Assembly (NCBI RefSeq): GCF_018986435.1
Contig: NZ_JAHMIN010000032.1
Location: forward strand, 1-41,856
Length of the DNA: 41,856 bases
Source of the DNA: Hahella sp. HN01
GTDB lineage: Bacteria > Pseudomonadota > Gammaproteobacteria > Pseudomonadales > Oleiphilaceae
Reading direction: 5' to 3'
The notes beneath the pieces are model-generated. The model did no database searches. It was not told where the DNA came from and was given only the letters and a program-made list of their open reading frames with translations. Below, piece by piece: positions 1-41,856 of this stretch; within the stretch, counting starts at the first letter, position 1; every line of letters begins with the position of its first letter. The translations under genes and the position numbers were made by a program.

Positions 1-7
1 CCGTTAC

Positions 8-113
8 CCGTTACAAGTCAACCATTTCTATTTGCTAAGAGTTCCACCAAAGCGGAGATGACTCTCCGCTTTGGTGGAACTCTTAGCAAATAGAAATGGT
101 TGACTTGTAACGG
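8..113. repeat. Perfect 51-bp palindrome with 4-nt loop
   Basis: Arms 8-58 and 63-113 are exact reverse complements over 51 bases, separated by tgac at 59-62. As RNA this would be an uninterrupted 51-bp hairpin. Bases 1-7 also repeat bases 8-14 directly. No ORF is carried. It lies just 3' of the MFS transporter gene. It could act as a transcription barrier, be two head-to-head copies of a small repeat, or be a fold-back assembly artefact at a sequence end. The sequence alone cannot separate these. Confidence 0.9.
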
Positions 114-141
114 AGAGTGCGGCGAACCGTCTGTCTCTCCG
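111..141 (-). terminator. Possible operon-end hairpin
   Basis: A 7-bp inverted repeat (111-117 with 135-141) lies immediately after the stop codon of the MFS gene on the minus strand and overlaps the end of the large palindrome. There is no T-run, so it is only a weak terminator candidate. It may compete with the 51-bp hairpin. Confidence 0.3.
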
Positions 142-148
142 CGAGTGA

Positions 149-1354
149 TCAGGGTTTAGCTGCAGACGGCGCCGGCGCAGCTTTCAGACTCGCCGCCAGC
201 AACAGCGCCGCTAAAATCAGCGATACGCCTCCGGCGACGGCGAAAGTGGCGGAAATACCGTAATGGTCGATCAACGGCTGGGTTAACAGCGGGCACAGGA
301 ACTGACCAATAAAGAAACAGGTGGTGACGCCGCCGATAATGCGGCCGCGCAGCATCGGTGGAGTATAAGAAAACAGCCAGACAATCAGGTTCGGACGAAT
401 CATCCCGAAGCCGACACCCGCCGCCGCCATGCCCGCCAGGGCGACGCCGTAACTGGGAGCGAAGCCCAGCAATCCCCATCCAATGGCGATCAATAGCCAG
501 CCGGCGCCATGCAATACCGGGAACGGGAACAGGCCGCCGAATTTGCGGTAGTACATGGACACCGTCGCCGTGAGCAGCAACATGCCAGCGATTGCGAAGC
601 CGATTTCTGAGCCGTCCGTCACGCCGAACTGGGCCACATAGAACGGATAATGCAGCGGCGCCATATACAGCGCTAATACTTCAAACGCCGCCAGGACGTA
701 GCTTAGAGCGAGGGGGCCGCCGGGAGGCGCTGGGGCCGCGCCGCCCAGGTCGCCGCCGGGAATCGCTTTGCGCTCAGGCTCGTCCAGAAACAACATGGCG
801 CCCGGCAGCACGATGAATGCGAACAGGTAGATCAGGAACGGCGCTGTCCAGTCGATATCCGCCAACAGGCCGGCCATGCCCAGAAACAGTACGCCGCCGA
901 AACCGCCGAACGCCGCTTGCACGCCCATATATCGCGCCAGATGAGGACCGGCGAAATAGTCTCCGGCCAGCGTGGTGCAGGCGACCATGACGCCCGCCAC
1001 CGCCACGCCCAGAGCGATGCGTCCCAGCAAAATGGCGATCAGCGAGTCATGCAGGAAGTAACCGGACACGCCGGAAACGCCATACAGACAGAGCGCCAGA
1101 ATCAGTACCTGCTTTTTCTTCCAGTGATCCAGCAGCCAGCCCACCATAGGCGCGCAGCAGGCGATCAACAGGCCGGGCGCGGACAGGATCATTTTGACCC
1201 AGAATTCCGCGCTTTCCTCTTGCGCAAAGGCGGCCTCCATACCCGGCAGCGCCGGGGCCAGAGTGGCGCCGGCCATCACCGTCATGGTGCTGGCCAGGAG
1301 TAGAAAAAGACTTCGGCCGTTCATTGTCGGCGCTGCCGTTGGGGACGTGGTCAT
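149..1354 (-). CDS. MFS transporter, probable siderophore exporter
   Basis: About 401 aa of alternating hydrophobic helices in a twelve-helix major facilitator pattern. An early loop, GWLLDHWKKKQ, resembles the MFS signature between helices 2 and 3. I start at 1354 because AAGGA lies 7 nt upstream; an in-frame ATG at 1375 has no visible ribosome site. It is the last gene of the siderophore operon, 40 nt after the amidohydrolase stop. Family knowledge (EntS-type exporters in catecholate clusters) and position suggest it exports the finished siderophore across the inner membrane. The substrate is inferred from context only; drug efflux is the alternative. Confidence 0.85.
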   Translation of the reverse strand: MTTSPTAAPTMNGRSLFLLLASTMTVMAGATLAPALPGMEAAFAQEESAEFWVKMILSAPGLLIACCAPMVGWLLDHWKKKQVLILALCLYGVSGVSGYFLHDSLIAILLGRIALGVAVAGVMVACTTLAGDYFAGPHLARYMGVQAAFGGFGGVLFLGMAGLLADIDWTAPFLIYLFAFIVLPGAMLFLDEPERKAIPGGDLGGAAPAPPGGPLALSYVLAAFEVLALYMAPLHYPFYVAQFGVTDGSEIGFAIAGMLLLTATVSMYYRKFGGLFPFPVLHGAGWLLIAIGWGLLGFAPSYGVALAGMAAAGVGFGMIRPNLIVWLFSYTPPMLRGRIIGGVTTCFFIGQFLCPLLTQPLIDHYGISATFAVAGGVSLILAALLLAASLKAAPAPSAAKP

Positions 1355-1394
1355 AGCGGTTTCCTTCTCTGACATGTTGCGTTAAACATCCTGT

Positions 1395-2969
1395 TTATTT
1401 GCGTTGTATGCGCGCACGCGCCGACGCCACCGCCAGACGGTAATCCGTCAGCAGTTCGGCTTCGTCGAACAGGGCGCTGCGGCCTTCCCGCACCACAATG
1501 CGGCCGGCCACCATGACGGCCTCCACGTCCCGGCTGCCGCCAGCCACCAGGAAGGTGCGCAGCGGATGATTGCCGAGGCGATAGCGCCAGTCGTCGATAT
1601 CGATGACCACGAGATCCGCCTGCTTGCCGACTTCGATGGAGCCGATGCGGTCGCGCCAGCCCAAAGCGCGGGCGCCGTTCAGGGTGGCCATGCGCAGCGC
1701 CAGGGTTGGCGGGCAGGCGGTATTGCAGTTCTGCGCTTCGTTGTGGCCCAGATGCGCGGCGCGCATGGCCTCCGGCATGCCGCCGATATAGGAGATATCG
1801 CCGTCCGTGCTGCAGGACACATGTCCGCCGTCCCTGATGAAGCGTCCAATCTGGCCGGTTTCGCTGACGGTGGCTTCGCCCAACATGCCGTAATGGGCGG
1901 GGGAGTGGCAGATATTGACGCCGGTTTCCAGCAGGCGACGATATTCGTCTTCACTGGCGTAGGCGGTGTGCACCGCCAGTAGACGATCGGTGAGCATGCC
2001 CAAAGCGTCGAAGCGGCCCACAGGCGTGCGGCCGAACACCGCCTGCACGGCGGCGGTTTCATTACGCAGCGGCGCCAGGTGGGTGGCGTAGGGCGCCTGA
2101 TAACGGTCGGCGATATCGCGCAGGGCGATCAATTGTTCGTCGGAACTGCCGAAAGCGCCCATGACGGAAGGCATGCCGCCGATCAGACCTGAAGCGTGGT
2201 CGTTCCAGGTTTCCATCAACGCCGCCCAGTCGTCCGCCTGCGCCTGAGTGTCGGCGATGCGGCGAAACTCTTTGGCGCCGTTGGGAATCATGATGTCCGA
2301 TCCCCAGCGACTGACGCGGATGCGCATGCCCAGATCGAGCGCCGCCTGCGCCATGGCGTCGGCGGTGTTGGCGGAACCCACGTCGCCCAGCGCCGTGGTT
2401 CCAGAGCGCAACTGGGTCCACATGCTCCAGCGCGCGATGGCGACGCCTTCCGCATGGGTCAGCTTCTGTCCCACGGTGGAGATGAAGGCGAACATGGAGC
2501 CTAAGGCTTCAATATCGCCGCCATTAGAGTAGGGGGTCGGCTCCAGGCCGGCATCGTCCGGGCGCTCGAAGTTAGGCGCAACGAAACTTTCATGCCAGTG
2601 CGGATTGATCAGTCCCGGCAGCACTAGCTTGCCGGCGGCGTCGATGACCTGATCGCACTCCGGCGCAGGCTGCTCGGCGGAACCGATGGCGGCGATGCGA
2701 TCGCCCACCACCAGCACCCAGCTGTTTTCGATTACCGTATTAGCGTCATCGCCGGCGTACAGAAAGCCGCCTTTGATCAGAGTGCGCACGCCCTCGCCGG
2801 ATTGCGGGCCGCCGTCACGGGCGCGGGGTTCCGCCGCCAGCCCGTTGAACGCTTCGCCTTGCGCCGGACCCGCCGCTTGGGCGGCGAGCGGCGCAGGACG
2901 GGAGGCCTGGGACAGCATCAGCTTATGCAGCCAGGACGCCGCCCCCGCATGTTTCATGCAGCAGATCAT
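1395..2969 (-). CDS. Amidohydrolase, MxcM-like imidazoline-forming candidate
   Basis: A 524-aa metal-dependent amidohydrolase of the ATZ/TRZ deaminase type. Visible metal and active-site residues are HWH at 124-126, His297, His334 and Asp389 in STDGD, the usual H-x-H, H, H, D set. The start codon overlaps the aminotransferase stop as ATGA (2966-2969), implying translational coupling. The first 60 or so residues are rich in Ala, Pro and Gly and precede the recognisable domain, so a later start is possible. In known pathways an amidohydrolase next to the myxochelin genes (MxcM) dehydrates the beta-aminoethyl amide of myxochelin B to the imidazoline of pseudochelin. Assigning that role here is an inference from neighbours and superfamily. 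A plain deaminase or amidase is the alternative. Confidence 0.75.
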   Translation of the reverse strand: MICCMKHAGAASWLHKLMLSQASRPAPLAAQAAGPAQGEAFNGLAAEPRARDGGPQSGEGVRTLIKGGFLYAGDDANTVIENSWVLVVGDRIAAIGSAEQPAPECDQVIDAAGKLVLPGLINPHWHESFVAPNFERPDDAGLEPTPYSNGGDIEALGSMFAFISTVGQKLTHAEGVAIARWSMWTQLRSGTTALGDVGSANTADAMAQAALDLGMRIRVSRWGSDIMIPNGAKEFRRIADTQAQADDWAALMETWNDHASGLIGGMPSVMGAFGSSDEQLIALRDIADRYQAPYATHLAPLRNETAAVQAVFGRTPVGRFDALGMLTDRLLAVHTAYASEDEYRRLLETGVNICHSPAHYGMLGEATVSETGQIGRFIRDGGHVSCSTDGDISYIGGMPEAMRAAHLGHNEAQNCNTACPPTLALRMATLNGARALGWRDRIGSIEVGKQADLVVIDIDDWRYRLGNHPLRTFLVAGGSRDVEAVMVAGRIVVREGRSALFDEAELLTDYRLAVASARARIQRK

Positions 2970-4249
2970 TGAGCCGCCGCCCCTTCATTCGCTTTGGCGA
3001 ACAGGCCGGCGTTCAGCATGGCTTGCAGTGAGGCTTCCACCGCGTTGATGGTGAAGTCGATCTGCTCTTCCGTATGCACGCCGCAGATGAAGTTGACTTC
3101 ACGACGCAGCAGGACGCCGCGCTTCGCCATTTCCGCCAGAAAAGGCTCGGCGAGCTTCACATGCTCCACTGGATTTTTGGAGAACAGGAACATGGGGATA
3201 GGGTCATAGCCCACCACCTGCAATGGCGTTCCCAGTGCAGCTGAGACTTTATTGACGCCTTCCTTCAGGCGTACGCCCAGTGCGGCGATACGGCCGACGA
3301 AATCCGAACGGCGATACTCGTTCAACACAGCGTCGCACACTTCCAGGGACAGCATTTCACCACCGAAGGTGGTGGAAACCTGCAGCTCTTCCATGCGCTT
3401 CATGTGCTTGGCGGAGCCGACCACCGCGGACAACGACATGCCGGCGGCGATGCCTTTCGACAGGGTGACCAGATCGGCGGAGACGTCGAAGTATTCCTGC
3501 GCGCCGCCCAGAGCGAGACGGAAACCGGTGACCACTTCGTCCATCACCAGCAACACGCCTTTGTCATTACAGGCTTTGCGCACCTGACGCAGGAACTCGC
3601 CGGTCAGCACGCGGTTGTAAGGAACCGACAGCAATACCGCCGCCAGTTTGTCGCCGCGCTCGGCGATCAGATCCAGCACTGGTTGTTCGTCCATGGGCGT
3701 GAACAGCGGCATGCGGTGGGTGTACTGACGAATGACTTCCGGCACGCCGGGGGTGTCGAACATGTACTGATCGTGCCAGCCGTTGTAGCCGACGGTGATG
3801 ATTTCTTCTTTACCGGTGATATGGCGGGCCAGACGCACGGCGGCGGAGTTGGCGTCAGCGCCGGTCTTGAAGAAGCGCGCCATTTCCGCGCCGGGAATGA
3901 TGTCGGTCAGGGTTTGCGCCGCTTTGACTTCCACCGGGGTCGGCAGGGAGTGAATCAAGCCCTTGGACAGGTTTTCGCTGATGGCGCTGACGACAGTGGG
4001 ATGATTGTGTCCCAGCGTGTTGGCGGCGAGACCGCAGATAAAATCGATGTATTCATTGCCGTCGACGTCAGTGACGATGGCGCCCTGGCCGCTGGCGATG
4101 TAAACCGGGAAATGACCGGGAGCGAATTGCTCCGGCTTTTTCATCATGGACTGGGTGAATCCCGCCACCAGCTTCTCGCTCTCTTTGGCGAGTTCGAAGG
4201 ACTTGGTCAGGTTCAGCGTTTCCCCGTTGGGAGTTACCGGCAATGTCAT
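2966..4249 (-). CDS. Class III PLP aminotransferase, MxcL-like
   Basis: A 427-aa fold-type I PLP enzyme of the glutamate-1-semialdehyde aminomutase/aminotransferase family. Asp237 in VMDEVVTGFR should bind the PLP ring nitrogen and Lys265 in LSKGIAAG should form the Schiff base. GAGG lies 6 nt before the ATG. It sits 23 nt after the NRPS gene, whose last domain is a thioester reductase. In myxochelin biosynthesis the reductase releases an aldehyde and MxcL, a GSAM-like aminotransferase, converts it to the amine of myxochelin B. The same role is inferred here. A true haem-pathway HemL is unlikely given the siderophore operon. Confidence 0.85.
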   Translation of the reverse strand: MTLPVTPNGETLNLTKSFELAKESEKLVAGFTQSMMKKPEQFAPGHFPVYIASGQGAIVTDVDGNEYIDFICGLAANTLGHNHPTVVSAISENLSKGLIHSLPTPVEVKAAQTLTDIIPGAEMARFFKTGADANSAAVRLARHITGKEEIITVGYNGWHDQYMFDTPGVPEVIRQYTHRMPLFTPMDEQPVLDLIAERGDKLAAVLLSVPYNRVLTGEFLRQVRKACNDKGVLLVMDEVVTGFRLALGGAQEYFDVSADLVTLSKGIAAGMSLSAVVGSAKHMKRMEELQVSTTFGGEMLSLEVCDAVLNEYRRSDFVGRIAALGVRLKEGVNKVSAALGTPLQVVGYDPIPMFLFSKNPVEHVKLAEPFLAEMAKRGVLLRREVNFICGVHTEEQIDFTINAVEASLQAMLNAGLFAKANEGAAAQ

Positions 4250-4272
4250 AGTTATCCTCGTGATGAGATCAA

Positions 4273-7200
4273 TTAGGGTTTATTCACAGCGGTCCGGTTT
4301 GCGGTGCGCAACAGGCCCGATTCAATGGCGTACTGCAGATAGCGGTGGAACAGGGGCTGATCGATGACAGGCATCGTCAGGCCCAGCTCTTCCATACGTT
4401 GTCGAAATTTGCCGTTGTCGATGCCGCCGGGCTCGAAACTGGGCGCGCCAGCGTCATGACTGCGTTGTTCAAAAAAGCCCAGGATCGCCTGATCCTCTTC
4501 CGCGCCTCTTTCTTTGACGCGCTGGCTCCACTGGGGCAGCGGCAGGGTGTCGAAGTCGAAACCGTATTCCCGCAGCCAGCCGAAAATGCGCGTCAGACTG
4601 ACGTCCTGGGGCGGGGTGACGTTGTACACGCCGCCGCCCGGGCGGGACATAGCGTCGGCGACGATGAATTGCGCCACCGTGTCCACTGGCGTCCAGGGCT
4701 CGCTGATGGGCAGATCCGGCAATGCGTCGCTGCGCATCCCCGCCTGAATGATGCTCCACACCAGGTCTTTGGCGTTGATGTAGCCAAAATCGGACGCGCC
4801 GGTGACCCGGGCGAGTCGATACAGATTGACGGAATAGCCTTTGTCGCGGGCGATTTCCGCCATGCGTTCGGAGGCCCACTTGCTCTGTTGATAGCCATCG
4901 CCCAGCCCGTCATGAATGGGCGTGAAGTCCTCGCGCAGGCTGGGGGTGGCGGACGCCGGCGGCGCCACGGCGATGGTGGACACCAGATGCAGGGGAACGC
5001 CCCGCACGGCGGCCAGCTTCAATAACTCGCCGGTGCTTAATGCATTGGCGGCGCGCAGGGATTGGTAATCACGCATGACGCTGGTGACGGCGGCGTTATG
5101 GATGACCGCGTCTATGTGCTGGGCGAGCTGTTCGAAGTCCGCCACGGACAGTCCCAAGCGCGGCTTTTCCATATCCGCCAGCAGTACCCGCACCCGCCGA
5201 AACGCGCTGCAGGGCAAGCCCTGTTCCGACATCGCCTGCTCCAGACGATAGAAGGCTTCGGCGTCGGTGGCGCCGCGCACGGCGCACAGAATATCGGCGT
5301 CAGTTTGATAGAGCAGTTGATGCAGCAGTTGCGCGCCGACGAATCCCGTGGCCCCGGTGAGCAATATCTGTCTGGGCGCTGCGTTCAGGTCGAATGCAAC
5401 AGTCGGCGCCGGCGGCAGGGATTGGGCGAAAGCGTCGCAGTCCGCCAGAATCTGTTCCCGCAGGTCCCGTGATTGTGGTTGCTCGTCATCCGTTGCAAAC
5501 AACGCCTGAGCCAGCGCGGCGACAGTCGGGCTTTGAAAAATCAAAGTGACCGGTACTTCCCGCCCAATGCGCGCGCTCAGTCTGTTGGCCACCTGAATGG
5601 ACTGCAGGGACTGACCGCCCAGCAGAAAGAAGTCGTCTTCCGGCTTGATGGCGCTTTGGCCCAATACGTCGCGCCAGACCTCAATGATGAGCTGCTGTTC
5701 CGCGCTGACTTTAGTTTGAGGCGAGTCGCTCGCGGACGCTGTTTCGATAGCGTTGAGCTGTTTGCGATCCACCTTGCCGGCGGCGTTTTTGGGCAGGCGT
5801 TCATGCATGACCAGTGCGGATGGCGTCATCGCCGCCGGCAGCCTGGATTTAAGCGCTTGACGCAATTCGGCGATGGCGTAGGACTGTCCCGCCAGATGCG
5901 CCACCAGACACTTCACGCCATTGCCTTGCTGACTCAGGGTGACGGCGGCTTCCTGCACGCCGGGCAGGGCGCTGAGCGCAGACTCGATTTCCAAAGGGTC
6001 GATGCGATGGCCGCTGATCTTGATTTGATCATCCAAACGTCCCAGAAACTCGACATTGCCCTGTGCGTTGATGCGCGCGCGATCGCCGCTGCGATAAGCG
6101 CGCTGCGGCTGTTTGGCCCAGGGGAAATGCATCTGGATAAAGCATTCCGCCGTTTTTTCCGGCAGGTTGAGGTAGCCGTCGGCCAATCCGCCGCCGAGCA
6201 ACAACAGCTCGCCTTCTTCGCCCCGCGGCAGTAGCTCCATCTGTGGATTGACTACAGCGACAGCGCGTCCGCCCAGAGGCTGGCCGATGCTGATGACGCT
6301 GGCGTCAGCGCTGAGGTCCGCGCTGGTGGCGACTACCGTGGCTTCACTGGGGCCGTAAGTGTTGTACAGGGCGATGCGATCGCCGAAACAGCCGCGCCAC
6401 TGCGCCACCCGCTCCGGTAATACCGCTTCGCCGCCAATAATGACGGCGCGCAGACTGGATGGGAGTTCCAGCGATGCGGTGGCGCAGCCGAACGCCAGCT
6501 CATGCCAGTATGCGGTGGGCAGATCCAACAGGGTGACGCCCCATTGACGGCATTGCTCCAGAAAGCGCGGAGCGGATTCCAACATGGCGTCATTGCGCAG
6601 AATAAGGCGCGCTCCCTGCGCCAAGGTGACGAAAATCTCTTCGATGCAGGCGTCAAAGTGCAGCGGCGCAAACTGCAGCACCCGATCCGAGGCGGTGACG
6701 GCGTAAGCGTCGATGGCGCCGGCGACGAACTCCGCCAGAGCCTGATGTCCGATAACCACGCCTTTCGGCGCGCCGGTGGAGCCGGAGGTGTAGATCAGGT
6801 AAGCGGGCCCCGCTTGTGTTGTCGACTCAGACCATAGCGCTGCGTTGCTGACCGCGTCTTGGGATAACGCCGCCAGGCTCACTACCGGCGAGTTGGCGTC
6901 GACGTTTAACTCGGAGTCCGAGGCCTCCGTCACCACCAAAGCGGGGCGGGCGTCTTCAATGATCAAACGATTGCGGGCGATGGGCGCAGCCGGGTCCAGA
7001 AAAACGAATGCGGCTTCGGCGGCCCAGGTCGCCAGCGCCGTTACGATAGCGCCTTCGCTGCGAGGTAGCGCCAGGGCGACGATATCTCCCGGATTCACCC
7101 CAGATTGTCGCAGGCGTTCAGCGAGTCCGGCGACGCGCTGGCCCAGCTCTTCATAGCTGAGGCAGCGTCCGTTCGCCTGCAGGGCGATGGCTTGCGGCGT

Positions 7201-8595
7201 CGTCAGAATGCGTTGACGCAGCGCGTTGAGAACAGGCTGCGGCGCCTGGCTGGTGGCGGGGCCTTGCAGCCAGGATAGGGCGGCGCGATCAACCTGAATG
7301 GGCTGCTCCATATCGGCCGCGGCCTGCTCCAGCAATGTCAGCATTTGCTGCTGAATGTCCTGCAGATCAGTTTGACTGTAACGGTTCGGGTTGGCGTCCA
7401 GATCGAAACGCAGACCGCCGTCCTTGTTCAGAATGAAAGCGAAGGACAAGTCCTCCACCGGACCGGCGCAAAGATTGTGAGTGCGGGAAACGCAACCCTG
7501 AAACTCCACATGACGGTCAAACGGCATGATGTTCACTACCGGGCCGAACAGGCGTTGATCGCCGCCCACGCGATTGAGGTCGCGACGCAGTTGTTCATAG
7601 CGGTAGCGCTGATGCAGGCGCGTCATGCGGGTTTGCTGCGCGGCGAGTTGCACCAGATCTTTAAAGGACTCCACGCCAGCGATCTGCAGACGCAGCGGAA
7701 TAATATTCATCACCATGGCGGGCACGCGCAGGGATGCGGAGCCCATGCGTCCCATGACCGGCGCGCCCAGCGTGACTTCGCGGGCGCCGGTGCGGCGATG
7801 GATCAGATAGGCGGTGGCGGCGGTGAGCGCATCCGACCAAGTGGCTCCGATTGCGCTGGCCGCGGTTTGCAGCCGCTTGATCAGCTCCGCCGGCAGACTG
7901 CGCTCCATCCGTGTCGCCATGTCGGCGATGGGCGCATTGGAGCGGCTGAGGCTGACGGGGGGCGTTTGGCCTTCCAGATAGTCCGCCCAGAAATCCCGGT
8001 CCTTGGCGAACGCTGGGGATTGGCGATAGCGCAGGTCTTCCTCCAGCACTTTATCGTAGTCGCCAAAGGCGCGTCCCACTGTGGCGGGGTCTGTTTCCGG
8101 GTTGGCCGCCAGGGCGTTGTAGATTTCCGCCACCCGTTGCGACAACAGGGCGAAGGCGAAGCCGTCACAGGCGATGTGATGGATGCGTTGATGCCAGCAG
8201 TAGTGGTCGTCGCCGAGTTTGATCAAAGCCTGGGTGAACAGCGGCCCTTGCGACAGGTCCACAGTGGCGGCCAGATCGCTCAGCATCCACAGGCGCGCCT
8301 GCTCCAGCGGCGCTTCGAAATGGCTGTAATCTTTCTGCACCAGGACGAACTCCGGCGCGTGCAGACGTTGCGCCGTTTCCCTGGCGCCGGAATGGAAGGT
8401 AGCGTGCAGCGCGGGCGCTTCGATCAGCGCCTGGCGCAACGCGCGCTCAAACCGCTCGATGCGCAGCTGTCCGCGTAATTCCACATATTCAGCCGCGTTG
8501 TACATGGGGCTGGCGGGGTTGATCTGCTGACCCAGCCATATCCCGTTCTGCGCGGCGGACAATCCTTTGGTCGACGTCTCGGCCGGAGTGGTCAT
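4273..8595 (-). CDS. NRPS C-A-PCP-reductase, MxcG-like, lysine
   Basis: About 1440 aa, four domains. Condensation comes first, with HHIACDG at 139-145. Adenylation follows, with YTSGSTGAPKG near 600. The carrier domain has LGGQSLQS with the phosphopantetheine Ser near 995. The C-terminal NAD(P)-dependent thioester reductase has TGATGFVG near 1082 and a YQQSK catalytic Tyr/Lys near 1237. My by-eye specificity code is DAEDIGTVVK, close to published lysine codes. There is no thioesterase, so release is reductive. I chose the ATG at 8595, 5 nt after the entB stop with GGAGG upstream; an ATG at 8643 would overlap entB. Inferred reaction: two 2,3-dihydroxybenzoyl groups are placed on lysine and released as aldehyde or alcohol (myxochelin chemistry). 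Confidence 0.92.
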   Translation of the reverse strand: MTTPAETSTKGLSAAQNGIWLGQQINPASPMYNAAEYVELRGQLRIERFERALRQALIEAPALHATFHSGARETAQRLHAPEFVLVQKDYSHFEAPLEQARLWMLSDLAATVDLSQGPLFTQALIKLGDDHYCWHQRIHHIACDGFAFALLSQRVAEIYNALAANPETDPATVGRAFGDYDKVLEEDLRYRQSPAFAKDRDFWADYLEGQTPPVSLSRSNAPIADMATRMERSLPAELIKRLQTAASAIGATWSDALTAATAYLIHRRTGAREVTLGAPVMGRMGSASLRVPAMVMNIIPLRLQIAGVESFKDLVQLAAQQTRMTRLHQRYRYEQLRRDLNRVGGDQRLFGPVVNIMPFDRHVEFQGCVSRTHNLCAGPVEDLSFAFILNKDGGLRFDLDANPNRYSQTDLQDIQQQMLTLLEQAAADMEQPIQVDRAALSWLQGPATSQAPQPVLNALRQRILTTPQAIALQANGRCLSYEELGQRVAGLAERLRQSGVNPGDIVALALPRSEGAIVTALATWAAEAAFVFLDPAAPIARNRLIIEDARPALVVTEASDSELNVDANSPVVSLAALSQDAVSNAALWSESTTQAGPAYLIYTSGSTGAPKGVVIGHQALAEFVAGAIDAYAVTASDRVLQFAPLHFDACIEEIFVTLAQGARLILRNDAMLESAPRFLEQCRQWGVTLLDLPTAYWHELAFGCATASLELPSSLRAVIIGGEAVLPERVAQWRGCFGDRIALYNTYGPSEATVVATSADLSADASVISIGQPLGGRAVAVVNPQMELLPRGEEGELLLLGGGLADGYLNLPEKTAECFIQMHFPWAKQPQRAYRSGDRARINAQGNVEFLGRLDDQIKISGHRIDPLEIESALSALPGVQEAAVTLSQQGNGVKCLVAHLAGQSYAIAELRQALKSRLPAAMTPSALVMHERLPKNAAGKVDRKQLNAIETASASDSPQTKVSAEQQLIIEVWRDVLGQSAIKPEDDFFLLGGQSLQSIQVANRLSARIGREVPVTLIFQSPTVAALAQALFATDDEQPQSRDLREQILADCDAFAQSLPPAPTVAFDLNAAPRQILLTGATGFVGAQLLHQLLYQTDADILCAVRGATDAEAFYRLEQAMSEQGLPCSAFRRVRVLLADMEKPRLGLSVADFEQLAQHIDAVIHNAAVTSVMRDYQSLRAANALSTGELLKLAAVRGVPLHLVSTIAVAPPASATPSLREDFTPIHDGLGDGYQQSKWASERMAEIARDKGYSVNLYRLARVTGASDFGYINAKDLVWSIIQAGMRSDALPDLPISEPWTPVDTVAQFIVADAMSRPGGGVYNVTPPQDVSLTRIFGWLREYGFDFDTLPLPQWSQRVKERGAEEDQAILGFFEQRSHDAGAPSFEPGGIDNGKFRQRMEELGLTMPVIDQPLFHRYLQYAIESGLLRTANRTAVNKP

Positions 8596-8600
8596 CAATC

Positions 8601-9506
8601 TCAGGCCTCCGTCGTCAGGCGCGGCTCGATGGTGCGCCACCATTCATTGATGGTCAGCGACTCCGCCAGATCCACGAAGGTGATGTCAGCGCCGCGAGCG
8701 CGCCAGTTTTCCAGCAGAGACATGACGCGGATGGAGTCCAGGCCCATGTACATCAGGTTCTCTTCCGGGTCCACGTCTTCCGGGCTCATCATCAAGATGG
8801 CGGCGACGTCGCGACGCAGGACTTCCAGGCTCAATGGCTCGGCGGTCGAGGGTGCGGCGTTGGCGGTTGCGCCGTTCAGCGCCGCCAGCACCACTTCCAG
8901 CGCGTCGACGTGGCCACAGCGCTGCGCCACATAGTTCAGCGCCATTTTCTGTTCCTGCTCGGAAAAGTCGGCGACGGCGTCCGCCACCACGAAAGGCTTG
9001 ATGTCGAGCATGAAGGCTTCCAGTGAGGTCGCCAGCACGCCGATGTGAGCGTACACGCCGCAGATGATCAGCTGGTCTTTGCCGTTTTCACGCATGTAAT
9101 CCAGCAGGGGCGTGCGTTTGAACGCGCTGTAGCGCCATTTCACGTATTCGATGTCGTCGCCTTCCGGCGCCAGCTCCGCCACGATATCGGTCAGGTTGGG
9201 ATCGGCCGCCAGACCAGTTCCCCAGAAATCCGTCAGCAGCGCGCGGTCTTCCGGCGTCTGGTCGCCAGGCTGGGCGGTGTACACCACGGGCACGCCTGCT
9301 TTTTTGCAGGCCGCCTTCAGCGTCTGGATATTGGCGAGCAGAGGGCCCATAGGCTCTCCGTCCAGATTGTAGAAGTTAACGAAATAACGCTGCATGTCGT
9401 GCACCAGCAGCACCGCCCGCGACGGATCAATGGTCCAGTCGGTCTTGTTGCTTGGCAGGGCGGATGCGTTCGCCAGGGAATAGTCAGCGATTTTTGGAAT
9501 AGCCAT
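8601..9506 (-). CDS. entB: Isochorismatase with aryl carrier domain
   Basis: A 301-aa two-domain protein. The N-terminal isochorismatase (about 1-210) shows the catalytic Asp37 in LVHDMQRYF and the family segment VYAHIGVLATS. The C-terminal aryl carrier domain carries GLDSIRV with Ser258 for phosphopantetheine. It hydrolyses isochorismate to 2,3-dihydro-2,3-dihydroxybenzoate and presents the activated acid to the NRPS. The ATG at 9506 with AGGA 5 nt upstream is preferred over a TTG at 9521. It lies between entE and the NRPS gene with short gaps. Same architecture as EntB, DhbB and MxcF. Confidence 0.95.
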   Translation of the reverse strand: MAIPKIADYSLANASALPSNKTDWTIDPSRAVLLVHDMQRYFVNFYNLDGEPMGPLLANIQTLKAACKKAGVPVVYTAQPGDQTPEDRALLTDFWGTGLAADPNLTDIVAELAPEGDDIEYVKWRYSAFKRTPLLDYMRENGKDQLIICGVYAHIGVLATSLEAFMLDIKPFVVADAVADFSEQEQKMALNYVAQRCGHVDALEVVLAALNGATANAAPSTAEPLSLEVLRRDVAAILMMSPEDVDPEENLMYMGLDSIRVMSLLENWRARGADITFVDLAESLTINEWWRTIEPRLTTEA

Positions 9507-9539
9507 AGGGGTCCTTATCAACCTAAATCTTGTTCTGGT

Positions 9540-11210
9540 TTAAGCCATGGTGGGCGGTGCGATCTTATCCGCGATCATCTGCCGCAACGCCTTCTTGTCC
9601 ACTTTGCCCAGACGGGTTTTGGGGAAGGCGTCGACGAACTCGATGCGGTCCGGGATCTTGAACACGGCGAGATCGCGCTCGCGCAGAAATTTGAGCAGAT
9701 CCTGCGGGCGCGGGCGTTGCCCCGGCGCGGCGGCATGAGTCTGCGGAATGACGTAGGCGCAGGTGCGCTCGCCAAGGTAGGGGTCCGGCATCGCCACCAC
9801 GGCGGCGTCATGCACCAGCGGATGCGCCAGCAAATGGTTCTCCAGCTCGTCCGCGGCGACTTTTTCGCCGCCACGGTTGATCTGGTCTTTGGCGCGACCT
9901 TCCACCACCAGATACCCGGCGTCAGTCAGGCGCACCACATCGCCGGTGCGATAGAAACCGTCGGCGGTGAAAGATTTGGCGTTGTGCTCCGCCGCCTTGA
10001 AATAGCCGCGAATGGTGTAGGGGCCGCGGGTCAGCAACAGCCCGGTAGCGCCGGGCGCTACCGGCTGGTCGTCCTCGTCCACGATGCGCACTTCATCCGC
10101 TGGCGAAATGGGGCGACCTTGGGTGGTGACGACGGTGTCGATGTCGTCATCCAGGCGGGTGTAGTTCACCAACCCTTCCGCCATGCCGAATACCTGCTGC
10201 AGCTTGCAGCCGAGGACCGGTGTGACGCGGCGTGCGGCTTCTTCGGTAAACTTGGCGCCGCCCACCTGCAATACCTGCAGGCTGGATAGATCTGGCGGCG
10301 AGCCGGCGTTCTTCAGATTGTCGCAGGCGGTCATCCAGGCCAGAGCCAGTGGCGGCACCATGGCGGTCATGGTGACCCGGTGACGGGCGATCAATGGAAA
10401 CGCGATATCCGGCGCGCCGGACTCGGACAGCACCACGGTTCCTCCCGCATACAGGACGCCCAGGACGCCGGGAGAACTGAGCGGGAAGTTATGCGCGGCG
10501 GGCAGCACAGAGAGATACACGGTCTGCGGCGACAACTCGCAAATCTCGGCGCTGGCGCGCACGCTGTACAGATAGTCGTCGTGAGTGCGCGGGATCAGCT
10601 TGGACATGCCGGTGGTGCCGCCGGACAACTGCATCAGCGCGATGGCGGACGGATCAATCTCCGGTAACGCGCCGGGCGCTTGATATAAACCGTCGAGAGG
10701 GACGAAGTCGCCCGCATCGCCGGCGATGATGACATGCTGCACGAGACGCTCGTCTTTCAGTTTCCCGCCGATATCGCGATAGTCGAATCCGCCGCTTTTG
10801 GCCGGGGCGATGTAGGCCACAGCGTCGGCGAATTCGCAAAAGTAACTGATCTCGGCGTAGCGGTGGGTGGGCAGGGCCATGATCGGCGCCGCCCCCAGGC
10901 GAAACAGCGCAAAAATCACTTCAATGAATTCGCCGATGTTAGGCAGTTGCACCACGACCTTGGAACCCGGAGTAATTCCGAGGGTATTTAATCCTGATGC
11001 CAACTGATCCGCTCTGGCGTTAAGATCGCCATAAGTCCAGGAACGCTCGCCGGCGATCACCGCGGTGCGGTCGCCGAACGCCTGAGCGCCGCGGCTCAGA
11101 ATGGTTCCCAGGTCGTCGCCGGTCCAGTAGCCGGCGGCGCGATACAGCTCAGCCTCTGCAGCAGGCCAGGGCGTCAGTTCGATTTGCGGCTGCTCCATGC
11201 TCGCGGACAT
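9540..11210 (-). CDS. entE: 2,3-dihydroxybenzoate-AMP ligase
   Basis: A 556-aa adenylate-forming enzyme. The P-loop segment [15 protein letters not shown] is the form typical of EntE/DhbE aryl acid ligases. Downstream are YRTGDVVR, the hinge region [13 protein letters not shown] and a C-terminal [10 protein letters not shown] with the catalytic Lys. It activates 2,3-dihydroxybenzoate and loads the EntB carrier domain. The ATG at 11210 overlaps the entC stop as TGATG, indicating coupling. The open frame extends 63 codons upstream into entC, but that part is Arg-rich and looks non-coding. Confidence 0.95.
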
Positions 11211-12424
11211 CAGGCGATCTCCACGCGGACAGGTGTGGATGCGTGGCTGTCGAGGCCGATGGCGTTCAACATGGTTTTTAACTTGGTGGAGGTTTCGTCC
11301 AGCTCTTTCTGAGGGTCGGAGCCTTCGACGACGCCTGCGCCTGCGTAAAGGCGTAGCAGACGGTCTTCCACTTCCGCACAGCGGATGGTGACGGCCCACT
11401 CACCGTCGCCGGAGGCGTCGCTCCAGCCGACCATGCCTGTGAAAAAGCCCCGATTAAAGGGCTCCAGTTCACCAATCAATTCCCGAGCGCGCTCTGTGGG
11501 ATAACCGCACACGGCGGGCGTAGGATGCAGCGCCTGCGCCAAAGCATAGGAAGTAATGGCCGGATCGATCAGCTCGCCGGTGATTTCCGTGGACAGGTGC
11601 CACAGGGTCGGCGTTTGCGTCAACGAAGGCGTGCTGGGCACATCCAGGTTGCGACAGAACGGCGCCAGCGCTTTGGCCACGGCGTCGATTACCACGGCAT
11701 GTTCATGCAGGTCTTTTTCCGATTGCAGCAGCGCTCCAGCGCGGCGGGCGTCTTCCTTACGATCCGGGCTGCGCGCGACGGAACCCGCCAGCGGATTGGC
11801 GAACACGCGCATGCCGCTGCGCGACACTAACAGTTCCGGGCTGGCGCCCACCAGAAAACGACGGGGATGGGCCGCATCCGCCAGATTGGCGGCGAAGTTA
11901 TATCCTTTCGGATTGGCGCGGCGCAGATTGGTAAGCAACTGCACGATGTCGATCGGGCGCTCAGCGCGCAGCTCCAGAGAGCGCGCCAGCACTACTTTGC
12001 TGATGTCGCCGCGGCGGATATGCTCCAAAGCGCTGTTCACGCTTTGCTTGTAGCCCGCGCCGGACGGCACTTCTTTCGCCTCATAAGTCCCGAAATCGGT
12101 GATGACGCCGGTGCGTCCGGAAACCACGTCGCGACGACGCCAGGACCGGGTCGGCACGGTCAACATGGGCGCTTCCCCAGGCAGGAAAGGAGCAGCGCCG
12201 ACCACCATAGGATCTTCGATTCCCTGTTCCCTGGCCTCGCGCAGGGCGGCGGGGATGGCTTCATTCAGGTCTCCCGCGCCCAGACGGGCGAAGACGCCGG
12301 CGGTCATCAGGGTTTGCCGGGGTGAGGAGAAGAAAAAAGGAGTTTCCGTCAGATGTTTTTTCAGCAATTGGAGAAACGCTTGATCATCCGCCTGTGGTTC
12401 CAGATGCAACGTCAAGTCATTCAT
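11210..12424 (-). CDS. entC: Isochorismate synthase
   Basis: A 404-aa chorismate-binding enzyme of the EntC/DhbC family. Visible blocks are [29 protein letters not shown] and the C-terminal [17 protein letters not shown], which holds Mg-binding and catalytic acidic residues. It converts chorismate to isochorismate, the first step of catechol supply. AGGAG precedes the ATG by 5 nt. It is the first gene of the minus-strand operon and follows two Fur-like sites, so iron repression is likely. The next enzyme normally needed after EntB, the EntA dehydrogenase, is not in this window. Confidence 0.95.
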
Positions 12425-12514
12425 GCCTGCTCCTTAGGTGACTGGTTATCAGACAGGCTGCTCCTCAGAACAGGTGAGCCGCCCCGCGTTAAGAAATGTA
12501 AAATATAATCTAAA

Positions 12515-12529
12515 TGAAAATAATTCTCA
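12515..12529 (-). promoter_or_regulatory. Fur box upstream of entC operon
   Basis: A 7-1-7 inverted element matching TGATAAT-N-ATTATCA at 12 of 14 positions, in AT-rich DNA about 90 nt upstream of the entC start. It is well placed to block the operon promoter when iron is plentiful. Confidence 0.75.
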
Positions 12530-12669
12530 TTTGAAGAGAAATTTTCTTGTCCCATAGGATGGAAAATGACAAGTTCAGGCCTGATTTACGTACCGCCAGA
12601 CAGGAGCGGCGCGCCTCGCAAGGGGTGCGGACAGACCGTCCGCCTTCGCGAAAGAAAATCAATATTATT

Positions 12670-12684
12670 TGATATTGATTATTA
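12670..12684. promoter_or_regulatory. Second Fur-like site
   Basis: Also 12 of 14 to the 7-1-7 Fur consensus, but about 245 nt from the entC start and about 90 nt beyond the 3' end of the neighbouring minus-strand gene. It may be an auxiliary operator or mark an upstream promoter. The 348-nt gap 12425-12772 holds both sites and no supported gene. Confidence 0.5.
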
Positions 12685-12772
12685 TTTGCAATAGATCGTT
12701 AGTCGTGATCAGCCAACACTGATAGCAGGGATTGTTTGACAGAGTCAGGTAAGAAAACGTTTTTTGACCGTC

Positions 12773-13801
12773 CTAGGTTGCGGCGATGGCGTCTAAAAAG
12801 CGCTCGCGATCTGGTGTTGGTAGCAGGTTGGCGCGGCGGCGTATTTCAGCCTGCCAGCCCGGATCGTCTTTCTGACGAGGGAAGTGGGTCTGCTTACGGA
12901 CCGAGCCGAGAAACAGGTAGCCGTCGAACAGTTCCCGCACAGGTCGCTCGACGAGAGAAGGAGCCCGGTTGCTGAGCGCGCCAAACGGCAAAGCGCCAAG
13001 CTCGCTGAGGTCATTGCGTACCAGCGCCGGCGCAGACCATCCTTCACGTTCCCTTACCGCATCGACCTCCGGCCGATGACCAAAGTGCGGCCAGAGATAG
13101 AAACACTGCGCAGGTTCGACGCCGCGCAGACGACTGGCCAGGGGCGGTCCGTTCAATGCCAGCTGGCTGCCGGCAGGACAATTGCGCAGCAAATGAAACG
13201 CCCCAAAGACCAGCAGCGCGCGTCGATTGCGCGCAATGACCTCCCGCTCTATCAAAGCCTGATAGTGGGCTTCCCGTCGCTGGTTGGCCTCTCGCCATTG
13301 GCGCCCAGCGTCGGCGGCGCGCCAGTCGATAGGCGGGTCCGCCGCCAGTACGCGCACACGGGGTGTGGGCAGGCGCTGATTAATCTGTCGCACCGCGTGG
13401 AAAAAGCGTCGGTAAACATCTGCGAACCAGGCGCAAAAGTGCAGGGTATCGCCGCAAACTGCGTCGATCTTGTTATCAAGTCCAGGTTCGCCGGCGATAT
13501 AGGCGTCCAACAGAGGCTGACTGCGAGCGGCGGCGAACTCGACGACGATGGTGTCCAGACACGTTGCGATATCCGGACACAGCAAGCTGTCGATAAGCCA
13601 TTGCAGGATCGCCTCTACGCCATGGGCGTCGCCGATTCCGACGATCTGGTGTCGCCTCAACAACGCCGCCAACGCAGGGGTTGCGGGTTCGTGGACAGGA
13701 AGTGTGGAGGCGTAAGGGGTCACGAGTCGTCTGATACCTCGGGGGCTAGTCGCTTGTTCTACAGGAGAAAAGAGTCTACCTGTAAGACGATTTATTGTCA
13801 T
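12773..13801 (-). CDS. Unknown protein, Fur-associated
   Basis: A 342-aa protein if started at the ATG at 13801; the frame is open to 13861. I cannot assign a family firmly. An early GIGDAHG, then TIVVEFAAARSQ and a late LLVFGAFHLLRNC form a spaced Asp/His, Glu, His pattern that recalls erythromycin-esterase or ChaN/Tiki-type folds, but this is a weak impression. No clear signal peptide. Its start lies 2 nt from a strong Fur box shared with the divergent receptor gene, so it is probably iron-repressed and may serve siderophore or haem handling. The ribosome site is weak and would overlap the operator. Confidence 0.7.
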   Translation of the reverse strand: MTINRLTGRLFSPVEQATSPRGIRRLVTPYASTLPVHEPATPALAALLRRHQIVGIGDAHGVEAILQWLIDSLLCPDIATCLDTIVVEFAAARSQPLLDAYIAGEPGLDNKIDAVCGDTLHFCAWFADVYRRFFHAVRQINQRLPTPRVRVLAADPPIDWRAADAGRQWREANQRREAHYQALIEREVIARNRRALLVFGAFHLLRNCPAGSQLALNGPPLASRLRGVEPAQCFYLWPHFGHRPEVDAVREREGWSAPALVRNDLSELGALPFGALSNRAPSLVERPVRELFDGYLFLGSVRKQTHFPRQKDDPGWQAEIRRRANLLPTPDRERFLDAIAAT

Positions 13802-13802
13802 T

Positions 13803-13817
13803 TGACAATGATTCTCA
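13803..13817. promoter_or_regulatory. Fur box, divergent receptor/unknown gene
   Basis: TGACAAT-G-ATTCTCA, 12 of 14 to the 7-1-7 consensus, with flanks that extend the match to the classic 19-bp Fur box. It lies 196 nt before the TonB receptor start and directly before the start of the minus-strand unknown gene, so one operator could control both. Confidence 0.85.
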
Positions 13818-14012
13818 TTTGCAATAGTCTGGCCCCGCTCGTAAGGACAGCGCGCCGTCACTCCGCTTCCCGCAGCGCTTGCGGATTCTGACGCACTTCC
13901 ATTTCTGGAGTCACCTGATTTCCGCTGTCATTCCGACGTCGCCTCCGAAGACGCGCCCCGGCGCGGTTTGCTTCGCAATATTCCATTTCAGTTTTTATCG
14001 GTAACAGCAGTC

Positions 14013-16040
14013 ATGAAAAACAGTTCGCATCGTATGCTCGTTCGCTCTCTGGCGTTGTACGGAACCTGCGGTCTTGCCGCCGCCTCCGCCACTGCGGCGG
14101 AATCGCAGGGGAGCGCCCAGTTATTGCAGCCGGTGGTGGTGACCGCCTCCGGCAAAGGCCAGGATGAAGCGACGGCGCCAGCCAGCGTCAGTGTTATCAG
14201 CGGTGAGGAACTGCAAGCGAAACCAGTGCATGATCTGGTGGATGCATTGGGGGAGATCGAGGGCGTCACTGTGAGCGGCAACGCCAACCGCCGCACTCTG
14301 CAACTGCGCGGCCTGGATCGCGCCTATGTGTTGATGCTGATCGATGGACGTCGCGTGGACAGCACCTCGGCGGTATTTCGCGGCAATGACTTCGACACCG
14401 GTTGGATTCCCGTTGAAGCCATCGACAGAGTCGAAGTGATTCGCGGTCCCATGTCTTCGCTGTATGGCTCAGACGCTATCGGCGGGGTGATTAACATCAT
14501 TACCAAACCGGTGAGCGAGCAGTGGCATGGCTCGGTTACGGTGGATACGGTTGTGCAGGAAGACAGCGCCGCCGGCGACAGCCGCAAGCTGGGGTTTTAT
14601 GTCAGCGGCCCGTTGGCGGAGAAAAGTCTGGGTGTGAAGGTCTACGGCAGTGTGGACCGCCGCGAAGCTGACGGCGCAGTGAACCCAGACCCGGAAAGCG
14701 GCGGCGAACCGCTGGATGGTTTCGCTAGGAACGACAACCACGCGCTGAACGGCGAACTGACATGGGCCGCCAGCGATACGCAGAATGTCAGCCTGGCGCT
14801 GGAAAGCTCCTCCCGGGAGCACGATGAACAGGATCTCGACCGCCTCGGCGTGGCGCTGACCCACAAAGGCAAATGGAGCTTCGGCGATACTGAAATCAAG
14901 CTGTATGGCGATCGCATCGAGAACAACACCGGCAACATCAGCGGCCAGAGCAACCCCAACAAGGCGCACAACGCCAGCATCGACGGCCGGGTGACATTGC
15001 CTATCGACGCTTGGGCGCAAACCCTGACCCTGGGGGCGGAAGCGCGCTATCAAAAACTGAAAGATCCCTCCACGCTGACGGGCAGACCGGGGACGGATTC
15101 CTTCGGCGAATCCGATTCCACTGATGTCAGACAACAGGCGCTGTTCATTGAAGACGAGTTTATGTTGCGGGACGACCTGTTGCTGACTTTAGGCAACCGT
15201 CTGGATCATCATGAAAACTTCGGCAACCACAACAGCCCACGGGCGTATCTGGTGTATCTGCTGAGCGATGAAATCAGCGTGAAAGGCGGCTGGGGCAAGG
15301 CGTTCCGCGCGCCGACGCTATTGCAGAACAGCCCTAACTGGGGCTCCGCTTCCTGTGGCAGCGCCACGGCGGGATGCTATATCGTCGGTTCCGACGAACT
15401 GAAGCCGGAAACCAGCGAAAGCAAGGAAATCGGCGTGCGCTTCGACTATTCCGAATGGGGCGGCGGGCTTACTGTCTTCCGCAACGACATCGAAGACATG
15501 ATCGACATCTCCAGCCGCACCCGTGACCCGGATCTCGCCCCGACCTTCGACAACTTTGTCGGCTTCCTGCCTGACGGGCGGCCGATATTCGCTTACCAGA
15601 ACGTCAGCAAAGTGAAGACGGAAGGCGTCGAGGCGTCATTCCGCTATAACCTGACGACGGATCTGGATGTGCGCGCCAGCTACACCTACCTGGACGCCAA
15701 GGATGTCAGCGACGGTCAGGACGCCAAGCCTCTGCTATATCGTCCGCGCCACTCCGGCACGGTGAAACTGGGTTGGTCCGTCAATGAACAGTGGGATCTG
15801 GGGCTGACCGGCAATTATGTGGGCGAGCAGTACGCTTATATTTCCCGGGATGGCTCCGAGATGATCAAACTGCAGGAATACGTCACCTTCGATCTGCAAT
15901 CCCTGTACGCGATCAACGACTATTTCTCCGTCGGCGCCGGCGTGCTGAACCTGGCGGACAAACAGGTGGATCGCGAGCAGAGCTATGAGATCAATGAAGA
16001 CGGTCGCCGTTATTACCTGTCATTGAAAGCTCAGTTCTGA
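14013..16040 (+). CDS. TonB-dependent catecholate siderophore receptor
   Basis: A 675-aa outer-membrane receptor. It has a signal peptide ending near ASATAA, a TonB box PVVVTAS at 40-46, then a plug domain (about 55-165) with RGLDRAYVLMLIDGRRV and IEVIRGPMSSLYGSDAIGG-type plug motifs. The barrel runs to a terminal aromatic (KAQF). I place the start at 14013; an upstream ATG at 13968 would bury the signal peptide. Length and motifs fit the FepA/CirA/MxcH group. Location beside the catecholate operon and the Fur box suggests it imports the cluster's own ferric siderophore. The stop overlaps the convergent kinase gene by 10 bp. Confidence 0.93.
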   Translation: MKNSSHRMLVRSLALYGTCGLAAASATAAESQGSAQLLQPVVVTASGKGQDEATAPASVSVISGEELQAKPVHDLVDALGEIEGVTVSGNANRRTLQLRGLDRAYVLMLIDGRRVDSTSAVFRGNDFDTGWIPVEAIDRVEVIRGPMSSLYGSDAIGGVINIITKPVSEQWHGSVTVDTVVQEDSAAGDSRKLGFYVSGPLAEKSLGVKVYGSVDRREADGAVNPDPESGGEPLDGFARNDNHALNGELTWAASDTQNVSLALESSSREHDEQDLDRLGVALTHKGKWSFGDTEIKLYGDRIENNTGNISGQSNPNKAHNASIDGRVTLPIDAWAQTLTLGAEARYQKLKDPSTLTGRPGTDSFGESDSTDVRQQALFIEDEFMLRDDLLLTLGNRLDHHENFGNHNSPRAYLVYLLSDEISVKGGWGKAFRAPTLLQNSPNWGSASCGSATAGCYIVGSDELKPETSESKEIGVRFDYSEWGGGLTVFRNDIEDMIDISSRTRDPDLAPTFDNFVGFLPDGRPIFAYQNVSKVKTEGVEASFRYNLTTDLDVRASYTYLDAKDVSDGQDAKPLLYRPRHSGTVKLGWSVNEQWDLGLTGNYVGEQYAYISRDGSEMIKLQEYVTFDLQSLYAINDYFSVGAGVLNLADKQVDREQSYEINEDGRRYYLSLKAQF

Positions 16041-16930
16041 TCCTGCGCGGACAGATGGTCCTGCTCCAGCGCCGCCGCTGAGAGCAGGTCCGACGCCAGC
16101 TGCGTGGACGTAATGCAGAACGCCGCCGCCAGGGTTCCCGCCCGTAAACGGCGGCGCATGTCCCAGTCCTGACAATAGCCATAAAGAAATCCGCTGAAGA
16201 AGGCGTCGCCGGCGCCGTTGCTGTCCACCAGCTCAAACCCTTCCGCAATATCCTGCTCATACCAGTTCCCCTCAGCGTCCAACGCCGTGCTGCCGCGCGC
16301 GCCATGGGTGCAGACGACAAAGTCCTTGCCGTCGGCCACTTGTTGCGCCATGAACACGCGGTAGTCTGGAAAATTATCGCTGGACAGAAACAGCGCGTCC
16401 GCCGCTTTAATAAACTCATCGTGATAGGGATTAACGCCGTCGTAATCATGCAGATCGATCCACAGCGGTTTGCCCAGCTCCCTCGCTCGCGCCAACACAG
16501 GCCGGGTGTAGTTGAGAATGCTGACGGCGGCGATATCGCATTGCTTCAGCGCCGGGTCCAGATCGCTCCAATGCAGCGGCGCCTCGTCCGCGGAAGGATG
16601 CGTGAAGATGGAAATGCGCCCGCCGTCCGCAGCCATCAGGTTGGTGTGCTGTTCCGTGGGTTGATCGATCAGTTCAACGATGCAGGGCAGATCGCGGCGG
16701 CGACATTCCCGCAGAATGGCGTGGCCGGCTTCGTCTTTGCCGAGAATCATGTGCAGACGCACATCCATGCCCAACTGTTTAAGGTTGAACGCTTTGCCGG
16801 CGCCAGTGCCGCCGACCGCCTGATAGCTGCCTTTGGCGAGCAGGGTCTGAGGCTGGGGTTGCGGGAAGTTATCCAAATGAATCAGAGTGTTGAAAGATGC
16901 GCCGCCGACGACCAATACGGACTTGGACAT
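16031..16930 (-). CDS. PfkB-family carbohydrate kinase
   Basis: A 299-aa ribokinase-like kinase. The N-terminal block GGTGAGKAFNLKQLG (40-54) corresponds to the substrate-binding Gly-rich motif and DSNGAGDAFFSG (236-247) is the second PfkB signature, with catalytic Asp242. It should phosphorylate a sugar or nucleoside in the cytoplasm; the substrate cannot be read from sequence. The ATG at 16930 begins MSKSVLVVGG, a typical family start; the open frame upstream to 17005 is not domain-like. Its 3' end overlaps the receptor gene tail to tail by 10 bp, so no terminator fits between them. A pair of direct repeats precedes it. Confidence 0.9.
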   Translation of the reverse strand: MSKSVLVVGGASFNTLIHLDNFPQPQPQTLLAKGSYQAVGGTGAGKAFNLKQLGMDVRLHMILGKDEAGHAILRECRRRDLPCIVELIDQPTEQHTNLMAADGGRISIFTHPSADEAPLHWSDLDPALKQCDIAAVSILNYTRPVLARARELGKPLWIDLHDYDGVNPYHDEFIKAADALFLSSDNFPDYRVFMAQQVADGKDFVVCTHGARGSTALDAEGNWYEQDIAEGFELVDSNGAGDAFFSGFLYGYCQDWDMRRRLRAGTLAAAFCITSTQLASDLLSAAALEQDHLSAQDQN

Positions 16931-16995
16931 AGGGTTACCGCCTGAAGGTAAAAGGGAATATGGAGTTATTATTCGTTGGCGGACAAGGCTTCGCC

Positions 16996-17037
16996 TTTTG
17001 GGCAAAATAGCCGCCGTGTTTTGGGCAGAATAACCGC
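16996..17037. promoter_or_regulatory. Tandem 19-nt direct repeats, candidate operator
   Basis: Two near-identical 19-mers (16996-17014 and 17019-17037, two mismatches) start 23 nt apart, roughly two DNA turns. They lie in the 217-nt divergent gap, 66 nt upstream of the kinase start. The spacing suggests a dimeric regulator binding the same helix face. No known site was recognised. Confidence 0.45.
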
Positions 17038-17147
17038 AAAAACGACAGGTCTGCTCCCTCGTCGCCAGGGATTCGCCGGAGGAGTGCGGGGGAGGAACTG
17101 AGCGTCATTAGCGGACATCGAGAGGATGAGAGAGAAAAGGGGAGAAA

Positions 17148-17501
17148 ATGGCTTTATTTTCTGACATTTTGGCGGTATTTCGCCGATATCTGCATGGAGA
17201 CGCCATCCTGTCCGGCTGGATTGTGGCGTTTGACGGCGCGCTGCGGGAGGAGGGGGATGAGCTGGTGTTTTCTCTTCCTGGATTATTCGAATTCTGTCTT
17301 CGTCACGGGCTCTTGCGCGACCCGGATATTCAATACCCGCAGTTCCGTGCGGCGTTGTACCAGAATCCCACCAATACGGAAGTGAACGCCATGGGCGGTA
17401 ACCTGCGCATCTACGCCAACGCCGGCAAAGTAGACGCCAGCCTGTATGCGTTAACGCGCCCGTCCACAGGGACGGACGCATCGGTGACGCGGGCGGACTA
17501 G
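17148..17501 (+). CDS. Small protein of unknown function
   Basis: A 117-aa protein with no family I recognise. It starts MALFSDILAVF after a GGGAG ribosome site, has mixed charge, no signal peptide, and an almost uninterrupted soluble pattern with LPGLFEFCLRHGLL in the middle. It converges on the lipase gene, sharing 4 bp at the stop codons. Coding is supported by the ribosome site and GC-rich third positions like the neighbours. Confidence 0.65.
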   Translation: MALFSDILAVFRRYLHGDAILSGWIVAFDGALREEGDELVFSLPGLFEFCLRHGLLRDPDIQYPQFRAALYQNPTNTEVNAMGGNLRIYANAGKVDASLYALTRPSTGTDASVTRAD

Positions 17502-18655
17502 AGTCTCAGGCGTACGGCGTCCGCCGCTCTGCGGGCCAGGTTGTACATGAAGGAGGTGAATACCTTCAGGGTCCAGCGCAGGAAATTCACGGTGATGCTT
17601 TCCACTTTGGAAATCGCGTAACCCACCGCATTGAGCATCTTCAGAATCAGACGCTCCACTAGTCCCGCCATCTCTTTGCCCATGCGCACCGCCTGATCCA
17701 GCAGCATCGCTAACTGGTCCATGACGGTCAGACCCGCCGCCAGGGCGACGTTGAGGCCAATGCCCACGCCGTGCAGCACTTTCTTCAATACCCAGATCAA
17801 CGCTTTGTTGATCATATTGAAGGAGTTCACGGTAAAGGAGATGGGGCCGTCTGACTTCAGCCACTTCTCGACGTCGTCCGTCAGGCTGGCGCTGGGTTGT
17901 CTGATTTTCAGGGACTCCCAGGTTTTACCTTCCACGGAATCGATATAGTGGTCCATCAGGTGGTTCTTGGAGGCGAAGTTCATCCCGCAATCGATGAAGC
18001 ATTCCGTTCCCGGGTTAGGCACGTGATAGAACGGCCAGGTCGGCACCCAGGGCACCGGGTCGGTGCTGTGGGCGACGCGATAGATATTCGCGGCGTTCAC
18101 CTGGCGGGTCAGGTTGGAGGCGAAGCCGGATGAGCCCACCCTTGGGCTGCCGAAGGTGTACAGCACCGGCTCCGCCACGTTGTTTTCCACCAGCCACTCC
18201 GCAATCAATGACGCCAATGCGCCGCCCAGGCTGTGCCCGACGCAATGCACCCGCCGCGGATTGTAGCCTTGAAAGAACTTGCGGATGTCCTGTTCGAAAG
18301 ACTTGTAGGTGGTGTTGAATCCGGTATGCACGAAGTTGCCGCTGCTGGAGCGCTGCACGGAGGTGTGCGCGTCCGTCAGTATGTCCCGGAAGTTGGTGGC
18401 GTCGGTGCCGCGGGTGACGATAAATGCGTCGTCGCGGAACTCGTTACAGGTATCGCTCACGCCCCGGGCGGCGAGGCCGAAACCGGACCGATATTTGAAA
18501 ATGGACGCGCCGGCGACGCCTTCGAAGCGCGACTCATTGTTGAGGGCGAATTTTCCCGTCAGCTTATTACCGAAAAGACTGACGTCTCGTTCATGAATGA
18601 TGCGGTACGAACGCTCTGCAGCGTACGCCGCTTCAGATGGAGTTAGAACTGCCAC
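17498..18655 (-). CDS. Class 3 lipase with membrane-active C-terminus
   Basis: A 385-aa alpha/beta hydrolase of the lipase class 3 family. The nucleophile elbow GHSLGG has Ser142; Asp199 in STDPVPW and His236 in NHLMDHY complete the triad. Residues about 265-385 form amphipathic and hydrophobic helices unlike the catalytic half and could insert in membrane. No signal peptide is seen; the start is a GTG at 18655 with GGGG upstream. The preceding gene, 44 nt away, encodes a small exported protein. A lipase without a signal peptide beside an exported small protein resembles type VI phospholipase effectors with periplasmic immunity proteins; this is inference. A housekeeping intracellular lipase is the alternative. 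Confidence 0.85.
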   Translation of the reverse strand: MAVLTPSEAAYAAERSYRIIHERDVSLFGNKLTGKFALNNESRFEGVAGASIFKYRSGFGLAARGVSDTCNEFRDDAFIVTRGTDATNFRDILTDAHTSVQRSSSGNFVHTGFNTTYKSFEQDIRKFFQGYNPRRVHCVGHSLGGALASLIAEWLVENNVAEPVLYTFGSPRVGSSGFASNLTRQVNAANIYRVAHSTDPVPWVPTWPFYHVPNPGTECFIDCGMNFASKNHLMDHYIDSVEGKTWESLKIRQPSASLTDDVEKWLKSDGPISFTVNSFNMINKALIWVLKKVLHGVGIGLNVALAAGLTVMDQLAMLLDQAVRMGKEMAGLVERLILKMLNAVGYAISKVESITVNFLRWTLKVFTSFMYNLARRAADAVRLRL

Positions 18656-18699
18656 GACTGATTTCCCCTGTAATGACTACTTTTGTTTTGGTTATGCGG

Positions 18700-19182
18700 T
18701 CATTCCAATTGGCATATGCCCTTGACTACATAGGAGCGACCTTCCTTGACTGACTCCTCGTCGGCGAGGTCGCATTTAAGACGAATCTTGACGTCCTTGC
18801 CGAGTTCGGAATCTTCATCGAAATTCAGTTTGCTGGTCGTCCAGGCGAGGTATTCCTGACCGTCATGGCGAATGATCATTTTCTGATGAATGACGGGCTG
18901 GCCTGGTAAGTATTTGGATACAGTGCGGGAATAATATGCGGGAAATTGGAAGCGGCCCTGGGCGTCGGTGGAAGTTTCTTCGACGGCGTTTTCGTCATTG
19001 CCCCAGGTCAGCGTACGTTGCACCTGGGCGCCGGCGATGGGTTCGCCGTTGAGGGTGACGACAGCCGACATTTGCGAAGCGAGACAGACCTTTCCGATAT
19101 CGAAAATAGACATAGACCATCCTTTGCTAGACAGACATATCGATAGAACGGCAACCATCCAGATAATATTTTTGGTAGTCAC
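18700..19182 (-). CDS. Exported beta-sandwich protein, DUF6795-like
   Basis: A 160-aa protein with a signal peptide (about 1-24, hydrophobic MVAVLSICL). The mature part has a carboxypeptidase-regulatory-like pattern: VTLNGEPIAGAQVQRTLTW then TDAQGRFQFP. I believe this is the DUF6795 type, from memory only. The start is GTG at 19182 with a weak ribosome site. It is co-directional with and 44 nt upstream of the lipase gene, so the two are probably one operon. A periplasmic partner or immunity role toward the lipase is possible but unproven. Confidence 0.75.
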   Translation of the reverse strand: MTTKNIIWMVAVLSICLSSKGWSMSIFDIGKVCLASQMSAVVTLNGEPIAGAQVQRTLTWGNDENAVEETSTDAQGRFQFPAYYSRTVSKYLPGQPVIHQKMIIRHDGQEYLAWTTSKLNFDEDSELGKDVKIRLKCDLADEESVKEGRSYVVKGICQLE

Positions 19183-19496
19183 GACTCTGAGTTCTTCTTA
19201 TTAGTTTAGTTTCTCAATGTGCGCTGGCGATAAAACAGCCTGCAGACATTGGATATGCGTTCCCGCGGGACAATGCAATAGTAAGCGCTGACTTTTTATG
19301 AAATGCGTCAAAATATTCCGTATTTTTTTACGAGAAAATATAACTGATTGATTTTTCAGAAATATGAAAAAAGAAATATTTTTTGACCAGTTAGATCAAT
19401 AGTTAGACAGGCGGTTTTTTAAGCTTGGAAAGGGGAGACAAGGCTCCCGTCAAAAAACAGGAGCGAAGGGGAAGTGTGAAATTGCGAGGGAGTGGC
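19183..19496. other. AT-rich intergenic region
   Basis: A 314-nt gap, AT-rich around 19300-19390, likely holding the promoter of the exported-protein/lipase pair and the 3' end of trxC. Only short weak inverted repeats near 19440-19465 are seen. No gene or clear terminator is supported. Confidence 0.5.
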
Positions 19497-19931
19497 TTAC
19501 AAATTCTCCCGCACCCACTGAACCAGTTGCGGACCCTGTAGTGCGCCGGAAATGCGGGCGACTTCCACGCCTTTTTTGAAGATCGCCAGGGTGGGGATGC
19601 TGCGGATCTGGAATTGTTGAGCCAGTTGCGGGTTGCTCTCCGTATCCACTTTCACGCAACGCACTGCAGGCTCTAATTGCGCGGCGGCCTGCTCGAAAAT
19701 CGGCGCGAACATTTTGCAGGGGCCGCACCAGGGCGCCCAGAAGTCCACCAGCAGAGGCAGGTCGCTTGTCTGCAGGTGCTTGCCGAAATTATTCTGTCCG
19801 AGGGCGACGGGATGTCCAGCGAACAGCGGTTGCTTGCAACGGCCGCATTTGCCGCCGGCGGTGAGTTTGGCTGCGGGAACCCGATTGGTGGTGTCGCAAT
19901 GGGGACAGACAACCTGTAATGTATCGCTCAT
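19497..19931 (-). CDS. trxC: Thioredoxin 2
   Basis: A 144-aa thioredoxin with the TrxC-specific N-terminal zinc ribbon (CPHC near 10 and CGRC near 34) followed by a thioredoxin fold with the WCGPC redox motif and the cis-Pro segment SIPTLAIF. It reduces cytosolic disulfides, and in other gammaproteobacteria it belongs to the oxidative stress response. Length matches the family. It is divergent from the deacetylase-like gene. Confidence 0.95.
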   Translation of the reverse strand: MSDTLQVVCPHCDTTNRVPAAKLTAGGKCGRCKQPLFAGHPVALGQNNFGKHLQTSDLPLLVDFWAPWCGPCKMFAPIFEQAAAQLEPAVRCVKVDTESNPQLAQQFQIRSIPTLAIFKKGVEVARISGALQGPQLVQWVRENL

Positions 19932-20039
19932 TTCTTTATCGCCCTGAATGTTTGAACTCTATGCTAGATGGGGGAAGGACGAGGGTGTTTCAAGTTGATT
20001 TGGGCGCATGCGCCGCCCGCAAGAGATGATATTGGTTGT

Positions 20040-20960
20040 ATGGCAAAGGTTCCGCTGGTTTATCACCCCGAATACAGTCCTGAAATTCCCGCCGGTCATC
20101 GTTTTCCCATGGAGAAGTTTCGCTTGTTGGCGGAGTTTCTGCGCGCTGAGGGCGTGCTGACGGACGCCAATCTGTTTGCGCCGGAAGCGGCGACTCAGGA
20201 AGACATCGCCCTGGCGCACTGCGCGGATTACGTGCGCGATTTTCGTTACGGAGAATTGTCCCCAAAGCACATGCGCCAGATTGGCTTGCCCTGGTCGGAA
20301 GGCGTCTGCACGCGAACTTTCCGGGCGGTGGGCGGCACTTTGCTGACTGCGCGACTGGCGCTGAAATACGGGTTGGTGGCGCACTTGGCGGGCGGCACCC
20401 ATCATGCGCATTACGATCACGGCAGCGGCTTTTGCGTGTTCAACGATCTGGCGGTGGCGGCGCGGGTTTTGGTGCGCGGGGGCGAAGCTTCGCGGGTGCT
20501 GATCATCGACTGCGACGTGCATCAGGGCGACGGCACGGCGCGCATTCTGACGGATGACGCCGATATCTTCACCTGTTCGTTCCACTGCCGCCAGAACTTC
20601 CCCTATCGCAAGGCCCACAGCGACTTCGATATCGAGCTGGATCGCGGCTCCGACGGCCGCGCCTACATGCAGACCATGGAGCATTGGCTGCCTTATATCT
20701 TCGACCTGACCCAGCCGGACTTTGTGCTGTACGACGCTGGCGTTGACGTGCACGACGACGATGTGCTGGGACATTTGCATCTCAAAGACGCGGATATCGC
20801 GGAGCGGGATGAGTATGTTATCCGCCAGTGTCTGGAGCGTGATGTGCCGGTGGCCTGCGTGATCGGCGGCGGCTATGACAAGGACCGCAAACGTCTGGCC
20901 GCCCGTCATGGCATCATGCATGGCGTGGCGGACCGTCTTTATCAGGAATATGCGTTATAG
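20040..20960 (+). CDS. Histone deacetylase-family hydrolase
   Basis: A 306-aa zinc-dependent HDAC-superfamily protein. Visible motifs are GGTHHAHYDHGSGFCVFNDL (His pair and Tyr/Phe loop), IIDCDVHQGDGT (zinc Asp and His) and YDAGVDVHDDD (second zinc Asp region). Bacterial members deacetylate small amines such as acetylpolyamines or protein lysines; the substrate is not readable. The ATG at 20040 begins MAKVPLVYHP, the natural domain start; an upstream ATG at 19968 adds an unlikely leader. It is followed directly by a strong terminator, so it is probably monocistronic. Confidence 0.92.
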   Translation: MAKVPLVYHPEYSPEIPAGHRFPMEKFRLLAEFLRAEGVLTDANLFAPEAATQEDIALAHCADYVRDFRYGELSPKHMRQIGLPWSEGVCTRTFRAVGGTLLTARLALKYGLVAHLAGGTHHAHYDHGSGFCVFNDLAVAARVLVRGGEASRVLIIDCDVHQGDGTARILTDDADIFTCSFHCRQNFPYRKAHSDFDIELDRGSDGRAYMQTMEHWLPYIFDLTQPDFVLYDAGVDVHDDDVLGHLHLKDADIAERDEYVIRQCLERDVPVACVIGGGYDKDRKRLAARHGIMHGVADRLYQEYAL

Positions 20961-20961
20961 G

Positions 20962-20986
20962 GGACGGCCAGGCCGTCCTTTGTTTT
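20962..20986 (+). terminator. Rho-independent terminator
   Basis: A perfect 8-bp GC stem (20962-20969 with 20971-20978, ggacggcc/ggccgtcc) followed by tttgtttt, starting 1 nt after the deacetylase-like stop codon. The one-base nominal loop means the inner pair opens. Confidence 0.85.
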
Positions 20987-21336
20987 ATTCGTCCGCTATC
21001 TTCTTCCAGCCGCCGCTCTAATCCCACCTCTCTTAATCCTCTGATTTTGCAGATAGTTCGTCACATTTTTGTCATCTGTTTCGCGTAAACCTGTCACCGG
21101 TTTCCTGTTTCATTAGACAGGTTTTCCCGGAAACGACTTCCTCCCCGACGGTTCGATGATTTCCAGGCTGGAGCGCCTGGCGGTCGCAACTATCTGCGTC
21201 CGCGTCTCAAGGTAAATATCCGGAATCCGGATCAGATCGCATAATCACCGTCCGCCGATAAGCTAGACTAAGCCTGCCCGTTAGAGAAAACGGGTGGGGA
21301 TAACTCGATAAAAAATAAAGTAAAAAGGGAACAAAC
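20987..21336. other. Intergenic region upstream of nuclease
   Basis: 350 nt without a supported gene. It contains three short inverted repeats: ccaggc/gcctgg near 21163-21180, atccgg/ccggat near 21218-21233, and cccgtt/aacggg near 21277-21294. They lie before the ExeM-like gene and may be operators or leader hairpins. An AAAGGGA ribosome site precedes the ATG at 21337. Confidence 0.5.
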
Positions 21337-23844
21337 ATGACTACCAAGCCAAGGTTCAAGGTATCCGCGTTGTTATTGGGTATGGCGATGCTCCATACCG
21401 GCGCGGCCCACGCAGCGGCGGACCTCTTTTTCTCTGAGTATGTGGAAGGCTCCAGCAACAACAAAGCATTGGAAATCTATAACGGAACCAGCGCCGACGT
21501 TGACCTGAGCGCCTATGAAGTGCAGATGTATTTTAACGGCTCCTCCAGTGCAGGCGTGACGTTGAATCTCAGTGGAACCCTGGCGGCGGGAGACGTCTAC
21601 GTCATCGCCCACAGCAGCGCCGATCCGGCGATTCTGGCGCAGGCGGATCTAACCAGCGGCGGCGGCTTTTTCAACGGCGATGACGCCATCCTGTTGCTGA
21701 AAGGCGGCGCGGCGGTGGACTCCATCGGCCAGATCGGCGTGGACCCCGGCAGTGAGTGGGGCGCTGGCGACGTCAGCACCGCTAACAACACGATGCGTCG
21801 CAAATCCGACGTGGAAGCTGGGGACAGCGATCCCTACGACGCCTACGATCCCACCCTGCAATGGGACGGTTATCCCAACGACACCTTTGACGGCCTGGGC
21901 GCATATGGCGATGGTCCCACCGATCCGGGCGGCGAGCCAGGTGAAATCGGCGAGTGCGGCGATCCCGCCACTTTGATCAGCGCGATTCAGGGCGACGGCG
22001 CCAGTTCGCCATTGAACGGCCAGCAGGTAGTGCTGGAAGCGGTCGTGACCGCGGACCTGCAAGGCGCGGATGAACAGAAGGGCTTCTTCGTACAGGAAGA
22101 AGACGCGGATCAGGACGGCAACGACAAGACCTCTGAAGGCGTATTAGTGTACGCGGACGCTTCTGTGCTGGACGTGAGCGTGGGCCAGAAGGTGCGGGTG
22201 CTGGGCACGGTGACCGAATACCATGACCTGACGGAAGTCAACGCGGTGCAGGCGATCAAAGTGTGTGGCGGCGACAACCGGGTGACTCCGGCGCAGGTGT
22301 CCCTGCCTTTGGACAGCGCCGACGCGCTGGAGAAAGTGGAAGGAATGCTGGTGACTTCCGCGCAGCCCTGGACTGTCAACGAAGTCTACAACCTGGGCCG
22401 CTACGGCGAGGTCTTGCTGGGTAATGGCCGTCGTTATATCCCTACGCATTTAGCGACTCCGGGAGAAGCTGCGGCGGCGGTGGCGGCGGCCAACGCCCTG
22501 AACCAGTTGGTGTTGGACGACGGCAGCACCAAACAGAATCCGGCGGTGATTCCATTCCCCGCGCCGGAACTGAGCGCGCTGAACACCCTGCGTGTGGGCG
22601 ACAAGGTGAACGAAATCACCGGCGTCATCAGTTACAGCTTCTCCGTATACCGCATGTATCCCACCGTTACGCCAGCGTTTGTGGCGGAAAATCCCCGCAC
22701 TGAGGCGCCTGCGACCACGGGCGCTGGCAACCTGAAAGTGGCCAGTTTCAACGTGCTCAACTTCTTCAATGGCGATGGCCAGGGCGGCGGCTTCCCGACG
22801 GCTCGCGGCGCTTCCACAGCGGAAGAGCTGGAGCGTCAGGCGGCGAAAACCGTAGCGGCCTTAATGGCCATGGACGCGGATGTTGTGGGTCTGATGGAGA
22901 TTGAAAACGACGGCTATGGCGCAGACTCCGCAATTCAGGATCTGGTCAACCGTCTGAATGCGGCGGGCGGCAATTACGCCATCGTCAATCCGGGGCTGTC
23001 GTCCCTGGGCGGCGACGCAATCGCAGTGGGCATGATCTACAGGGCCGACAAAGTGACGCCTGCCGGCGCCGCCAAGACCTTGAGCAGCTATCCGTTCGAT
23101 GACTTCAACCGTCAGCCTCTGGCGCAGACGTTCAGCCTGAACGACAACGACGGCAAGATCACGGTGGTGGTCAACCACTTCAAATCCAAAGGCTGCACCA
23201 ACGCGGAAGGCGACAACCAGGATCAAGGCGACGGCCAGGGCTGTTACAACGCCAAGCGTAGCGAAGCCGCGGTGGCGCTGGCGGACTGGCTGGCGAGCGA
23301 TCCTACCGGCGCCGAAGACGCGGACGTGCTGATCATCGGCGACCTTAACGCCTACGCCAAGGAAGACCCCATCACGGCGCTGCAGGCGCAGGGCTATCAC
23401 AACATGCCTGCGGAACTGATCGGTGACGAAGCCTATTCCTACGTTTTCTCCGGTGAAACCGGCTATCTGGATCACGCTTTGGCCAGCGCATCGCTCGCTC
23501 CGCAAGTGGTTGGCGTTTCCGAGTGGCACATCAACGGCGATGAGCCGAAGGTGCTGGACTACAACGTAGAGTTCAAAACCGACGCTCAGGTGCTGAACCT
23601 GTACAGCCCGGATGCGTATCGCTCTTCCGACCATGACCCGGTCATCGTGGAAATCAGTCTCGATGGCGTCAAAGAGGAAGTGAAAGGCGACTTCGACGGC
23701 GATGGCGACGTAGACGGCCGCGACCTGTTGATGCTGCTGAAGCAACTGTTCCGTCCGGTCAATGACGACAACCGTCAGTACGACCTGAACGAAGACGGCC
23801 GCATCAGCTTCCTGGACGTGTTCGCCTTCCTGCGCTTGCTGTAG
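21337..23844 (+). CDS. ExeM/NucH-type secreted nuclease with dockerin-like tail
   Basis: An 835-aa secreted protein. Signal peptide (about 1-27, ending HAA), then a lamin-tail domain (about 28-150, FSEYVEGSSNNKALEIYNG), then an OB-fold segment (about 205-330). The endonuclease/exonuclease/phosphatase domain (about 463-780) has ASFNVLNFF, MEIEND, VNHFKSKG, GDLNAY and SDHDPV, the Mg and catalytic residues. The last 50 residues hold two EF-hand-like repeats (DFDGDGDVDGRDL and DLNEDGRISFLDV), a dockerin-like calcium module, instead of the usual GlyGly-CTERM. Extracellular DNA degradation for nutrients or biofilm turnover is the family role. Confidence 0.93.
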   Translation: MTTKPRFKVSALLLGMAMLHTGAAHAAADLFFSEYVEGSSNNKALEIYNGTSADVDLSAYEVQMYFNGSSSAGVTLNLSGTLAAGDVYVIAHSSADPAILAQADLTSGGGFFNGDDAILLLKGGAAVDSIGQIGVDPGSEWGAGDVSTANNTMRRKSDVEAGDSDPYDAYDPTLQWDGYPNDTFDGLGAYGDGPTDPGGEPGEIGECGDPATLISAIQGDGASSPLNGQQVVLEAVVTADLQGADEQKGFFVQEEDADQDGNDKTSEGVLVYADASVLDVSVGQKVRVLGTVTEYHDLTEVNAVQAIKVCGGDNRVTPAQVSLPLDSADALEKVEGMLVTSAQPWTVNEVYNLGRYGEVLLGNGRRYIPTHLATPGEAAAAVAAANALNQLVLDDGSTKQNPAVIPFPAPELSALNTLRVGDKVNEITGVISYSFSVYRMYPTVTPAFVAENPRTEAPATTGAGNLKVASFNVLNFFNGDGQGGGFPTARGASTAEELERQAAKTVAALMAMDADVVGLMEIENDGYGADSAIQDLVNRLNAAGGNYAIVNPGLSSLGGDAIAVGMIYRADKVTPAGAAKTLSSYPFDDFNRQPLAQTFSLNDNDGKITVVVNHFKSKGCTNAEGDNQDQGDGQGCYNAKRSEAAVALADWLASDPTGAEDADVLIIGDLNAYAKEDPITALQAQGYHNMPAELIGDEAYSYVFSGETGYLDHALASASLAPQVVGVSEWHINGDEPKVLDYNVEFKTDAQVLNLYSPDAYRSSDHDPVIVEISLDGVKEEVKGDFDGDGDVDGRDLLMLLKQLFRPVNDDNRQYDLNEDGRISFLDVFAFLRLL

Positions 23845-23974
23845 TCGGCATGCGCCTGGATTGTTAGGCTAAGCGTCGGCGCGATGCGCTGAAACAGCTT
23901 TCCTCCTCCTCGTCTTCTGCGGAAGCGGGGTGGGGGAAGCTCCGCCTGCCAGAACAATCTTTACGAGAGCGCCT

Positions 23975-24355
23975 ATGTCCGTCGGTTACGAACTTATCAA
24001 CCAGACCAAGAAAGAACGCATCACGTTCGCCCATCTTCCCGTCAGTACGCAAAATGAAATCGTCGGCCATCCCGTCTCGGCGTCCCTGGTGTGCTGGTAT
24101 CTGATGAATAACATCGGCGACGACATTCAGTTTGTTTCCGACACCTATGACGACTGGCCGTTTCGCTCCGGTCAGCGTAAAGATTATCTCGCCTACCCCG
24201 ATCGCACCGATGCTGTCATCGCAACACTTGTTCAGGAAGGCGTTTTGCAGGAGGATGGCGTTCTTTATTTGGATAAAGACGAAATGTGGATGAAGACGAA
24301 CCTCATTCCGTGTACATCCGGGCGTTGCGCAACGTCTGGCTGGAAAACTGAATAG
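23975..24355 (+). CDS. Small protein of unknown function
   Basis: A 126-aa protein beginning MSVGYELINQTKKERITFAH. It is soluble, acidic in the second half, without signal peptide, and I recognise no domain. GAGAG precedes the ATG; the open frame further upstream to 23930 is probably not translated. It is the first of three small co-directional genes. Confidence 0.65.
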   Translation: MSVGYELINQTKKERITFAHLPVSTQNEIVGHPVSASLVCWYLMNNIGDDIQFVSDTYDDWPFRSGQRKDYLAYPDRTDAVIATLVQEGVLQEDGVLYLDKDEMWMKTNLIPCTSGRCATSGWKTE

Positions 24356-24387
24356 AGATTGATCGCAACACAACCCAAGGAGCCACT

Positions 24388-24735
24388 ATGAACTACAAAG
24401 GCAGTTGTCATTGCGGCAATATCGCGTTTGAAGTCGAAGGCCAACTGACGGAAGTTTTGGCGTGTAATTGTTCCATTTGTTCCCGTAAAGGGTCGTTGTT
24501 GTGGTTTGTGCCGCGGTCGCAGTTGACGCTGACGTCCGGGGAGAACGCCATGAGCACCTATACCTTCAACACACACGTTATCCAGCATCGGTTTTGCCCT
24601 AGCTGCGGCATTCATCCCTTCGGAGAGGGAACCGACCCCTCCGGCGCCAAGATGGCGGCGATTAACGCCCGCTGTCTGGAAGGGGTGGATCTGGACGCGT
24701 TAAAAGTGAATCACTACGACGGGCGCTCGAAATAA
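24388..24735 (+). CDS. GFA-family zinc protein
   Basis: A 115-aa protein with the glutathione-dependent formaldehyde-activating (Gfa/CENP-V) zinc pattern: SCHCGNIAFEVEG, ACNCSICSRKG and FCPSCGIHPF, covering the usual cysteine sets. AAGGAG lies before the ATG. Family members bind zinc; for most the reaction, possibly glutathione adduct chemistry, is unproven. It lies 32 nt after the previous gene. Confidence 0.9.
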   Translation: MNYKGSCHCGNIAFEVEGQLTEVLACNCSICSRKGSLLWFVPRSQLTLTSGENAMSTYTFNTHVIQHRFCPSCGIHPFGEGTDPSGAKMAAINARCLEGVDLDALKVNHYDGRSK

Positions 24736-24771
24736 CTCACGCGCCTGTCCTCGCTAACATTGAGAAAACTT

Positions 24772-25329
24772 ATGCTGGAAGAAATCAAAGAAGCCAAAGA
24801 AAACGGAACCCTGGTCTCCATCGAGAGGGATGAAGTGGACGAAAACTGCCTGCAGGCGTTCGTGCTGGATTACTCCGATGAGCTGGTGCTGTTGCAGTAC
24901 GTGTATGACTTCAACCTCGACGGTTTGATGGTGATTCGCATGGGCGACATCACCGACGTCTACATGGGTGCAATCAACATCCTGCAAACGCAAATGCTGA
25001 AGGAAGAGGGGCTCTACGAGAAGGTGGAGTTCGACATCCAATGCGACCTGAGCAACTGGCGCACGACCTTGTCCACCCTGGCACAACGCTATGATTACCT
25101 GATTCTGGAAGACGAAAATCCCCAGGACCCCATGTTCCTGATGGGTAAACTGGCGGAAGTGAGCGACGACTACGTGCTCGCCAACGGCTTCGACGGTGAA
25201 GGACTGTGGGACGACGAAGCGACGGAACTGGGCTATGACGAAATCACCGCCATGAAAGTCAACAACAACTACATAAATTTCTACAAACGCTATTTCGAAA
25301 GAAATCCGTCCGCCGTCGACTACGAGTAA
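24772..25329 (+). CDS. Acidic protein of unknown function
   Basis: A 185-aa protein, rich in Asp and Glu, with alternating hydrophobic strands (LVLLQYVYDFNLDGLMVIRMGDI) and no signal peptide. I recognise no named family. The ATG at 24772 has GAGA upstream; a TTG at 24760 is an alternative. It lies 36 nt after the GFA gene and may be cotranscribed. Confidence 0.7.
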   Translation: MLEEIKEAKENGTLVSIERDEVDENCLQAFVLDYSDELVLLQYVYDFNLDGLMVIRMGDITDVYMGAINILQTQMLKEEGLYEKVEFDIQCDLSNWRTTLSTLAQRYDYLILEDENPQDPMFLMGKLAEVSDDYVLANGFDGEGLWDDEATELGYDEITAMKVNNNYINFYKRYFERNPSAVDYE

Positions 25330-25450
25330 GCGCCTCCCCAGGCCGTTCGCCGCGCATTTTCTTCGCTCTGCGCGGCGGGGCCTCCCCACCTTTTCCCCGT
25401 TATCTCCCGCCTTGCGTAATCTCAAACATGGTCTAAAACTTTTGTAATGT

Positions 25451-25596
25451 CAGGTCGCCGACATCCTGGAGGGGGGATGCATCGGATGAAGCGCGACTGG
25501 CCCCGCAACGGCGCGTTGTCGGGATAAAAAGTGTTTGCCATGGGTGCAAAGGAGCCGTGACGTCGGCGTTGACCGTCGCGTTGCGCTCACATAGCG
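25451..25596 (+). ncRNA. Structured leader, possible cobalamin-type riboswitch
   Basis: CGCCGAC at 25456-25462 pairs with GTCGGCG at 25562-25568, a 7-bp helix extended by GGT 25453-25455 with ACC 25572-25574, closing about 100 nt. Inside are CATCC/GGATG (25462-25478), a segment CTGGCCCCGCAACGG (25497-25511) that resembles the conserved core of cobalamin riboswitches, and AGCCGTGACGTCGGC near the 3' side that loosely recalls the B12 box. A CGCT/AGCG hairpin (25584-25596) ends next to the GGAGG of the cytochrome gene, where it could gate translation. The resemblance is partial, so the ligand is uncertain. Confidence 0.4.
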
Positions 25597-25607
25597 AGGA
25601 GGTTGCT

Positions 25608-28600
25608 ATGCGTAAGGATGTTCTGACCCTCGTCGGCGGCGTTTCTGTTTGCCTGTCGTTGCTGCTCACCAGCTGTCGTACGCCGGAGTCGGGAGCCAGC
25701 TCCCCGCCCAGGTCGCAATCCGCCAGTCAGTCCGACGGTCAACCCGCCGATCTCCCGTTACCCACCAGCATGCCTCTGCGGGACTACGAAAAAGTCCTCT
25801 ACACCTGGCTACTGAAATTCGATTACAAAAAGCTCGGCTGGAAGCACGACAAGGGCGTGCGCGACACCGGCCCCTTCATCCGCAACGAATATTTCGGCAC
25901 CCATCCCGCCGTGCGCATCTTCTACTCGCCGGAGGTCATGCGCTGGCTGGAGGGCGGCCGCCAGGGCGATATCCCCGACGGCGCCATGATCGTCAAGGAG
26001 ATGTACACCGCGCCCGGCGTGCTCTATCAAGACCTCGCCAAAGACCCCAAATATCAGGCCGACCCCGACGCCTATGAAGCCATGCTCGGCAAGCTGCTCA
26101 CCGCCTGGTCGGTGATGGTGCGTGATAAAGCCGGCTCCAAGGATGGCTGGTTCTGGGCGGGACCCAGCGGCGCGGGAGAAGGGCAGACCATTGCGGAAGC
26201 GGTGGACAGCCAGTTGGACAACTACAGCCACGCGCCGTACTCCAGTTTCGGCGCGCCCTGCCTGCGCTGTCACGGTTCGGCGGAAAATATGTTCACCTTC
26301 AGCGCACTGCGCAATGTTGAAGGCTTCTTGCCGGAAGAATATCCCCTGCGCTTTTTCGTCGATACGTCCTGGCGCAGTCCCGATCATCTGAGCAGTTACC
26401 CCCTGTCTTTGTTGAAAGACGATCCCTACGCCCAGTCGGTGTTTGAAATTCCTGAATTGCAACGCCCCTGGGAAGACTCTGAAGTACCCGGTCTGCAGGC
26501 CTTCCTCAGCCAGCATATGGGGCAGGCGGAGCTCTCCGCGCTGCCGATGAAGAACGAAGCCCTGCCTAATCCGAACAGCGCGTTCCTGAAGCAGTTTCCG
26601 GAGTTGGCGCGCAGCGTCTATCTAAAGGTGAGACCTTTCCCGTCGCAGTGGGCCGACCATGTCGTGCCCGGTCCCGATGGCGCGGAAGCGTTCATCACCT
26701 CCAGTAACTGCCTGGGTTGTCATGGCGGCCTGGGCGGCTTGCCATATGGCGTCACCATGTTTCTGCAGACCGGTCCTAATTACGGCGAAGGCTTTAATGT
26801 CTCCGAGTACGGGGAGTGGCGTTGGTCGCCCATGGGGCTGGCCGGACGCGATCCCATTTTCCATGCGCAGTTGGAAAGCGAAATGGCGTATGTGGCGGCG
26901 GACGGAATGATGACCCCGACGCCCTTGAAAGGCAGCGTCGCCGATACGCAAACCGCCATCACCAACACCTGTCTGAGCTGCCACGGCGCCATGGGGCAGC
27001 GTCAGTTGGAAATCGACGCTGCGGTCGATCCGGCCCTCGATCCCAACTTCAAGGTGGATTATTTCTATCTCACCCAGGTGCTCTCCGCCGCGGAGCCGAA
27101 ACCCGCGGACTACGCCTATCACAAATATGGCGAGCTGGCGCGGGAAGGCATTAGCTGCGTGGTGTGTCATCACATCAACGAGCCTTCCGCCGAGCAGGTG
27201 TCGAGCTGGAATCCCACCAATCCAGGTTGGCTGACGCCCCTGACGCCGAAAGAACTGGCGTTTGGCCTGTTCCACAATTCCACCGGGCGCTTCGAACGCG
27301 GACCGGATGATGAGTATTACGGCCCGTTCAAGGATGTTTCCACCCGCCCCATGGAAGACGTGCTGGGCGTGAAGCCCGTGCACAACGGCTTCATGAAGGA
27401 TTCGCAGATGTGCGGCACCTGCCACACCATTAACCTGCCCAATATCGGCATGACCCAGAATCCCTACCCGGTGCTGGACGCAGCCGAAACCAATCCGGCG
27501 TTTAAGGATTACTCTCATACCATCGAGCAGGCTACCTTCCTGGAATGGCAGAACAGCGCTTTCGCCCAAGGTGAAAACGACCCCAACTCGGACTTCAAGA
27601 GCTGTCAGGGCTGCCATATGCCGGGCGGATTTGAAACTCTGGACGGCAGCATCGATATTGATCAGCTCGTCACCCAGGTCGCCACGATTCAGGACGCCAA
27701 CTATCCAGCCGCAGAGCACACCCTGCCGCTGGAAGACATCGATATCCCCCTGCGTCCGGACTACAACCGTCACGAGCATGTAGGTCTGAATGTGTTCCTG
27801 CTGGAGATGTTCGACCAGTTCCCTGAGATTCTCGGCGTAGATAAAACCGACTACATGACCGGCGCTGACAACGGCGTGGATCTGGCCATCGACAATATGA
27901 TTCTGCAGGCGCAGAAGGAGACGGTGGACATCGACGTGAAAGTGGAGGGCGTCAGCAACGGCGTGCTCACCGCCAACGTCACCCTCACCAACAAAACCGG
28001 CCACCGCTTCCCCAGCGGCGTGGCCTTCCGCCGCGCCTTCCTGGAGTTTCTGGTGATGGACGGCGACAAAGTGGTGTGGGGCTCCGGCCGCACCAATTCC
28101 GTTGGCGTGATCGTGGACGGCAAAGGCATTCCCCTGAAAACCGAGTTCCTGCCCAGCCCGGACGCCTATCAGCCGCACTATCAGCTGATCACCCGTGAGA
28201 ATCAGGTGCAGATCTACGAAGAGCTGAACCAGAACGCGCAACACGAATTCACCACCAGCTTCGTCCACCGCGTCTACAGCCCCAAAGACAACCGCCTGCT
28301 ACCCAAAGGCTGGCGCGTCTCCACCGTATTCAAACCCGAAGGGCAGGTGATGGAGCAATTCATGGCCTCCACCGACCCCCACGGCGTCGGCGACGACCCG
28401 GACTACCAGGACCAGGGCCCCGGCTTCAAAGGCCAGGACGCACTGACCTACAAAGTCACCCTGCCATCCGGCGTCAACACCGGCGCCCTCAGCGTAAAAG
28501 CCACCCTCTACTACCAATCCATCCCCCCCTACTGGCTAAAACAACGCTTCACCACCGCCCCCAACGGCGCGGCCACACAGCGTCTGTACTACATGGTCAG

Positions 28601-28676
28601 CAGACTGAACCTGGAAGGAACCCAGATGGAGAACTGGAAGTTGGTGTTGAAGAGTATGAAGGTTAGTGGGTTTTGA
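25608..28676 (+). CDS. Six-haem c-type cytochrome lipoprotein
   Basis: A 1022-aa protein. A lipoprotein signal with lipobox LLTSC near 25 is followed by a low-complexity Ser/Gln/Pro linker. Six CXXCH haem motifs start at residues 218, 368, 455, 517, 602 and 666. The C-terminal 300 residues carry no haem and look like beta-sandwich (NGVLTANVTLTNKTGHRFPSG). The ATG at 25608 has a strong GAGGAGG site; the open frame to 25557 is the leader. Expected at the outer or inner membrane facing the periplasm, in electron transfer or oxidation of an unknown substrate. A structured leader precedes it, suggesting RNA-level control. Confidence 0.9.
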   Translation: MRKDVLTLVGGVSVCLSLLLTSCRTPESGASSPPRSQSASQSDGQPADLPLPTSMPLRDYEKVLYTWLLKFDYKKLGWKHDKGVRDTGPFIRNEYFGTHPAVRIFYSPEVMRWLEGGRQGDIPDGAMIVKEMYTAPGVLYQDLAKDPKYQADPDAYEAMLGKLLTAWSVMVRDKAGSKDGWFWAGPSGAGEGQTIAEAVDSQLDNYSHAPYSSFGAPCLRCHGSAENMFTFSALRNVEGFLPEEYPLRFFVDTSWRSPDHLSSYPLSLLKDDPYAQSVFEIPELQRPWEDSEVPGLQAFLSQHMGQAELSALPMKNEALPNPNSAFLKQFPELARSVYLKVRPFPSQWADHVVPGPDGAEAFITSSNCLGCHGGLGGLPYGVTMFLQTGPNYGEGFNVSEYGEWRWSPMGLAGRDPIFHAQLESEMAYVAADGMMTPTPLKGSVADTQTAITNTCLSCHGAMGQRQLEIDAAVDPALDPNFKVDYFYLTQVLSAAEPKPADYAYHKYGELAREGISCVVCHHINEPSAEQVSSWNPTNPGWLTPLTPKELAFGLFHNSTGRFERGPDDEYYGPFKDVSTRPMEDVLGVKPVHNGFMKDSQMCGTCHTINLPNIGMTQNPYPVLDAAETNPAFKDYSHTIEQATFLEWQNSAFAQGENDPNSDFKSCQGCHMPGGFETLDGSIDIDQLVTQVATIQDANYPAAEHTLPLEDIDIPLRPDYNRHEHVGLNVFLLEMFDQFPEILGVDKTDYMTGADNGVDLAIDNMILQAQKETVDIDVKVEGVSNGVLTANVTLTNKTGHRFPSGVAFRRAFLEFLVMDGDKVVWGSGRTNSVGVIVDGKGIPLKTEFLPSPDAYQPHYQLITRENQVQIYEELNQNAQHEFTTSFVHRVYSPKDNRLLPKGWRVSTVFKPEGQVMEQFMASTDPHGVGDDPDYQDQGPGFKGQDALTYKVTLPSGVNTGALSVKATLYYQSIPPYWLKQRFTTAPNGAATQRLYYMVSRLNLEGTQMENWKLVLKSMKVSGF

Positions 28677-28779
28677 TACTCCCTTTATTTAGGACGTAAA
28701 AAATGATGGCGCTGGCTAAGAAGAAGTCAAAAAGGAAGAGAAATTGAATTCTCAGTAAGGCTCTACTACTTTAAAAATG

Positions 28780-28906
28780 GGCTTATGGGCAGATTTTGGG
28801 TCGCGATTCGCGATCTGTGAAAACAATGTCCGAGAGAATTGCTCTTGACAGGCTTTTACACGTGACTGAATAGTACTTGGTCTGTGCGTAAGAGTGCCCA
28901 TAAGCC
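28780..28906 (+). ncRNA. Retron msr-msd RNA
   Basis: A perfect 12-bp inverted repeat (28780-28791 with 28895-28906) forms the a1/a2 stem that brackets retron RNAs. Directly after a1 is AGA with a candidate branching G at 28792. The msr part then holds a 7-bp hairpin (about 28799-28815, ATT loop) and a second hairpin 28827-28850 with one bulged C. A long imperfect stem at about 28853-28894 immediately before a2 is the likely msd hairpin. The RNA ends 21 nt before the reverse transcriptase start. The order a1-msr-msd-a2-RT is diagnostic of retrons. The exact msd ends are estimates. Confidence 0.85.
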
Positions 28907-28927
28907 TTCTTAAATTAAAGAAAGAAT

Positions 28928-30760
28928 ATGAGTAGACTGGAAAATCTAAGGGCTGTGGTGAGTAGACCTCAGCTTGCAAATTTATTAGGTATTCGCCCCT
29001 CTTTCTTGACGTACACTCTCTATGTACGTGGTGTGAGTAGCCAGTATTGTAAGTTCTCGATTCCAAAAAAGGCGGGAGGTAAAAGATATATAAAAGCTCC
29101 CCAAAAAGAGCTGAAATATATCCAGTCCGCTTTGTCTACTCTTCTCTTAGACTGCCTTGATGAAATTAATAAAGAGAAATTCCCAAAATCAGAGTTGGTT
29201 TCACCAAAAGCCGAGCATTCGAAGACACTCAAGGTTAAATGCAATAGTGCGAGAGTAAAACAGCCGTCGCTATCACATGGATTTGAGCGTCAGCGCTCAA
29301 TTATTACTAACTCTATGATGCATCTCGGAAAAAAGAATGTCTTAAATATTGACTTGAAGGATTTTTTTCAGAGTTTTAACTTTGGTCGAGTTCGTGGTTT
29401 TTTTATTAAAAATGAATACTTCAAACTTGACCCTACTATAGCGACGACAATTGCCCAGATAGCCTGTTATGACAACCAGCTTCCCCAAGGTAGCCCATGC
29501 TCTCCTGTTATTACCAATCTTATAGCTCATTCTCTTGACATCAGGCTGGCTCGGCTAGCTAAAAAGTATTCATGCACTTATAGCCGCTATGCCGATGATA
29601 TTACGTTTTCGACACGAGAACGAATTTTTCCTCCTCAGCTTATGCGAGAAGATGATGGCATATATACTCCTGGGAAGCGGCTAAAATCCGAGATCCAGCG
29701 TTCTGGATTTTCCTTGAATGATAGAAAAACACGGATACTATATAGAGACTCACGGCAGGATGTGACAGGGCTGGTAGTAAATCAAAAGCCCAACGTGAAG
29801 AAAGAGTATTGGCGAACAGTTCGGGCTCAGTGCCATTGGTTGTTTAATATTGGAGCCTTTACGATGGTGGTTGATGGTAAAGATATTGAAGGAAATATTA
29901 ATGCATTAGAGGGTAAGCTTAACTTTATCGATCAGCTTGACCATTATAATAGACTAAGGCAAAAACCGGCATTGAACCCTAAGTATCAGTTAAAGAGAGA
30001 AGTAAAAGGTAGAGATTCACTGAAGGCTCGGCGCTATTTATTCAGCGCTCGAGAAAAAACATTTAGTCAATTTTTATTTTATAGGCTATTTTACGCAAAT
30101 GACAAGCCGACTATCCTTACAGAAGGAAAAACAGATAATATATATCTAAAATCTGCCATTCAGTCTTTGGCCGCGTCATATCCAAAATTGGCAATAGAGA
30201 ATCCTTATCAACTACTATGCCATTTTGTCAGCTATACAGAAAGAACGCGTTTTCTACTTGAGCTTTATGGAGGGGCGGACTATTTAAAAGGTTTTATTGA
30301 CAGCTATAAAGATAATTTTGAGATGTATAAAGCCCCGAAACCAAGGCACCCTGTTATTGTATTTGTTGATAATGATAGCGGTCCAAAAGATATTATAAGT
30401 AGAGTGAATGGATTGGGTGAGGCAAGTGTTTTTCCACCTAAAATTGAAAAAGTAAAAGATGTTAGAAAAGCTGATTTCACTCACTTAATGAAGAACTTAT
30501 ATTTGGTTCTTACCCCTCGATCTGAAGCCGATAAAGATACGGATATTGAATTTTTCTTTAAGGACGAGGATAGACTTAGAAAATTTAACGGAAAATACTT
30601 TAATACAGTGGATAATAGAGACGAAACCAAGGATTTGAGTAAAGAAGCTTTCGCCAGAAACATCGTAAAATTTCAAAGGAAGTCTATCGATTTTTCAAAA
30701 TTCACATCTCTTTTAGACAGAGTTGTAGCGGTGATAGATCATTATGAAACTATCAAGTAG
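28928..30760 (+). CDS. Retron reverse transcriptase-TOPRIM fusion
   Basis: A 610-aa fusion. The RT part (about 1-340) shows VLNIDLKDFFQSF, LPQGSPCSPVITN, YADD at 221-224, FSLNDRKTR and the retron VTGLVVN block; NSMMH stands where retron RTs have NAxxH. The C-terminal part (about 385-610) is TOPRIM-like, with TEGKTD (Glu399) and FVDNDSG (Asp481, Asp483). RT-TOPRIM fusions are retron type I-C, with Ec67/Eco2 as prototype. The RT makes msDNA from the upstream RNA and the TOPRIM nuclease is the presumed toxic effector released by phage. The gene is AT-rich compared with the left part of the window. It needs no separate effector gene. Confidence 0.93.
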   Translation: MSRLENLRAVVSRPQLANLLGIRPSFLTYTLYVRGVSSQYCKFSIPKKAGGKRYIKAPQKELKYIQSALSTLLLDCLDEINKEKFPKSELVSPKAEHSKTLKVKCNSARVKQPSLSHGFERQRSIITNSMMHLGKKNVLNIDLKDFFQSFNFGRVRGFFIKNEYFKLDPTIATTIAQIACYDNQLPQGSPCSPVITNLIAHSLDIRLARLAKKYSCTYSRYADDITFSTRERIFPPQLMREDDGIYTPGKRLKSEIQRSGFSLNDRKTRILYRDSRQDVTGLVVNQKPNVKKEYWRTVRAQCHWLFNIGAFTMVVDGKDIEGNINALEGKLNFIDQLDHYNRLRQKPALNPKYQLKREVKGRDSLKARRYLFSAREKTFSQFLFYRLFYANDKPTILTEGKTDNIYLKSAIQSLAASYPKLAIENPYQLLCHFVSYTERTRFLLELYGGADYLKGFIDSYKDNFEMYKAPKPRHPVIVFVDNDSGPKDIISRVNGLGEASVFPPKIEKVKDVRKADFTHLMKNLYLVLTPRSEADKDTDIEFFFKDEDRLRKFNGKYFNTVDNRDETKDLSKEAFARNIVKFQRKSIDFSKFTSLLDRVVAVIDHYETIK

Positions 30761-30768
30761 ATAGTTTC
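30746..30768 (+). terminator. Hairpin over retron stop codon
   Basis: A perfect 9-bp stem (30746-30754 with 30760-30768, loop 30755-30759) spans the TAG stop of the reverse transcriptase gene and is followed by gtttg. The T-run is short, so termination is plausible but not certain. Confidence 0.45.
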
Positions 30769-30948
30769 GTTTGTAACCATTTGACAAAATAAAAGAACGG
30801 ATGAGTGGAATAGGGGAAGCGCCCTGCGATAGTGCTGGATGCCATATCTGAAATTTTCAATGGGCTAATCTATATGTTAATAAGAGAAGGTTTTTTGTAA
30901 GTTTACTTCTATTATATTGATTATAGATTAGCCGTCATGATCACTTAA

Positions 30949-31614
30949 CTAAACCTTTAGTACCGCCAAGTGAAGGCTTGTTTTAAATTTAGGTCCTCTT
31001 CCGCCAGAGTTGCTTCCAACATAAAACCGGTGCAAGTTTTCTTCAGCATCGCTAGCAACAGACTCTGCTCCACCTTGTCTAAGAGCATCATGAAGGCTCC
31101 CTTTGGGTATCTTTATGTTTGTATGATTGCTAAATACCCAAAAGTTGAGAGAGTTGCTACAGCCGAGTTCCGCAGCGGCTGCTCTGATAGCTTTACAAAC
31201 ATTAGAATAAAGGTTTTTGTTTGCATCTACTAATGCTTGCTTAAGTATTGAATCTTCGCCTTCAGAGTTTAAGTTCTTTACATAGATGTCCTGTATAATG
31301 CTTTCCGCGGATACTCTGAAGTAGTTCATGGCTGTTTTAACTGCAATAACAATATCATTCGCCTTTGTTGCATCTACGCCGAAAACCCAAACCTCATTGT
31401 CAATAATTGCTGCTTCCTTTAAAGTTCCTTTTATAAATGTCTGGAAAGGCGAGCCACTCTTAGCATATTTGGCTTTCCAAAGCGAATACGAATCTAGACA
31501 AGTTCTAAGTATAAAGTCTTTTTTTCTTTTACCATTATTAAGAATTAAAGAGACATCAACTTTATACTCGTACCTTCCTTCTGCAATAGACATTGCTCCA
31601 TTATTACTCACCAT
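30949..31614 (-). CDS. Unknown protein in island
   Basis: A 221-aa soluble protein with AT-rich codons. There is no signal peptide or membrane segment and no recognised domain. Segments such as YEYKVDVSLILNNGKRKKDF look like beta strands and the middle (VKTAMNYFRVSAESIIQDIY) is helical. AGGAG lies 3 nt before the ATG. It follows the 109-aa gene by 8 nt, so they form an operon, convergent with the retron. A link to the retron is only positional. Confidence 0.7.
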   Translation of the reverse strand: MVSNNGAMSIAEGRYEYKVDVSLILNNGKRKKDFILRTCLDSYSLWKAKYAKSGSPFQTFIKGTLKEAAIIDNEVWVFGVDATKANDIVIAVKTAMNYFRVSAESIIQDIYVKNLNSEGEDSILKQALVDANKNLYSNVCKAIRAAAAELGCSNSLNFWVFSNHTNIKIPKGSLHDALRQGGAESVASDAEENLHRFYVGSNSGGRGPKFKTSLHLAVLKV

Positions 31615-31622
31615 TATCTCCT

Positions 31623-31952
31623 TTACTTATCTTCAAAAACCTTAGAGCTTTCACCGGTTACGAATTCTGCTTCCCCTGACTCAAGTACTTCTATGGAAAC
31701 ATCCCTTATTTCTTTGCTCTCTTCTGTTAGTTCTTTGAAGTTGCTTGGGTCATACTTCTCGCATTTCCATATATCCATGACCTGCATTTCATTTTCGCTA
31801 AGGTATTCGTCAAAAACGTCAAGTGCTTCTCTCATCGAAGATGCGGGAACAACTACAATACCGACTATATACTCGGAGCCATCTAAATTCATGGGTGAAT
31901 GCTCACTCATAGAAGCTTTATGATGAATAATCCAAGCTGATACAAGTCTCAT
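31623..31952 (-). CDS. Small acidic unknown protein in island
   Basis: A 109-aa acidic protein starting MRLVSAWIIHH, with a GAGGAG ribosome site. The middle (GIVVVPASSMREALDVFDEYLSENEMQVMDIWKCEKYD) resembles a small alpha/beta fold, but I recognise no family. It is the first gene of the two-gene minus-strand operon with the 221-aa protein. Confidence 0.7.
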   Translation of the reverse strand: MRLVSAWIIHHKASMSEHSPMNLDGSEYIVGIVVVPASSMREALDVFDEYLSENEMQVMDIWKCEKYDPSNFKELTEESKEIRDVSIEVLESGEAEFVTGESSKVFEDK

Positions 31953-32335
31953 AGACTTCTCCTCTAATTAATGACAATAAGTCTGATCTGTTTCCATTGT
32001 ATAGACGCGAGTGACCAGAGGTCCATATACCATATAAGTCAATACATAGCATTCTATACATTAATGCGACAATTGGTGTCGCTTAAAAAGTTAAGGCTTT
32101 ATGCCAGTATTACGGAGCTTGTTACTATTATGTCCAATAATCCCCTTTATTCCTCACGAAACTCCTCTTCATTGGGATAGCCACCATTCGAATATGAGAA
32201 CTTTAGCTCTGCATTATGGTGAAAGTCTACTGAGAATGCGCGTAAGTTCCTGATAGTTTGCACTCTTTTACTAGCTAGTAGATGAACAATGAGTTCGAAG
32301 GAGGAAAATACTGCGCTCATAATTATTTAACTCTG
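31953..32335. other. Intergenic, no gene supported
   Basis: 383 nt, AT-rich. A 69-codon open frame at 31971-32180 has no ribosome site or family look and is not called. The region probably contains the promoter of the small two-gene operon at its left end. Confidence 0.4.
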
Positions 32336-32894
32336 TTATTGAAACTCATCCACTAAGTTGTATGGTATGTGCTTACTCACTTCCACGAGAAAGTCATGAA
32401 GGGGAATGTGAGCGTCACAGTGGGATAAGGGTACGCTCCAGCCGTAATCCTCATCCCATCTTATGACATCGTACATATACCTGAGGGCCACCAGAGAGGA
32501 GATGTTACGGTCAGGCTCTCCGTATCGCCACTGGATGATAGCTCCCGGACTTTCTTTCTTATCTGATGGATCGCATACGCCTGTAAGCAGCTCAATAGCC
32601 TCAGAGACGGGCATCCAGGCAAGTATTCTCGCCGTGCAAGAATCGAAACCGATCCAATAACTGTCGCCACTAGGGTCAGTCTGCCGGAAACTAATGTCGT
32701 AAACGAGGCCTGCTGGATACTGGACGGCGAGAATATAATAAGCCCCTCCTCGCTCGGGGTCGCCTTGCATCCATTTTGGACTGTAAGAAACTATCATTAG
32801 CGAAATAGGTGATAATTTGTAATATTTTTGCGGCCCATTGATCACCGGGCTTATCATAAATAGAAAGCGTTATTATGTTGTCTTTAAAATACAA
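32336..32894 (-). pseudogene. Frameshifted, truncated copy of 35566-36480 gene
   Basis: It aligns closely with the N-terminal half of the 304-aa gene at 35566-36480. The original start (MYFKDNIITLSIYDKP at 32894) is in a different frame from the rest because about 8 bases are missing near 32850 relative to the intact copy. The body (from an internal ATG at 32857, 173 codons) retains YPAGLVYDISFRQTDP, IIQWRYGEPDRN and VPLSHCDAHIPL. It then stops at VDEFQ, losing the last 110 or so residues. A shortened protein could still be made from 32857, but no good ribosome site is seen. Confidence 0.75.
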
Positions 32895-32919
32895 TGTATA
32901 GAAAGCCAGCTTGGTAACT
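32351..32919 (-). repeat. Segmental duplication, copy 1
   Basis: About 570 bp, highly similar to 35929-36505 in the same orientation. The match includes 25 or so bases upstream of the start codon (gtatagaaagccagct). It is one copy of a direct duplication separated by 3 kb. Confidence 0.85.
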
Positions 32920-33120
32920 AGCTAATAATATATTGTTAGATTTATATATGGATATAGCGCTTAGATCATCTCATCTTGTGTTCGGGGAAAGAAAAATGAT
33001 AGTTTTTTTCGCCAAACTGGGCGCCAATTTACGAATCGCCTTCGACGAATCCAAGGCTGGCTGTTTCCCAATATTCAGAACGGAACTAGATACCTTCCAA
33101 GGCATATTTGTGAATTCGGA

Positions 33121-33216
33121 CTTATCCAATCCGCTTGGCGAGAGCTACGGCGTAAAGCATTGATGCTCTGAACCCCCAGTCACCGTAGGTTGGATAAGCG
33201 AAGCGCCATCCAACAG
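33121..33216. repeat. Dispersed palindromic repeat, copy 1
   Basis: Begins cttatccaatccgct and ends with taggttggataagc, then a hairpin ttggat/atccaa (33190-33213). A second copy lies at 34880-34961. The outer ttatccaa and inner ttggataa are inverted, so the element can fold at two levels. It resembles the common intergenic GTAGGTTGGxT-type repeats of proteobacteria. The gap 32895-33405 otherwise holds no supported gene; an open frame at 32933-33163 runs into the repeat and is not called. Confidence 0.8.
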
Positions 33217-33405
33217 TTTTTCTCACTTGTCGCGATACGTTTTTCGCCTTCCGGTGATGCCTGTTTGTTTCTTTCCACGACGGACTTTAGGCGTTGTTAT
33301 CGCTATATTTCTTTCGGGAAGACGCTCGGATAACATCACAGCGCTTCTCCATTTTCTGGAGCCTGATCTCCCATCACTCAACGAGTAATACTTTTACAAC
33401 CTCAT

Positions 33406-34800
33406 ATGAAAAAACACTATTTGGCCGGACTGCTGTGTGGATTACTGATTAGTGGCGCCGGCGGGCGTTCCGCCCTAGCTGCAACGTCGGAAGAGTTGTT
33501 CAAGAGCGGGCAGTATGAAGAATTCTTTTCTCAGGCTCATGAAGCGGCGGCCAAGGGCGACGCAGACGCTCTGTTTTTGCTTGGTAAAGCTTACGACTTG
33601 GGAAAAGGCGTTAAGGAGGACCGCGAGCAGGCTCGTGTTTTTTATCAACAGGCTCGTGAGAAAGGCTCTGCGCGAGCCAGCCATAATCTGGGCGTGATGG
33701 AGATTGACGCCAAGCGACCCAAGGCCGCTATTCCGCTTTTGCAGGAAGCATTGGAGCGGGGGTTGAAGATGCCTACCTATATTAACCTCGCGGCTGCGTA
33801 TAACGAGCCCGATCCTACCTCTGTGTACGCCGTGGCGGGCGTGCTTCCCAATATTCTCAAGTCCGGCGATTACTACGCCCAGGCGCATGAATTGACGCCG
33901 GACGCAGGATATGACTTCGAAGCTTCCCGGCAATATGTGCGCGCTTACCAGATGTCCAGGCATCTATTGCCGGGAGAACGTGATGGTTTTGACTCGTCCG
34001 CCTTGAGAAAGCAGGCGGTGGAGTGGCTGCAGAAGGGGATGGACAGAGGCCTCAGGCAGGCATGGACCAACTACGGGGTGCTAATGCTTGATGAGAAAAA
34101 CTACGCGGAAGCCCAATCCGCCTTCAGCAAAAGCGCGGCGCAGGACGAGCCGGTGGCCCACTATCATCTGGCTCGCATCGCGGAAATGGGATGGGGTCAG
34201 GAAGAGCGCGATAGAGAACAGGCGTTGATTCACTACGAGAAAGCCGCCCTGCTAGGGCTGGAAGCGGCCCGCCAGCCCGCCAGAAGTCTGTTGGAAGAGG
34301 AACTCAGATACGAAACCGACATAGATAAGCTGGAACAAGGCCTCAAACGGCTGGAGGCCCTACGCAAGCCGGATGATTATAACTACATATCGCTGAACTC
34401 GCCTGAAGCCCGCTTGATGTGGGGGAAATTCTTGCGTGATCAAAAACGAACAGCTAAGCCTCTCCCCGCACTGCCGATCATTCTAAAGGCCTGCGGACTG
34501 GGATTCAGTCAGCCTCATGGAGAGCAATTCAACATCGGAGAAAATTCGAGCTGGCGTTTGGAAGCGCACAAAGCACTGGGCGAAGTTGAATCGCTTGCTT
34601 TCAGTGGTTTAGTAAACGCCGAAGGCTGCGCTGAACTGGACCAGGAAATGCCGGAAAACGTGCGCGCTCTACTCAATGAGGGGGCGGTTCTAGCGCTCAG
34701 ATTCCCCAACTATTCGTTGCCTCTGCAATGGAAAGAAGAAGCAAAAAATATCCTCCTCGACATGCAACCCATTGGCGCCCCACTGCCAAGCGGGAGTTAA
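33406..34800 (+). CDS. Secreted Sel1-like/TPR repeat protein
   Basis: A 464-aa protein with a signal peptide (about 1-25, ending ALA) and Sel1-like repeats, e.g. ALFLLGKAYDLGKGVKEDREQARVFYQQA, SARASHNLGVM and AQDEPVAHYHLARIAEMGWGQEERDREQALIHYEKAALLG. Sel1 proteins are periplasmic or exported scaffolds for protein contacts. The gene is GC-richer than its neighbours, like the core genome. It is bracketed by two direct copies of the dispersed repeat and followed by a strong terminator. No good ribosome site is seen before the ATG. Confidence 0.85.
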   Translation: MKKHYLAGLLCGLLISGAGGRSALAATSEELFKSGQYEEFFSQAHEAAAKGDADALFLLGKAYDLGKGVKEDREQARVFYQQAREKGSARASHNLGVMEIDAKRPKAAIPLLQEALERGLKMPTYINLAAAYNEPDPTSVYAVAGVLPNILKSGDYYAQAHELTPDAGYDFEASRQYVRAYQMSRHLLPGERDGFDSSALRKQAVEWLQKGMDRGLRQAWTNYGVLMLDEKNYAEAQSAFSKSAAQDEPVAHYHLARIAEMGWGQEERDREQALIHYEKAALLGLEAARQPARSLLEEELRYETDIDKLEQGLKRLEALRKPDDYNYISLNSPEARLMWGKFLRDQKRTAKPLPALPIILKACGLGFSQPHGEQFNIGENSSWRLEAHKALGEVESLAFSGLVNAEGCAELDQEMPENVRALLNEGAVLALRFPNYSLPLQWKEEAKNILLDMQPIGAPLPSGS

Positions 34801-34830
34801 CTACTAAGCCGCTGACATTGCTCAATCCTG

Positions 34831-34870
34831 AAAACGCCCTGAACCTCTACGATAGGCAGGGCGTTTTTCT
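34831..34870 (+). terminator. Rho-independent terminator after Sel1 gene
   Basis: An 11-bp stem aaaacgccctg (34831-34841) with cagggcgtttt (34857-34867), 15-nt loop, followed by further T residues. It lies 30 nt after the stop codon. The A-run on the 5' side could also serve the opposite strand. Confidence 0.88.
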
Positions 34871-34879
34871 TTATTTGGG

Positions 34880-34961
34880 CTTATCCAATCCGCTGACGAG
34901 CACTACGTAGTCTCTAACTCCCAATCACCGTAGGTTGGATAAGCAAAGCGTCATCCAACAG
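34880..34961. repeat. Dispersed palindromic repeat, copy 2
   Basis: Direct-orientation second copy of the 33121-33216 element, starting at gcttatccaatccgct and ending with ttggataagcaaagcgtcatccaa. The middle has diverged and is shorter by about 14 nt. Confidence 0.8.
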
Positions 34962-34999
34962 CGCCCCAGAGCCGCCACTTCATACCCCCAAAATCGGGC

Positions 35000-35566
35000 T
35001 TAATCAGCTCCGCCAATGCCCATATAAAAGCTCAGGCTTGATTGCAGGATGTTGCTTTCTTTATTCGGCAAAAAGGAAACGCTGTATTCGACAAAGTCGT
35101 CGAAGGTGAGTGGTTCTTGAGGCAACCCAAGTGAGAGAGGCTTTTGACCATCAAAAGCGTTTTTCTCCAACTCCGATGTCACTATGCTGCTCAGCGAGGG
35201 CGAATAGGTTGGCGTGAGCTGAGCGTATTGAGCATGCTTTTCGATGATTTGCCCAATGGACTGGCTTGTGGGGGCTGGATTCTGGCTGGAGAAAGAATAG
35301 CTGACCTCAAAGTTATACATGTCACAGTATTTGTGTTCTATAACGGCGATATCGCCATTTTTATACACAAGATAAAGCTTTTTTATATATTCATCACTTT
35401 TTCTGTCTCGTTCTGTGCTCCAGTGTGAAAGCGCCACACTGCTATCTGTTACGGCCGCCTCCTTAACAAACGAAGCTTTATAGTGGCACTGGGCTTCTTC
35501 AGCACAAAAAGCGACAGGCGTAACAAGCATGAGAACAGAAAAACTAACGGCTTTCATTGATGTCAT
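35000..35566 (-). CDS. Exported protein of unknown function
   Basis: A 188-aa protein with a clear signal peptide (about 1-22, ending FCA). The mature part has Cys residues at the start (ECQC-like spacing is absent; single Cys in AQCHYK and KYCDMYN) and no recognised domain. Its ATG overlaps the stop of the upstream 304-aa gene as TAATG, so the two are coupled. Exported plus cytoplasmic partner of unknown role. Confidence 0.7.
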   Translation of the reverse strand: MTSMKAVSFSVLMLVTPVAFCAEEAQCHYKASFVKEAAVTDSSVALSHWSTERDRKSDEYIKKLYLVYKNGDIAVIEHKYCDMYNFEVSYSFSSQNPAPTSQSIGQIIEKHAQYAQLTPTYSPSLSSIVTSELEKNAFDGQKPLSLGLPQEPLTFDDFVEYSVSFLPNKESNILQSSLSFYMGIGGAD

Positions 35567-36480
35567 TATCTTGTTTTGATACCAAATTCATTTAAGTAAT
35601 GAATGAGCTTCCCAAATAAGCCTGCCTGGATTTCAAAGAACTCGTTTTCATGAGCCTCATCATACTTGGGATGGTCATCACTCCAGTAGGGATACTTCAA
35701 CTCCGCCTTCATATGCTCAACTATCGCTACATTTGCCAGCGCTTGAGCTTCCTCACGGGTAAGGCTAATCGCAGTCATAGTGTCAGCCGTTTCCATATCA
35801 CTGGGTGGGGGCTTGTTTAGAATACGCGTCACTTCAGGATAGTTTTCGCTCTCGGCGATGGCTTTTAATTGTGCAATGAGTTCGTCGGGAAGAAACACGG
35901 CTTTCATGGTGGCGCTATGATTACTATCCGCCAGGTTATACGGAATGTGTTTACTCACTTCCACGAGAAAATCCCGAAGCGGAATGTGAGCGTCACAGTG
36001 GGATAAGGGTACGCTCCAGCCGTAATCATCATCCCATTTTATGACATCGTACATATATCTGAGGGCCGCCAGAGAGGAGATGTTACGGTCAGGCTCTCCG
36101 TATCGCCACTGGATGATAGCCCCCGGGCTTTCTTCCTTCTCTGATGGATCGAGTACGCTTGTAAGCAGCGCAATAGCCTCAGCGACGGGCATCCAGGCAA
36201 GTGTTCTCGCAGCGCAAGAGTCGAAACCGACCCAATAGCTGTCGCCACCAGGGTCAGTCTGCCGGAAACTAATGTCGTAAACGAGGCCTGCTGGATACTG
36301 AACGGCGAGTACGTAATAAACCCCTCCTTGCTCAGGTTCGCCTTGCTTCCACTTTGGACTGAAAGAATTCTTCATTAGTGAAAAGGGTAACGCTTCATAG
36401 TATTTTCGGAGCCCATCGCATCGATATTCATTGGGCTTATCATAAATGGAAAGCCCTATTATGTTGCCTTTAAAATACAA
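35566..36480 (-). CDS. Unknown protein, intact duplicate
   Basis: A 304-aa soluble protein. The N-terminal 190 residues (YPAGLVYDISFRQTDPGGDS, WMPVAEAIALL, IIQWRYGEPDRN) match the broken copy at 32336-32894. The C-terminal 110 residues, from MKAVFLPDELIAQLK on, are absent from that copy and look like a separate helical domain. I recognise no family. It is followed in the same operon by the exported 188-aa protein. No signal peptide. Confidence 0.75.
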   Translation of the reverse strand: MYFKGNIIGLSIYDKPNEYRCDGLRKYYEALPFSLMKNSFSPKWKQGEPEQGGVYYVLAVQYPAGLVYDISFRQTDPGGDSYWVGFDSCAARTLAWMPVAEAIALLTSVLDPSEKEESPGAIIQWRYGEPDRNISSLAALRYMYDVIKWDDDYGWSVPLSHCDAHIPLRDFLVEVSKHIPYNLADSNHSATMKAVFLPDELIAQLKAIAESENYPEVTRILNKPPPSDMETADTMTAISLTREEAQALANVAIVEHMKAELKYPYWSDDHPKYDEAHENEFFEIQAGLFGKLIHYLNEFGIKTR

Positions 36481-36505
36481 TGTATAGAAAGCCAGCTTTT
36501 GAACT
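35929..36505 (-). repeat. Segmental duplication, copy 2
   Basis: Partner of 32351-32919 in the same orientation. This copy keeps an intact reading frame. Similarity ends near 35930 on one side and near 36505 on the other. Confidence 0.85.
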
Positions 36506-36664
36506 ATTCAGTAATTTATTATCGAATCTCTGTGCGGATATATTGTTGTGGTATTTAAATCTGTGGGTGATGAAAGGAGATGGGGGCATGTTTGGTGAAA
36601 GTAATAGATTGATTGTCTGAAGAAATAATTCGGATGCCGGTTAACACCAGCATGTTGCGGCTTA

Positions 36665-36913
36665 TTGTTCTTGCGTTTTTTTTCTCGTGCTAACAGTCTC
36701 ATTCAACGGATTAATACGTTTGGAACTATGGCAGTTCCAATACTGGCGGGAACATTGGTTGCTCTCTTTGGCGTAGGAGCTGGGCTGACGGTATTGATGT
36801 CAGCGTCTTCGGTTCTGCTCTTGATAGGTATTGGCTACACGCATCGGCCGTCAGCGAGTGAAGTCCACGCTTTGATTTGCGCTGCATCGGGAAAGTTGGA
36901 GAGATTTTACTAA
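36665..36913 (+). pseudogene. Possible MFS transporter C-terminal remnant
   Basis: An 82-codon open frame reading RANSLIQRINTFGTMAVPILAG then GAGLTVLMSASSVLLLIG, like two helices from the second half of an MFS or similar permease. It lacks an ATG with ribosome site and everything upstream. It is probably a decayed fragment left by insertion or deletion. The call rests on a short hydrophobic match only. The 925-nt gap 36481-37405 otherwise holds the structured leader. Confidence 0.35.
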
Positions 36914-37202
36914 GATTCGTTCCGGGGTGACGTTCGCCTGAAAAACATCGTCACGTGGCTGACAGACTCAGTGCTTAATTCTAATAAGTCGTTCTAGCCT
37001 TTTTGCTGGTTCCTCCTTGAGGAAGCAACAAGCTTGGGCAAGTTTTGTGCTGCTCCTTCCAAATCCTGTACATCTCGAATGCTTGCCTTCATTTATATAG
37101 ATGAAGGCATAAAGATGCATAAAAAATAATAACAAAAATCACATAAATTTAGCGTCATTGCACTGATGTGTCGTTACGCTTTTATATAATGCACTCATTG
37201 AC

Positions 37203-37382
37203 GAAGCAGGGACATTACGCTTCACGAAGGAGATGATAATAATACATATTGAATTCCTTTTTATATAAGGAATTTATATCTAATACACTCCGTCCGCTGC
37301 TGATGCGGATATCTATGGACGCCATATTTTTGAATATGGATGTAGGTAAGCTAGCGTTTTATTTTTTTAAATAATAAAGCGC
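37203..37382 (+). promoter_or_regulatory. Multi-hairpin leader of phosphate operon
   Basis: A chain of inverted repeats ends 23 nt before the cupin gene. GAAGC/GCTTC starts at 37203. AATTCCTT/AAGGAATT is at 37252-37274, and TCCGC/GCGGA at 37293-37309 lies inside GTCC/GGAC (to 37320). CCATATT/AATATGG is at 37322-37339. A 10-bp stem with one G-U pair is at 37354-37382. The last could act as an attenuator. No known riboswitch was recognised. Confidence 0.5.
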
Positions 37383-37405
37383 CAATGTTAAGTTAAGGGA
37401 ATATT

Positions 37406-38152
37406 GTGCAGTTAACAGAGCTATCAATTATAGATGAAGTAGCCGAAAGACTACTTGACCTACCAAAGGATGTGAGTAATGACGAGGCCATAAAGTCTAA
37501 CCTGGATTTTATGAAGGGGCTTGTTAAAGAAAATATCCCAGAGCGTATGCTGCTGGAGATTCTGGACTCTGAAGAATTGTTGGAGAAAATCGCGGGCCGT
37601 TCATACGAGCACGTCAATCACTTCGACAAAATAGTACTAGTAGATAACCCTGACCCAAGAGGGTACAGGTTGACCCTACACAATTGGAACCCAAATCTGG
37701 ACGACTCTAAAAGGCATGAAGAGTTGGTTCATAATCATCGATTCAGCTTTTGGTCTCATATTTTCAGAGGAAAACTCTCTTCTGATAATTTCATTGAGGC
37801 GGATGAAGAGTCAGTAGAGCTGAAAACATTCCGTAAATATAAGTATATGCCTTCAAAGACAGGAAATATTCATACCTGTGATTTTGAAAGCGAAGCCCAA
37901 CTGAACAAGATCGCTAAAACGGAATATGTTAAGGGACAAACCTACTATCTGAATTACCTCGTTACACACAGAGTTAATTTTCCTGAAAAAGGTGAAGCGT
38001 TATGCACCTTTGTGCTGCGCGGCCCAAGAGAAAGGGAGTTCACAAATACCTATAACACGTTCTACCCCGATCGTGGCAAGGAGCATAACACTCCTATGAT
38101 GAGCCCGGCGCAATTGGAAAATAAACTAAGAAGGATTTTGGAATCAGCATGA
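37406..38152 (+). CDS. Cupin-like protein
   Basis: A 248-aa protein, GTG start with AAGGGA upstream. After an N-terminal helical region (1-70), a probable cupin barrel has VHNHRFSFWSHIFRGKL with His109, His111 and His118, and a later THRVNF block that may give another metal ligand. The usual cupin Glu is not obvious. Cupins of this form are metal-dependent dioxygenases, isomerases or sensors; the reaction is unknown. Its stop overlaps the next start as ATGA, so it is the first gene of a tight six-gene operon. Confidence 0.65.
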   Translation: MQLTELSIIDEVAERLLDLPKDVSNDEAIKSNLDFMKGLVKENIPERMLLEILDSEELLEKIAGRSYEHVNHFDKIVLVDNPDPRGYRLTLHNWNPNLDDSKRHEELVHNHRFSFWSHIFRGKLSSDNFIEADEESVELKTFRKYKYMPSKTGNIHTCDFESEAQLNKIAKTEYVKGQTYYLNYLVTHRVNFPEKGEALCTFVLRGPREREFTNTYNTFYPDRGKEHNTPMMSPAQLENKLRRILESA

Positions 38153-38970
38153 AAAGTCTGAAGATAGATAACTCTCAACCAGTATTTGAAGTAAAAAAGG
38201 GCCATAACGTATTTAATCAACTTGCTGTAAAAGTTGATATGAACGGCGTGACGGATGAGCAGTATTTTGAATGGCTGGACTTCGTGGCTGAAGATGCGGC
38301 GAAACACATCAACGGCGTGCGCTTTCTGGAAAAGGAAGGCGTCAGGGAGAATCCGCCTCTAAATACCGCCGTCTACTACGACACCAAAGATTATAAGCTC
38401 TTGCCGACAGGTGCGCTTTTACGGACTTCATGCAATAAAGTCACTCATGCTTTCTGCGCTTTTAAAATGCCGGAAAATGAGCATGGTAACAGGCTGGATC
38501 GGCGTCATGTTTTTCAGGACGAGAAGAAAAAGCAAATTCAGGAGGCTCCATACAGTCCTGAGTCCGTCAAAATTGTAAAAGACTTACTCAAGGATCAAGA
38601 GCTTGATCAGCCAGGTAAGTATTTGTTCAGAGAGTTTAATATCGCTGGCGATGAGCTGGAGCCAGCTGTTGTTCTCTTTGGTAACCGTTCTACGTTCTTT
38701 GTTCGAATTGACGAGTATGACGTACTCCGTTGCTCATTGGATCGATCCAGAGTCATGGATTACAGAAAGGATATTAATGGAGAACGAAAGGCTTTCTTCC
38801 AGGAAGTGGAAATCTCCATATACCCAAGAATCAAAAAAGAAATCTCTGAAGATGTGCGCATTATCGAGCTGATTGACTATCTGGTGGATAGCTTGAAGCA
38901 GCGTTTCTCAACAAAGGTTATCTATGACATCAAGTATCAGCGCGCGGCTGAAGCGTTAGGAATAGAGTAA
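38149..38970 (+). CDS. CYTH/triphosphate-tunnel-like protein
   Basis: A 273-aa protein. AVYYDTKDYKLLPTGALLRTS (about 74-94) resembles the CYTH pattern in which a beta strand and Arg line a triphosphate tunnel. FREFNIAG, FFVRIDEYD and EVEISIYPRI continue the alternating charged strands of that fold. The N-terminal ExExK signature of CYTH is not clear, so the call is tentative. CYTH and VTC-like proteins act on inorganic or organic triphosphates. ATGA overlap with the cupin gene. Confidence 0.5.
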   Translation: MKSLKIDNSQPVFEVKKGHNVFNQLAVKVDMNGVTDEQYFEWLDFVAEDAAKHINGVRFLEKEGVRENPPLNTAVYYDTKDYKLLPTGALLRTSCNKVTHAFCAFKMPENEHGNRLDRRHVFQDEKKKQIQEAPYSPESVKIVKDLLKDQELDQPGKYLFREFNIAGDELEPAVVLFGNRSTFFVRIDEYDVLRCSLDRSRVMDYRKDINGERKAFFQEVEISIYPRIKKEISEDVRIIELIDYLVDSLKQRFSTKVIYDIKYQRAAEALGIE

Positions 38971-38978
38971 CTGGCGAT

Positions 38979-39003
38979 AGCCGGACACGATGCGTGTCCG
39001 GCT
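38979..39003 (+). promoter_or_regulatory. Intercistronic hairpin
   Basis: A perfect 11-bp stem (38979-38989 with 38993-39003) with ATG as loop, in the 49-nt gap between the CYTH-like and histidine phosphatase genes. No T-run follows, so it more likely sets mRNA processing or stability than terminates. Confidence 0.65.
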
Positions 39004-39019
39004 GACCTTTGGGAAGATA

Positions 39020-39586
39020 ATGAAAATACATCTTATCAGGCATGGTCAATCCAAGTGGCAAACAGGAGAGAGCGCCAGTAAGGATAGCGCCCTTACTGAA
39101 CTCGGCGTCAGGCAATCGCTGCTGCTCGGGGGAAGGCTGTCCGCAATCGTTAACGATAACCAAACGGAGAACGTGTTTTATAGCAGTCCGTTGATTCGGT
39201 CTGTGCAGACAATAAACGCGGCTGGCGTTAATTACTCGATTGCTACCGGATTGAAGGAAGCAAGTTTTCATGTGGCGAGCGAGCTGCCAGGTTTCGCACA
39301 TCCGGCGGAACATGAGCGGTTACTTTCCGATAGCCAAAAATATCTGTATTTCAGGCGCACTGTTGAAGATGTGTTCAAACAGCTTACGAATAATGAAAGT
39401 AAGGATGTCTTTCTATTTACTCATGGAGGAGTGATTAAAACTATTCTGAGAGTGATTCATAGTACAGACACCGTTTGCTACAAGATAAACAATTGCTCAT
39501 TAACAACACTTACATGGCGTCGCTCTAGATGGCACATGGATGCGCTTAATGAGTGTAATCATCTTCCATTGGAAATGGTGACTTAA
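39020..39586 (+). CDS. Histidine phosphatase (PGM-like)
   Basis: A 188-aa branch-1 histidine phosphatase. LIRHGQS gives Arg7, the phosphorylated His8 and Gly9; SSPLIRSVQT gives the second Arg region; FTHGGVIK gives His135. Length is typical for small phosphatases of the CobC/PhoE/SixA type. The ATG at 39020 begins MKIHLIRHG; an upstream ATG at 38990 lies in the hairpin loop. Substrate unknown; the neighbours suggest a phosphorylated nucleotide or small molecule. Confidence 0.9.
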   Translation: MKIHLIRHGQSKWQTGESASKDSALTELGVRQSLLLGGRLSAIVNDNQTENVFYSSPLIRSVQTINAAGVNYSIATGLKEASFHVASELPGFAHPAEHERLLSDSQKYLYFRRTVEDVFKQLTNNESKDVFLFTHGGVIKTILRVIHSTDTVCYKINNCSLTTLTWRRSRWHMDALNECNHLPLEMVT

Positions 39587-39591
39587 ATTTT

Positions 39592-40407
39592 ATGAGTGAA
39601 AATGGATTTTTGCAGAGTTGTTTCAGGGAGATAAAGTGCAAGCATAAATCTCATTTACACAAAAAATCAGGCTTCGATGATTCAAATGGATTGATAATTT
39701 TGAAGCCGGAATTGGCGAATAGTTTGATTAATACCGAAGCGGTATTTTCATACTTCCACCTGCTTTGTGATAAATACAGTGTTTGCATTGACAGCTGTCA
39801 TATTCTCCCAGGCAGATATTTAAAAGAACATAACTTGATAAATGGCGTATATGAGAAAGCCTATGTATACGCATCCATGTCCCCCAATGTGTTCGCTGCA
39901 AATCAAGAGCTGTACACGCGCATTGTTGCGCTATCCGGCTCCGAGTGCGAGGTATACGGAAGTCTGTCGTTACAAAGTTTAGGCTACTCTAGCCAACACA
40001 TAATGGCGCTTTGGCGTTGTGGTGAGCCAGCCGTTCGTATTGAAGAGGGACTTTATGTTGTTGAAGCAGACCTGGATGGAAGAAGAATAGTTCTGGCCAA
40101 TGGATTTTACCCGCTTCAGCTTAGTCATTTTATATCGGATAAAAGCCGCTCTATCTTCTTTACTTTTCATTCGGATTCGCCCTTTGAAATATTGAAGTTT
40201 TTTCTTCAAGGAAGTACGAACCCGGAAGAAAGTCACCCAGACTCCTTAAGAGGATTTCTGTATAGAAATAAAGATAAATTCGGGATTGATATAAATATAT
40301 CAAGAAACGCCATACATCTGTCTGGCTGTGAGCAGGAAGGGATCAGGGAGGTAGATTTAATGAGAGAGTTAAAAGTCTGGAGTACAGTGGAAGTTAGGGA
40401 ATCATGA
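39592..40407 (+). CDS. Divergent nucleoside diphosphate kinase-like protein
   Basis: A 271-aa protein, nearly twice a normal NDK. GLIILKPELA (about 33-42) matches the NDK opening strand, and the C-terminal segment DSLRGFLY followed by SRNAIHLSG and REVDL matches the NDK active-site region. Asn and the phosphorylatable His (His242) are kept. The central part (about 90-200) is expanded and not NDK-like. The start is 5 nt after the phosphatase stop with no ribosome site, implying coupling. Activity on nucleoside diphosphates is possible; a specialised transferase is the alternative. Confidence 0.6.
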   Translation: MSENGFLQSCFREIKCKHKSHLHKKSGFDDSNGLIILKPELANSLINTEAVFSYFHLLCDKYSVCIDSCHILPGRYLKEHNLINGVYEKAYVYASMSPNVFAANQELYTRIVALSGSECEVYGSLSLQSLGYSSQHIMALWRCGEPAVRIEEGLYVVEADLDGRRIVLANGFYPLQLSHFISDKSRSIFFTFHSDSPFEILKFFLQGSTNPEESHPDSLRGFLYRNKDKFGIDINISRNAIHLSGCEQEGIREVDLMRELKVWSTVEVRES

Positions 40408-41225
40408 GCACTTATATCATCGGAGACATTCATGGGTGTGCGAATGAGTTGGACCGTTTGCTCCGTGAAATTAAGTTCAACCGACTCCACGACAAGCTCA
40501 TTCTTACTGGAGACCTGGTTGGTAGAGGTCCCGACTCCGAAGAAGTAATAGAACGGCTTATGGAGTATGGCGATGCAGTGGTTAAGGTGCTTGGCAACCA
40601 TGACTTGAAATTTCTGGCGACGCACTATGGGTTGGCTCCACCGAAGAAGCTGGATAACACGGAGAGGCTGTTGCGCAGCCATAGAGTTAAGGACTATGTC
40701 GCCTGGCTTGAGGACTCCAAATTTACTCATTGGGATGAGGGCTGCGCCGTCATTGTGGTGCACGCGGGCGTACCGCTTAACTGGCCGGTCAGTCAGCTCA
40801 GGAAAAAGGTGATGTTACTGGAGAAATCCGTAGCGGAGCATGGGTATGAATGGCTTCTCCGCAAGATGTATAGCATTGGGTTGCCTGATCATCTGAACAA
40901 TGACTTTGAATCAAATCTTATATATACCGCACAGGCGCTAACCAGGGTCAAGTTTGTAGATGAAAATGGCCAAATGAATACCCTATTCAATAGTGCGCCA
41001 GGATCTCAACCCAATTATCTCTACCCTTGGTATGCGTGTAGAGATGTGAAGAGAAACGCAGGATACAAGATTGTATTTGGTCACTGGGCGGCGCTGGGTT
41101 TGACCATTGGTGATTATTACATATGTTGTGACGACGGTTGTGTTTGGGGAGGAAATCTATGCGCAATTAACTTGGATGATTTAAGTGTCACCAAAGTGGC
41201 GAGTGACTATAAAGCGGATGCATAG
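40404..41225 (+). CDS. ApaH-like diadenosine tetraphosphatase
   Basis: A 273-aa calcineurin-like phosphoesterase with the full metal set: GDIHG at 7-11, GDLVGRGPDS at 36-45, GNHD at 64-67, VVHAG with His120, and FGHWAALG near the end. Length and order match ApaH, which splits Ap4A to two ADP and removes Np4 caps from RNA. It is a second, operon-borne version in an island, so a substrate other than Ap4A is possible. ATGA overlap with the NDK-like gene. Confidence 0.9.
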   Translation: MSTYIIGDIHGCANELDRLLREIKFNRLHDKLILTGDLVGRGPDSEEVIERLMEYGDAVVKVLGNHDLKFLATHYGLAPPKKLDNTERLLRSHRVKDYVAWLEDSKFTHWDEGCAVIVVHAGVPLNWPVSQLRKKVMLLEKSVAEHGYEWLLRKMYSIGLPDHLNNDFESNLIYTAQALTRVKFVDENGQMNTLFNSAPGSQPNYLYPWYACRDVKRNAGYKIVFGHWAALGLTIGDYYICCDDGCVWGGNLCAINLDDLSVTKVASDYKADA

Positions 41226-41248
41226 ATGTAAAATAAAGGAGTGTGGTT

Positions 41249-41856
41249 ATGGATATTGTTATTGTTGTTTTAATATTTTCTATCGTGCAATCTATATTGG
41301 GCGTTGGTTTGTTAGTTTTTGGGACGCCTACGCTACTCATGCTGGGCTATGGATTTATAGAGACGTTAATTATACTTTTACCTTGCTCTTTAGTCATCAG
41401 TGCGGTGCAAGTAAGCACTTCATGGCGTCAGATCGATAAACTGAAATTAACCCTTCCATTATTATCTATTCCCACCATTGCTATTGGGATATATTTTTCC
41501 GCTAGTTTTGATGGGCCCAGTGTACTATACTCGCTGATTGGTGTGGGAATGGTGTTGACGGCTATTTCGAGATTATCTGTTAAAGCATCTGCTTTCATGG
41601 GCCGTCTTGCTTCGCGTTTTCTCTTCTCATATATTCCAATTATGGGGCTGATACATGGATTGACTAATATGGGAGGCGCTTTGCTTACCATACTTGCTTC
41701 AAATCTATACAGTGATAAGGGAAAAGTGCGTAGCAATATAGCGTATGGATATTTGATCTTTGCTATAGCGCAGCTAACTGTTATCTTCACTATCCTGGGC
41801 GAGGATATTCGCTCTCTAAATTACTATTATCCAGTCATGGCGGTTGCTGTTTATTT
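41249..41856 (+). CDS. TauE/SafE-family permease, cut by window end
   Basis: An open frame from ATG 41249 (AAAGGAG upstream) to the window end, 202 codons seen. It is strongly hydrophobic with about six helices; SILGVGLLVFGTPTLL and HGLTNMGGALLTILAS are the paired Gly-rich half-repeats of TSUP (TauE/SafE) proteins. These move anions such as sulfite or organosulfonates. It lies 23 nt after the ApaH-like gene and ends the visible operon. It may export or import the operon's product. The C-terminus lies outside. Confidence 0.85.
   Translation, partial: MDIVIVVLIFSIVQSILGVGLLVFGTPTLLMLGYGFIETLIILLPCSLVISAVQVSTSWRQIDKLKLTLPLLSIPTIAIGIYFSASFDGPSVLYSLIGVGMVLTAISRLSVKASAFMGRLASRFLFSYIPIMGLIHGLTNMGGALLTILASNLYSDKGKVRSNIAYGYLIFAIAQLTVIFTILGEDIRSLNYYYPVMAVAVY

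Follow-up and report, generated by a model that had tools for sequence, protein, structure and literature searches.

An operon at the end of a 41,856-nt stretch of contig NZ_JAHMIN010000032.1 from Hahella sp. HN01 (the whole stretch analysed, hereafter the window) is probably a biosynthetic gene cassette that moves horizontally between bacteria and whose product would be a small nucleotide-derived molecule that is exported, perhaps an antimetabolite; we put the probability of this reading at about 0.6. It draws on the gene content of the operon and the residues its proteins conserve, on the recurrence of its core genes in distant bacteria, and on what relatives of the operon carry beside that core.

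Gene content and predicted folds of the operon

The ORF list of the window shows six tightly packed ORFs starting at 37406, all on the + strand, and the operon extends past the window through the end of O6 to an MFS transporter and then a true CYTH protein. These genes, together with a retron upstream, are as follows.

O1, 37406..38152, + strand: three-histidine cupin of predicted thiol-dioxygenase-like fold, 248 aa; no Pfam or NCBIfam match
O2, 38149..38970, + strand: predicted triphosphate-tunnel (CYTH) fold, 273 aa; Q24-x-A26-x-K28 where ExExK is expected
O3, 38990..39586, + strand: histidine phosphatase, branch 1; Pfam PF00300 His_Phos_1, E 1e-23
O4, 39592..40407, + strand: divergent nucleoside diphosphate kinase (NDK)-like protein; PF00334, E 0.0094, below cut-off
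O5, 40404..41225, + strand: ApaH-type symmetrical tetraphosphatase-like phosphoesterase; NF001204, over cut-off
O6, 41243..41856 (window end; the gene ends at contig position 41962), + strand: TauE/SafE-like permease
MFS transporter, contig 41979-43163, outside the window, after O6
CYTH protein with ExExK, 164 aa, contig 43160-43654, outside the window, after the MFS gene
RT-Toprim retron, 28928-30760: PADLOC match, RT-Toprim_I-C

Start and stop codons overlap by 4 nt at O1/O2 and O4/O5, and the remaining gaps are 5-19 nt. The sequence-only reading had proposed six packed ORFs of cupin, CYTH-like, phosphatase, NDK-like, ApaH-like and TauE-like type; all were found as described, overlaps included, and the predicted folds of O1 and O2 agree with its labels. 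Measured against one sister genome, dN/dS ranges from 0.031 to 0.193 across the eight operon genes (0.037 for O1, 0.031 for O2), and the operon is thus under purifying selection between these two genomes. The LRR gene that follows the CYTH gene (43647-44564) was considered as a further member and rejected: its nucleotides from 43785 on are matched in two sister genomes where the operon is missing, and it is therefore flank.

O1 is predicted to be a three-histidine cupin whose fold is nearest to thiol dioxygenases, the best fold matches for its AlphaFold model (pLDDT 88.1). The three metal histidines (H109, H111 and H188) and R88 are invariant in all 12 intact sequences of the alignment. Pfam and NCBIfam contain nothing for it, comparison with the sequences of solved structures returned four matches of which none was useful (best E 0.44), and phage records hold no relatives. 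O1 was seen only together with O2 in the places searched, which were narrower than the large genome collection scanned for O2.

CYTH proteins, or triphosphate tunnel metalloenzymes, are defined by an ExExK signature on the first strand. O2 is predicted to have the tunnel fold in common with these enzymes (YgiF, AtTTM3, thiamine triphosphatase, yeast VTC) but lacks their glutamate pair: both glutamates are replaced, by Q and by A or S, in 12 of 12 intact sequences, a position located with the alignment and the first long strand of the model rather than by superposing coordinates. Invariant basic residues are kept, as are E219 and E221 of a C-terminal ExE strand. O2 gave no match to Pfam CYTH at E up to 1 and no other useful Pfam match, is absent from the NCBIfam matches, matches no PDB sequence, and has no relatives in phage records or viral contigs; its profile aligned with CYTH proteins over 18 columns (P 8.3e-05, probability 60.7%). 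A VTC-type polyphosphate polymerase was rejected as an identity for O2, the likeness being in fold only; against four ORFs from VTC-family loci the O2 profile aligned over 10 columns, a weak test because one of these ORFs (from L040) is not the VTC protein.

The context of the nucleoside diphosphate kinase catalytic histidine is NxxHxS. O4 reaches only 16.3 bits against Pfam NDK (gathering cut-off 27), but the motif (N239, H242, S244) is present in nine of nine intact sequences, KPE and R220 are kept as well, and the alignments to 4di6 (E 0.17) and 3q83 (E 0.91) span the catalytic-histidine part. O5 scores 260.8 bits for symmetrical bis(5'-nucleosyl)-tetraphosphatase (NF001204, cut-off 176) and 171 bits for TIGR00668 apaH, under its cut-off of 222.85; O6 is barely above the TauE cut-off (33.2 bits against 32.6). 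The protein at contig 43160-43654 is a genuine CYTH protein, with 43 bits against a Pfam cut-off of 23.2 and the motif EIERK; a genome search for CYTH listed the sister genome's copy but not this one, a discrepancy with the Pfam scan.

Recurrence and mobility of the cassette

O1, O2 and the histidine phosphatase occur together in all 13 organisms found through O2 (the phosphatase by profile match; 13 after merging G466 with L006 and G475 with L007, which have equal coordinates). An NDK-like gene is present in 10 of the 13 loci and unmatched in three, and because these genes recur together, the NDK-like one in most cases, the operon is not a chance array. The other genes are more variable: MFS in eight loci (no match to MFS profiles in five), TauE-like and VOC-family genes in six each, and ApaH-type and short CYTH genes in four each. 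One ORF of L037, between the phosphatase gene and an inositol-monophosphatase-like gene, reads MFS-like and gave no match to the MFS profiles. At least four of the six families occur together in nine of the 12 other organisms, with one O1 and one NDK-like gene broken among these nine, so that the recurrence which the sequence-only reading had asked for is present. Pairwise distances of O1, O2 and the phosphatase correlate (r 0.92-0.95), but the Erwiniaceae clade partly drives this and the correlation is not counted as proof.

The cassette ranges over alphaproteobacteria, a lineage of Acidobacteriaceae, Pantoea from plant seeds and a gut symbiont of a stink bug, and is sparse wherever whole genomes were sampled for O2 (2/7 in the genus, 1/369, 4/246, 2/345 and 1/299, each count including the genome at the centre of the sample). 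A scan of genome contigs with two conserved peptides yielded seven relatives in 119 pattern matches; since it relied on these peptides, more distant relatives can escape it.

The cassette appears to behave as mobile cargo. Six of the 13 loci are plasmids or plasmid-like, among them a circular-looking 6.9 kb plasmid that carries O1, O2, the NDK-like gene, the phosphatase, a RepA gene and four small ORFs (63-96 aa). Two sister genomes lack the block at the matching position, and the GC content of 37406-44565 is 0.442 against 0.56. Two relatives have arsenic genes or transposases as neighbours, and one of these two has MobA and ParA-like genes. The plasmids of three strongly reduced genomes carry relatives, including Ca. 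P. carbekii, recorded from a stink bug midgut, and Pantoea sp. Nvir, probably the symbiont of Nezara viridula; plasmids are mentioned, without gene content, in the available part of PMC8032781. O2 is broken and the NDK-like gene absent in Ca. Pantoea carbekii, the NDK-like gene is broken in Pantoea sp. Nvir, and O1 is broken in Pantoea rodasii. The product is thus not always kept, since core genes are broken in two of the three reduced genomes and in P. rodasii.

Several relatives add genes linked to nucleotides. Both alphaproteobacterial clusters have an AdoCbl-type ribonucleotide reductase gene after the CYTH gene and a LuxR-type regulator gene next to the cassette; each of these genomes has two further reductase loci elsewhere, and the copy in the cluster is therefore an extra one. 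The Acidobacteriaceae cluster (L012) carries HisG, HisF and a PurC-like protein, with a second HisG elsewhere in the genome, and three of the Erwiniaceae clusters have a deoxynucleoside kinase-like gene. In the clusters that bear the reductase or HisG, the extra genes might be part of neighbouring pathways.

A proposed pathway and its alternatives

We propose that the NDK-like enzyme would phosphorylate a nucleotide, or a precursor resembling one, up to the triphosphate, that the triphosphate would be held and converted in the O2 tunnel, and that the O1 metal cupin might carry out an oxidative step on the substrate of O2 or on a small partner molecule that perhaps contains sulfur. The last phosphate would then be taken off by the histidine phosphatase, and the MFS protein and TauE-like permease would export the product or a by-product; in the window version, triphosphate or dinucleotide by-products may be cleared by the ApaH-type enzyme together with the true CYTH protein. 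The gene set, its recurrence, the conserved residues, the purifying selection and the absence of the block from sister genomes are observations, and the folds are predictions; from these we infer a nucleotide as substrate, the order of steps and, as a "perhaps" suggested by the exporters, the VOC-family gene in six of 13 loci and precedent, an antimetabolite function. The sequence-only reading had offered two functions. The first of them, production and export of a phosphorylated or nucleotide-derived molecule, has the better support, with a recurring cassette that mostly comes with exporters and in some relatives with an extra reductase or HisG and PurC-like genes.

A bolder version of this proposal, which we regard as unlikely but worth stating, is that O1, O2, the NDK-like enzyme and the phosphatase stand for a class of nucleotide-derived natural products that has gone unrecognised. 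Here O2 would use the triphosphate as a leaving group or handle on an NTP or dNTP without hydrolysing it, the neighbouring genuine CYTH protein would destroy the tripolyphosphate released, and the four-gene cassette, spread partly on plasmids, would rank with the smallest pathways of nucleoside type.

In a survey of published papers, as distinct from reference cluster databases, we found no described system or known cluster that fits the gene set. Partial precedents exist. The clusters of oxetanocin A and albucidin are, in the available text of PMC7074753, very small gene sets like the cassette, but rest on radical SAM enzymes, none of which was recognised in the window operon. According to the same text, oxetanocin synthesis starts from a deoxynucleotide carrying one to three phosphates, which a phosphohydrolase takes off, the oxetanocin genes are plasmid-borne (by the title of a reference cited there), and the albucidin operon has a putative ribonucleoside-triphosphate reductase gene, albC, whose deletion left albucidin production in a heterologous host unaffected. 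Pentostatin-type clusters combine HisG-like PenA, the dehydrogenase PenB and SAICAR-synthase-like PenC (PMC12648386, in part); the L012 relative resembles them in that its O1 and O2 are accompanied by HisG and a PurC-like protein, but it has an aldo/keto reductase in place of a short-chain dehydrogenase, and none of the trio is found among the window operon proteins. The cupin oxygenase SbzM of the altemicidin/SB-203208 cluster acts on L-cysteine and is compared with cysteine dioxygenase in the available part of PMC9113183; like O1 it is a cupin inside a gene cluster, there an antibiotic one, the likeness being by description, and the window operon differs from that cluster in having no AMP ligase and no carrier protein.

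Among the alternatives, the one that survives best, although we consider it unlikely, is metabolic repair or salvage, in which the operon would neutralise a damaged or foreign nucleotide, or a compound like it, and send the waste out of the cell. The ApaH, CYTH, histidine phosphatase and VOC families commonly serve in house-cleaning, and the sparse distribution, with two of seven genomes in the genus, suits a niche function. However, ApaH, CYTH and VOC genes occur in just four, four and six of the 13 loci, the core is mostly O1 with its oxygenase-like fold, O2 and the NDK-like kinase, and in three relatives anabolic enzymes accompany the core (a ribonucleotide reductase, or HisG with a PurC-like protein), the reductase and HisG being extra copies.

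An improbable alternative is a defence cassette whose enzymes would break down an alarmone, a signalling nucleotide or the nucleotides of a phage during infection, which was the other function offered by the sequence-only reading, together with placement in a defence-like island next to a retron. Four products are phosphate-ester enzymes by family or fold, the operon occupies a variable chromosomal site, and the RT-Toprim retron gene lies 6.6 kb upstream. The retron segment, although a physical neighbour, is absent from the homologous site in the sister genome G001, which keeps the operon, and is thus unlinked to it there; none of the six window operon proteins matches PADLOC-DB 2.0.0 (coverage to 2023) at E up to 0.1. 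The two relatives that adjoin arsenic genes or transposases (flanks outside the PADLOC scan), the lack of O2 homologues in phage records and viral contigs and of O1 homologues in phage records, and the poor fit of an exporter and extra biosynthetic enzymes also argue against degradation in defence.

Still less probable is signalling, with O2 as a divergent class IV-like cyclase or polyphosphate maker through which the operon sets a nucleotide second messenger, since the ExExK glutamate pair is replaced in every intact O2 sequence, no recurring effector or receptor gene was recognised among the loci, exporters and an extra ribonucleotide reductase are unsuited to it, and the VTC comparison, weak as a test, aligned so few columns.

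Significance of the cassette

The preferred reading, a mobile biosynthetic cassette, bears on how such pathways are found, as standard cluster finders would probably miss this one, since none of its genes encodes a recognised type of scaffold synthase. O1 and O2 are two enzymes without a name in the protein-family catalogues searched, and the predicted pairing of a glutamate-less tunnel-fold enzyme with a thiol-dioxygenase-like cupin is testable in vitro; with the four-gene version on the 6.9 kb plasmid, heterologous expression is practical. The plasmid copies in three reduced genomes, two of them with a broken core gene, raise the question of the compound's role there. If our reading is right, the cassette would add a compact, mobile class of pathway for nucleotide-type metabolites.

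Borders of the operon and its maintenance in the genus

The window makes up the first 41,856 bases of a 77,849-base contig of the 7.13-Mb genome, and the head-to-tail run of six ORFs that begins at 37406 extends past its end: a predicted three-histidine cupin (O1), a protein of predicted triphosphate-tunnel fold (O2), a histidine phosphatase, an NDK-like protein, an ApaH-type protein and a TauE-like permease, whose gene contains a single N base just beyond the window. The genes at this end are:

to 41962: TauE-like permease, ending past the window end
41979-43163: MFS transporter, outside the window, continuing the operon
43160-43654: short CYTH protein, outside the window, continuing the operon
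43647-44564: LRR protein gene, following the CYTH gene, outside the operon

The LRR protein gene was ruled out as an operon member, as two sister genomes from the same genus (G004 and G006), both without O2, align with the contig again from 43785 onward. In both, the DNA flanking the operon site is present; about 0.17 kb stands in place of 34,894-43,784 in G004, and about 0.56 kb in place of 36,637-43,784 in G006. Across 37406-44565, a stretch that takes in the LRR gene, the GC content is 0.442, compared with 0.56 over the remainder of the 56 kb analysed. O2 is carried by two of seven genomes of the genus, the window genome and its sister G001, and comparison of these two places all eight operon genes under purifying selection (dN/dS: O1 0.037, O2 0.031, phosphatase 0.083, NDK-like 0.193, ApaH-type 0.117, TauE-like 0.087, MFS 0.055, CYTH 0.111).

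Just upstream of the operon, a short ORF (36665-36913) resembles the final part of an MFS transporter and is possibly a remnant of one. Three related-looking proteins lie nearby, two inside the window (32336-32857 and 35566-36480) and one at contig 44611-45087 (8212-8688 of locus L002); they share, as judged by eye, a motif around YPAGLVYD, with no assigned function.

Recurrence and plasmid carriage

Relatives were gathered by O2 searches, and gene-by-gene profiles were then run over the loci, giving 13 distinct organisms in total:

Window genome and G001: same genus
L008: Pseudaestuariivita rosea
L009: uncultured alphaproteobacterium
L037: genome from the sample of the L008 genome's family
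L012: Acidobacteriaceae MAG
L005: Pantoea alfalfae
L006: Erwiniaceae bacterium PD-1
L010: Pantoea rodasii
L011: Erwinia piriflorinigrans
L013: Pantoea sp. Nvir
L007: Ca. Pantoea carbekii
L031: 1.1-Mb genome found in sampling the family to which the E. piriflorinigrans genome belongs

Recurrence of the gene set, which the sequence-only reading had named as its test, was found: O1, O2 and the histidine phosphatase occur in all 13 organisms. The NDK-like gene occurs in ten (broken in L013), with no profile match in the L007, L012 and L037 loci; L010 has a broken O1 and L007 a broken O2. Other genes are more scattered: MFS (8/13), TauE-like (6/13), VOC (6/13), Na/H exchanger-like and inositol-monophosphatase-like (3/13 each), ribonucleotide reductase (2/13), and the ApaH-type and short CYTH genes, both in the same four loci and in none of the other nine. 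O2 directly follows O1 in 12 of the 13 loci, the exception being L012, where a Nudix gene separates them and the phosphatase lies about 6 kb off. Window O2 is 62% identical to that of L008, 58% to L009, 49-55% to five Erwiniaceae proteins, 48% to L012 and 46% to L037.

L005, L006, L007 and L013 are plasmid records. The 25,045-base L009 contig is, judging from its sequence, very probably a circular plasmid, because it has a 55-base repeat at both ends, RepA and MobA/MobL genes, ORFs resembling ParA and TraG, and a reductase gene spanning the contig ends. On this contig (L009 and L084; C29 of G376) the cassette is accompanied by a relaxase, RepA and a LuxR-type regulator, and the replicon is probably a complete circular plasmid of an uncultured alphaproteobacterium. 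L031 (6,905 bases, GC 0.225, a 127-base repeat at both ends) has the smallest gene set of the 13 loci: an IncFII-type RepA, O1, O2, the NDK-like gene, the phosphatase and four ORFs of 63-96 aa. Caution is needed in interpreting this minimal set, as each of the other two genomes of strongly reduced size (about 1.2 and 1.4 Mb) has a broken core gene, and Ca. P. carbekii shows no NDK-like match.

Proposed roles: defence or nucleotide-based biosynthesis

A defence role beside a retron, as earlier proposed, was not borne out: none of the six window operon proteins matched in PADLOC, and the segment 28677-33100, with its retron-type reverse transcriptase with Toprim (28928-30760; best PADLOC model RT-Toprim_I-C, E 1.6e-226), finds no blastn counterpart (E 1e-10) at the corresponding position in G001, which keeps the operon and has 5.4 kb of other DNA there.

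The making of a nucleotide-derived molecule, also proposed from sequence, is favoured by the neighbours of the core in relatives. A ribonucleotide reductase directly follows the CYTH gene in L008 (NrdJ_Z, 498.5 bits) and L009 (Pfam barrel domain), and each genome has two further reductase loci. HisG, HisF and a PurC-like protein adjoin the core in L012, together with HAD, Nudix, aldo/keto reductase, GMC oxidoreductase and glutamine amidotransferase genes; this MAG carries a second HisG on a different contig. A deoxynucleoside kinase-like gene, below the Pfam cut-off, occurs in three of the loci L005, L006, L010 and L011. The 2OG oxygenase and carbamoyltransferase farther downstream in L008 need not belong to the cassette, since neither was seen in ORF lists covering the L009 contig.

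The VOC-family gene, a candidate self-protection gene, lies next to the cassette on the opposite strand (e.g. L005 8224-8622, L008 9534-9935, L084 14911-15621), and is found just past the reductase in L008 and L009; L005, L006, L010 and L011 have it too. Small proteins of 85-113 aa are encoded near the cassette (L005 13882-14139, L008 133-471, L009 6515-6856); those of L008 and L009 are related (29.6% identity, E 3e-14) and Sm-like by eye, and those of L005 and L009 have no Pfam match. Adjoining O1/O2 on the L013 plasmid, 3306-6766 holds a divergent gene group encoding a Gfo/Idh-like dehydrogenase, a DegT-type aminotransferase, and Nudix-like and HisN-like phosphatase proteins, which looks like an amino-sugar pathway.

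The results listed by full-text literature searches included no description of the gene set; precedents are the oxetanocin and albucidin clusters (PMC7074753), pentostatin-type clusters (PMC12648386), the SbzM cupin (PMC9113183) and stink bug symbiont genomes (PMC8032781).

Two core proteins, O1 and O2, are without a name in Pfam or NCBIfam. In the proposed pathway, the NDK-like kinase would raise a substrate to the triphosphate, on which O2 would then act; O1 would carry out an oxidation, the phosphatase would release the product, and the MFS transporter, perhaps with the TauE-like protein, would export it. O2 has other residues at both glutamate positions of its signature, which suggests that it does not hydrolyse triphosphates by the usual metal-dependent route. 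The ApaH-type and short CYTH proteins, being confined to the same four loci, look like accessories for by-product removal. The cassette is real, recurring and mobile, and is most likely biosynthetic and nucleotide-based.
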